Assembly: GCA_944329445.1 (NCBI GenBank)
Contig: CALVIH010000009.1
Coordinates: forward strand, 1 to 36,886
Length of the DNA stretch: 36,886 nucleotides
DNA from: an uncultured Bacilli bacterium
GTDB taxonomy: Bacteria > Bacillota_I > Bacilli_A > RF39 > UBA660
Reading direction: 5' to 3'
Part shown: positions 1 to 36,886 of the stretch, piece by piece
Layout of the letters: each line of letters opens with the position of its first letter
Position numbering within the stretch: position 1 is the stretch's first letter
Translations under genes and position numbers: made by a program
Notes under the pieces: model-generated
Databases searched by the model: none
Seen by the model: only the letters and a program-made list of their open reading frames with translations
Told to the model about the DNA's origin: nothing

Positions 1-33
1 TTGAAGTTGTCAACAAAAAGTAGACACTAAAAG
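1..33. repeat. IS left terminal inverted repeat
   Basis: Starts TTGAAGTTGTCAACAAAAAG and mirrors 1322-1354. The first 10 bases are identical and 26 of 33 match. The repeat begins at the first base of the window. Confidence 0.85.
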
Positions 34-37
34 AATG

Positions 38-856
38 TTATCGAAACCCTAGTTGAGTTTTATACTCTACTGGGGTTTTATAATTTAATGCATATGATGG
101 TCGAAAATAATTATTATCTTTAACTATATCATCAACAAACTCTTGAATTGTGTTATAATTATTCTTGTCAAAATCAATATACATTTCTTTTTTAATCCAG
201 CCATTTTTAGATTCAATTACTGGATTATCTGTTGGTGTACCAGCCCTAGACATAGATCTGGTTACTTTATAAGAATTAAATATATTGTTAAATGACATTG
301 AGGAATATACAGAACCTTGATCAGTGTGAACAATTGTATCAAGATCTTTATATCCTCTTTTTATTTTGTTATTCAACATATTTTTTAAAGCTTCTCTATG
401 GTTTAAAACACCATTACCATGCATTGATTCTCTAACATCATATCCAACAATTTCATTATTAAATACATCTAAATAAAAAGTCCAATCGTATGGTTTGCCT
501 TTGAATCCAATAGTAGTTGTATCTGAAACTATTTTTTCAAAAGGTCTTTTTGTATTCCAATTACCATTTATAATATTTGAATATTTAATTGATTCTTCGC
601 CAGTGGTTTTATATTTATAATGTTTAGCTTTTGATTTTATTTTTAATATCTTGCATACTTTATGAACTAAGTTATCCGATACTAACCAACCAGTTTCTCG
701 TTTTATAATTGCATTTATTCTATGATATCCATAACTTGGTTTTCTTTTATGTATGTCTTCTATTAATTCTCCTAAATCTTTTCTATTTATTTCATAATTA
801 TTTAATATATCTTTATTTTTTAACCATTTATAATAACCTGATCTTGAAACTTTCAT
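38..856 (-). CDS. IS3-family transposase OrfB, DDE catalytic domain
   Basis: This is the catalytic half of the IS transposase, which cuts and joins the element ends. The integrase-core (rve) fold carries Asp112 (VSDTT), Asp179 (HTDQGS) and Glu215 (NPVIESKNGW); the 35 residues between the last two are the D-D35-E spacing of the family. The N-terminus has the SRSGYYKW motif and an HTH_21-like segment with the PSYGYHRI motif. The first ATG at 856 has no convincing ribosome site. The frame is open upstream to the A7 tract at 973-979, so the working protein is probably an OrfAB fusion of about 414 residues made by -1 frameshifting. No internal stop or deletion is seen. Confidence 0.93.
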   Translation of the reverse strand: MKVSRSGYYKWLKNKDILNNYEINRKDLGELIEDIHKRKPSYGYHRINAIIKRETGWLVSDNLVHKVCKILKIKSKAKHYKYKTTGEESIKYSNIINGNWNTKRPFEKIVSDTTTIGFKGKPYDWTFYLDVFNNEIVGYDVRESMHGNGVLNHREALKNMLNNKIKRGYKDLDTIVHTDQGSVYSSMSFNNIFNSYKVTRSMSRAGTPTDNPVIESKNGWIKKEMYIDFDKNNYNTIQEFVDDIVKDNNYFRPSYALNYKTPVEYKTQLGFR

Positions 857-924
857 AATTAGACATAAAGATTTTATATTATATTCATTACTTAATAGTT
901 CAATTATTTCAAATTTTAATTGTG

Positions 925-1281
925 TTACTTCATGAACTTTACAATTGTACCATCTCCTTTCACCAGGTATCCTTTTTTTAACATTTCATTCTCAATTCTT
1001 AATTTCATATTTTCATATTCTAATTGTTCTTCTTTAGTTAAATTTTTTCTTTTTGAATATTTGCATATTGGATTACCTGGTTTCTTTTTATTTTCTAAAC
1101 CTTTTATTCCTTCGTCTTTATATTTTTTTGCCCATCTATGTAACATACTATTACTAATAATATTTTGTTTTGCAACTTTTGAAAGACTGGTTTCCATTTC
1201 TATAATTGGTTTAATAATTTTATATTTTTCTTCTGTTGTCCAAGTTTTAAATTTTTGTCCTTTTCTTGCCACTTTTTTCAT
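925..1281 (-). CDS. IS3-family OrfA, helix-turn-helix DNA-binding protein
   Basis: OrfA recognises the IS ends. It has a helix-turn-helix at about residues 15-55, with SKVAKQNIISNSMLHRW as the likely recognition part, and a leucine-zipper-like tail that ends in YENMKLRIENEMLKKG. This is the usual OrfA layout and length. The ATG at 1281 directly abuts an AAAGGAG sequence, which is too close. The GTG three codons further in lies 9 nt from that site and may be the real start. The frame continues about 50 nt past the A7 slip site before stopping. Confidence 0.88.
   Translation of the reverse strand: MKKVARKGQKFKTWTTEEKYKIIKPIIEMETSLSKVAKQNIISNSMLHRWAKKYKDEGIKGLENKKKPGNPICKYSKRKNLTKEEQLEYENMKLRIENEMLKKGYLVKGDGTIVKFMK
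973..979 (-). other. Programmed -1 frameshift site (A7) joining OrfA to OrfB
   Basis: On the coding strand OrfA reads TTA-AAA-AAA-GGA, an A_AAA_AAA_G slippery heptamer. After a -1 slip the frame reads R-I-P-G-E-R-R-W and stays open into orfB with no stop, passing through the TQLKFEIIELL and SLCLIMKVSRSGYYKW region expected of a fused IS3 transposase. Confidence 0.8.
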
Positions 1282-1321
1282 CTCCTTTACTAAATTATAT
1301 CAAAAGAAAAAGCATACACTT

Positions 1322-1354
1322 CTTTTTGTGTACACTTTTATCTTACAACTTCAA
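1322..1354. repeat. IS right terminal inverted repeat
   Basis: Its reverse complement starts TTGAAGTTGTAAGATAAAAG and pairs with 1-33. It marks the boundary between the IS and the chromosome, just downstream of the surface-protein gene. Confidence 0.85.
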
Positions 1355-1359
1355 TAATT

Positions 1360-2025
1360 TTATTCATCTATTTCTTTTATATTACTTATGTTTCCAACCT
1401 TATCAACAACCCTTATGTATTTCTCACCATTAAGTTGTTTTCTTAACGTTATACTCTCACCCGATACTTCCTCATCCGTCCAATTTAGTTTATCAGTAGA
1501 AAACTGAACGCTTGCTAGCTCGTCATTATCGCTTGCTTTTATGATTATATCAGATGATGATTTAGTAACCTTTAAGCTAGGTTCTTCCTTATCAATCATA
1601 ACTTTAGTGGCATAAGCATAACTACTATATCCATGATCGTTAGTTGCTCTTATGTAAATTGTTTCGTTCATTGTTTTAGAAAATACTAATTTAGCACTAA
1701 CTTCTTTATCATTAAAATCACCTTTAATTTTTTTCCAAGATTTTAAATCAACAGAATATTCAAGATTAGTAATGTTATAATTACTAGAAGCATCAATAAT
1801 TAGAGCAACGTCCGTGTTTACTAAAGTTTCACCACTAGAATTTATAACGTTATTTATAATTGGTAAATCACTTGCATTAACCTCATCATTTGTTACCGCA
1901 CTCAAACTTTGAACACTTGCTTTTAATCTATCTGTTAATCCTATTTTAAATATAAAATAACTTATAATAACAACAAGAACCACCATTATTACAAGAATTA
2001 AAATATTCCTTTTATCTTTTTTCAT
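1360..2025 (-). CDS. Membrane-anchored extracellular protein with two Ig-like repeats
   Basis: Not matched to a named family. The start at 2025 is chosen because AGGAG lies 8 nt upstream; an in-frame upstream start would add 11 residues without a ribosome site. A short basic N-terminus precedes one transmembrane segment at about residues 7-28, so the rest should be outside the cell. Two related beta-sandwich-like repeats follow: LEYSVDLKSW...YIRATNDHGYSSY and VQFSTDKLNW...YIRVVDKVGNIS. They resemble bacterial Ig/FN3-like surface modules. The stop lies 5 bp from the IS edge, so the original 3' untranslated region and terminator have been displaced. Confidence 0.75.
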   Translation of the reverse strand: MKKDKRNILILVIMVVLVVIISYFIFKIGLTDRLKASVQSLSAVTNDEVNASDLPIINNVINSSGETLVNTDVALIIDASSNYNITNLEYSVDLKSWKKIKGDFNDKEVSAKLVFSKTMNETIYIRATNDHGYSSYAYATKVMIDKEEPSLKVTKSSSDIIIKASDNDELASVQFSTDKLNWTDEEVSGESITLRKQLNGEKYIRVVDKVGNISNIKEIDE

Positions 2026-2067
2026 ATGCTTATCTCCTAATCTACAATAATTATACAAGTTATTAAG

Positions 2068-2097
2068 AAAAAAAACAATAACATTTCGCTATTGTTT
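2068..2097 (-). terminator. Rho-independent terminator of frr
   Basis: On the minus strand AAACAATA pairs with TATTGTTT around a 9-nt loop and runs into a T tract. The stem overlaps the frr stop codon. Confidence 0.8.
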
Positions 2098-2644
2098 ATA
2101 TACTCATAAGCTCATTTTCTTTTTCTTTTACTTTTTCATCAACTATCTTATTATATTTATTAATTAAATCCTGAACCTCATCTTGCGCTCTTTTTTGATC
2201 ATCCTCAGGAATATCTTCAAGTTTTTTTATACTATTATTAGCATCTTGCCTTATGTTTCTAAGTGCAACCTTTCCTTCTTCCGCGATTGCTTTTGCTTCT
2301 TTTACGTATTCTTTTCTTCTTTCTTCAGTAAGTTCTGGTATAACAAGCATAACAGTTTCACCATTATTATTAGGGGTAAGACCTAAATCAGCCTCAAAAA
2401 TAGCCTTTTCTATTGCCCCAATTGAATTTCTATCAAATGGTTTAATCACTATCTTACGTGCCTCAGGAACCGATATGGTTGCTAACTGTATTAACGGAGT
2501 TGGAACGCCATAATACTCTACCTCTACTTTATCTAGTATTCTTGGATTAGCTCGTCCTGCTCGAACGTTTAAAAATCTATTTTCCATTACCTCTATTGCT
2601 TTTTGCATTTTATCTTCTGCTTCCAATAAAATCTCGTCTGTCAT
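2096..2644 (-). CDS. frr: Ribosome recycling factor
   Basis: RRF, with EF-G, splits the post-termination ribosome so its subunits can be reused. The 182-183 residue length is that of the family. The sequence opens with DEILLEAEDKMQKAIE and then the conserved VRAGRANPRILD. Further in are VEYYGVPTPLIQLA and the hinge between the helical bundle and the beta/alpha domain, and the C-terminal helix ends KEKENELMSI. Two ATGs stand in tandem (2647 and 2644). The second is preferred because AGAGGG is only 2 nt from the first. It usually follows pyrH in Bacilli; here it follows an unrelated surface-protein gene, and pyrH and tsf are absent nearby. Confidence 0.97.
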   Translation of the reverse strand: MTDEILLEAEDKMQKAIEVMENRFLNVRAGRANPRILDKVEVEYYGVPTPLIQLATISVPEARKIVIKPFDRNSIGAIEKAIFEADLGLTPNNNGETVMLVIPELTEERRKEYVKEAKAIAEEGKVALRNIRQDANNSIKKLEDIPEDDQKRAQDEVQDLINKYNKIVDEKVKEKENELMSI

Positions 2645-2676
2645 CATATCCCTCTTTCTTGTAAATATTATATAAT

Positions 2677-2702
2677 AAAAAAAGACTTTATTACAAGCCT
2701 TT
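2677..2702 (-). terminator. Terminator of the phase-variable surface-protein gene
   Basis: Minus strand: AAAGGCTT, a short loop, AAGTCTTT (one G-U pair), then a T run. It lies 23 bp after the stop of the 2725-3612 gene. Confidence 0.65.
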
Positions 2703-2724
2703 TTAAATTAAATTAAAATTTAAC

Positions 2725-3612
2725 TTATTTTATTTTCTCTGAATTAACAAATACATATCCGTCATCTAATTCTTCAAATTCAAGTTCGTAATTTTCCATA
2801 TTATTACCATAATCACTTATTAAATCTTTACTGTATAATCCATAGAGATTAGGATTTTCATCATCTTCATAAGTTATTTTATAATTATTAATAATGGTTC
2901 CATCATTTAATTTTAAGGTAATAAATTCATTAGTATCCATTTCTTCACTATAATCAAAATGATTAAAAGCAATAGTTATGTACACTTTATTTCCAGTTTT
3001 GTAAGCTTTATAAATACCCGCTACAAAAGTATTAATATCTCCATTGCCTTGTCTTAAAATAGTATAAACCTTTTTATCATTAGAATAGTCATATTTTGTA
3101 TCAAACCAAGAAAGATCATTCATTGAATGTTTTGTTGCATTACCAGTTTTAAATAATTTATTATAAACCAAATTAACATCATTATAATCATATACTCCAT
3201 CACAATAATAATCATTTATATTACTTTCATCATAAGTATCTTCACATGAATATTTATCCGTTTTATTGGTATTTCTTATGGCAGATAAAGTTTTATAAAA
3301 ATCTTTATTAAAAATATTTGTATCACCATTATAATAGCCTAAATAGTGCATATCAGCTTTATATTGGTCTGTAAATATACTTTTAACAATATCCTCTGCT
3401 TCCATCAAGTCAAGATCTTCTTTATCTTCCTCTTTTACTTTATTTATATTGTCATTTTCTTTTTCTTCTTTAATATTTTGATCATTTCCAATTACATATC
3501 CTATGTATAATCCTGCTGCTACAATTATTAATATTCCTATTAATCTTAACATTCCTCTTATTATTTTTGTTTTCTTACTTGGTCTTCCTACCTCGTTTTT
3601 TATTACTCCCAT
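2725..3612 (-). CDS. Single-pass membrane protein with a large extracellular domain, function unknown
   Basis: I do not recognise this 295-residue protein. Residues 1-19 are cytoplasmic and basic, with a VGRPSKKTK patch. One transmembrane segment follows at about 20-45, then an acidic lysine-rich linker (EKENDNINKVKEEDKED). The exterior domain is rich in Tyr, Asp and Asn; it has one close Cys pair (KYSCEDTYDE...YYCDGVYDY) that could form a disulfide. A good ribosome site (AGGAG) precedes the ATG. It has its own promoter and terminator, so it is a single-gene unit between fmt and frr. Its promoter contains a G10 tract between the -35 and -10 boxes, which suggests on/off switching of a surface antigen or adhesin-like protein. 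Confidence 0.85.
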   Translation of the reverse strand: MGVIKNEVGRPSKKTKIIRGMLRLIGILIIVAAGLYIGYVIGNDQNIKEEKENDNINKVKEEDKEDLDLMEAEDIVKSIFTDQYKADMHYLGYYNGDTNIFNKDFYKTLSAIRNTNKTDKYSCEDTYDESNINDYYCDGVYDYNDVNLVYNKLFKTGNATKHSMNDLSWFDTKYDYSNDKKVYTILRQGNGDINTFVAGIYKAYKTGNKVYITIAFNHFDYSEEMDTNEFITLKLNDGTIINNYKITYEDDENPNLYGLYSKDLISDYGNNMENYELEFEELDDGYVFVNSEKIK

Positions 3613-3650
3613 CTTCTTACTCCTTTTCTATCTTATTACATGTTTATAAT

Positions 3651-3677
3651 ATCATATACCCCCCCCCCACTTGTCAA
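3651..3677 (-). promoter_or_regulatory. Promoter with a G10 homopolymer in the -35/-10 spacer
   Basis: Minus strand: TTGACA (3677-3672), spacer AGT-G10-TA (15 nt), TATGAT (3656-3651). An alternative extended -10, TGATATTAT, ends at 3646 with a 20-nt spacer. Neither spacing is the ideal 17 nt. Two more Gs would give 17 for TATGAT; three fewer would give 17 for TATTAT. It lies about 40-65 nt upstream of the start of the 2725-3612 gene. Confidence 0.75.
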
Positions 3678-3737
3678 TTAAATTATGCTGTTGATAATTT
3701 TTCTTCTTTATATTTAGACATATTTTTTTAAATTCCA

Positions 3738-3778
3738 CTAAAAAAAGATTATTTAAAAAGTTTATTTAAATAATCTTC
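3738..3778 (-). terminator. Terminator of fmt
   Basis: Minus strand: AAGATTATTTA, a loop, TAAATAATCTT, then T7. It overlaps the end of fmt. Confidence 0.85.
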
Positions 3779-4684
3779 TCTTTTATTTCCGTTTACAAAA
3801 TCTTTAATACTCATTTTCTTTTTACCAGGTAGTTGTAACTCTGTTATTAAAATACTTCCATCCTTTGTTACTACTTCCATCCCTTCTTTACTTAAATTAA
3901 CTATGGTACCAGGTGTTTTATCATAGACTTTACCATTAATTTTACACATCCATAATTTAACGTTTTTATCATCTAAAATGGCGTAAGCACCAGGCCAAGA
4001 ATTAAGTCCTCTTATTTTGTTAAATATCTCTTTTGAAGTACTATTAAAGTCTACGTGTTCTTCTTCCCTAGATACGTTATACGCATAAGTAGCTTCATCA
4101 TTATTTTGCTTTTCTCTTTTATTAGTACCCGCAATTATACTTGGTAAAGTATCCATAAGAAGCGGAACCGCAACCTTTTGTAGTTTGTTATGAAGCGTTT
4201 CGGTAGTATCATTATCTTCAATTACCACTTCTACCTTCGATATCATATCACCTGTATCCATTCCTTTATCCATGTACATAATGGTTATCCCCGTCTTATC
4301 GTATCCATAAATAATTGCTTTATGAATTGGTGCTCCTCCCCTTAACTTTGGTAGAAGCGATGCATGAACGTTTATACAACCATATTTTGGAGCATTTAAT
4401 ATTACTTCTGGTATTATTTGACCATAAGCACAAGTTATTATAATATCTGGTTTTAAATCAAGTATTTCTTGATATTCATTTCTTATTTTTATTGGCTGAA
4501 TAACTTTTATATTATTGTTTAACGCAACTTTTTTAATTGGAGAATATACAATTTCTTTTTTTCTTCCAACTTCTTTATCCGGCTTAGTTACTACCGCTAT
4601 TACGTCGCATTCTTTAATCAAACTTTCTAATATCGGAACACAAAATTCTGGTGTTCCCATAAAAATAACTTTTAAATTTTTCAC
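3749..4684 (-). CDS. fmt: Methionyl-tRNA formyltransferase
   Basis: Fmt formylates Met-tRNAfMet using 10-formyl-tetrahydrofolate, giving the initiator used with peptide deformylase (def is in this window at 31370). The 311 residues show the formyltransferase fold, starting VIFMGTPEFCVPIL. Catalytic Asn105 and His107 sit in INVHASLLPKLRGGAPI, and Asp143 in MDKGMDTGDM. The C-terminal OB-like domain binds tRNA. The start is GTG at 4684, with AGGAGG 7 nt upstream. It follows rseP by about 30 bp and probably shares its transcript. Confidence 0.98.
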   Translation of the reverse strand: MKNLKVIFMGTPEFCVPILESLIKECDVIAVVTKPDKEVGRKKEIVYSPIKKVALNNNIKVIQPIKIRNEYQEILDLKPDIIITCAYGQIIPEVILNAPKYGCINVHASLLPKLRGGAPIHKAIIYGYDKTGITIMYMDKGMDTGDMISKVEVVIEDNDTTETLHNKLQKVAVPLLMDTLPSIIAGTNKREKQNNDEATYAYNVSREEEHVDFNSTSKEIFNKIRGLNSWPGAYAILDDKNVKLWMCKINGKVYDKTPGTIVNLSKEGMEVVTKDGSILITELQLPGKKKMSIKDFVNGNKREDYLNKLFK

Positions 4685-4717
4685 TTTAAAACCTCCTTTT
4701 TAAAAAGAAACTTCTCC

Positions 4718-5764
4718 CTAGAAAAGTTTCAAAACATCTTTTACCGTTATAAATATCATAAGTGCAAATAAAAGCATTAGACCTATGTTATTTACTATTG
4801 CATCCACCTTTGCATTAACTTTCTTCTTAGTTATTCTTTCTATTATAATTATAACCGCGCGGTATCCATCAAACGCAGGAAAAGGAATCAAATTAATAAA
4901 ACCTACGTTTATCGAAAGATATGCAAGCAAATAAAGTAATCCTTGTAATCCAGCTTTGCTTTGCTCTCCCACAATTGAGTAAATACCAACCGGACCAGAC
5001 AAAGCATTTAATCCTATGTCACCAGTAACTAAAGCCTTGATGGTTACGATCATTGAATTAAAAGTAGATCCAAACTTACTTACCGCGTACTTAAATGCGT
5101 TTCCAATGCCGTGGTACTTAGTATCGTCCAGCCCCATACCATACGCATAAGATACGTTACCTTCGTCATCTTTTATCTTCTCTGGTTTTATCTTTATTTC
5201 TTTTTCCTCACCAGAATCAGTTTCAACAATTAACTTTTGAACCTTTTCATTATTCTCTAAAGTAAGCGTTAAAGTAACATCATCCCAGGTTCTAGTTCTT
5301 TTTCCATTTATGCTAATTATTTCATCACCTGATTGTAATCCTGCTTTTTCACTTGCAGAATCCTTTACAACTTCTCCTATGATTGGTTTTGTAGTATAAG
5401 AACCATAACACAGAGCCATGAAAAATAAAACTACGAAAGCTAAAATAAAGTTATTTGTTACACCCGCAAGCACGATTATTAATTTCTTATACCATGGTTT
5501 GTTATACATTTTTTTGTCTTTTGGAACACTCTTATCATCATCTACCTCTTCACCCGCCATGGCAACGTAACCACCAACGGGAATAAGGCGCCAGCAATAT
5601 AACGTCTCATCATTTTTTCTTTTAAAAGAGAAAAGTTTAGGACCAAATCCTAAAGAAAACTCATAACAGTAAACTCCAGATTTCTTTGCCCAGAAAAAAT
5701 GCCCTAATTCATGCACAAAAACAATTATTCCAAGCATTAATATAAAATATATTAAAGTTAGCAT
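4718..5764 (-). CDS. rseP: Site-2 intramembrane zinc metalloprotease RseP/RasP
   Basis: RasP/RseP cleaves membrane-spanning segments of anti-sigma factors and leftover signal peptides. The HExxH motif is His18-Glu19-Leu-Gly-His22 in the first transmembrane helix (FVHELGHFFWAKK). A PDZ domain at about 120-200 includes VVKDSASEKAGLQSGDEIISI. The third metal-ligand motif is IPFPAFDGYRA, with Asp299. Four membrane segments are visible, and 348 residues is normal. AGGAGG precedes the ATG. It lies 9 bp after cdsA, the usual order, but dxr is not between them. Confidence 0.97.
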   Translation of the reverse strand: MLTLIYFILMLGIIVFVHELGHFFWAKKSGVYCYEFSLGFGPKLFSFKRKNDETLYCWRLIPVGGYVAMAGEEVDDDKSVPKDKKMYNKPWYKKLIIVLAGVTNNFILAFVVLFFMALCYGSYTTKPIIGEVVKDSASEKAGLQSGDEIISINGKRTRTWDDVTLTLTLENNEKVQKLIVETDSGEEKEIKIKPEKIKDDEGNVSYAYGMGLDDTKYHGIGNAFKYAVSKFGSTFNSMIVTIKALVTGDIGLNALSGPVGIYSIVGEQSKAGLQGLLYLLAYLSINVGFINLIPFPAFDGYRAVIIIIERITKKKVNAKVDAIVNNIGLMLLFALMIFITVKDVLKLF

Positions 5765-5773
5765 CTATTCCTC

Positions 5774-6547
5774 CTAAAAAATACCTGATAGTAAAATATA
5801 TCCAATAATAACAAAAATAATACTATCTAGCCTGTCTAATATACCACCATGTCCTGGCATTATATTAGAAAAGTCCTTTATGTCATGATTTCTTTTAACA
5901 GCAGAGAAAAATAAATCACCAAGTTGTCCTAAACAAGATAATAATAACGTTACAATAAGTAGTAGCAATACATTTACGTTATCATCGATTCCAATGTAAT
6001 AGAAGGTTGCGGCACATAACGTACCAAATATTCCTCCAATTATAGCGCCCTCCCATGTTTTGTTAGGAGAAATTTTTGGAGCAAACTTGTGTTTACCTAC
6101 TAAACTTCCCGCTAAATGAGCGTATGTATCTGTTAACATCGTTATTAAGAAAAGATAAATAAATAACATTAAACTTTTTTCTCTTATAACTAAAAACGTG
6201 TGAAATACCGTACCAACTAAAATACTCATACCAATAAGTTTAAAAGCCTCATCAGCATTATATTTTTTATTATCATTACAATATATTACCGCAAGCATTG
6301 GTATTAAAATGGTAAGTAAATAATATATTTCTCTTCTTTCGTCCATAAAAACAAGTAAAATAGTTAATGCGTAAATTATTACGTCAACGTACTTAGGTCT
6401 CTTATTTTTATGTGGCAAATCCAAGAATTCTTTCATTCCTAATACTCCCAAAACGCACACTGCTAATTTTAACCATATACCACCTATTAATACAAGTGGA
6501 ATAAATATAGCTAAAGCTACAACCGCACTAATAATCCTTTTTTTCAT
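5774..6547 (-). CDS. cdsA: Phosphatidate cytidylyltransferase
   Basis: CdsA makes CDP-diacylglycerol from phosphatidic acid and CTP, the branch point to phosphatidylglycerol and cardiolipin. It is a 257-residue polytopic protein with about 7-8 hydrophobic segments. SPNKTWEGAIIGGIFGT is conserved, and the C-terminal signature is SAVKRNHDIKDFSNIMPGHG followed by GILDRLDS. The ATG has AAGGATG upstream. It heads the cdsA-rseP-fmt transcript behind a near-consensus promoter. The undecaprenyl diphosphate synthase gene (uppS) that normally precedes it is missing here. Confidence 0.97.
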   Translation of the reverse strand: MKKRIISAVVALAIFIPLVLIGGIWLKLAVCVLGVLGMKEFLDLPHKNKRPKYVDVIIYALTILLVFMDERREIYYLLTILIPMLAVIYCNDNKKYNADEAFKLIGMSILVGTVFHTFLVIREKSLMLFIYLFLITMLTDTYAHLAGSLVGKHKFAPKISPNKTWEGAIIGGIFGTLCAATFYYIGIDDNVNVLLLLIVTLLLSCLGQLGDLFFSAVKRNHDIKDFSNIMPGHGGILDRLDSIIFVIIGYILLSGIF

Positions 6548-6569
6548 ACAATCACATCCTTATGTTTTT

Positions 6570-6598
6570 ATTATAATACAATTAGCATTTTTTAACAA
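6570..6598 (-). promoter_or_regulatory. sigma-A-type promoter of cdsA-rseP-fmt
   Basis: Minus strand: TTGTTA, a 17-nt spacer, TATAAT; the -10 is about 23 nt upstream of the cdsA start. Confidence 0.75.
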
Positions 6599-6623
6599 TT
6601 AAATTAAACTTCCAAATATAATA

Positions 6624-6652
6624 TTTACATTATTTTTTTATTATTGTATACT
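6624..6652 (+). promoter_or_regulatory. Promoter of small RNA 1
   Basis: TTTACA (6624-6629), a 17-nt spacer, TATACT (6647-6652). Transcription would begin near 6659. Confidence 0.7.
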
Positions 6653-6658
6653 ATAAAT

Positions 6659-6750
6659 GAAGAGAGCACCTAACTTAAGGTTAGTAGCTTTCCTATTTGG
6701 TAACAGGAAAAAGCGTATGTCCCCTTATGGGATAGTACGCTTTTTCTTTT
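6659..6750 (+). ncRNA. Candidate antitoxin small RNA (locus 1)
   Basis: Predicted transcript of about 90 nt with a 17-nt-spaced promoter and a strong terminator. It has a 5' hairpin (CTAAC/GTTAG), a second hairpin (TTTCCT/AGGAAA) and the terminator stem. It begins GAGAGCACCTAA, nearly the same as the 5' end of the opposing toxin message (GAGAACACCTAA). Its 3' end overlaps the 3' end of that message by antisense pairing, which is the arrangement of Fst/par-type type I toxin-antitoxin loci. The family assignment is inference. Confidence 0.55.
6708..6750. terminator. Bidirectional terminator shared by small RNA 1 and the toxin-like message
   Basis: AAAAAGCGTA pairs with TACGCTTTTT, with an inner TCCC/GGGA stem. 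T tracts follow on both strands. The stop codon of the minus-strand peptide lies 4 bp away. Confidence 0.85.
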
Positions 6751-6829
6751 ATATTTTAAATATTAGTAAAACTAGTATCAAAATTAAAAGAATAATTATT
6801 ACTCTAAGAAACTTATTTTCTTTTTTCAT
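6749..6829 (-). CDS. 26-residue hydrophobic membrane peptide, candidate type I toxin (locus 1)
   Basis: The peptide starts MKKENKFLRVIIILLI, continues LILVLLIFKI and ends. It is a short basic head followed by a single transmembrane helix, the composition of Fst/TxpA-like pore-forming toxins. AGAGG lies 8 nt upstream of the ATG. In the leader, CCTCT could pair with that ribosome site. The stop abuts the shared terminator. It is too short for standard gene callers. Another possibility is a small regulatory membrane peptide. A second, truncated copy lies at the right end of the window. Confidence 0.6.
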   Translation of the reverse strand: MKKENKFLRVIIILLILILVLLIFKI

Positions 6830-6895
6830 AAACATCGCCTCTTTTCATTCTTTTTTAAACTAATCAGAGGAAAGCCACCCTCCACTTAGGTGTTC

Positions 6896-6933
6896 TCACG
6901 TTTATATTTAGACGTTTCTTTTAAAATGTCCTT
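6896..6933 (-). promoter_or_regulatory. Conserved promoter element, copy A (toxin-like peptide 1)
   Basis: Minus strand: AAGGACA, then TTTTAAAA plus 12 nt (20 nt in all), then TATAAACGTGA. Copies B (28890-28927) and C (36640-36677) share the layout and the exact 20-nt spacing. The message would start near GAGAACACC. Confidence 0.6.
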
Positions 6934-6941
6934 AAAATAAT

Positions 6942-6969
6942 AAAAAAAATTAGAAATATTTCTAATTTT
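6942..6969 (-). terminator. Terminator of rpsP-khpA
   Basis: A perfect 24-bp palindrome (AAAATTAGAAAT / ATTTCTAATTTT) directly after the khpA stop, continued by a T run on the minus strand. Confidence 0.85.
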
Positions 6970-7217
6970 TAATACGAATCAATGTTTATATTTACTTTTT
7001 TATTATCGTTAATGTATGAACTCGCTTGAACAATAGTTCTAAGCGCCTTTGCCAACTTACCTTCTTTTCCAATTACCCTTCCCATTTGATCTTCCGGTAC
7101 CATTACCTCTATAGTGACGGTATCTTCCTCATCACTAGGAAACTCTTTTACGGTAACTAACTCAGGATCACTTACAAGTTCTTTAACAATGGTTTCTGTT
7201 AACTTAACTAATTCCAT
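6969..7217 (-). CDS. khpA: KH-domain RNA-binding protein KhpA (YlqC)
   Basis: A small KH-domain protein that works with KhpB/Jag in RNA binding linked to cell elongation and division. At 82 residues it is nearly all one KH domain, with the GxxG-type loop in VIGKEGKLAKALRTIV. It starts 2 bp after the rpsP stop, the conserved rpsP-khpA order. The genes that normally follow (rimM, trmD, rplS) are absent; a terminator comes next. Confidence 0.95.
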   Translation of the reverse strand: MELVKLTETIVKELVSDPELVTVKEFPSDEEDTVTIEVMVPEDQMGRVIGKEGKLAKALRTIVQASSYINDNKKVNINIDSY

Positions 7218-7219
7218 AA

Positions 7220-7492
7220 TTACTTACCTTGCTTTTCATTAGCAAACTTAGTCATAATACCTGCTTTAGATAAAATGTTTCTAACGGTATCAGTTGGAGT
7301 TGCTCCATTTTTCAACCATTTCATTGCTACTTCTTCATTTATTTTAGTTTCTGCTGGATTAACTAAAGGATTATAAGTACCTATAGTTTCAATAAATCTA
7401 CCATCTCTTGGACTTCTAGAATCAGCTGCAACAATACGATAAAAAGGTTTCTTTTTAGCACCCATTCTTTTTAATCTTAATTTAACTGCCAT
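7220..7492 (-). CDS. rpsP: 30S ribosomal protein S16
   Basis: S16 is an assembly protein of the small subunit body. The 90 residues start [20 protein letters not shown], with [20 protein letters not shown] and then [16 protein letters not shown] lies 10 nt before the ATG. It heads rpsP-khpA behind a TTGACA promoter. Confidence 0.98.
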
Positions 7493-7519
7493 AGTAATAT
7501 TCCTCCTTCATACAAATCA

Positions 7520-7548
7520 ATTTTATCATACATGTATTTATGTGTCAA
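7520..7548 (-). promoter_or_regulatory. sigma-A-type promoter of rpsP-khpA
   Basis: Minus strand: TTGACA, a 17-nt spacer, TAAAAT. Confidence 0.75.
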
Positions 7549-7577
7549 CTATTTTTGTTAACACCATATTTTTTTAT

Positions 7578-7606
7578 ATATAAAAAGGATTCTAAATAAA
7601 ATCCTC
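7578..7606 (-). terminator. Terminator of cotE
   Basis: Minus strand: AGGATT, a loop containing the TAG stop, AATCCT, then T5. It overlaps the end of cotE. Confidence 0.75.
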
Positions 7607-8110
7607 TTTAACTTCTTCATCTATTTTTTTCTCTACTTCTTCTTCATCGTCTTCTATGGTATCCCATGGATCTTCATCATCTTCAATTGCTATTTTAACC
7701 TTTGCATCATTAACTACTTCTATTCCTAATTCTTTTTCAATATCAAATTCAATTACGTCATCTTTTGCGGTAACGTTACTACAACTTGGTTGTTTTAATG
7801 ATCTTACTATAATGTCACTTCCATTAATTGAGGTTCCCGATTTTGTTTTTATACTAACTGTTTCTGTATAAGGTATGTTCTTGCTTGCAACCGCGGTTTT
7901 TTGATCATCATCATATGAATACCAAATATTAATATCAAAATCACCATCAATAACAACTTTTTCTCCTACAACAGAACCTTTAAACTTATGGTTTATAACC
8001 CAGCAACCAAGAATTGTATTAGCGTTATGCTCCGCAAGAAGGTTATAATTATTTTTAAAATATTTTTTACCCTTCCCAATTACTGCTTTTGTAACTATCT
8101 CTTTAAACAT
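7592..8110 (-). CDS. cotE: CotE-like outer spore coat morphogenetic protein
   Basis: CotE builds the outer layer of the spore coat and recruits other coat proteins. The 172 residues match its known layout. The N-terminus is EIVTKAVIGKGKKYFKNNYN. ILGCWVINHKFKGSVVGEKV leads into the VVIDGDFDINIWYSYDDDQK core. LKQPSCSNVT lies mid-protein, and the acidic tail is DEDPWDTIEDDEEEVEKK. GGAGGAG precedes the ATG. It is a monocistronic unit between rpsP and a YtxH-like gene. Upstream, CATAGATT with an AC dinucleotide 17 nt before it fits the loose sigma-K/E mother-cell pattern. With the other sporulation-type genes here, this suggests a spore-forming lineage. Confidence 0.9.
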   Translation of the reverse strand: MFKEIVTKAVIGKGKKYFKNNYNLLAEHNANTILGCWVINHKFKGSVVGEKVVIDGDFDINIWYSYDDDQKTAVASKNIPYTETVSIKTKSGTSINGSDIIVRSLKQPSCSNVTAKDDVIEFDIEKELGIEVVNDAKVKIAIEDDEDPWDTIEDDEEEVEKKIDEEVKEDFI

Positions 8111-8130
8111 TAGAATCTCCTCCTCGTTTT

Positions 8131-8157
8131 AATCTATGCTAACGCACTAAAAAAAGT
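8131..8157 (-). promoter_or_regulatory. Possible mother-cell (sigma-K/E-like) promoter of cotE
   Basis: Minus strand: AC, 17 nt, CATAGATT, fitting AC-N16/17-CATANNNT. The information content is low. The AC lies inside the terminator stem of the preceding gene. Confidence 0.35.
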
Positions 8158-8176
8158 GCTAAATTTAGCACTTTTT
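8150..8176 (-). terminator. Terminator of the YtxH-like gene
   Basis: AAAAAGTGCTAAA / TTTAGCACTTTTT, a perfect palindrome ending in T7 on the minus strand. It overlaps the stop. Confidence 0.85.
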
Positions 8177-8579
8177 ATTTAGATTCTAACTTGTCTAATA
8201 CCTTTTTTGTTGCTTCAATTGCTTTTTCTCTTAAACTCTCAGCTGCTTCTTCAACGATAGGCGTTGCTTTTTTCTTTGTATACGCCACCAACTCATCAGC
8301 TTTCTTTTTTAAATCAGCAGCCTTTTTCTTTGCAATTTTTAAAACTTTTTCTTTATCCAAACTCTTCATTTCGTCTACTAATTCAACTACTTTTTCCTCG
8401 ATTGATTCCCTTACTTCTTTTACGTCTATTTCCCTTGCCTTTTCTAATAGTTCATTTGCTTTTTTCTTTAAAGCAGCACGTGTTTCCTTTCCAGACTTTG
8501 GTGCAAACAAAACACCTAACGCCGCACCAATAGCAGCTCCTAAGAAAAACTTTCCTGCGTTACTCTTCTTCTTCGCCAT
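8175..8579 (-). CDS. YtxH-domain protein
   Basis: The N-terminal segment GKFFLGAAIGAALGVLFAPK followed by SGKETR is the YtxH signature, a glycine-rich membrane helix and a charged turn. A long lysine/glutamate-rich helical region follows, which may be a coiled coil. Family members are found in stress operons and are thought to act at the membrane; the molecular role is unknown. It overlaps the DUF948-like gene by about 20 bp, a coupling like ytxG-ytxH in B. subtilis. Confidence 0.88.
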   Translation of the reverse strand: MAKKKSNAGKFFLGAAIGAALGVLFAPKSGKETRAALKKKANELLEKAREIDVKEVRESIEEKVVELVDEMKSLDKEKVLKIAKKKAADLKKKADELVAYTKKKATPIVEEAAESLREKAIEATKKVLDKLESK

Positions 8580-8883
8580 CTTCTTGGTCCTCCATTTCCT
8601 TTTCTTTTAACTTCTTTTTCTTTCTTTTAAAGATTCCTTTTATAAATAATATAATGGAATCAGAAATAACCTCCGTTAAAGCTGACAATTTATCAGTTAC
8701 CGCATCAACTACGTTGAAAACACCATTTAAGGATTTTACTTTTTCATCAACGTCATCAACAATTGATTCAACCCTATTCATTGTTTTAATAACCTTAACT
8801 GAAATTATTATAAGTAAAACAATTAGGATACATAATAATATATAAATTAAGATTGGTAAATATGCACTTAAAAATTCTTGCAT
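8560..8883 (-). CDS. DUF948-like (YtxG-type) membrane protein
   Basis: A 107-residue protein with one N-terminal transmembrane helix (ILIYILLCILIVLLIIISVK), an amphipathic helical stretch with repeated V/L positions (VESIVDDVDEKVKSLNGVFN) and a strongly charged tail of Lys then Glu. This is the architecture of DUF948/YtxG proteins, which pair with YtxH. It begins at the last base of the gene before it and overlaps the gene after it. Confidence 0.75.
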   Translation of the reverse strand: MQEFLSAYLPILIYILLCILIVLLIIISVKVIKTMNRVESIVDDVDEKVKSLNGVFNVVDAVTDKLSALTEVISDSIILFIKGIFKRKKKKLKEKEMEDQEDGEEEE

Positions 8884-9785
8884 TATTCTTCATCCTCCTT
8901 ATTTTGATACATTGTATCAATTAAGTTAAACAAATCTTGTTCTTTTGTATCATCGTCATCATCGTCTTCTTCTAAAGGACTTTTTACCGATTCTTTCTTT
9001 TTACTTTGTTTCTTAGAAGTTTTTTTAGTTTCTTTATCAACGTCGATTTCCTTAAAATTAACGTTAGGTAAAATCATATCATTATCGTCTTCTTCGTCAT
9101 CTAAAGATGCCACAACGGGCTTTTCTTCATTTATTTTTTCACGTTTTTTCTTTTCTCTTGATAATTCTCTATTTTCTACTTCTATTTCTTTTTCTGCCTC
9201 TTCAATCGTTTTGGTACTTAATCTTTTTATCGTATCTTCTAATTCATCATCCAAAGCACCATAGGCTTTCTTTCTTACCTCATCTATTGTAACTTCATCA
9301 CTTTTTGACAATTTATCGGATCCTACCTCTTCTTTAATACTGTTTCCCTGGTTATCTAACAAACCATATATTGGAGAAATAATAGGACTTGGCTTAAACT
9401 TTTTAGTTTCCTCTTTTCTTCTACTTCCTTGGTATAGCACTCTTTTAGGTTCTTCTTTCTTCACCGGAATTATTGGTTCTGGTTTCTTACTAGCAACCAT
9501 GAAATCCTCATCATCAAACTCTGGAAAAGAAAATTTTTGTTCAACTTTTTCGGTTCTTGAATGAACTTTACTAGGAACCTTTATCGTCTCTTCTGGAACA
9601 TCATCAAAATCAAGTTTCTCAATGCTATCCTTTTGTTCTGGTTCAAAAATCTCTACCTTATCTTTTCTTTCAATTTTTTCTTCTACTTTTTCTTTTTTCT
9701 TTGACGGCCTTTTTACTTCCTTTTCGTCGTCTTCTTCGTCAAATAAGAAACTTTTCATTTTATTTAATTTATTCATAAGTCCCAT
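8883..9785 (-). CDS. Highly charged, mostly disordered protein, unknown function
   Basis: Not recognised. About 300 residues, mostly Lys, Glu and Asp in low-complexity runs, with proline/serine-rich parts (MVASKKPEPIIPVKKEEPKR). The short motif KFKPSPIISPIYGLLDNQGN resembles the conserved patch in hypothetical proteins of low-GC Gram-positives, but no enzyme signature is seen. It has no membrane segment. An in-frame GTG at 9797 sits right against AAAGG, so the ATG at 9785 is used here; an ATG at 9776 is also possible. It is translationally coupled to the DUF948-like gene, so it may be the cytosolic part of that complex. Confidence 0.7.
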   Translation of the reverse strand: MGLMNKLNKMKSFLFDEEDDEKEVKRPSKKKEKVEEKIERKDKVEIFEPEQKDSIEKLDFDDVPEETIKVPSKVHSRTEKVEQKFSFPEFDDEDFMVASKKPEPIIPVKKEEPKRVLYQGSRRKEETKKFKPSPIISPIYGLLDNQGNSIKEEVGSDKLSKSDEVTIDEVRKKAYGALDDELEDTIKRLSTKTIEEAEKEIEVENRELSREKKKREKINEEKPVVASLDDEEDDNDMILPNVNFKEIDVDKETKKTSKKQSKKKESVKSPLEEDDDDDDTKEQDLFNLIDTMYQNKEDEE

Positions 9786-9806
9786 ATCTCGAATCACACC
9801 TTTCTC

Positions 9807-10535
9807 TTACTCGCTACTTGCATTAGTTTCAGTCGTCGTTGTCGTCTTTGTAGTTGTGTTTTCTTTCGTTGTTGTCGTTTCTTTAACCTCTATTTCACTT
9901 TCTGGCGCAACGTCTTCATCTTCAGCTTCGTATTTATCATACTCTTCGATGTACTCTAAGAAGTTTCCTTCTTTTTCCTTATTATCAAATAATTTATAAA
10001 CTTCTTCCTTTGACCCAAACTCACCAGCTTCATGCATTTCTTTAAGCAAAGAATCGTTAAATTCAACACTTGATAATATATAACTAATGTCCTCTATCGC
10101 TGTTTTAAGTTCTCTTTCTTCAACATACGTTTCTATTTTAGCATAATTATATACCATTTGAACATATAATTTATCATCTTTTTCAGTAATGTCAACGTAG
10201 CCTTCCTTCTTACCTTCCTTTAATAATGATGAATAATAAGAATCGTCTGACACCTTATAATCATAGTCTGCCTTATAATAATAACTCACAACATCAACGT
10301 ATAAATAATAGGTAATATCGCCTCTTTTTAATACGTCGTTATAAGTATTAGCATCCGTTCTAACAACACCACGTGGAGCATAATACTTATATCCTTTACC
10401 AACTTTATTATAAAGGTTTATATCCAAAGATAAAATTTCATCCATTACTTCTTCGTAATTTTTTGTATCCATTCTTGTAATCGTACACCCTGATAATATA
10501 AAAATACAAAGAAGTAGTAATAAACATTTTTTCAT
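9807..10535 (-). CDS. Lipoprotein, unknown function
   Basis: MKKCLLLLLCIFILSGC is a lipoprotein signal with lipobox LSGC (Cys17), so the protein should be anchored on the outer face of the membrane. The body is rich in Tyr, Asp and Lys, and I recognise no family. The last 25 or so residues are a Thr-rich linker (KETTTTKENTTTKTTTTTET), typical of flexible wall-spanning tails. A TATAAT box near 10557-10562 suggests its own promoter. It precedes the charged-protein cluster by about 20 bp. Confidence 0.82.
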   Translation of the reverse strand: MKKCLLLLLCIFILSGCTITRMDTKNYEEVMDEILSLDINLYNKVGKGYKYYAPRGVVRTDANTYNDVLKRGDITYYLYVDVVSYYYKADYDYKVSDDSYYSSLLKEGKKEGYVDITEKDDKLYVQMVYNYAKIETYVEERELKTAIEDISYILSSVEFNDSLLKEMHEAGEFGSKEEVYKLFDNKEKEGNFLEYIEEYDKYEAEDEDVAPESEIEVKETTTTKENTTTKTTTTTETNASSE

Positions 10536-10589
10536 GGTTTCACCTACTTTAAGACAATTATAACAAAAAAAGAAAAAAAATAAAACCTT

Positions 10590-11225
10590 TTAATTATTCT
10601 TATACGCTTCTAGCCTACAAATTCTAATACCCTTTTCATGGAATTTTCTTTCGTATTCGGTTGCAACGTTATCTTCTATCATGTTGTTATATAAATCCAT
10701 GGTCACGTTTTTTAAGGTGTAGCCATACGTGCTTAATGACTCGATAGAAAAAGCAAACAAATCTATATTATCCGTTTTCTGAATAATTTTTTTATCACTA
10801 GTGAATAAACTATCATACTTAGATAAAAAATCATGTGAAGTAAGCCTTCTTTTAGCGTGTCTTTTTTTAGGCCACGGATCAGAAAAGTTAAGGTATATGG
10901 TATTTATTTCTTTATTAAACACCTCATTTATATCATTTGCGTCCATTCTTATTAATCTTAAGTTAGGAAGTTTTTCATTTTCAAGTTTTTGTACGGCCCT
11001 TACTAGCACGCTATCATACATTTCAATGCCTACGTAATTTATATTTGGATTTTGCTTAGCCATACCAATTATAAAATCACCTTTCCCCATTCCGATTTCA
11101 ACATCAATTTGATGATTATTATTAAACACATCATTCCATTTACCAATCATCTTCTTTGGATTTAAAACAACATAATCAGAGGAATCTATTATACTAGCAG
11201 CGTTTTTAACGTTCTTTAATCTCAA
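10590..11225 (-). CDS. trmB: tRNA (guanine-N7-)-methyltransferase
   Basis: TrmB puts N7-methylguanosine at position 46 of tRNA using S-adenosylmethionine. VEIGMGKGDFIIGMAKQNP is the cofactor loop, and LNFSDPWPKKRHAKRRLT the substrate-binding and catalytic motif. The first ATG is at 11237, but a TATAAT lies only 7 nt before it, which would leave no leader. The TTG at 11225 has GGTG 6 nt upstream and gives MRLKNVKNA, aligning with the MRMRxK start of Bacillus TrmB. I therefore prefer TTG, about 211 residues. Confidence 0.95.
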   Translation of the reverse strand: MRLKNVKNAASIIDSSDYVVLNPKKMIGKWNDVFNNNHQIDVEIGMGKGDFIIGMAKQNPNINYVGIEMYDSVLVRAVQKLENEKLPNLRLIRMDANDINEVFNKEINTIYLNFSDPWPKKRHAKRRLTSHDFLSKYDSLFTSDKKIIQKTDNIDLFAFSIESLSTYGYTLKNVTMDLYNNMIEDNVATEYERKFHEKGIRICRLEAYKNN

Positions 11226-11308
11226 ATTAATCACCATGTATAATTATACACCAAAACCCAAAATATGCATATAATTAAATGAAAGCTTTTTATTAGGAGG
11301 AATTATAT

Positions 11309-11617
11309 ATGAAAAGTGAAAGAAATAACTTCATGCCACAAATGATGCCATTTCCAGGTATGGGAAACATACCAACAAACATGATGATGTTCCCAAACTT
11401 TATGAACGACAATTATAACAACTTAGAAACAAAAGTTAACTCTCTTGAGAAAAAAGTAAATGTTTTAGAAAACAGAATTTCAAGACTAGAAACCCCTTAC
11501 CAAAATACTAATACCCAAAGTTATCAAAACACGGTAACAAACACCCAAAGTAGTACAACACCATACCAAACAACCCAAAATAATACCGGATATAACGGTG
11601 AAATGTACATGATGTAA
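11309..11617 (+). CDS. Small Met/Pro-rich coiled-coil protein, candidate coat protein
   Basis: Not assigned to a family. The 102 residues have three parts: a Met/Pro/Asn-rich head (FMPQMMPFPGMGNIPTNMMM), a heptad coiled coil (LETKVNSLEKKVNVLENRIS) and a Gln/Thr/Asn/Ser tail ending GEMYMM. AGGAGG lies 8 nt before the ATG. This low-complexity composition is common in small structural proteins of spores. Its upstream CATATAAT with AC 16 nt before it fits both sigma-A and sigma-K patterns. It is one of few plus-strand genes, transcribed away from trmB with its own terminator. Confidence 0.75.
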   Translation: MKSERNNFMPQMMPFPGMGNIPTNMMMFPNFMNDNYNNLETKVNSLEKKVNVLENRISRLETPYQNTNTQSYQNTVTNTQSSTTPYQTTQNNTGYNGEMYMM

Positions 11618-11643
11618 AAAAAAGCCTATAAAAAGGCTTTTTT
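11616..11643. terminator. Bidirectional terminator between convergent genes
   Basis: AAAAGCCT / AGGCTTTT with A and T runs on either side. It serves the 11309 gene and the convergent 11642 gene. Confidence 0.8.
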
Positions 11644-12829
11644 ACATGTGATAATTATCTTTTAAAGTTTCCATAAACTCTTTTGAATCTAGAATTTTTA
11701 ATAGTTGACTAGAATTTTCATATTCAATCATATTTCCTTCTTCTATTTTATACGAACGATTTTGAGCCATTTCTAATATTTCCACGCTTTTTGAATCACT
11801 CCTTGTTTGTAAGTATAACCTAGATAAAAATTGAACGTCTTGATATTCCAAATTATCAATTGTTTGTTTTAACGTTTCTGGAGTTATCTCTGATAGATAG
11901 TAATCCGCTTTAGTTGCTAGCAACTTATCTTTAATTCGTTTTATCCAAATTAAAGCATCTTCTTTGTTTGGTACGTTTTTATATACAACGTATTCTTCGT
12001 TACTTCTATCTCTTACGTTAGTACTAACTAACCCTACTTGAATCGCGTTTCTAATTAGTGCTATCATAACTTTTTCTTTTTCAATATAAGGTAATATATC
12101 GGAAAAGTTAGTATCGTTTCCATAATATAAATTGGTTAATATATTAGCTTTTAAATTATTATTTAAATTAAGCTTTAATATGGAATCTAATTCTTTTGAA
12201 TTATTCTTTACTTGTGACTTATGATTTTCTTCGTTAATCACATCATAATAATTATTAATATAGTTAAGAAAATTCTTTATTCTTGTATTAACTTCATTGC
12301 CTAATAAAACATGATGACTTAGGTTAAAATCTTCGTTTGCTTTGTCTATTATTTTTTGAATACTAGGATTTTTTAAATACGAGTTACATAAAATGCTTTC
12401 TTTAACTTCGTTTTTATATCCTAATGAGTCCAAATCATCTATTATTTTCTTTAATTCGTTTATATCGTTAACCCGAACCATTATATAACCATCATAAATT
12501 ATATTTGTTACGTTGTTTTTACTAACGTTATTATTGCTATTTGTATAGTACCTTGTACTATATTCTTCTATTAATTTCAAAAGCCCAACCCTATTAGCTT
12601 GCATATTGGTTTCTCTTTCAAGTTCGCTTATTACCCCACGTCTACCAAGTTTACTTATCTCTTCTCTTGGTTTATAACGATCAACTAGCGAAGAAAAAGC
12701 GTTTAAATTAACCATTCCATCACTTGGAATGATTCCGTTTTTTATTCTAAAGTAAGTTTTTAATATTGCTTCACAATTATAATCAGGATGCTTTTTTATG
12801 GTTAATCCTATACAATCTCTTAAAGTCAT
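11642..12829 (-). CDS. Hypothetical 395-residue helical protein
   Basis: I do not recognise it. There is no signal peptide or membrane segment, so it should be cytosolic. The sequence is mainly helical and Asn/Lys/Leu-rich. Patches such as LGRRGVISELERETNMQANR and VMIALIRNAIQVGLVSTNVR look like ordered helices. The ATG at 12829 is preferred: GAGG lies 7 nt upstream, while the GTG two codons earlier sits against it. It is a single-gene unit with convergent and upstream terminators. Confidence 0.75.
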   Translation of the reverse strand: MTLRDCIGLTIKKHPDYNCEAILKTYFRIKNGIIPSDGMVNLNAFSSLVDRYKPREEISKLGRRGVISELERETNMQANRVGLLKLIEEYSTRYYTNSNNNVSKNNVTNIIYDGYIMVRVNDINELKKIIDDLDSLGYKNEVKESILCNSYLKNPSIQKIIDKANEDFNLSHHVLLGNEVNTRIKNFLNYINNYYDVINEENHKSQVKNNSKELDSILKLNLNNNLKANILTNLYYGNDTNFSDILPYIEKEKVMIALIRNAIQVGLVSTNVRDRSNEEYVVYKNVPNKEDALIWIKRIKDKLLATKADYYLSEITPETLKQTIDNLEYQDVQFLSRLYLQTRSDSKSVEILEMAQNRSYKIEEGNMIEYENSSQLLKILDSKEFMETLKDNYHM

Positions 12830-12901
12830 AATCACACCTCTAATTATAATATAACAAAAAAATATTTTTTTAAAAATTCAATTAGTTTTATACTGTAAAC
12901 A

Positions 12902-12941
12902 AAAAAGTAAAACAACGTATCACCTTTGTTTTACTTTTTTT
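12902..12941 (-). terminator. Terminator of cse60-murJ
   Basis: Perfect 14-bp stem AAAAAAGTAAAACA / TGTTTTACTTTTTT at the end of the flippase gene. Confidence 0.88.
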
Positions 12942-14560
12942 AGTTTATTAAATAATCTATTACCAAATATTTCTTTAAATGTTCCATTTTTTATGGTTAT
13001 GCCCAAATATATTAAAGCACCTACAAAAGCATAAATGATAATTAAAATAATCGAATTAAACTTACTAGTTACGGTAAGTGGTATAAACCTTTTCATAACA
13101 AGAAGTACCACTATCATTATAATTAATGGATAAATAAATTTAAACATCTTTTTGAAGTATTCTTTAAAATCTAATTCAACTGTTTTATTAATAACTATTA
13201 AGTTAGTTATAACTGATGTTGAAAGACCTGTTAAGGTAGCAAGCGTTGATCCCCAGAAAGGATATAATCCTAAAGCATTAAACGCATGCATAAGTGGTAT
13301 TTGAAGTACTAATTTAACAACAATACCCGCTATTATACTTAAAAATACGTTTTTAAATTTATTTAGGGACTGAGCAATCGAAATAGAAGTTGTAAACATG
13401 CATCTAAATAGTGCTATGAAGATTGTAAAACAAAATACTCTTGGTCCCCAAGTACTTGCTCCATAAAAAGCGTTAAACACTGGGCCTGCTAAAATAGAAA
13501 GTCCAACCGTCATTGGCAAGGTAACATATAAAAGCATTAAAAATGATTGATTAACTTTTTTCTTAACGTCTTTTTTGTCTCCTTTTACAAAGCTTGCTGT
13601 TATGTTAGGAACCAAACTAGTCATAAGCCCGGTTGATATTGCTAGTACCACGCTGTTTAATTTATTTCCGGTTGTGTTTATTACCCCTAGTACGCTTTCA
13701 GCATCAACCGTTTTAAAACCTAAGTCCGTAAGAGCCCCAATAATGGTGGTCATATCTATGTAATCATATACGGAAAGTGCAAGTCCAAAAGAGATAAAAG
13801 GAACTGAATAAATAAGCAATTTTTTTATTATTTGTTTGTTTGTTATTTCCTTTTCTTTTTCTTTTATTTCTTTAGCTTCCGTTTTTCTTATTATGTCTTT
13901 TTTATTTTTCTTTATCTTAACTAACAAGTATACCAACGCAAAAATAGCTCCTATGGTAGCTCCAAATACCGCTACCCCGATTGCGTTTGTAACACCCACG
14001 TTAAACACCTTCATGCACAAGTAACTACCAATAAGAATAACTGCTATTCTAACCACTTGTTCGATTACTTGGCTAACCGATGATGGGGTCATAAACTTAT
14101 GTCCTTGTAAATATCCCTTGGTAACACTAAGAAGAGGAACTACTAAAATAGCGGTTGATATAACCCTAATTACAAAAGTAATACTTTCCTTTGAGTTACC
14201 GCCAGTGTTATCTCCCATTATTTGGTTGGCGATAAAGGGTGCCCCTAAAAACATTATTACAAACAATATCACCCCGAGGATTACCAACAATCTTTTACCA
14301 AGCCGGTATGCCCTTTCCTTGGTATCATAATACTCTAATGTGTTGTACTCACTAATTAACTTACTCATAGCAGGAGGTATTCCTACCGTTGATAAGGATA
14401 AAAACAAATTATAAATAGTGTATGCATAACCATATAATGCGATGTTTTCTTCACCTATTATGGCATAAAAAGGTATTACGTATATAATTCCTAAAAACTT
14501 GGTTACAACAATACCAACGGTTGCTATTAAAGCACCGTTTATGAAACTGTTTTTTTTCAT
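12920..14560 (-). CDS. MurJ/SpoVB-type lipid II or polysaccharide flippase
   Basis: A MOP-superfamily membrane transporter of 546 residues with about 14 hydrophobic segments, the length of B. subtilis YtgP (MurJ) and SpoVB. The start ALIATVGIVVTKFLGIIYVI and the IGEENIALYGYAYTIYNLFL and VGIPPAMSKLISEYN motifs are typical. The likely job is to flip lipid-linked peptidoglycan precursors across the membrane, either in growth (YtgP) or in spore cortex formation (SpoVB); the sequence alone does not decide. Its ribosome site lies inside the end of the cse60-like gene, so the two are coupled. Confidence 0.92.
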   Translation of the reverse strand: MKKNSFINGALIATVGIVVTKFLGIIYVIPFYAIIGEENIALYGYAYTIYNLFLSLSTVGIPPAMSKLISEYNTLEYYDTKERAYRLGKRLLVILGVILFVIMFLGAPFIANQIMGDNTGGNSKESITFVIRVISTAILVVPLLSVTKGYLQGHKFMTPSSVSQVIEQVVRIAVILIGSYLCMKVFNVGVTNAIGVAVFGATIGAIFALVYLLVKIKKNKKDIIRKTEAKEIKEKEKEITNKQIIKKLLIYSVPFISFGLALSVYDYIDMTTIIGALTDLGFKTVDAESVLGVINTTGNKLNSVVLAISTGLMTSLVPNITASFVKGDKKDVKKKVNQSFLMLLYVTLPMTVGLSILAGPVFNAFYGASTWGPRVFCFTIFIALFRCMFTTSISIAQSLNKFKNVFLSIIAGIVVKLVLQIPLMHAFNALGLYPFWGSTLATLTGLSTSVITNLIVINKTVELDFKEYFKKMFKFIYPLIIMIVVLLVMKRFIPLTVTSKFNSIILIIIYAFVGALIYLGITIKNGTFKEIFGNRLFNKLKKVKQR

Positions 14561-14565
14561 TTAAA

Positions 14566-14739
14566 TCATCCCTTATCTATGTAAATTATCATCGCTGAAA
14601 AGCAATATAGTTGTTCTTCACCATAAGTTGCAATAGATACTTGATATTTTATATCAACAACTTCTTTGCTTGCTATAAAATCATTTATGTTTTCTTCTAA
14701 ATCACTTTCACAATCACAATCAAAAACCTTAACTTTCAT
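14566..14739 (-). CDS. Cse60-like small protein
   Basis: Fifty-seven residues: MKVKVFDCDCESDLEENIND, then FIASKEVVDIKYQVSIATYG, then EEQLYCFSAMIIYIDKG. This matches the Cse60 family, a small mother-cell protein of B. subtilis annotated as a sporulation protein of unknown mechanism. GGGTG lies 5 nt before the ATG at 14739, which is preferred to an in-frame ATG four codons upstream. It is followed at once by the flippase gene; that pairing supports a spore-envelope role for the flippase, though this is inference. Confidence 0.8.
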   Translation of the reverse strand: MKVKVFDCDCESDLEENINDFIASKEVVDIKYQVSIATYGEEQLYCFSAMIIYIDKG

Positions 14740-14849
14740 ATTATCACCCATGTTAATAATACAAAAACAAAAGCAATTAAATTGTCTTCTTTTATCATTA
14801 TAACAAATTATTTGTATTTTTTAAATTACATTATAAATAATTGTAAACG

Positions 14850-14879
14850 AAAAAATTACCAATAATAGGTAATTTTTTA
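14850..14879. terminator. Terminator of the parE-cat-parC operon
   Basis: AAAAATTACC / GGTAATTTTT with flanking A and T runs, about 55 bp beyond parC. Confidence 0.8.
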
Positions 14880-14935
14880 CGAGAAACCTTCTTTGTAATT
14901 AGTTGTTTTAAAAATATATTCTTGACCTTTATTAC

Positions 14936-17470
14936 TTAATCGAAGTTATCTAAAAAGTCATCAATCGTCATAAACTTATCATCAATTTCTTTTAAAGAAA
15001 CCTCTTTTTTTTCTTTGGCCTCTTGCTTAGTAACCGGTTTTGATACGGTTTCTTTTTTTACTTTAGTATCTTTTAATAATTCTGCTTGTTCATAAACGTC
15101 ATCTATTAATGTTTTAGAAATGGTTGATCCGGTTGAATACCTATCCATGATTGATATTTCGGTTAATTTATGAGTTTTCTCCTTGCCGCCAGACTTAATT
15201 ATAATGTTTTTCTTAGCATCCCCAACGTATACTTTTATTATTTCCTGTGGATTACTTTTTACTTCTCTTAACAGTAGTAAACCTCTTTTAGCACGAGAAG
15301 TTTTTTCAAACTCCGATAACTTGATTCGTTTCGCAAGTCCTTTGTGAGTAATTATGGTAACGTACTCACTATTACCATCAAACACACATCCTCCTACTAC
15401 TTCATCGTCCTTTAGATTTATGGCCTTAACTCCCGCGGTTCTAAGCCCAATCGTAGGTATTTCAGATCTATCATACCAAAGCCCATAACCTTTTTTAGTA
15501 GCGATAAATACTTCATTATATAAATCCATCGTAACGTTTGTTACTTCGTCTTTATCCTTGAGTTTTATGTACATAATAGGTTTTGAGTAACGTTGTACAA
15601 CAAAATCAGAAAGAGTAGACTTTTTAGTCATACCATTTTTAGTAAACGTAATTATCTCACGATCATCAAAATTAGAGACTGGTATGGCTTTAATTATTTT
15701 TTCATCTTGCTTAATCGGTACCACGTTACTTACGTGCTTTCCAAGATCTTTCCACTTAAGTTCGGGAAGCTCATGAACCGGAATGTATAAGTAATTACCT
15801 TTGTTGGTAAATAAAAGCAAGGTATCTAACGTGTTTTGTTCAAATAATCCAGTTACGTAGTCATCTTCCTTAACACCAGTTGCTTCATTTTCTGATGCCT
15901 TATACGATTTTTTAGATACTCTTTTTACATAACCTTCATTCGTTACAACAACGATAACATCTTCCTTAGGTATCATTTGAGTCATATCTATTTTTATCTC
16001 AGTTATCTCGTCTTTAATTTGAGTTTTTCTTGGATAAGTAAATTCTTTCTTTACCTTTCTTAGTTCATCTTTCATTACTTTTTTTAATTCATTTTCGTCA
16101 GATAAAATAAGTTCGTACTCTTTAATTGCTTCTTCTAACGACCTCATCTCATTTTCAACGTCGGTTATGTCGGTATTAGTCAAACGATATAGTTGTAACA
16201 TTACGATTGCCGTTGCTTGTTTTTCAGTAAACAAAAACTCTTTTATTAAGTTAATTATCGCATCAGCTTTATTTTTAGATGCCCTAATCACTTTTATAAC
16301 TTCATCTAAAATACTAATCGCTTTAATCAAACCTTCTAATATATGGTATCTATCCTTAGCATGTTCTAAATCAAATTTCGTTCTTCTTGTTACTACCTCT
16401 TTTTTATGATTGATAAACGCATCTATTATTCCAAGTACACCAACTTGTCTTGGTCTACGATTAACTATTGCAATCATGTTAAAACTGTATGATATTTGCA
16501 TATCAGTATTTTTTAGTAGATAGTTGGTAATCAATTCTACGTTAGCGTCTTTTTTTAGTTCAATAACAATTCTAAGTTCACCACGAGACGTTTCGTCCCT
16601 TACATCAGAAATACCTTCTATTTTTTTATCGATTCTAATATCATTCATCTTTTTAACGAGCATTGCCTTGTTAACTTCGTATGGTATTTCGGTAATAACA
16701 ATCATCTGTTTACCTTTTTCTTTAACAACCTCATACTTAGACTTAACGATTATCTTACCTTTACCTGTTTCGTAAGCGTTTTTTATTTCTTTTGTGCCTT
16801 CAATTACACCACCAGTCGGAAAATCAGGCCCAGGCATAACCTCCAAAATAGAATCTAATCTACAGTTAGGTGAATCTATTCTTTTGATGGTTGCATCAAT
16901 TACTTCTCCTAAGTTATGTGGTGGAATGTTCGTTGCGTACCCAGCGGATATACCAGTTGATCCATTTACCAAAAGATTAGGAAATCCTGCTGGTAAAACG
17001 ATTGGCTCCATTAAGGTGTCATCATAGTTAGGTGCCATTTCAACCGTATCTTTGTTAATATCATTCAAAAGTACGTTACTTATCTTTGATAGTCTAGCTT
17101 CGGTATAACGCATTGCAGCAGCACCATCACCATCCATTGAACCATTGTTACCATGCATGTCTATGTAAGGCGTTGCCATCTTCCAATCCTGACTCATTCT
17201 TACCATTGCATCATAAATTGAAGAATCTCCGTGTGGATGATAATTACCCATTATTTCACCAACTGCTTTAGCACTTTTACGATACTTTTTATCATAGGTA
17301 TTACCTGATTTATACATTCCGTACAAAATCCTTCTTTGAACAGGTTTTAAACCATCCCTAACGTCAGGCAAGGCACGGTCTAAAATAATAGTTTTACAAT
17401 ACCTACCAAACCGTTCTCCCATTATTTCTTCAAGTGAGTATTCTTCTATTCTTTTTAAAACATCTTTCAC
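14936..17470 (-). CDS. parC: DNA topoisomerase IV subunit A
   Basis: ParC breaks and rejoins DNA to decatenate daughter chromosomes. The 844 residues contain the winged-helix/tower core with active-site Tyr122 (AAAMRYTEARLSK) and the six-bladed C-terminal beta-propeller (about 500-790). GNTYDKKYRKSAKAVGEIMG is ParC-like, not GyrA-like. Ser83 and Asp87 in HPHGDSSIYDAM occupy the quinolone-determining positions and look unmutated in kind. The start is GTG and overlaps the acetyltransferase gene stop by 4 bp, with GGAGGTG upstream. The tail is acidic (DDKFMTIDDFLDNFD). Confidence 0.97.
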   Translation of the reverse strand: MKDVLKRIEEYSLEEIMGERFGRYCKTIILDRALPDVRDGLKPVQRRILYGMYKSGNTYDKKYRKSAKAVGEIMGNYHPHGDSSIYDAMVRMSQDWKMATPYIDMHGNNGSMDGDGAAAMRYTEARLSKISNVLLNDINKDTVEMAPNYDDTLMEPIVLPAGFPNLLVNGSTGISAGYATNIPPHNLGEVIDATIKRIDSPNCRLDSILEVMPGPDFPTGGVIEGTKEIKNAYETGKGKIIVKSKYEVVKEKGKQMIVITEIPYEVNKAMLVKKMNDIRIDKKIEGISDVRDETSRGELRIVIELKKDANVELITNYLLKNTDMQISYSFNMIAIVNRRPRQVGVLGIIDAFINHKKEVVTRRTKFDLEHAKDRYHILEGLIKAISILDEVIKVIRASKNKADAIINLIKEFLFTEKQATAIVMLQLYRLTNTDITDVENEMRSLEEAIKEYELILSDENELKKVMKDELRKVKKEFTYPRKTQIKDEITEIKIDMTQMIPKEDVIVVVTNEGYVKRVSKKSYKASENEATGVKEDDYVTGLFEQNTLDTLLLFTNKGNYLYIPVHELPELKWKDLGKHVSNVVPIKQDEKIIKAIPVSNFDDREIITFTKNGMTKKSTLSDFVVQRYSKPIMYIKLKDKDEVTNVTMDLYNEVFIATKKGYGLWYDRSEIPTIGLRTAGVKAINLKDDEVVGGCVFDGNSEYVTIITHKGLAKRIKLSEFEKTSRAKRGLLLLREVKSNPQEIIKVYVGDAKKNIIIKSGGKEKTHKLTEISIMDRYSTGSTISKTLIDDVYEQAELLKDTKVKKETVSKPVTKQEAKEKKEVSLKEIDDKFMTIDDFLDNFD

Positions 17471-18108
17471 GAGCGATTCACCTCCTTCTTTATTATCTTA
17501 TCAAAATCATCTATTTTATCTTTTAATAGTTTTAAAAACTTACTTATATGGTTACCATCAGCAAATCCGTGATGGGCCATGATCATTAAATTAGTGTAAT
17601 ACCTGTTATTCTCTTCCGTAAACTTCCCCCATATAAACTGAGGAATTGTTATATTTTTATCAAACGGAACAACAAGCGATGTAAATTCAAACCAAGGAGC
17701 ACACGAAAACCAAACTTCCCCTTGGTCAGGAACATCAATTGACTTTCCCTTGGTTAAAAGCTTTGTTTGGTTACATTCAAAACTTTCTATATATTCCTTA
17801 AAATCATTTTTCATATCGTAACTAAAGAATCCAATTTTATCATCATCAAGCATTTGAACAAAACTAGGCCTTATACTATCATATTTATATATTTTATTAT
17901 TTTCAAATCGATACTTAAAACAATCTAATTCATTTACTGCAAGTGAAATAAAATATCCGATCGTTGCATAATGATTTTTATGTATTTTGCAATAATTTAC
18001 TATGTTAGTTATATCTATTTTAGTAGTTACAAAAAGAAATGGGTTTGTTCTTTTATGATAGTAATCAAAAAGTTTCTTTCTTTTAAAATCTTTTACTTCT
18101 TGCTTCAT
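17467..18108 (-). CDS. Chloramphenicol acetyltransferase-like protein (CATA family)
   Basis: The CAT fold transfers acetyl from acetyl-CoA to a hydroxyl group. The catalytic motif HHxxxDG is present as HHGFADG, with His180 and Asp184. The C-terminal GNHISKFLKLL and the N-terminal FKRKKLFDYYHKRTNPFLFV match the family. The 213 residues are full length. It lies inside the topoisomerase IV operon: its ribosome site overlaps the parE stop, and its stop overlaps the parC start (GTGA). The coupled placement suggests it is expressed with ParE and ParC. Whether it acetylates chloramphenicol or another substrate cannot be told from sequence. Confidence 0.9.
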   Translation of the reverse strand: MKQEVKDFKRKKLFDYYHKRTNPFLFVTTKIDITNIVNYCKIHKNHYATIGYFISLAVNELDCFKYRFENNKIYKYDSIRPSFVQMLDDDKIGFFSYDMKNDFKEYIESFECNQTKLLTKGKSIDVPDQGEVWFSCAPWFEFTSLVVPFDKNITIPQFIWGKFTEENNRYYTNLMIMAHHGFADGNHISKFLKLLKDKIDDFDKIIKKEVNRS

Positions 18109-18116
18109 GACTTCAC

Positions 18117-20027
18117 CTACTTTAACATCTCATAGTTATCTTCAAGCGTAAAGTCTACGTTTTCTTCTATCCATTCTTTTCTTGGCTCAACCTTATCTCC
18201 CATAAGTATGGATACCCGTTTTTCCGCTAATGCAACATCGGTTATCTTAATTCTAAACAAACTTCTTTTTTCTGGATCCATGGTTGTTTCCCATAACTGG
18301 GTAGCATCCATTTCACCAAGACCTTTATACCTTTGTAAATCTTCTACTTTTCTTCCCGCTGTTACTTCTTTTAACTCATCATCAGAATATACGTATACCT
18401 CTTCTTTTTTAGAAAAAGTAACTTTATAAAGTGGTGGGTTTGCTATGTATACACGCCCTGCTTCTATTAAAGGTCTCATGTAACGATAAAAGAACGTAAC
18501 AAGTAAAACCTGTATATGGCAGCCATCATCATCGGCATCGGTCATTATAATTATCTTATCGTAGTTACAATCTTCAAGGTGAAAATCCGGCCCAACACCT
18601 GCTCCTATCGTATATATTAAAGTGTTTATTTCAGCATTTTTATAAGCCTCTTCAACCGTACACCTTTCGGTATTTAGAACCTTACCACGTAATGGTAAAA
18701 TTGCTTGATACTCCCTGTCACGGCCCGTTTTTGCGCTACCTCCTGCCGAATCTCCCTCTACGATAAACAACTCGTTTTTCTTAGCATCCTTTTTTGTTGC
18801 TGGAGCCAGTTTATCCGATAAGTTCTTTTCCTTAGAGTTCTTCGTTTTTCCCTTACGAGCTTCTTCCCTTGCTTTTCTAGCTGCTTCCCTAGCAGCTTTT
18901 CCTTTTAATGCCTTATTTATAATGTCAGTTGCAACGGATTTATTTTCTTCTAGGAAATACTGCATTTTTTCGTAAACAATTTGCTCAACCACCGTTTTAG
19001 CAATCGGTGTTCCAAGCTTGCCTTTGGTTTGTCCCTCAAATTGTAATAACTCTTCTGGGATTTTTAATGATAAGATAACAGTTAACCCTTCTCTTACGTC
19101 AGTACCTTCAAAATTCTTATCCTTAGCTTTTAAATATCCGTTAGCTTTAGCATAGTCGTTAAATACTTTTGTTAAAGCACTTTTAAGCCCAACTTCATGA
19201 CTTCCACCATCCGAGGTTTTAACATTGTTAACAAAAGATACAACGTTTTCGTTATAAGAATCCGTGTATTGAAGTGCACATTCAACCTCAATCTTATTTT
19301 TTACTCCTTCAAAACCAACAACGTTATGAATTGTTTTCTTACCTTCATTTAAGTATGATACAAATTCTTCTAGACCCTTTTCGTAATGGAAATGAGCTTC
19401 TTTTTCATCCTCTTCATCTATTACGTCGATCATTAATCCCTTTATTAAAAAGGCTGATTCCTGCATCCTTTCACATATCGTGGTAAACGAAAAAGTTGTT
19501 GTTGAAAAAATACTATCATCAGGCATAAACCTAACGGTTGTACCAGTTCTATTGGTTGTACCAACCTTTTTTAAATCTTCGTCTAAATGTCCACCATTCT
19601 TAAATGAAATTTCATATTTTCCACCATCACGGTTTATACTTACCCTCATCCATTTGGAAAGAGCATTTACGACTGATGCACCAACACCATGTAATCCTCC
19701 AGATACTTTATAGCCACCTTCTTGGAATTTACCACCAGCATGTAAAACGGTATAAATAACCTCCGGAGTTGACTTACCAGACGCATGTTTTCCAACCGGC
19801 ACACCACGACCTTCATCAGAAACAGAAACAGAGCCATCTTTATGAATGATGATCTTTATATGATTACCATATCCATTTATCGCTTCGTCAATACCATTGT
19901 CAACTATCTCCCAGACAAGATGATGTAAACCTCTTTTATCAGTTGAACCAATGTACATACCCGGTCTTTTTCTTACCGCTTCAAGACCTTCTAATATTTT
20001 AATTGATGATTCATCATACTTTGGCAT
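18117..20027 (-). CDS. parE: DNA topoisomerase IV subunit B
   Basis: The ATPase subunit of topoisomerase IV, 636 residues. A GHKL domain has EIVDNGIDEAINGYG and DEGRGVPV near the N-terminus and GGLHGVGASVVNALS as the lid. The transducer is in the middle. The TOPRIM part has FIVEGDSAGGSAKTGRDREY and DADDDGCHI. QRYKGLGEMDATQLWETTMD is the C-terminal signature. It is called parE because of the ParC-like partner in the same operon. An extended -10 (TGTTATAAT) lies about 45 nt upstream of the ATG. Confidence 0.96.
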   Translation of the reverse strand: MPKYDESSIKILEGLEAVRKRPGMYIGSTDKRGLHHLVWEIVDNGIDEAINGYGNHIKIIIHKDGSVSVSDEGRGVPVGKHASGKSTPEVIYTVLHAGGKFQEGGYKVSGGLHGVGASVVNALSKWMRVSINRDGGKYEISFKNGGHLDEDLKKVGTTNRTGTTVRFMPDDSIFSTTTFSFTTICERMQESAFLIKGLMIDVIDEEDEKEAHFHYEKGLEEFVSYLNEGKKTIHNVVGFEGVKNKIEVECALQYTDSYNENVVSFVNNVKTSDGGSHEVGLKSALTKVFNDYAKANGYLKAKDKNFEGTDVREGLTVILSLKIPEELLQFEGQTKGKLGTPIAKTVVEQIVYEKMQYFLEENKSVATDIINKALKGKAAREAARKAREEARKGKTKNSKEKNLSDKLAPATKKDAKKNELFIVEGDSAGGSAKTGRDREYQAILPLRGKVLNTERCTVEEAYKNAEINTLIYTIGAGVGPDFHLEDCNYDKIIIMTDADDDGCHIQVLLVTFFYRYMRPLIEAGRVYIANPPLYKVTFSKKEEVYVYSDDELKEVTAGRKVEDLQRYKGLGEMDATQLWETTMDPEKRSLFRIKITDVALAEKRVSILMGDKVEPRKEWIEENVDFTLEDNYEMLK

Positions 20028-20082
20028 AAAAAAATCATCTCCTTATCTTCTTAACCTATAAAGCATTATAACATAAGAATTT

Positions 20083-20111
20083 AAAAAAGTGCAAAATTCT
20101 TTACACTTTTT
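20083..20111 (-). terminator. Terminator of the YhcG-like nuclease gene
   Basis: Minus strand AAAAAGTG, an interior loop, CACTTTTTT. It separates the nuclease gene from parE. Confidence 0.7.
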
Positions 20112-20120
20112 GTCATTCAT

Positions 20121-21065
20121 TTAATTCTGATTAACTTTTTCTTTTACTTTGTTTAACTTATAGGTAGTAATAAAAATATCTAAATCACTTACGTATTCTA
20201 ATATCAGCTTATTATTCTTTCTTGATATTACTATCCCTATCGTTTTATTATGATAAGGTTCTTTTAACGTTTTATCTATTACTTTCATATAATTGAGTGT
20301 TTGCCCTATATCTTTCGCAGTTACTTCATTCTTTTTTAACTCACACACCATAAACCTATTTAATTTATAGTTAAAAAATAGTAAATCCACAAAATAGTTC
20401 TTATCATTATACGTTACTTTATATTCACTTCCTACAAAAGTAAAGCCTGTTCCTAGTTCTAAAAATACTTTTTCTAATTCTTTTAAAATGTATTTTTTTA
20501 GTACCTTTTCACTTAGTTTTTCTTCTTCAACTATGTTTATTATTATTGGGTCATGTAACATATCTTTTATTCTTAATTCACCATTTTGTCTTTCACTCAT
20601 TAATTTTATATTCTTTTTATCAGCATAAGATAGCCTATTAAATGAATCAGTTTTAATTTCATTTATTAATCCCCTTACTGATAAATTATTTTCTATGCAC
20701 CTATTTATGTAGTAGTTTCTTTCGTTTTCATTATCAAAAGAAAGAACATAATTCCAATGAGACCAACTCAATTGGGTCAACAGCGTTGACCTTTTCTTAT
20801 CTTTAAAATAACTATAAAATTTTCTCATTCTTTTTAAATTCTTTTGGCTGTAACCCTTACCATATTGTTCTACTAACTTTTTAGACCATTCCTTAATTAA
20901 TTTATCTCCGTACTTTGCTCTTTTCTCTCCTCCTTGAGCTTCTATTAATAATCTGCCTATCTCAAAGTACGTCTTTACTGTTTCTTTATTACTTTCAATG
21001 TATCTTACTTTTTCATTTACTTCTTTTTCTTCTATTATGCTTTTTATTTCGTCAAAGTAATTCAT
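20121..21065 (-). CDS. YhcG/DUF1016 PDDEXK-type nuclease
   Basis: A two-domain protein of 314 residues. The N-terminal DUF1016_N/YhcG part includes YFEIGRLLIEAQGGEKRAKY and YGKGYSQKNLKRMRKFY. The C-terminal PDDEXK domain has VDLLFFNYKLNRFMVCELKK as its catalytic strand (Asp and Glu-x-Lys). Members are often found in defence islands and next to restriction systems, but their cellular role is not settled. No partner genes are here. It sits between parE and yneF, breaking an otherwise conserved neighbourhood, so it is probably acquired. A 12-bp perfect inverted repeat covers its -10 and start codon. Confidence 0.9.
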   Translation of the reverse strand: MNYFDEIKSIIEEKEVNEKVRYIESNKETVKTYFEIGRLLIEAQGGEKRAKYGDKLIKEWSKKLVEQYGKGYSQKNLKRMRKFYSYFKDKKRSTLLTQLSWSHWNYVLSFDNENERNYYINRCIENNLSVRGLINEIKTDSFNRLSYADKKNIKLMSERQNGELRIKDMLHDPIIINIVEEEKLSEKVLKKYILKELEKVFLELGTGFTFVGSEYKVTYNDKNYFVDLLFFNYKLNRFMVCELKKNEVTAKDIGQTLNYMKVIDKTLKEPYHNKTIGIVISRKNNKLILEYVSDLDIFITTYKLNKVKEKVNQN

Positions 21066-21100
21066 ATAATAGTTCCTTTCAATTGGTTAACTATTATATG
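21063..21100. promoter_or_regulatory. 12-bp perfect inverted repeat over the promoter/start of the YhcG-like gene
   Basis: CATATAATAGTT (21063-21074) and AACTATTATATG (21089-21100), 14 bp apart. The right arm read on the minus strand contains TATAAT; the left arm contains the start codon. The ribosome site lies in the gap. Most of the right arm would not be transcribed, so it fits an operator better than an RNA hairpin. Confidence 0.5.
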
Positions 21101-21127
21101 CCCTGAATTTTAAAAAATTGTCGAAAT

Positions 21128-21163
21128 AAAAAAAGCTAATGAATTATTGTACTTTATTCATCG
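21128..21163 (-). terminator. Terminator overlapping the yneF 3' end
   Basis: Minus strand: AAGCGATGAAT, a loop, ATTCATTAGCTT, then a T run. The stem lies partly in the last codons of the gene. Confidence 0.65.
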
Positions 21164-21353
21164 CTTTCATCATTTGATTTATTTGTTTTTGGCTTGGTGT
21201 TCTTCCCATCTGTTGCATCATAATCTTTATCATTTTTTCATTTATTGGTGGATTTTTCTTTAAATACTTTTTCATGAATGCTCTAGCTCCAAAAAATCCT
21301 GCAATTAAACCTACTACAAGACCTATTAAACACCATAATATATTTCCTAACAT
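21144..21353 (-). CDS. UPF0154 (YneF) small membrane protein
   Basis: Sixty-nine residues with one N-terminal glycine-rich membrane helix ([20 protein letters not shown]) followed by the strongly conserved cytosolic segment [20 protein letters not shown] and then [14 protein letters not shown], diagnostic of YneF. Its function is unknown. The ATG at 21353 has AAAGGAAATG upstream, whereas the longer frame begins in the promoter region. It keeps its B. subtilis position near sirA and tkt, although a plus-strand gene now lies between. Confidence 0.94.
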
Positions 21354-21444
21354 AATATCATTTCCTTTCTTAATATATTTTACTAAAAAAAATATGTTAT
21401 TACAAGTTTTATTATGATAAAATAATAATATAGGAGACAAAATA

Positions 21445-22365
21445 ATGATTGAACGATTTAAAAAACTAACTAAAAAAATGGATATATTATTAATAATTTA
21501 TGTAATTTTATATGTTATTCTAAATATAATTTTTTATCATGATAATTTTAATTTAACTCAAATTTTATTAAAACCATTTAAAATAAAATTTATGTTTTTA
21601 AATTTAATATTTTTTATGTTAAATATTATAGTTTTAATTTATGCAATATTTAGAATTTCATTACTTTTTGCAAAAGAAAAAAATCAAAAATATGAAAAAG
21701 TAGATATCAAATATATAAGAGATTATCTTACTATCCCACCTACAACTATGTCATACATAATAAACTTAGATTTAAATATTAAAAATGATATTATAGCTGA
21801 ATTACTTAGCTTAGAAATGGATGGATATGTTAAAAGACAAAATAATATGTTTGTGCAAACTGATAAACAAATTTCATATCTACCGGAATCAGATTTATAT
21901 TTAATAAAAAATTTAAACCGAGGAATTAGTGGTAGTCATTTTAAAAAATTAGTGGAAAAAGAATTATTAGATAATGGATACATAAAAAAGAAAAAAAATA
22001 ACTTTGTTAAAAAGTCTTTAATATTTTTAGGATTAGTTATATTTGGTTTTATTTTATTATACGTAGGTAGTGAAATTAACAACGATATAATTTCTTATAT
22101 TGCACTTAGTTGTATATTCTTAACTGGTTTTTGGTTTTTTGGAGGAAGTTTTATTTATGCTATAATAAATGACTATGAAAGAACAGAAAAAAGTAATAAT
22201 CTTTTACCAAAAATATTAGGTCTAGGAGAATTTTTAAAAGAATTTACAAATATAAATGATAGTAGATTAGACGAATTAAGTCTTAAAAGTTACTATTTAG
22301 TGTATTCTTTAACTTATAATTTAAATAATGATTTAGCAAATAGTATAAAAATAAAAATCTATTAA
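21445..22365 (+). CDS. DUF2207-like membrane protein
   Basis: A 306-residue protein with two hydrophobic hairpins: two helices in the first 85 residues and two at about 190-240. The cytosolic segment [20 protein letters not shown] followed by [19 protein letters not shown] resembles the winged-helix-like part of DUF2207 proteins. [11 protein letters not shown] near the C-terminus fits the same family. The large extracellular N-terminal domain of typical members is missing. AGGAG precedes the ATG. It is on the strand opposite to its neighbours, and its codons are very AT-rich, so transfer is likely. Confidence 0.65.
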
Positions 22366-22366
22366 A

Positions 22367-22396
22367 AAGCATATACAAACGTATATGTTTTTTTAC
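22367..22396. terminator. Bidirectional terminator between the DUF2207-like gene and sirA
   Basis: CATATAC / GTATATG around AAAC, with A and T runs on both sides. Confidence 0.8.
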
Positions 22397-22815
22397 ACAT
22401 AATTTTTGCTAGTAACTTTACTAAGCCAAAAATAATCTTTATTATTAAAATCACATACGAAGATATTTTCTTCATTGGATAACACTTTAAAAAACTCCGT
22501 TATATTCTTATTTGTTTTTATTTTTATGTATGTATTATAAACGGTAAGCTTAGTTTTTTCTACTTTATTATCTAACACATGTTTATTAAGTGTTTTTAAG
22601 TAGTTACTATCAAAAGCATATCTTCTATATATTTTACTATTTATCTCTGTTTTATTAAATGCAACAGCCATTTGTTCAAATAGTCTATAAGATATTATAA
22701 AATCATTTTTACTAGATAAAGATATTTGCTCAAGCATCTTATATAAATAATAAGTTTTATTATAATAAAGTTTAGAAAAAGAATCATTAATTTTAAATAA
22801 ATAATATACCCTCAT
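22393..22815 (-). CDS. sirA: SirA-like inhibitor of replication initiation
   Basis: In B. subtilis SirA binds DnaA domain I and stops new rounds of replication in cells entering sporulation. This 140-residue protein starts MRVYYLFKINDSFSKLYYNK, like the YxLYxIKxxFAxHYFG start of SirA. It ends FFKVLSNEENIFVCDFNNKD then YFWLSKV, like the family's AMDFNSKRYGWLNP. The position directly after tkt and near yneF is the B. subtilis order (yneE is sirA). Similarity is weak in the middle, so position and the two ends carry the call. GAGGTG is the ribosome site, next to a hairpin. Confidence 0.78.
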   Translation of the reverse strand: MRVYYLFKINDSFSKLYYNKTYYLYKMLEQISLSSKNDFIISYRLFEQMAVAFNKTEINSKIYRRYAFDSNYLKTLNKHVLDNKVEKTKLTVYNTYIKIKTNKNITEFFKVLSNEENIFVCDFNNKDYFWLSKVTSKNYV

Positions 22816-22828
22816 AAAAAAACACCTC

Positions 22829-22857
22829 TTTTATAGAATAATATTTGTTCTATAAAA
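22829..22857 (-). other. Hairpin next to the sirA ribosome site
   Basis: Perfect 10-bp stem TTTTATAGAA / TTCTATAAAA with a 9-nt loop. On the minus strand it is followed at once by GAGGTG and the sirA ATG. It has no T run directly after it, so it is a weak terminator at best; it may influence sirA translation or end part of the tkt transcripts. Confidence 0.45.
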
Positions 22858-22886
22858 AAGATGTCGAATTATATATTAATATATTA

Positions 22887-24839
22887 TTATTTTAGAAGTC
22901 TTTCTATTCTTTTAGTTATACTATCATCATCTAATTTTAATTTTTCTAAAACCTCTTGTGGTTTACCTGAATAACCAAACTCGTCTATTCCCATTATATA
23001 CTTATCATTATATACATATTTATGCCATCCAAATTTAGATGATCTTTCAATTACAAATGTTTTATACCCTATTGGTAAAACTTCTTCTTGATAAGTTTTA
23101 GGTTGCTCTTCAAAAAGTCTCATACAAGGCATTGATACTACTCTTATTTCCATACCTTTTAAAGATAACTTTTCTGCTATAGAAAGTGCTAAAGCTACCT
23201 CTGATCCAGTTGCAATAATAATTGCAAAAAGCTTTTTCTTTTCTTTTCGAATTATATATGCTCCTTTTTTTACACTTAAAGCATCAGTTACCTCTAAATT
23301 AGGGCACTTACTTCTTGAAAGCACAATTGAAGATGGTTTATCATTATTTAAAATTGTCTGCCATGAACCTATTATTTCATTTGCATCACAAGGTCTATAA
23401 ACATAATGATTAGGGATACTTCTTAACATAGCAAGCTGTTCTACTGGTTGGTGAGTTGGCCCATCTTCTCCTATGATTACGGAATCATGCGTAAACACAA
23501 AAGTACTTGGAACGTTCATCAAACTAGCCATTCTAATAGATGGTTTTAAATAATCTGAGAAAGCTAAAAGCGTTGAACAAAATGGCCTTAACCCAGATAA
23601 AGCAAGACCATTTATAAACGCTCCCATTGCGTGTTCTCTTACTCCAAACCAAAAGTTTTTTCCTCCATAATTATCACTTGAGAAATCTCCAAAATTACTT
23701 AAGTATGTTTTGGTTGAAGATGAAAGATCGGCACTTCCTCCCAAAAAAGCTGGATAATTATTTGCTATTTCGTTCATGACTTTACCATTAACGTTCCTTA
23801 ATTCATCATCTTCAAATTTTTTATCCTTAAACAATCTTGTTACATCATACTTCTTATCTTCCCTTAAAGATTCTAAAAACCTTTTAGTTGCATCATCGCA
23901 AGAATTGACATAAGCATTATATTTAGTATCCCATTTTTTCTTATCATGCGCTACTCTTATTCTTATAAAATTAGCCATTTCTCGTCTCAAACCACTTATG
24001 TTAGAGAATAAATCGTTATCAAGTTTAAGCTTATCCTTTAACTGTCTTATGTCTTCTTTGGTAAGTGGTGAGCCGTGAACTTTATTCGTTCCTTGCAAAA
24101 GTGAGTCCTTACCTATTATGGTTTTGATTTGTATAAATGAAGGACGATCAGTTATCCTTTTCGCTTTTGAAATGGCCATGTCTATTAATACAGGATTATT
24201 ACCATCCGCTACTAAATCAGTATGCCATCCCATCGCTTCAAACCTTTTTAAAACGTCTTCATTAAAGCTTTTATTCACATCACCATCTAAGGTGACGTTA
24301 TTTGAATCGTATAAAACAATTAAGTTCCCTAATTTTAAGTTACCCGCTAATGAACATGCTTCATATGATATACCTTCCATTAAGTCGCCTTCACCACATA
24401 AGACATAAGTTTTATAATCTAATAAATTATTAAATTTCTCCTTTAAATATTTCTCTGCTGCTGCAATTCCAACCGCGGTTGCTATTCCTTGACCTAAAGG
24501 ACCCGTTGAACAATCAACTCCAGGTGTTACATTAACTTCGGGATGCCCAGGAGTAATAGAATCTATTTGTCTAAAATTCTTTAAATCCTTTATTGATAGA
24601 TCAAATCCCGACATATAAAGTACCGCATACAAAAGCGCTGATCCATGACCGGCCGACATAATAAATCTATCTCTATTTATCCACTTATCGTCGGTAACAT
24701 CTATGTTCATGTGTCTTGAATAAAGTGTATATAATATTGGTGCAGCACCAAGAACTATTCCAGGGTGACCACTTTTTGCCTTAGAAATTTCCGCTATTGA
24801 AAGTGCTTTTATCGCACTAATAATTCTTTCGTCATTCAT
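22887..24839 (-). CDS. tkt: Transketolase
   Basis: Transketolase moves two-carbon ketol units in the non-oxidative pentose phosphate pathway with thiamine diphosphate. About 650 residues. SAGHGSALLYAVLYMSGFDL and VDCSTGPLGQGIATAVGIAA are in the N-terminal part. The cofactor-binding motif is CGEGDLMEGISYEACSLAGN...DSNN. FWFGVREHAMGAFINGLALS lies in the Pyr domain, and THDSVIIGEDGPTHQPVEQL follows. The ATG at 24839 is chosen because AAAGGAT lies 8 nt upstream; a longer frame has no site. A consensus promoter lies just before it. Confidence 0.97.
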   Translation of the reverse strand: MNDERIISAIKALSIAEISKAKSGHPGIVLGAAPILYTLYSRHMNIDVTDDKWINRDRFIMSAGHGSALLYAVLYMSGFDLSIKDLKNFRQIDSITPGHPEVNVTPGVDCSTGPLGQGIATAVGIAAAEKYLKEKFNNLLDYKTYVLCGEGDLMEGISYEACSLAGNLKLGNLIVLYDSNNVTLDGDVNKSFNEDVLKRFEAMGWHTDLVADGNNPVLIDMAISKAKRITDRPSFIQIKTIIGKDSLLQGTNKVHGSPLTKEDIRQLKDKLKLDNDLFSNISGLRREMANFIRIRVAHDKKKWDTKYNAYVNSCDDATKRFLESLREDKKYDVTRLFKDKKFEDDELRNVNGKVMNEIANNYPAFLGGSADLSSSTKTYLSNFGDFSSDNYGGKNFWFGVREHAMGAFINGLALSGLRPFCSTLLAFSDYLKPSIRMASLMNVPSTFVFTHDSVIIGEDGPTHQPVEQLAMLRSIPNHYVYRPCDANEIIGSWQTILNNDKPSSIVLSRSKCPNLEVTDALSVKKGAYIIRKEKKKLFAIIIATGSEVALALSIAEKLSLKGMEIRVVSMPCMRLFEEQPKTYQEEVLPIGYKTFVIERSSKFGWHKYVYNDKYIMGIDEFGYSGKPQEVLEKLKLDDDSITKRIERLLK

Positions 24840-24869
24840 AAAAAATATCCTTTCTACTCTTATACGTTT

Positions 24870-24898
24870 ATTATAAGTCAAAAAGAATTATTTATCAA
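24870..24898 (-). promoter_or_regulatory. sigma-A-type promoter of tkt
   Basis: Minus strand: TTGATA, a 17-nt spacer, TATAAT. It ends about 31 nt before the tkt start. Confidence 0.8.
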
Positions 24899-24909
24899 CA
24901 GCATAATTT

Positions 24910-25053
24910 TTATGCGTTTAATACAATGTTTCGTTCATTACTAACCTGTTTTACGTCTTCTGGTTTATTATAATTAACAACCCAAATAACGTTTACGAGC
25001 GTAATTACCAAATAAATTAATGCTACTCCTTTATAATCTTTTAATAACTTCAT
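24910..25053 (-). CDS. 47-residue single-pass membrane protein, candidate SOS-induced division inhibitor
   Basis: The peptide starts MKLLKDYKGVALIYLVITLV and continues NVIWVVNYNKPEDVKQVSNE to the end ERNIVLNA. One transmembrane helix lies at about 9-27 and a short polar tail outside. GGGAGTGG is the ribosome site. It is divergent from lexA, the place of yneA in B. subtilis and sosA in Staphylococcus aureus, SOS-induced single-pass division inhibitors. A LexA-type box lies inside its promoter. It is shorter than both and lacks the LysM domain of YneA. The function is inferred from position, topology and regulation, not sequence similarity. Confidence 0.72.
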   Translation of the reverse strand: MKLLKDYKGVALIYLVITLVNVIWVVNYNKPEDVKQVSNERNIVLNA

Positions 25054-25089
25054 GTTAACCACTCCCTTTTTTCGTTTTATTACACTCTA

Positions 25090-25118
25090 ATCTTAACACG
25101 AACAATTGTATGTGTCAA
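25090..25118 (-). promoter_or_regulatory. Promoter of the 47-residue SOS peptide
   Basis: Minus strand: TTGACA (25118-25113), a 17-nt spacer, TAAGAT (25095-25090). An SOS box fills the spacer. Confidence 0.75.
25099..25112. promoter_or_regulatory. LexA (SOS) box 1
   Basis: CGAACAATTGTATG; close to the Bacillus consensus CGAACRNRYGTTCG. It lies between the -35 and -10 of the divergent peptide promoter. Confidence 0.75.
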
Positions 25119-25127
25119 CAATTTTAT

Positions 25128-25141
25128 TGAACAAATGTTTG
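25128..25141. promoter_or_regulatory. LexA (SOS) box 2
   Basis: TGAACAAATGTTTG overlaps the lexA -35 box, which fits autorepression. Confidence 0.8.
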
Positions 25142-25167
25142 ACAACGTAAAGTAAGTGTGATATTAT
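25139..25167 (+). promoter_or_regulatory. Promoter of lexA
   Basis: TTGACA (25139-25144), a 17-nt spacer, TATTAT (25162-25167). Confidence 0.85.
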
Positions 25168-25194
25168 TAAAGTGTAATTAAAAAGGGAGGCATT

Positions 25195-25806
25195 ATGGAA
25201 AAACTTACCAACAGACAAAAAGATGTTTTAGATTATATAAAAAGTTACGTAGCAAAACATGGCTATCCGCCTGCAGTAAGAGAAATAGGTAAAGCGTTAG
25301 GTCTTAACTCACCTGCTACTATTCAATCACACATAACCGCGTTAGAGTCTAAAGGATATATAAAAAAAACAAATTCAAAATACAGGTCACTTGAAATAGT
25401 AGGAAATAATGAATACTTAAACGAAGATGTTGTGGAGGTTCCATTACTAGGAAAAATAACCGCAGGATCTCCAATCGAAGCAATTGAAACTCCTGATGAA
25501 TATTTTAGTTTACCCGCTTATTTAATTCCTAGCAAAGAAGAGGTGTTCACTTTAAAAGTAAGTGGAGAAAGTATGATTAACGCCGGAATATTTGATGGTG
25601 ATATTGTAATAGTACAAAGGCAAAGTGTTGCCAGAAATGGTGATATAGTTGTTGCTATGACAATGGATAATGAAGTTACTTTAAAAAGGTTTTACAAAGA
25701 AACAACCCATGTAAGACTACAACCTGAAAACGACACGATGAAACCAATTATCTTACCTAATTGTACAATTCTTGGTAAAGCAATTGGTTTATATAGAAAG
25801 TTTTAA
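25195..25806 (+). CDS. lexA: LexA repressor
   Basis: LexA represses SOS genes and cleaves itself when RecA filaments form on damaged DNA. The 203 residues have an N-terminal winged helix (LTNRQKDVLDYIKSYVAKHG, then IGKALGLNSPATIQSHI). The cleavage site is Ala90-Gly91 in GKITAGSP. The catalytic dyad is Ser126 (SGESM) and Lys164 (VTLKRF). GGGAGG precedes the ATG. It transcribes away from the SOS peptide and tkt, and its promoter carries its own operator. Confidence 0.98.
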   Translation: MEKLTNRQKDVLDYIKSYVAKHGYPPAVREIGKALGLNSPATIQSHITALESKGYIKKTNSKYRSLEIVGNNEYLNEDVVEVPLLGKITAGSPIEAIETPDEYFSLPAYLIPSKEEVFTLKVSGESMINAGIFDGDIVIVQRQSVARNGDIVVAMTMDNEVTLKRFYKETTHVRLQPENDTMKPIILPNCTILGKAIGLYRKF

Positions 25807-25826
25807 AAATAAGTATTAATATTAAT

Positions 25827-25866
25827 AAAAAAGAGAAACTAAAAACTTCTCTTTTTTTAGTTTCTC
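25827..25866. terminator. Overlapping bidirectional terminator after lexA
   Basis: Plus strand: AAAAAAGAGAA / TTCTCTTTTTTT. Minus strand: an alternative stem GAGAAACT / AGTTTCTC followed by T6. The two stems exclude each other. Confidence 0.8.
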
Positions 25867-26177
25867 AATCTATCTAAAAACGCCTTATCATGCATCAGCG
25901 TTCTACAATAATATATGGTTTACAATTCATTTTGTTAACCATATTTTTTTCAAATGCAAATTTAATTACTTTGAACCATTTAAATTTGTATTCGAAAACA
26001 TTTATAATTCTCCTTTGTTAGTATGATCATACATATATTTAACCTAACAATACAGATTAGTTTTATCTCATATTTTAGAACATCCATGTTCTACTTTTAA
26101 TATGTCCATTTTAAAAAAATTATACTAAAAAAATAATTTTTCTTTAAGTCTTTCTTATTCTTTCTCGTAATTATTTT
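25867..26177. other. 310-bp intergenic region with several dyads, no clear gene
   Basis: Between lexA and comEC. Structures seen: a hairpin ATATGGTTTAC/GTTAACCATAT with T7 (about 25911-25950); an inverted repeat CAAATTTA/TAAATTTG (about 25957-25987); the perfect palindrome GTATGATCATAC (26021-26032); and the dyad TAGAACAT-CC-ATGTTCTA (26076-26093). On the minus strand AAAGGAG lies 8 nt before an ATG at 26001 whose frame stops after 11 codons. No comEC terminator is obvious. Confidence 0.5.
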
Positions 26178-28181
26178 TCACTTTTTTATACACGTTTTTA
26201 TTTTTAACTTATTATTTTTCTTCTTAAACCAAATGCTTCCATTTTGATCTGTTCTATAAACATTTTTATCTTCCAAATTATCTAATGTTTCTTTATTTGG
26301 GTGTCCATATCTATTATTCTTACCTACACTAATTATTGAATATTTAGGATTTACTTCATCTATAAATTCTTTGCTACTACTTGTCTTACTTCCATGATGT
26401 CCAACTTTTAGCACGTCTATATCTTTTAAGTTATATTTTTCTAACAAATCTTGTTCTACTTTTGTTCCTACATCTGCCATTAATAATAGTTTTATTTCAT
26501 TAAACTCCGTGTACAAAACAATAGAATTATCATTTTCATTATCATAAATATTACGATTCAAAAAACGTATTTTTTGTCTTCCTAAAACAAGCTCATTAAC
26601 ACCTTGGTGATAAGGTATGTTTTTTTCTTCTAAAACCTTAGTAAGCTCTAATTCTAAATCATTAAATTCATCATTATTAAATATCACGTTTTCTACTTCA
26701 AAACCATTAACTAAATTAACACTTTCTCCCATGTGATCATAATCCCCATGAGTCAAAATAAGTAAATCTATTTTGTTTATTCCCTTTGAATTAAGGTATG
26801 GAATCGTTTTGTTTGAAACTATCGATGAATCACTTAAAAAATTACCACCAGTATCAATTAAAACAGTTTTTCCCTTAGGTAATATAACGATGGTACTATC
26901 ACCTTGGCCCACGTCTAAAAACGTAACTTCTGGATTAATTATTAAAAACTTGGCATTTATATTTATCACCAACATAATTATATAAATAATCATCCATCTT
27001 TTGTTTACTTTAACAGATAAATAAATTATTAAATAATAAATGCATACGATAATTATGTTTGGTTTTGCTACTACGAATGAAAGTATTCTAATATTATTAA
27101 ATAATAATACCCATTTTTCTAAAATATTTACTATTATAAAATAAAGTTCATCTAACAAAGGTATTATAAAAGTAACTAAACTTAACGGAAATACAATAAT
27201 TGATACAAGAGGGACAAAAATAACATTAAATAAAATAGATAAAACGTTTATTTTGAAAAAATTATAAATAAGAATAGGAACGGATGCTAAAAAGCTGATT
27301 AAAGAAATTATGAATGTTTTGCTTAAATAGTTTTTATCTTTTAATTTATCTCTTATTAATATTATGAAAAAGGTTATAACAACAGAAAACATAAATCCCA
27401 CACTATATACTAAGTATGGATTAGTTATTAATAAGAGACTTGCGGTTAAAACGAGTAAAACTTCACTACTTATCTTAAGTTTTAAACGTTTATTTATATG
27501 AGATAATAACATAAATACAAAACATCTTAGTAATGATTCTACAAAACCTGTTATAAAAAGAAAGAAAAACAAAAAGGAAAATAGAATAATGTTTTTCAAC
27601 TTAGATTTTTTAAAAACAAAGTTAATTATTACCAAGAACACCGAAACATGAGTACCTGATACAGCAAGTAAATGACTTATACCAGTGTTAGAATAAGCTT
27701 CTTTTACACCTTCACTAATTAAAGAAGTATCACCAATTACAAATGCTCTTAAGTAATCATTTGATTTATAATTATCAACGTGCTTTATGATTGCATTTTT
27801 AACAAAATAGAAAATATTTTTATTTTTACTTACTATCTTTACATTACAATCCGTACATATTTGCTTTATGTTTTTTGATAAAAGATATTTTCGATAATTG
27901 AATAAATTAAATACCGTATTATCACTGGGTGTTTTAAATAAGCCTGTAACCTGTAGTTCATCTCCGTATTCAAAACTCACACTATCATAAATTGTTATTC
28001 TATATTTTTGTTTTTCTTTAATATCAATAGTTGTTTTATCATCTTCTTTTTTTATGTATGTTACTTTGCCAATTACGTTTTTCTCTTCTTCATAACATGA
28101 ACCATCATCAAATGTGAACATCAAAATAATTCTTAGTATTGCTATTAAAATTATAATAAATATCCATATCTTTTTATTCAT
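26178..28181 (-). CDS. comEC: DNA internalization channel protein ComEC/Rec2
   Basis: ComEC forms the membrane channel for single-stranded DNA uptake in transformation. The full 667 residues comprise two N-terminal hydrophobic segments with an OB-like part and the Competence membrane domain (AFVIGDTSLISEGVKEAYSN, TGISHLLAVSGTHVSVFLV; about 145-400). The C-terminus is a metallo-beta-lactamase-like domain with DVGQGDSTIVILPKG, LTHGDYDHMGES and VGHHGSKTSSS. The ATG lies 1 bp after the comEA stop with no clear ribosome site, so translation is probably coupled. No comFA or comG genes are in the window. Confidence 0.97.
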   Translation of the reverse strand: MNKKIWIFIIILIAILRIILMFTFDDGSCYEEEKNVIGKVTYIKKEDDKTTIDIKEKQKYRITIYDSVSFEYGDELQVTGLFKTPSDNTVFNLFNYRKYLLSKNIKQICTDCNVKIVSKNKNIFYFVKNAIIKHVDNYKSNDYLRAFVIGDTSLISEGVKEAYSNTGISHLLAVSGTHVSVFLVIINFVFKKSKLKNIILFSFLFFFLFITGFVESLLRCFVFMLLSHINKRLKLKISSEVLLVLTASLLLITNPYLVYSVGFMFSVVITFFIILIRDKLKDKNYLSKTFIISLISFLASVPILIYNFFKINVLSILFNVIFVPLVSIIVFPLSLVTFIIPLLDELYFIIVNILEKWVLLFNNIRILSFVVAKPNIIIVCIYYLIIYLSVKVNKRWMIIYIIMLVININAKFLIINPEVTFLDVGQGDSTIVILPKGKTVLIDTGGNFLSDSSIVSNKTIPYLNSKGINKIDLLILTHGDYDHMGESVNLVNGFEVENVIFNNDEFNDLELELTKVLEEKNIPYHQGVNELVLGRQKIRFLNRNIYDNENDNSIVLYTEFNEIKLLLMADVGTKVEQDLLEKYNLKDIDVLKVGHHGSKTSSSKEFIDEVNPKYSIISVGKNNRYGHPNKETLDNLEDKNVYRTDQNGSIWFKKKNNKLKIKTCIKK

Positions 28182-28182
28182 T

Positions 28183-28875
28183 TTAAATTGTTATATCATC
28201 TTTAATTTTTTCAAAAACTGCATCACCAATTCCGGATACGTTCTTTATTTCTTCTATGGTTTTAAAAGATCCGTTTTCTTGCCTGTAACTTATTATTGCG
28301 TTGGCCTTTGATTCTCCGATTCCAGAAAGTTTCATCAACTCATCAAGCCCTGCCGTATTAATAGATACTTTACCATCTATTCCATCACTAGCATTATTAG
28401 AAGTGCTATTTTTACTACCACCCTGACTTATGCAAGCATCATTGTTGGTATCAGGACATACACACTCGTTAGAAGCACAAATAATTTCGTTAGTGTTGCC
28501 ATTATTCTTTTTATATTCTGCTATCTCATTTTTGGTGTAAACGACAACGTACATCTCATCAGTAAGTTTCTTGCTTAAATTCAAATTAATGGTATTAGCA
28601 TTATCTGATAAACCACCAGCTAAGTTTATAACGTCAATTATTCTCTTGCCTTCTTCTAGTTCGTATACTCCTGGGGCATTTACCGCACCTTTAATATCCA
28701 CGAATACCGTTTTGGAAGTATTTTCATCATCTTTGTTTTTTGTAACCATTAGTTTCTTGGCACTACTGGTACTAACTCTATTATTTTCATAATAAACGTA
28801 CGTACCAACAAAAACTATTGTCACACAAACAAAAATAAAAATGTACTTCCAATACTTTCTAATAAAATAAATCAT
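28183..28875 (-). CDS. comEA: DNA receptor ComEA
   Basis: ComEA binds incoming double-stranded DNA at the membrane and hands it to ComEC. The 230 residues have an N-terminal anchor (about 8-27), an SLBB domain (VDIKGAVNAPGVYELEEGKR, IDVINLAGGLSDNA), a linker, and a C-terminal helix-hairpin-helix pair (VSINTAGLDELMKLSGIGES, VSGIGDAVFEKIKDD). The linker holds a cluster of four Cys (ICASNECVCPDTNNDACIS), unusual for this protein and able to form disulfides. Upstream are the shared promoter element B and three 11-bp repeats. Confidence 0.96.
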   Translation of the reverse strand: MIYFIRKYWKYIFIFVCVTIVFVGTYVYYENNRVSTSSAKKLMVTKNKDDENTSKTVFVDIKGAVNAPGVYELEEGKRIIDVINLAGGLSDNANTINLNLSKKLTDEMYVVVYTKNEIAEYKKNNGNTNEIICASNECVCPDTNNDACISQGGSKNSTSNNASDGIDGKVSINTAGLDELMKLSGIGESKANAIISYRQENGSFKTIEEIKNVSGIGDAVFEKIKDDITI

Positions 28876-28889
28876 TTTTTATCCTCCTT

Positions 28890-28927
28890 TCATGTTTATA
28901 GTTCGCCTTATTTTTTAAAATACCCCT
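28890..28927 (-). promoter_or_regulatory. Conserved promoter element, copy B (comEA-comEC)
   Basis: Minus strand: AGGGGTA, 20 nt beginning TTTTAAAA, then TATAAACATGA. It lies about 15-52 nt upstream of the comEA ATG. See copies A (6896) and C (36640). Confidence 0.65.
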
Positions 28928-28956
28928 GAAAAATCCCTGAAAAATCCCTAAAAAAT
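28924..28956 (-). repeat. Three tandem 11-bp repeats upstream of comEA
   Basis: Plus strand: CCCTGAAAAAT (28924-28934), CCCTGAAAAAT (28935-28945), CCCTAAAAAAT (28946-28956). They are phased at one helical turn and overlap element B at its upstream end. Likely a regulator binding array. Confidence 0.7.
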
Positions 28957-28980
28957 TAAAAAAAGATAACAAAAGTTACC
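28955..28980 (-). terminator. Terminator of the ZIP transporter gene
   Basis: Minus strand GGTAAC, TTTT, GTTATC, then T7, just after the stop. It gives comEA-comEC its own transcription unit. Confidence 0.75.
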
Positions 28981-28983
28981 CTT

Positions 28984-29790
28984 TTAACCTAAAGCAACGT
29001 CCAAAATCATCATTACCGAAAAACCTACCAAGGTAAATAATGCCATTATATCTTTTTTCTTATTTGTTTGACTTTCAGGTATTAATTCTTGAACCACAAC
29101 GTAAATCATTGCACCCGCTGCAAAGGCAAGCAAATAAGGTAAAAGAAAACGAACCTTTAATACTAAAAGTGCTCCGATAACCGCCGAAATAGGTTCCACT
29201 ACCCCACTTAGTTGTCCAAAGAAAAAGGCTTTTTTTCTAGACATTCCTTCCCTTCTTAAAGGAACACTAACGGCCGTTCCTTCTGGAAAGTTTTGAAGAC
29301 CGATACCAAGTGCTAATACACATGCCGCTCCAAGTGTTGCACCATCTAAACCATATGTAGCCGTACCAAATGCTACCCCTACGGCTAATCCTTCCGGTAT
29401 GTTATGTAAGGTAATTGAAAGTATAAGCATTAAACATCTTTTAAAACTTTTTGGATTCTTATTATCTTTAGTTTTTCTTTTTTCTATAAAAGAAAATATC
29501 CTATCACCAATAAATAATAAAACTCCGCCGGAAAAAAAACCTATGAAAGCAACCAACCAAGGTATCATATTCAAATTTTCTGCCATGTCGATAGCCGGCG
29601 ACAAAAGTGACCAAAAAGAAGCAGCAATCATAACTCCTGCAGCAAAGCCAAGCATAGCATCCAAAACGTTTTTGTTAGGCTTTTTAAAAAAGAATACTAA
29701 GGCTGCCCCAAGCAAAGTAATAAACCAAGTAAATAACGTTGCAATAAAAGCACCCAAAACTGGATTTAACCCTTCCATAAAATTTATCAT
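28984..29790 (-). CDS. ZIP-family divalent metal transporter
   Basis: A ZIP (ZupT-like) permease importing zinc or related cations, 268 residues with 8 membrane segments. The two metal-site helices are TLHNIPEGLAVGVAFGTATY and GIGLQNFPEGTAVSVPLRRE, where His, Asn, Pro and Glu are the conserved ligands. The loop with KRKTKDNKNPKSFKR is short and lacks a His-rich stretch. It is a single-gene unit between ftsW and comEA. Confidence 0.93.
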   Translation of the reverse strand: MINFMEGLNPVLGAFIATLFTWFITLLGAALVFFFKKPNKNVLDAMLGFAAGVMIAASFWSLLSPAIDMAENLNMIPWLVAFIGFFSGGVLLFIGDRIFSFIEKRKTKDNKNPKSFKRCLMLILSITLHNIPEGLAVGVAFGTATYGLDGATLGAACVLALGIGLQNFPEGTAVSVPLRREGMSRKKAFFFGQLSGVVEPISAVIGALLVLKVRFLLPYLLAFAAGAMIYVVVQELIPESQTNKKKDIMALFTLVGFSVMMILDVALG

Positions 29791-29847
29791 AAAACCTCCC
29801 TATAATAAGGTATTATGATAAATAGACTTTAGTGTGGGCAAAAGTAA

Positions 29848-29880
29848 TAAAAAAACTTAGTTATTTTATCTAACTAAGTG
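29848..29880 (-). terminator. Terminator of ftsW
   Basis: Minus strand ACTTAGTTA, a loop, TAACTAAGT, then T6. Confidence 0.85.
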
Positions 29881-31008
29881 TTTTTGTTCAAACATTTTAT
29901 TTTCAACGGATACCCTTTGTACCAAACCTAAACAGATAAGTAGGTTTAACATAAAGGACCCACCATATGAGTAAAATGGAAGTGGTACTCCTGTTAGTGG
30001 TATAACGCCCAATACTCCGCCTAAATTAATCATTACGTGGAGTGCTATTAACGTAGCAACCCCATAACATATTATGGTACCTTGTAAATTATAAGATTTT
30101 TTACCAATCATTAAGATTCGCCATATTATTATGAAGTATACTAATATCATAATAATTCCTACAATAAGCCCCATTTCTTCAATTATGATTGCAAATATAA
30201 AGTCAGTATGTGCTTCTGGTAAATATAAATATTTCTGTTTACTATTACCATAACCACTACCTAATAATCCACCACTATTTATTGCAATATATCCATTACA
30301 AACTTGATATCCCGTACGTTCACGGTACCTTGTACAAGGATTTTTATAGTTAAACCTCGCCATTTGGCTTTCGCTTAAACCTTTACCAGTAAGTACCATA
30401 ACAAGAGCTAATAATAATATCGATATAATCGTAAAAGTAATCATGACAAACTTAGTTTTTCTGTCATAAGGAATCATAAGAAATATTACCACGGTTATCC
30501 CAACCAAAACCATCATCGTACCAAAGTCCGGTTGCTCAAACACTAAAAATATAAATATCAATGGTACGATAAATGGTGCAACTTTTAAAGCGTTACTTAA
30601 GTTTCGAATCCTTATCAACTTTTCAAAAGTAAGCGCCATAAATAATATTAACGCTGTTTTAGCAAATTCAGAAGGCTGAATAGAAACTGATCCAAGGTTT
30701 ATCCATCCATAAATACCATTACTTTCATCCCCTTTTAAAAGGACGTAGACCAACGCACCTATTACTCCTAAAACTACCACGTATATTATACTTTTATATC
30801 TTTTTATAGGAGTTTTTACCACGATAAAAAAAGCCACTAATCCTACAATTATAAACAATAATTGACGTTTAAAATAGTAATAGCTATCTCCCATTGACAT
30901 ATAGGCCTTTAAAGATGAAGCACTTCCTACCATCATAAGACCAAATATTAAACATATAATAGTTAAAATAAGAAGCGGTTTATCCACTTTGTTAAGTACT
31001 CTCTTCAT
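29866..31008 (-). CDS. ftsW: FtsW/SpoVE-type SEDS peptidoglycan glycosyltransferase
   Basis: SEDS proteins polymerise lipid II together with a class B penicillin-binding protein. The 380 residues have 10 membrane segments. GWINLGSVSIQPSEFAKTAL, YLYLPEAHTDFIFAIIIEEM and VIPLTGVPLPFYSYGGSFML are signature segments. The last favours FtsW/SpoVE over RodA. The extracellular loop contains a two-Cys stretch (NPCTRYRERTGYQVCNGYIA). GGTG lies 6 nt from the ATG. No penicillin-binding protein gene is adjacent, so division versus spore cortex synthesis is undecided. Confidence 0.93.
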   Translation of the reverse strand: MKRVLNKVDKPLLILTIICLIFGLMMVGSASSLKAYMSMGDSYYYFKRQLLFIIVGLVAFFIVVKTPIKRYKSIIYVVVLGVIGALVYVLLKGDESNGIYGWINLGSVSIQPSEFAKTALILFMALTFEKLIRIRNLSNALKVAPFIVPLIFIFLVFEQPDFGTMMVLVGITVVIFLMIPYDRKTKFVMITFTIISILLLALVMVLTGKGLSESQMARFNYKNPCTRYRERTGYQVCNGYIAINSGGLLGSGYGNSKQKYLYLPEAHTDFIFAIIIEEMGLIVGIIMILVYFIIIWRILMIGKKSYNLQGTIICYGVATLIALHVMINLGGVLGVIPLTGVPLPFYSYGGSFMLNLLICLGLVQRVSVENKMFEQKHLVR

Positions 31009-31131
31009 ATTATCACCATCATAAATATGATATCACATTTTCTTGTTTTTTTTAATATAGGTATTTCATATAACACAAAGTTTACGTTTTGAGTAAAATA
31101 TAGTAGATAAAGTGGGAGGAGGGAAAATAAT

Positions 31132-31311
31132 ATGTACTATTATGGTTACCAAGGTGGCTATGGATACAACTCTCCATGTTGCGGTGGATATGCATATCCA
31201 GCATACGGATACCAAAATCAAGGTGGAACCGGATACGGAGCTGCTATTATATTAGTTTTATTCATCTTGTTAGTTATCGTTATCGGCGCAAGATGGTTAG
31301 GAAATAACTAG
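31132..31311 (+). CDS. YjcZ-like small Gly/Tyr-rich membrane protein
   Basis: Fifty-nine residues, shorter than most gene-calling limits. A Tyr/Gly/Pro-rich head ([20 protein letters not shown]) leads to a C-terminal hydrophobic helix ([20 protein letters not shown]). This is the layout of the YjcZ/sporulation small-protein family, whose hallmark is the ALIVVLFILLIIVG-type helix; their mechanism is unknown. GGGAGGAGGG is a very strong ribosome site. It is a separate unit with its own terminator. The double Cys in the head is notable. Confidence 0.85.
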
Positions 31312-31332
31312 GAAAGTTTTACTTTCCTTTTT
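31311..31332 (+). terminator. Terminator of the YjcZ-like gene
   Basis: GGAAAGT, TTT, ACTTTCC, then T8. It starts at the stop codon and ends before def. Confidence 0.88.
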
Positions 31333-31369
31333 TTTTATGATAGAATATCTATTGATTTGGGGTGTTAAT

Positions 31370-31918
31370 ATGTTTAAAAATTTAAAAATTTTAGATGAAA
31401 AAGATAAAAGATTAAGACTTATAAGTAAAGAAGTAACCTTCCCGCTTTCTAAAGAAGAAAAGGAAACCATTAATAGTGCCATGGATTATTTAAGATATAG
31501 CCAAATAGAAAAGTACGCAAAAAAATACAATTTAAGAGCCGGTTGGGGAATGAGTGCTATCCAGATTGGAATTTCAAAAAGATGGTTTGTTATAGTTGAA
31601 GAACAAGATGATGGCACTTTCAAAAATTATTTCTTTGCAAATCCTAAAATAATTAGTAATAGCACTGAAAAAATATACGTTGAGCAAGGGGAAGGATGCC
31701 TAAGTGTTAACCGTGAAGTACCAGGTATAATACCAAGATACGCAAGGGTAACAATAGAAGCACAAGACATGGATGGTAAGAAGTTTAAATTACGTTTAAG
31801 AGAGGATTTAGCAATCTGCGTTCAGCATGAAATAGATCATTTAAATGGTATTTTATTCATTGATAGAATTGATAAGAAAAATCCTTATAAAGATGCTGAA
31901 CTTTATAGAGCAATATAA
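31370..31918 (+). CDS. def: Peptide deformylase
   Basis: Removes the formyl group from new proteins, the counterpart of Fmt. The 182 residues show the three metal-site motifs: GWGMSAIQ (58-65, usual form GxGxAAxQ, here with Ser for the first Ala), EGCLS (Cys110) and HEIDH (His153, His157). The insertions are like type II deformylases of Gram-positives. The ATG at 31370 follows GGGGTG; the upstream in-frame ATG at 31337 lies right after a terminator and is rejected. Confidence 0.97.
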   Translation: MFKNLKILDEKDKRLRLISKEVTFPLSKEEKETINSAMDYLRYSQIEKYAKKYNLRAGWGMSAIQIGISKRWFVIVEEQDDGTFKNYFFANPKIISNSTEKIYVEQGEGCLSVNREVPGIIPRYARVTIEAQDMDGKKFKLRLREDLAICVQHEIDHLNGILFIDRIDKKNPYKDAELYRAI

Positions 31919-31948
31919 AAAGTGAAGAATTAGTCTTCACTTTTTTTA
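31917..31948. terminator. Terminator between def and the convergent DUF2752 gene
   Basis: AAAGTGAAGA / TCTTCACTTT with T7 on the plus strand and an A run before it. Confidence 0.8.
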
Positions 31949-32338
31949 TGATAATATTGTTGGCCTTAAAAACTCAAAACCAGGAATGTTTCTTAGTATC
32001 ATATAAATAAATAATAAGGCAATAATTATTAATAATACTTTAAAAGACGGTGGTTTAACCTTTCCAGTTTTTACGTATATAAACACCACGCACAAAGCAT
32101 ATAATATTCCCATAGCAAGTAATATAAAAACAAAAGGATTATACCTAAAAGCCTGGTAAAATTGAAACGAGAACAATGACTTTATCATTCTAGTTGTTCC
32201 GCAACCTGCACAATAAATTCCAAACAAATACTTAAATATACACTTGAAGTTTATAAGTTCCATAAACTTCATTATTATTATAAGTAACAATAATAATGTT
32301 AATGAAATACCCAATGCTATTAATATTCTTTTTTTCAT
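31946..32338 (-). CDS. DUF2752 membrane protein
   Basis: A 130-residue protein with three hydrophobic helices and the family's conserved core CIFKYLFGIYCAGCGTTRMI followed by FYQAFRYNPFVF; the CxGCGxTR motif and the RYNP segment identify DUF2752. The function is unknown. The first helix looks like a signal anchor. It lies behind a zinc-ribbon membrane protein gene but is separated from it by a terminator. Confidence 0.88.
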   Translation of the reverse strand: MKKRILIALGISLTLLLLLIIIMKFMELINFKCIFKYLFGIYCAGCGTTRMIKSLFSFQFYQAFRYNPFVFILLAMGILYALCVVFIYVKTGKVKPPSFKVLLIIIALLFIYMILRNIPGFEFLRPTILS

Positions 32339-32344
32339 AATTAA

Positions 32345-32374
32345 TTAAAAAACTATGAATTTAATCATAGTTTT
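32345..32374 (-). terminator. Terminator of the zinc-ribbon gene
   Basis: Minus strand AAAACTATGA, TTAAAT, TCATAGTTTT, then T2A2T2. It overlaps the stop. Confidence 0.75.
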
Positions 32375-32774
32375 AATAATAATATCCTCCGTTAAATCCT
32401 CTGTCAAAGCCCTCCGCAAACGAAGTAACAAAACCAAGTGCATAAAGTGAAATAAGTAATAATAGCAATATTGCACTAATAACGATGCCCGCTATAGCAA
32501 GTCCCTTACCCTCACCTTCATTTTTGTTAGCATTTACCAAGCCTATTATTGAAAAAACTAATCCTAACCATGAAGTTCCACCACAGCAAAGAAGTGAAAC
32601 TAAAGATATTACGAAACCAGCTATCGCAAATCCGTTTGTTTTTTTCTGAACGTATACGGTATTATTAACTGATACGTTAGGGTTAGTTTTCTCCTCTGTT
32701 TTTTTTCCGCAATTTTCACATATGTTACTATTTTCTTTTAATTCTTTTCCACACTCTGAACAAAACTTTGCCAT
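32373..32774 (-). CDS. Zinc-ribbon and DUF4190-like membrane protein
   Basis: The 133 residues start with a four-Cys zinc ribbon (FCSECGKELKENSNICENCG), then a polar linker and two membrane helices around a GEGKGLAIAGIVIS turn, typical of DUF4190 proteins (a conserved pair of glycine-rich helices). The tail is GFDRGFNGGYYY. No enzymatic role is visible; such proteins are common membrane-associated proteins of unknown function in Bacillota. Confidence 0.85.
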   Translation of the reverse strand: MAKFCSECGKELKENSNICENCGKKTEEKTNPNVSVNNTVYVQKKTNGFAIAGFVISLVSLLCCGGTSWLGLVFSIIGLVNANKNEGEGKGLAIAGIVISAILLLLLISLYALGFVTSFAEGFDRGFNGGYYY

Positions 32775-32826
32775 TTATATCACTCCTTATGTTCTAAGTA
32801 TAACAATTAAATATAAACCAAGTCAA

Positions 32827-35790
32827 TTAACTGTTATCATTTTCATCCTTAATATCTTCTAACTTTACACTAACAAGCTTTGAAACTCCTGATTCTTGCA
32901 TCGTAATACCATATAAAACATCAGCGTATTCCATTGTTTTTTTCTTGTGAGTAATAACGATAAACTGAGTTTTACCTTTAAACTCACTTAAGAACTTACC
33001 GAAGTTATCAACGTTTACTTCATCTAATGCGGCTTCTACCTCGTCTAAAATGCAAAACGGAACTGGTCTAGTTTCTAATATTGCAAACAAAAGCGAAATA
33101 GCCGTAAGCGTTTTTTCACCGCCTGATAAAAGTGAAATGTGTTTAAGTGTTTTTCCTGGTGGTAACGCTTTTATATCTATACCAGTTTGAAGTACATCAT
33201 CAGGATTAGTAAGCCTAAGTTCGGCATCTCCCCCAGAAAATAATTTTTTAAACACTTCTTTAAACTTAACTTTTATTTGGTCAAAAGTTTCCATAAACTT
33301 TTCTTTCATAATGCCATCTAACTCTTTGATTATTTCTAAAATGGTATCTTCTGCCTTTATCAAATCCTCTTTTTGCCCGCATAAGAACTCGTATCTTTCT
33401 AAAACTCTTTGATACTCCTCTATAGCTCCTATGTTTACATCACCTAAGCGTTTAATTTCTATCTTACACTTATCAACTATTTTTCTAGCTTCTTCTTTAT
33501 CCATCTCAAGAAAATAGTTTTCCTTAGCCTTTTCAAACGTCATTGCATAATCTTCTGTCAAAGTATTAAGTAGGTTATCTAAAGCTACGTCGGCTCTATT
33601 TATCTTTATTTCTAAAGACTTTAACTCCTGACTCTTTTTATAAAACTCTTGATTGTTAACTTTTGAATTTCTTTCAAGTTTTTCTATTTCATCAGATAAT
33701 TCGGTTGTTTCAGCCTTTAACGACTTAACTTCTATTTCTAACTCTTTTTTCTCTTTTTCTTTATCGTAGTAAGAAGAAACTATTTTTTCTTCTTCTTTAC
33801 TTAATAAGTTATTTGATAAACTCTCAATGTCTTTTACTTCGTCCTTTGTTTTTTCTAATAATTCTTCTAAACTGCGTATTCGTTCGTTCTCATACTTAAG
33901 GTTTGCTTCCAAATTTGTTTTCGTTGTTAAAAGTTCGTTTCTTTCTTCTAAGATAGTTTTATACTTACTATCAGCCTCGTTAATACCCATTTCCAATGAG
34001 GCTCTTTGTTCCTCAAGGCTTTTTAATAGTTTTTCATTATCTAAAAGCTCATGCTTTTGTGTTATTAAACTAGAGGAATTCTTAACAGTACCACCGGTTA
34101 AAGACCCTCCGACGTGAAGCAATTCCCCGTCTAAGGTAACTATCTTATAACGATAATTTATCTTTCTTGCAATACTGTTTGCAGTATCAATATTATTTGT
34201 AACAATCGTTGTTCCAAGTTGATTTTTTATTACGCTATCATAGGTGCTTTCGTAACTTACCAAATCCGATGCAACACCAATAAAGTCTGGTTGGTTTCTT
34301 AATAATTGATATGTAGCATTATCTATTTCTCTTCCTTTTATAATGTTAATCGGAAAAAACGTTGCCCTACCAAACTTATTAACCTTAAGAAAATTAATAG
34401 CTTCCTTCGCCACGAACTCATCAGCAACCACAATATAATTAGAAGCTGCTCCTAAAGCGGTTGAAATTGCAACAGAATACTCTTTTTCCGTTTCAATAAG
34501 ATTCGCGATAACACCATAAATACCAGCTAGCTTAGGATTATCTAATACGTTTTTTACCGCGTAAGGTAATCCAGCATTATTTTCTATTGTGTTTCTTAGC
34601 ATTTCTATTTTATATCTAGTTTCATTTTCTAACCGGTTATGTTGCGTTAATTTTTTCTCACTTTCATCATGCGCTTTTAAAGCCTCATCATAAAGTTTGT
34701 TTTTCTCTTCTAATTTTAAATTAACATCATTTAATTTTTTGTTTATTATACTAACGTTATTTTTGGCACCAAAGATTTCATTTTCTCTTCTTAAAACGTT
34801 TTCTTTTAAATTCATCAAGTTTTCTTTTACTTTAGAATCTTCAGAATTATATTTTTGCCTTTCCATAACAAGGTCCTTTTTACCCAATAGGCCTTGCGCT
34901 TCGGAGCTTACACTAGTTAACTTGTTTTGCAAGTGGTAAAGTTCCTCGCTTTTTTTCGTTTGGTTTAGCTTTAGTTCCATTATTCTAGAGTTATCAACGT
35001 TACTTTCTGATTCTAACTTAATTATTTCTTCGTTTAAATCAGACGCAAGTTTTTTATTTTCTTGATATTCTCGGTTTATTTCATCAACTTCACTTACGAT
35101 TAAAGATACCTCTATTTCATCTAATTTCTTTTTATTTTCCAAGTACTTCGAAGCATCCTCACTTTGCTTTTTTAATGGGTTAAGATTACTTTCCAGCTCC
35201 AAAATAATATCATTTACCCTGGCCATGTTATCATGGGTTCGATCCAACTTTCTTAATGCTTCATCCTTTCTTTTTTTGTACTTTAACGTACCAGCTGCCG
35301 ATTCAAATATAATTCTTCTTTCCTCTGGCTTGTTAGATAAAATAGATGCTATATCACCCTGAGATATAATGTTAAACGACTCTTTATTAACACCAGTATC
35401 AACAAGTAAGTCCTGTATGTCTTTAAGCCTACACTTTTCATTATTTAAGTAATACTCATTTTCTCCAGTTTTATATATGCACCTTTTAATTGATACTTCC
35501 GTATAATCAATCGGTAGATATTTATCAGAGTTATCAAACACCAAAGTTACGCTGGCACTCGATGCAGCACGTCTTGATTTACTACCCGAAAATATTACGT
35601 CGCTCATCGCTCCTTCACCACGTAGTTGCTTTACGGATTGTTCTCCTAAAACCCAACGAACAGCATCAACAACGTTACTTTTACCACTACCATTAGGCCC
35701 TACTACCCCAGATATACCATCAGTTAATTCCAACTTTATTTTTTCCGCAAAAGATTTAAAACCTGATGCCCTTATCTCCTTTAAATACAT
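32827..35790 (-). CDS. smc: Chromosome segregation ATPase SMC, short-armed
   Basis: SMC, with ScpA and ScpB, compacts and segregates the chromosome. Walker A is GPNGSGKSN (31-39), the ABC signature LLSGGEKTLTAISLL, Walker B FCILDEVEAALDEVNVDNF. The hinge at about 400-540 contains AGIYGVIANLIETEKEYSVA and ends near LLHVGGSLTGGTV. The protein is 987 residues, about 200 fewer than the usual 1180-1190. The shortage lies in the two coiled-coil arms (about 230-240 each instead of about 340); the heads and hinge look complete. It is cotranscribed with rnc (16-bp gap). ftsY, usually next, is absent. Confidence 0.96.
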   Translation of the reverse strand: MYLKEIRASGFKSFAEKIKLELTDGISGVVGPNGSGKSNVVDAVRWVLGEQSVKQLRGEGAMSDVIFSGSKSRRAASSASVTLVFDNSDKYLPIDYTEVSIKRCIYKTGENEYYLNNEKCRLKDIQDLLVDTGVNKESFNIISQGDIASILSNKPEERRIIFESAAGTLKYKKRKDEALRKLDRTHDNMARVNDIILELESNLNPLKKQSEDASKYLENKKKLDEIEVSLIVSEVDEINREYQENKKLASDLNEEIIKLESESNVDNSRIMELKLNQTKKSEELYHLQNKLTSVSSEAQGLLGKKDLVMERQKYNSEDSKVKENLMNLKENVLRRENEIFGAKNNVSIINKKLNDVNLKLEEKNKLYDEALKAHDESEKKLTQHNRLENETRYKIEMLRNTIENNAGLPYAVKNVLDNPKLAGIYGVIANLIETEKEYSVAISTALGAASNYIVVADEFVAKEAINFLKVNKFGRATFFPINIIKGREIDNATYQLLRNQPDFIGVASDLVSYESTYDSVIKNQLGTTIVTNNIDTANSIARKINYRYKIVTLDGELLHVGGSLTGGTVKNSSSLITQKHELLDNEKLLKSLEEQRASLEMGINEADSKYKTILEERNELLTTKTNLEANLKYENERIRSLEELLEKTKDEVKDIESLSNNLLSKEEEKIVSSYYDKEKEKKELEIEVKSLKAETTELSDEIEKLERNSKVNNQEFYKKSQELKSLEIKINRADVALDNLLNTLTEDYAMTFEKAKENYFLEMDKEEARKIVDKCKIEIKRLGDVNIGAIEEYQRVLERYEFLCGQKEDLIKAEDTILEIIKELDGIMKEKFMETFDQIKVKFKEVFKKLFSGGDAELRLTNPDDVLQTGIDIKALPPGKTLKHISLLSGGEKTLTAISLLFAILETRPVPFCILDEVEAALDEVNVDNFGKFLSEFKGKTQFIVITHKKKTMEYADVLYGITMQESGVSKLVSVKLEDIKDENDNS

Positions 35791-35806
35791 CCTAATACAC
35801 TCCTAA

Positions 35807-36472
35807 CTAAAGTTTTGCGCACTTTTCCATTGCGTGATGAGCCGCTTCTTGCTCTGCTTCTTTTTTTGATTTAGCTACCCCAGTGCCAAGAACAATACCA
35901 TCCACCACCGCGTTCATGGTAAAAGTTCTGTCGTGTGAAGGTCCCTCTTCATTTACCAATTCATAGGTAACCGACCTTTTATTTGTTTGAACCATTTCTT
36001 GTAGTTTTGACTTGTAATCCATAAAAAACGTTTCTGGTTTCTCCTTAATAAAAGGTATAACTATCTCATAAACTATTTCCCTTGCCTTTTTGTATCCCTG
36101 GTCTAAGTATACCGCTCCTAAGAACGATTCAAACATATCCGCAAGCGTTGCTTTTCTGTACTTACCACCATGAGCTTCCTCGCCCTTTCCTACTTTTGCA
36201 TAACTTGGGAAGTCAAGTAATAAAGCATATTCGTATAAAGCATTTTCACACACATACATTGATCTAATCTTAGTCATCTTTCCTTCTTCATAATCAGTTG
36301 TATTATAAAGATAATCACTCATGATAAGATCTAGTACCTTATCACCTAAAAATTCTAATCTTTGATAATCTTCTTTCAAATGATGTTCATTACAATATGA
36401 CGAATGTGAAAAAGCTGTATCATAAATATGCATATTATTAGTTTTAATGTTGAACCTATCAAGTAGTTTCAT
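35807..36472 (-). CDS. rnc: Ribonuclease III
   Basis: Cuts double-stranded RNA in rRNA maturation and mRNA turnover. The catalytic domain has YQRLEFLGDKVLDLIMSDYL with Glu40 and Asp44, and LADMFESFLGAVYLDQGY with Asp112 and Glu115. The C-terminal dsRNA-binding domain is at about 155-220 (YKSKLQEMVQTNKRSVTYEL, GVAKSKKEAEQEAAHHAMEK). The ATG at 36472 has AGGTG 6 nt upstream; the GTG three codons earlier is part of that site and is rejected. The upstream region carries a long inverted repeat and promoter element C. Confidence 0.97.
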   Translation of the reverse strand: MKLLDRFNIKTNNMHIYDTAFSHSSYCNEHHLKEDYQRLEFLGDKVLDLIMSDYLYNTTDYEEGKMTKIRSMYVCENALYEYALLLDFPSYAKVGKGEEAHGGKYRKATLADMFESFLGAVYLDQGYKKAREIVYEIVIPFIKEKPETFFMDYKSKLQEMVQTNKRSVTYELVNEEGPSHDRTFTMNAVVDGIVLGTGVAKSKKEAEQEAAHHAMEKCAKL

Positions 36473-36548
36473 ATTTATCACCTATTAAATTATAACAAAA
36501 ATAAAGAATTTAATCTAGCATATGCCCATAATATCACTTTTATATTTT

Positions 36549-36641
36549 GAAGGATAAGAAAAAATAGGTAATGCTTTGTACAATTAAAAAAGAGAAAGGA
36601 ACGGCTATGAATGAAAAAAAGTAAATATTTTCTCATCCTTC
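36549..36641 (-). other. Long inverted repeat in the rnc leader
   Basis: Arms 36549-36568 and 36622-36641. Read on the minus strand, GAAGGATGAGAAAATATTTA pairs with CCTATTTTTTCTTATCCTTC: 14 continuous pairs with one G-U, then further partial pairing, around a 53-nt loop. If transcription starts at element C, this helix lies in the 5' leader of rnc-smc. Confidence 0.55.
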
Positions 36642-36677
36642 ATGTTTATAATTAGACACTTATTTTAAAATACCCCT
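36640..36677 (-). promoter_or_regulatory. Conserved promoter element, copy C (upstream of rnc)
   Basis: Minus strand: AGGGGTA, 20 nt beginning TTTTAAAA, then TATAAACATGA. AGGGGTATTTTAAAA and TATAAACATGA are identical to copy B. It points toward rnc, about 165 nt upstream of the start codon. Confidence 0.6.
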
Positions 36678-36722
36678 GATTATTTTTAAAAAATTCTGTT
36701 TTTATCAATTTTTTACTTTATG

Positions 36723-36751
36723 TTGATATTAAATTCGTTTTTAGATATAAT
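36723..36751 (+). promoter_or_regulatory. Promoter of small RNA 2
   Basis: TTGATA (36723-36728), a 17-nt spacer, TATAAT (36746-36751). Transcription would begin near 36758. Confidence 0.8.
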
Positions 36752-36757
36752 ATAAAT

Positions 36758-36840
36758 GTAAGGAAGCAGCTTACTAGTTGTTTTCCAATTAATATTCATT
36801 AATGAAGAACAGAGCTAGTATTTACCTGGCTCTGTTTTTC
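36758..36840 (+). ncRNA. Candidate antitoxin small RNA (locus 2)
   Basis: About 83 nt with the same plan as small RNA 1: a 5' hairpin (GTAAG/CTTAC), a TAG...TTTTCC stretch, a second hairpin (ATTAAT/ATTAAT) and a strong terminator that a minus-strand hydrophobic peptide runs up to. Primary sequence matches locus 1 only in part. Confidence 0.5.
36808..36840. terminator. Terminator shared by small RNA 2 and the toxin-like peptide 2 message
   Basis: AACAGAGCTAG / CTGGCTCTGTT around a 7-nt loop, then T5 on the plus strand. On the minus strand the run after the stem is AACAAC-like and weaker. Confidence 0.75.
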
Positions 36841-36845
36841 TTACG

Positions 36846-36886
36846 TTATATAACAATCACTATGACTACTATTATAAGTAATATGA
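36846..36886 (-). CDS. C-terminal end of a second hydrophobic toxin-like peptide (cut by the window)
   Basis: Only the last 12 codons are visible: ILLIIVVIVIVI followed by TAA. This is a pure membrane-helix tail ending 6 bp from the terminator region, like the first peptide (ends LILVLLIFKI, 4 bp from its terminator). The start lies outside the window. The call depends on the repeated layout, because the tail alone is too short to identify. Confidence 0.45.
   Translation of the reverse strand, partial: ILLIIVVIVIVI

Follow-up and report, generated by a model that had tools for sequence, protein, structure and literature searches.

Phase variation by simple sequence repeats is known mainly from pathogens. 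Among DnaA-regulated bacterial promoters, in which a DnaA box precedes a sigma-70 promoter, we know of none that is joined to a phase-variable tract. In Neisseria, the single porA locus has a poly-G tract between its -35 and -10 elements, and in Bordetella the fim promoters are activated by BvgA. The Bordetella fim2, fim3 and fimX promoters align a fim box, a C-stretch and a -10 element, and the length of the stretch alters transcription (PMC1891110). In the Mycoplasma hyorhinis vlp system, all genes of a surface-protein family have a poly-A homopolymer in their promoter regions, and each gene forms its own transcript (PMC10502178).

Here we analyse a poly-G promoter in a stretch of 36,886 nucleotides from an uncultured Bacilli bacterium, hereafter the window. 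It resembles porA in having poly-G between the -35 and -10, but is one of many such promoters spread over the genomes of Gram-positive gut bacteria. As in Bordetella fim, a C/G tract stands in line between a box for a binding protein and a -10, whereas the box here is a replication initiator site and is accompanied by a good TTGAC. The likeness to vlp is a homopolymer in the promoters of surface-protein genes, each gene presumably forming its own transcript; unlike vlp, the genus of the window uses poly-G, at about 10-30 loci and before several unrelated families, with a DnaA-type box and with sigma factors among the targets. It shares with DnaA-regulated promoters the combination of a sigma-70 promoter and an upstream DnaA box, and differs from them in that the box is joined to a candidate phase-variable tract. 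The candidate poly-G switch promoter is of a known kind, and the proposed coupling to DnaA is the novel part. In the open-licence literature, we found no paper on DnaA boxes in phase-variable promoters or on phase variation in RF39/Aphodocola, and the available parts of PMC10634449, PMC11868660 and PMC2831843 contain nothing of the poly-G/DnaA-box kind.

Architecture of the promoter in the window

All elements of the promoter lie on the minus strand, in the order TTATCAACA, 11 nt, TTGACA-AGT-G10-TATATGA-TATTAT-AAACATG, then AGAAAAGGAG and a 295-aa gene (2725..3612). The -35-like hexamer TTGACA (3672..3677) is followed by AGT (3669..3671), the mark of what we call below a type B promoter (TTGACAnnnGn), by the G10 tract (3659..3668, C10 on the plus strand) and by TA (3657..3658). 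The first-pass annotation had joined the hexamer over these 15 nt to a TATGAT (3651..3656) and called ten consecutive Gs striking in otherwise AT-rich DNA. We can confirm this on the minus strand: G10 is the sole run of at least six G or C in the window, whose G+C content is 29.7%, and an independent-base model expects about 0.0004 runs of at least ten. TATGAT overlaps an extended -10, TGA-TATTAT (3646..3654, with TATTAT at 3646..3651), which is conserved in the genus and places TATTAT 20 nt from TTGACA. Behind it come AAACAT (3640..3645), containing an AACA element conserved in 81 of the 86 sites with TGnTATTAT, and the ribosome-binding site AGAAAAGGAG (3620..3629).

Further upstream, 11 nt before TTGACA, TTATCAACA (3689..3697) is a DnaA-box-like element that agrees with TTWTNCACA in 8 of 9 positions and lies where sister promoters have their TTTTCCACA box. 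The end of fmt is marked by an AT-rich hairpin with a T-run (3740..3782, minus strand), an inverted repeat with a fold of -11.3 kcal/mol and a z of -2.68 that is a likely terminator, although it is absent from a consensus terminator scan, which needs G-C pairs. The hairpin likely separates the 295-aa gene from the upstream operon, and the gene therefore probably depends on the poly-G promoter. The first-pass annotation had mentioned neither the DnaA box nor the sister promoters nor this hairpin.

The genes flanking the 295-aa gene are, as we read them from the sequence, fmt and frr, and a homologue beside frr is also found in genomes G016 (89% protein identity), G001 and G007. Homologues are present in 10 of the 18 genus genomes. 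The protein has a basic N-terminus, MGVIKNEVGRPSKKTK, and its first 40 residues, including the one transmembrane helix, are nearly invariant among homologues; the ectodomain is strongly divergent, so that whole-protein identity is 27-49% with the closest homologue excepted. The earlier description of a homopolymer-spacer promoter before a single-pass protein with a large exterior domain is supported. The protein has no match in Pfam or NCBIfam, and its structure model (pLDDT 74) matches nothing in the PDB at E 0.001 or better. A VGRPSKKT motif N-terminal to the helix is common to this protein and the poly-G-driven membrane proteins L014 and L074; the GRP within it is presumably AT-hook-like.

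A module repeated across the genus

The promoter in the window is one copy of a multi-locus, multi-species module, neither a product of chance nor an isolated curiosity. The conserved form is TTTTCCACA, 14 (or 11) nt, TTGAC, G8-11 and TATnTGA-TATTAT. In the window genome (G000; 1.17 Mb, 59 contigs), all seven tracts of at least 9 G are preceded by TTGAC, as are four of the five tracts of exactly 8 G, where about 0.3% would be expected by chance from the density of TTGAC. Across the 18 genus genomes, TTGAC lies upstream of 105 of the 112 tracts of at least 8 G; 93 of these overlap full-pattern sites and 12 more have TTGAC in their flanks, and the remaining seven consist of one cut at a contig end but with a -10 (G012:C39) and six elsewhere. 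Five of the 18 genomes have no tract of this length. The pattern TTGAC-G7+-TATTAT is found at 98 sites in 13 of the 18 genomes, 33 of them in G012, with no match in the same genomes for the reversed-pattern control. This search selects for the pattern, as in part do the site sets behind the spacer, pair and box statistics below; the tests unselected for it are that of all G tracts of at least 8 and the TTTTCCACA-TTGAC search.

Beyond the genus, the full pattern occurs in 19 of 193 sampled family genomes (control 0), and in a phylum-wide sample TTGACN0-4-G8 was found in 6 of 19 family genomes vs 8 of 373 others (control 5 of 392); many single matches in unrelated phyla are near chance level by our own estimate and were left out. 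Candidatus Aphodocola excrementigallinarum (Bacilli incertae sedis) is among the named relatives that match. A phage origin of the module was rejected, with only three IMG/VR contigs matching.

Some further loci deserve mention. In G407, of a different family in the same class, TTGAC is followed by G15 to G21, far longer than in the genus of the window, and there is no clear DnaA box at these loci (L217-L219). The named genome of Faecalibacterium sp. An122 has four near-identical TTGACACC-G8-TATGGTATTAT promoters (L081, L114, L128, L159), on which the tract model could perhaps be studied at the bench. Several contigs break in or right beside poly-G promoters (G000:C10:1-34, G000:C37:1-19, L072, L141). 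Such breaks could stem from repeats or mixed tract lengths and could be used to find further members.

Spacer classes and the -10 element

Among the 99 genus sites with enough downstream sequence, TGnTATTAT is present in 86 and TGnTATAAT in 4, vs 46 with TATGAT. The true -10 is for this reason very likely TATTAT with an extended TGn, that is the conserved TGATATTAT, and the hexamer that the first-pass annotation had offered as the alternative is likely the real one, in place of its TATGAT.

The sites fall into two types. In type A (80 sites), TTGACn directly precedes the tract, and 67 of the sites have a spacer of 16-17 nt. In type B (20 sites, including the window), TTGACAnnn precedes the tract, TTGACA being shifted by 3 nt relative to type A, and the spacer has its mode at 19 nt and measures 18-20 nt in 16 of 20. 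The 20-nt spacer of the window is hence normal for its class, and the earlier proposal that G10 is a low-expression state is unproven. In type A, tract length is compensated by the non-tract part of the spacer (rho -0.41, p 0.00016) and the variance of the total spacer is below that of permuted data (p 0.00025), p values that are optimistic because the promoter sites are related by descent; the same caution applies to type B, where the compensation is not significant (rho -0.32, p 0.17).

A DnaA box upstream of the tract

A perfect TTWTNCACA lies upstream of the tract in 73 of the 99 genus sites, and an 8/9 match, as in the window, in 17 more. The words TTTTCCACA and TTATCCACA cluster in the dnaA regions of all six genomes examined, each of which has one match to Bac_DnaA_C, the DnaA C-domain. 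Judged by these words, TTTTCCACA is the DnaA box of the genus's own origins.

The association also holds when sites are not selected for G. A search for TTTTCCACA-N5-18-TTGAC returned 87 genus matches vs 8 for the reversed pattern, and genomes without tracts have none or one such pair. Among the 79 matches with a -10, at least 7 G are present in 68 and the tract is interrupted or short in 11. The 87 matches were classed in part by script (43) and in part by eye (44, of which 31 in G012 and 13 in G017); 43 of those classed by eye have at least 7 G and one (G012:C7) is without a -10. The box stands at a fixed distance upstream, with a box-to--10 mode of 36 and mean of 35.8 in type A and a mean of 34.5 in type B; the corresponding TTGAC-to--10 means are 16.1 vs 18.9. 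Outside the genus, we found the box in G052 (as TTATnAACA), G186 and G093, and no convincing box at the poly-G promoters of G113, CAMNSE, An122 and CAOJOK.

Tract length differs between related copies

As in phase-variable promoters, the homopolymer lies between the -35 and the -10. The first-pass annotation had proposed to compare tract lengths in related genomes, and at the locus of the window they do differ: the tract is G10 in the window genome, G8 followed by A in G016, and broken in G002; G001 holds a G9 copy and an AGT-interrupted copy of equal total length, and the homologues in G003, G007 and G012 have no tract. More widely, among 63 pairs whose flanks are at least 90% identical, the length differs in 20 and is the same in 43. 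The tract thus changes faster than its flanks between copies and between species, and 43 of the 63 similar pairs do not differ.

Two copies in G012 are identical over 49 nt before the tract and 116 nt after it, 165 nt in all, but one has G10 and the other G9. In the window genome, copies with G10 and G11 stand behind 32 identical upstream nt, the G11 copy being at a contig end; some of the best near-identical pairs are contig ends (L072/L141), where misassembly is possible. Three copies in a tandem array of G113, from another genus, carry G9, G11 and G10, and orthologous sigma genes have G8 (14-nt spacer) in G000 vs G10 (16 nt) in G011. The tracts of G012 are uniform, being exactly G9 in 27 of 31 sites though the flanks differ by several percent. 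This uniformity and the 43 equal-length pairs would fit a length kept constant no less than a switch.

Loss of mismatch repair as a cause was rejected: MutS is present in 17 of the 18 genus genomes, and there is therefore no sign of hypermutation.

Genes under poly-G promoters

The products of the controlled genes are mostly transmembrane, signal-anchor or lipoprotein-like, that is secreted or anchored, as would be expected of surface contingency targets; accessory sigma factors and small cytosolic-looking proteins are the exceptions. Genes for SipW/TasA-like secreted proteins stand in tandem arrays in G012, G008 and G017, and almost every one of them has a poly-G promoter to itself, in a listing that includes some genes twice through alternative starts. 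In one of them (L179; G012:C27:1-10500), genes about 0.8 kb apart mostly have their own poly-G promoter. Two genes of this array have neither tract nor box and show instead TTGACC-N17 with a non-G spacer, followed by a TATTAT or TATCAT -10. The array genes do not attain the curated score for TasA/camelysin fibre subunits: Peptidase_M73 matches 2 of 24 (best E 0.017) and a SipW-type signal 3 of 24 (best E 0.03, below the cut-off); in the PDB, AbpX is matched at E 0.0021. We take the likeness to TasA only as a lead. Further targets include a pilin-like protein (PF07963, barely above the cut-off), a protein with Big_2 and Listeria-Bacteroides repeats, and lipoprotein-like products.

Accessory sigma-70 genes lie directly behind poly-G promoters at L234:3360-5585 (minus), L235:3078-4922 (minus), L236:3421-5487 (plus) and L241:11497-15288 (minus). 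They encode giant factors of 615-1264 aa, one of which has TPR repeats and additional copies of region 4, and large sigma factors are scattered across the genus. As dedicated readers of the poly-G promoters these were rejected because sigma genes of more than 450 aa are absent from G012, G014, G016 and G006, all of which have such promoters. Two small proteins behind poly-G promoters (L082:2472-2717 and L009:5124-5375, both minus), which we take to be YukD/EsaB-looking, perhaps mark a secretion locus; the L082 protein has no family match.

Discussion

We consider it probable that the site in the window belongs to a genus-wide module of slipped-strand phase-variable promoters with a DnaA layer. 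In each promoter, a TTGAC -35 and an extended -10, TGnTATTAT, enclose a spacer that is mostly a pure G8-G11 tract, and a DnaA box lies upstream. When a G is gained or lost, the distances of the -35 and of the box from the -10 would change, and promoter strength would therefore change reversibly and independently at each locus, with the strong state of type A presumably near 16-17 nt. Where the box occurs, bound DnaA is probably a second layer that ties the genes to the replication or cell-cycle state, and the few accessory sigma factors among the targets could relay the switch. The sequences themselves establish the module, its repetition, the compensation within the spacer, the unequal tracts of near-identical copies and the identity of the box with the origin boxes; that tracts slip in living populations, that expression changes with them and that DnaA binds the box we infer. 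The spacer compensation and the unequal copies speak for slipped-strand switching. Points that weigh against it are the lack of significant compensation in type B, to which the window belongs, the imperfect box of the window, the presence of MutS, and the missing tracts in five genus genomes and in three homologues of the window gene. A slipped-strand switch was the reading favoured from the window alone, and the multi-locus, multi-species module strengthens it; the observation is more important than first stated, and the mechanism is likely.

In a rival reading, the tract mainly sets the distance from an activator, DnaA bound at the box, to the -10, with TTGAC less important, as in Bordetella fim, where an activator region, a C-stretch and the -10 distance are described (PMC1891110). 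The two promoter types differ more in their TTGAC-to--10 means than in their box-to--10 means, and without G012 the box-to--10 distance has the smaller variance (2.16 vs 2.88), but when all 90 sites are included the variances are nearly the same (2.04 vs 2.10), and several poly-G genera lack a convincing box; we regard such a switch as a realistic possibility that we lean against. It is unlikely, in our judgement, that the tract is a structural spacer or protein-binding element of DnaA- or sigma-dependent promoters, held at fixed length by selection and never switching. Such a regulon would agree with the uniform G9 tracts of G012, with the joint gain and loss of box, TTGAC and tract, and with the conserved total spacer length. 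Pure G is however not needed for spacing, because the two array genes and 11 of the 79 box promoters do without a pure tract, and near-identical copies have unequal tract lengths.

That the promoter is invertible, or a recombination site at which the shared sequence serves for crossover as in Mycoplasma vsp/vpma, would account for conserved promoters and 5' gene ends beside differing ectodomains and for contigs that break inside the promoter; yet an inverted-repeat search found no pair closely bracketing the promoter in the window, and almost all of the genes examined have a promoter to themselves, which makes this very improbable. A sequencing or assembly artefact of the two-colour poly-G kind could explain one G16 run at a contig end (G008:C2), but dozens of internal sites, found in independent assemblies that different projects produced, have conserved sequence on both sides of the tract, by which it is refuted for internal sites and, overall, hardly worth considering.

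Returning to the slipped-strand module, we tentatively propose, at somewhat short of even odds, a genome-wide phasome whose promoters carry a DnaA box in most copies, in which random tract switching and replication state would jointly set the surface proteins, some of them via phase-variable sigma factors. The module looks like an undescribed genome-wide switch for cell-surface change. In small-genome uncultured gut Bacilli, as many as about 30 promoters in one genome appear to serve phase variation, and the switchable genes could be listed from metagenomes by promoter sequence alone. The DnaA box within the module makes it possible to ask whether variation of the surface is gated by the state of replication. 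If the proposed phasome exists, it would be the first case known in which DnaA is coupled to a phase-variable regulon, and strain profiles of such gut bacteria should be read as mixtures of switch states.

What the first reader, a model, noticed from the sequence alone, without database searches (positions are those of the whole stretch)
28890..28927. A shared 38-bp promoter element at comEA, the toxin peptide and the rnc leader
Seen: three minus-strand sites (6896-6933, 28890-28927, 36640-36677) read RRGGRYA, exactly 20 nt starting TTTTAAAA, then TATAAAC[A/G]TGA. B and C are identical over AGGGGTATTTTAAAA and TATAAACATGA, and A and C also share GTCTAA. The 20-nt gap is too long for a plain sigma-A promoter. 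Inference: sites for an alternative sigma factor or an activator linking competence, the toxin-like locus and RNase III/SMC. In S. aureus a SigH-type factor drives com operons, so a competence sigma is one candidate.
Basis: partly seen in the sequence, partly recalled or inferred. Interest (0 to 1): 0.75.

Follow-up and report, generated by a model that had tools for sequence, protein, structure and literature searches.

The report
SigH promoter shared by competence, toxin genes
The three look-alike DNA stretches are real switches that most likely answer to one alternative sigma factor (SigH), which in this genus of small-genome gut bacteria appears to turn on DNA-uptake genes, a peptide exporter and about a dozen small membrane-peptide genes, each paired with an antisense RNA that has its own ordinary promoter.

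Summary
The three sites exist as described. A refined pattern has 16 matches against 0. The boxes were misread: the 'GTCTAA' is the -10, not spacer. The element is AGGGG(A/T)ATT, 11 nt, G(T/G)C(T/G)AA(Y)TA, close to the published SigH consensus RMAGGRWWW-N11-12-RRMGAAW. Relatives carry exact -10s (GGAGAAT, GAAGAAT, AAAGAAT). A SigH gene sits in the canonical rlmB-sigH-secE-nusG locus and occurs in all 18 species of the genus. All 18 comEA genes have the element just before the Shine-Dalgarno sequence. The regulon also includes a C39 bacteriocin-type exporter, DUF1016/ORF6N genes and about 12 dispersed loci for 26-30-aa membrane peptides. Those loci have type I toxin-antitoxin architecture: a convergent antisense RNA with a sigma-A promoter and a shared bidirectional terminator. 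An antisense-RNA model that contains no SigH box recovers the same loci. Every readable toxin promoter carries the element, and it drifts together with comEA's in each species (p=0.00015). No transcription start has been mapped. SigH control and toxicity are inferences. The rnc-smc link rests on two close species.

The parts
28890..28927 (-). SigH-type promoter of comEA-comEC (site B): -35 AGGGGTATT 28919-28927, 11-nt spacer, -10 GGCGAACTA 28899-28907; Shine-Dalgarno directly downstream
   Evidence: same position in all 18 species; Listeria comEA SigH promoter is AAAGGAATT / GGCGAAT (PMC4754846)
28183..28875 (-). comEA (SLBB + helix-hairpin-helix)
   Evidence: Pfam PF10531, PF12836
26178..28181 (-). 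comEC (Competence + metallo-beta-lactamase domains)
   Evidence: Pfam PF03772, PF00753
6896..6933 (-). SigH-type promoter of a small membrane peptide (site A): -10 GTCTAAATA 6905-6913
6749..6829 (-). 26-aa membrane peptide MKKENKFLRVIIILLILILVLLIFKI, putative type I toxin
   Evidence: class II peptide conserved in other species; no Pfam/NCBIfam match
6706..6747 (.). bidirectional terminator shared by toxin mRNA and antisense RNA
   Evidence: about 40-nt perfect RNA1:RNA2 duplex, -71.8 kcal/mol against -33.2 +/- 4.0 shuffled
6624..6652 (+). sigma-A promoter of the antisense RNA, TTTACA-N17-TATACT; RNA runs from about 6659 to about 6750
   Evidence: model R2 hit 6624-6693, 75.7 bits (this copy was among the model's training sequences)
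36640..36677 (-). SigH-type promoter 159 nt upstream of the rnc start (site C): -10 GTCTAATTA 36649-36657
   Evidence: conserved upstream of rnc in G016 (L125)
35807..36481 (-). rnc (RNase III), followed by smc 32827-35790
   Evidence: Pfam PF14622/PF00035 and PF02463
36723..36850 (+). antisense RNA of a second, class I toxin locus cut by the contig end: TTGATA 36723, TATAAT 36746, then RNA
   Evidence: model R2 hit 36723-36786, 72.3 bits; not in the training set
36846..36884 (-). 3' end of the class I toxin ORF (..ILLIIVVIVIVI*), 5' part lies beyond the contig end
3702..3744 (-). weaker element-like site (30.8 bits) upstream of exported protein ORF 2725-3612; status uncertain

Best explanation
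The element is a promoter read by RNA polymerase carrying the SigH ortholog. SigH, when active, transcribes comEA-comEC with a very short leader, a C39-peptidase peptide exporter, nuclease-like DUF1016/ORF6N genes and a set of dispersed membrane-peptide genes. Each peptide gene is also covered by a convergent antisense RNA made from a housekeeping sigma-A promoter, so the peptide is silenced while sigma-A dominates and can only win when SigH rises. Shown by sequence: the element, its conservation, its association with these genes, the antisense promoters and the shared terminators. Inferred: that SigH is the factor, the start sites, that the peptides are toxic, and that the antisense RNA silences them.
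For: The -35 and -10 match the published SigH consensus at 11-12 nt spacing. The -10 is exact in several relatives: GGAGAATTA, GAAGAATAA and AAAGAATAA. The SigH gene lies in mrnC-rlmB-sigH-secE-nusG-rplK, its best NCBIfam models are SigH, and it is present in 18/18 species. comEA has the element directly before the SD in 18/18 species, judged by eye in the drifted ones. In other genera of the family, 15/29 comEA genes have RMAGGRWW at -70 to -38 (shuffled 2.8 +/- 1.5, maximum 7 in 300 shuffles), with a fixed 'AT' where GAAT is expected. Regulon. Antisense sigma-A promoters sit at a near-constant place, TATAAT-like in about 35 of 36 complete loci. Model R2, which contains no SigH box, finds 12 copies here and some in 15/18 species. 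All 22 or so toxin upstream regions readable from those hits carry the element or its drifted form. comEA and toxin promoters drift together within species (8.7 against 11.5 mismatches in 36, p=0.00015; -35 p=0.0012, -10/start p=0.0016, spacer p=0.20).
Against: No transcript or start-site data. The degenerate SigH consensus alone is not significant in such AT-rich DNA: the strength comes from position, conservation and co-drift. The -35 departs from consensus at the third base (G for A), and the -10 has T for G in most copies of this species. SigH scores below the NCBIfam equivalog cut-offs. spoIIA, a classical SigH target, lacks the element. The 5' repeats of the two RNAs are the same sequence, not complementary, and in six of seven loci leader x RNA2 pairing was no better than shuffled.
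Confidence: 0.78

Rival explanations
1. An ordinary sigma-A promoter with TATAAAC as -10, activated by a regulator that binds the GTCTAA block (for instance a Spo0A-like box TGTCGAA).
For: TATAAA resembles a -10 and TGTCTAA is one base from a 0A box; a perfect TGTCGAA lies upstream of spoIIAA in this genome.
Against: True sigma-A promoters in the same loci are TTGATA/TTTACA-N17-TATAAT and the element has neither box. In relatives TATAAAC is replaced by TAATTAA while the G..GAAT block at fixed distance from GG is kept. The -35-like GGRWWW is conserved as well.
Confidence: 0.1
2. The element is read by another alternative sigma factor of the genome, such as the extra SigE/K-like protein (L044) or the long sigma-70 protein (L038).
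For: Eight sigma-70 region 2 proteins exist; two are not assignable to a known class.
Against: Spacing and both boxes fit SigH, whose known targets in Listeria include comEA (PMC4754846). SigH is present in 18/18 species as is the comEA element.
Confidence: 0.1
3. The sites are copies of a dispersed repeat (MITE-like) and carry no regulation.
For: Twelve toxin loci per genome with inverted repeats near both ends.
Against: comEA, the C39 exporter, DUF1016 and rnc sites share only the ~40-nt element, not the flanks. The comEA site is at the same place in 18 species. -35 and -10 co-drift but the spacer does not.
Confidence: 0.02
4. The membrane-peptide loci are not toxin-antitoxin systems but small regulatory or signalling peptides with an antisense control RNA.
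For: No match to any toxin family in Pfam or NCBIfam; no toxicity data.
Against: Convergent sigma-A antisense RNA, shared terminator and, in most loci folded, a sequestered Shine-Dalgarno are the hallmarks of type I systems (PMC7472228).
Confidence: 0.25

Closest known systems
SigH-dependent com promoters (Listeria monocytogenes comEA, comGA, coiA; PMC4754846)
   Same: comEA promoter, GG-centred -35, GGCGAA -10, 11-12 nt spacing
   Different: -35 is AGGGG(A/T)ATT not AAAGGAATT; -10 mostly GTCTAAY in this species; no comG operon or dprA found; extra targets (exporter, membrane peptides, DUF1016/ORF6N)
S. aureus SigH / streptococcal ComX competence sigma factors (S. aureus: PMC3486894; ComX from general knowledge)
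   Same: SigH-family factor assigned to comE
   Different: here in sporulating, genome-reduced uncultured Bacilli that also encode SigE, F, G and K; regulon dominated by antisense-paired peptides
Fst/par type I toxin-antitoxin systems (PMC7472228)
   Same: convergent promoters, ~40-nt overlap at a shared bidirectional terminator, short membrane peptide, sequestered Shine-Dalgarno in most loci
   Different: no conserved tryptophan, no PXXXG, no charged C-terminal tail; 5' repeats are inverted, not direct; toxin promoter is an alternative-sigma promoter
C. difficile SigH-dependent promoters (PMC7438776)
   Same: promoters such as AAAGGAAAAT...GTAGAATTATAA resemble the element
   Different: regulon there is sporulation, division, cell wall and metabolism

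Membership tests
SigH-dependent promoter | -35 RMAGGRWWW | tested here: inconclusive
   Window sites match about 6-7 of 9; the GG core is kept (in site A only at 12-nt spacing) but the third base is G; other genera of the family have exact AAAGGAAAT
SigH-dependent promoter | -10 RRMGAAW at 11-12 nt | tested here: met
   GGCGAAC at comEA; exact GGAGAAT, GAAGAAT, AAAGAAT in relatives; most copies in this genome read GTCTAAN
SigH-dependent promoter | SigH gene present in the genome | tested here: met
SigH-dependent promoter | transcription lost without SigH | not testable with these tools
   needs experiment
Type I toxin-antitoxin system | small membrane peptide ORF with an antisense RNA gene on the opposite strand | tested here: met
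Type I toxin-antitoxin system | peptide toxic, antisense RNA neutralises | not testable with these tools
   needs experiment
Fst/Ldr (par) family | Fst/Ldr signature: Trp after the TM helix, charged C-terminus, P/D/S/TXXXG | tested here: not met
   Peptides end in IFKI/IVI, have no Trp and no such motif; no Pfam or NCBIfam match
Fst/Ldr (par) family | convergent promoters and shared bidirectional terminator | tested here: met
Fst/Ldr (par) family | direct repeats DRa/DRb giving 5' complementarity | tested here: not met
   5' repeats are inverted; leader x RNA2 pairing above shuffles in only one of seven loci

The most novel reading that the evidence does not exclude
In this lineage one competence-type sigma factor simultaneously switches on DNA uptake, a peptide exporter and a dozen dispersed type I toxins whose antitoxins stay on the housekeeping sigma, so sigma competition itself sets the toxin/antitoxin balance and couples competence to growth arrest or death of part of the population.
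Probability: 0.4. Interest if true: 0.8.

Novelty: new variant of a known kind. Interest (0 to 1): 0.62.

Why it matters
SigH/ComX control of com genes is known, but I found no report in the literature searched of a family of type I toxin-antitoxin loci with the toxin under SigH and the antitoxin under sigma-A. It gives a simple rule, sigma-factor competition, for when such toxins are released, and it predicts a competence or transition-state programme in uncultured sporulating gut Bacilli with 1-Mb genomes. The co-drift of promoters across the genus also offers a natural experiment on how a sigma factor's specificity evolves.

Tried and rejected
Rfam scan of the window: no match. Matching the degenerate SigH consensus in upstream regions against dinucleotide shuffles: not significant on its own, replaced by a positional test. 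Leader-to-antisense 5' pairing: no better than shuffled in six of seven loci (for some loci the script chose an upstream start codon, so those leader values are truncated). ComGA-like ATPase and Tad CpaF loci: no element in the copies scanned. DprA: absent from all 18 genomes. spoIIAA promoter: no element. The GG-leader idea (peptides as substrates of the C39 exporter) was rejected because the peptides have no double-glycine site. Residues of SigH that separate species with AGGGG-type and GAGTG-type -35 boxes: one weak candidate, confounded by phylogeny.

Full report
Observation. The three minus-strand sites are exactly as described. Allowing mismatches and refining the pattern gives 16 matches against 0 control matches. 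So the element is far above chance and three of four exact copies happen to lie in this window.

Anatomy. Laid out with flanks, the copies share TTTTAGGGGAATTTWAAAA..GTCTAAYTATAARYATGA with fixed spacing. The better reading is -35 AGGGG(A/T)ATT, 11 nt, -10 GnnKAAYTA. The Listeria SigH consensus is RMAGGRWWW-N11-12-RRMGAAW, and the Listeria comEA promoter is AAAGGAATT / GGCGAAT (PMC4754846). Site B reads AGGGGTATT-N11-GGCGAACTA. In sister species the -10 becomes an exact match: GGAGAATTA, GAAGAATAA and AAAGAATAA.

The sigma factor. The genome has eight sigma-70 region 2 proteins: RpoD, a long sigma-70 protein, proteins closest to SigG, SigE and SigK, a SigF-like protein by inspection, a SigE/K-like protein and one whose best NCBIfam models are SigH. 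The last lies in mrnC-rlmB-sigH-secE-nusG-rplK (that this is the usual sigH locus of Bacillus and Staphylococcus is from general knowledge) and has an ortholog in all 18 species of the genus.

comEA. All 18 species encode comEA, and in all 18 the element or a drifted version sits directly in front of the Shine-Dalgarno sequence (the weaker copies were judged by eye). In 29 other genera of the family, 15 comEA genes have RMAGGRWW between -70 and -38, against 2.8 +/- 1.5 in shuffles (maximum 7 in 300 shuffles). Anchored on that box, an A-T pair is nearly invariant where GAAT is expected at 11-nt spacing. Counting consensus matches without position was not significant.

The regulon. A sequence-only model (R1) was run over the genus and about 60 sites were read with their flanks. 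Recurrent targets are comEA-comEC; an ABC exporter with a C39 peptidase domain (eight species); DUF1016/YhcG and ORF6N proteins; a MacB-like ABC transporter; and many genes for 26-30-aa hydrophobic peptides of two classes (MRFKFEIKFTPKLIIILL.. and MKKENxFLKVIIILLILLL..). rnc has the element only here and in the closest relative, G016.

The peptides are type I toxin-antitoxin-like. Aligned copies stay conserved about 100-130 nt past the ORF. There the opposite strand carries a near-consensus sigma-A promoter, TTGATA or TTTACA-N17-TATAAT, 91-107 nt past the stop codon in about 35 of 36 complete loci. The two RNAs converge on one bidirectional terminator and overlap there by 36-40 nt; the toxin Shine-Dalgarno is held in a leader hairpin in most loci folded. 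A model of the antisense RNA alone (R2), which contains no SigH box, finds 12 loci in this genome and copies in 15 of 18 species. In the 22 or so loci whose toxin upstream region could be read, the SigH-type element was present. In species G007, G009, G010 and G013 it had drifted to GnGTGTTTTT..AATAATTAAANTGA, the same drift as at comEA in those species. A permutation test over 13 species gives 8.7 mismatches within species against 11.5 permuted (p=0.00015), significant in the -35 and -10/start regions but not in the spacer. Non-homologous genes changing their promoter in step is what a shared trans-acting factor predicts. The toxin sites in that test were those displayed by earlier calls, and species relatedness was not modelled.

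Mechanism. SigH, when active, transcribes DNA-uptake genes, the exporter and the peptides. The antisense RNAs come from sigma-A, so the balance between the two sigma factors sets whether peptide is made. The architecture is shown; the sigma assignment is strongly indicated; toxicity and silencing are inferred by analogy with par/Fst systems (PMC7472228). The peptides lack the Fst/Ldr signature and their 5' repeats are inverted, so they work like that family but are not filed in it.

Limits. The organism is an uncultured Bacilli lineage: the nearest named records are metagenome-assembled genomes labelled uncultured Bacilli bacterium. No transcript data exist here. Literature searches found no type I system under SigH, but subscription journals are mostly not covered.

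Noticed in passing
window 3640-3690 (-), and L012, L038, L112, L114, L117, L175, L254, L258: Runs of 8-10 G sit between TTGAC and TATTAT in what looks like a sigma-A promoter, upstream of exported-protein genes and one extra sigma-70 gene. Spacer lengths are 15, 17, 18 or 21, as expected of phase-variable promoters.
   Followed up: partly
L038 (G000 contig C5 near 5000): An extra long sigma-70 protein whose candidate promoter holds an 8-G tract with a 15-nt spacer: possibly a phase-variable sigma factor.
   Followed up: no
all 18 genomes of the genus: DprA (PF02481) was not found in any species although comEA is in all, with comEC next to it where the flank was read; competence would have to work without DprA or serve another purpose.
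   Followed up: partly
L043 upstream of spoIIAA: Perfect Spo0A box TGTCGAA and no SigH-type element before the sigF operon, so SigH may have lost that sporulation target here.
   Followed up: no
window 38-1281: Two adjacent minus-strand ORFs that look like an IS3-type transposase pair (helix-turn-helix orfA and integrase orfB); recognised by eye only.
   Followed up: no
window 20121-21065 (-): DUF1016/YhcG PDDEXK nuclease gene; other copies in the genome carry the SigH-type element, and no element was found upstream of this one.
   Followed up: partly
L145-L162: SigH region 4.2 differs between species with AGGGG-type and GAGTG-type -35 boxes (for example ALER/ALAR against ALFR), a possible specificity switch.
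   Followed up: partly
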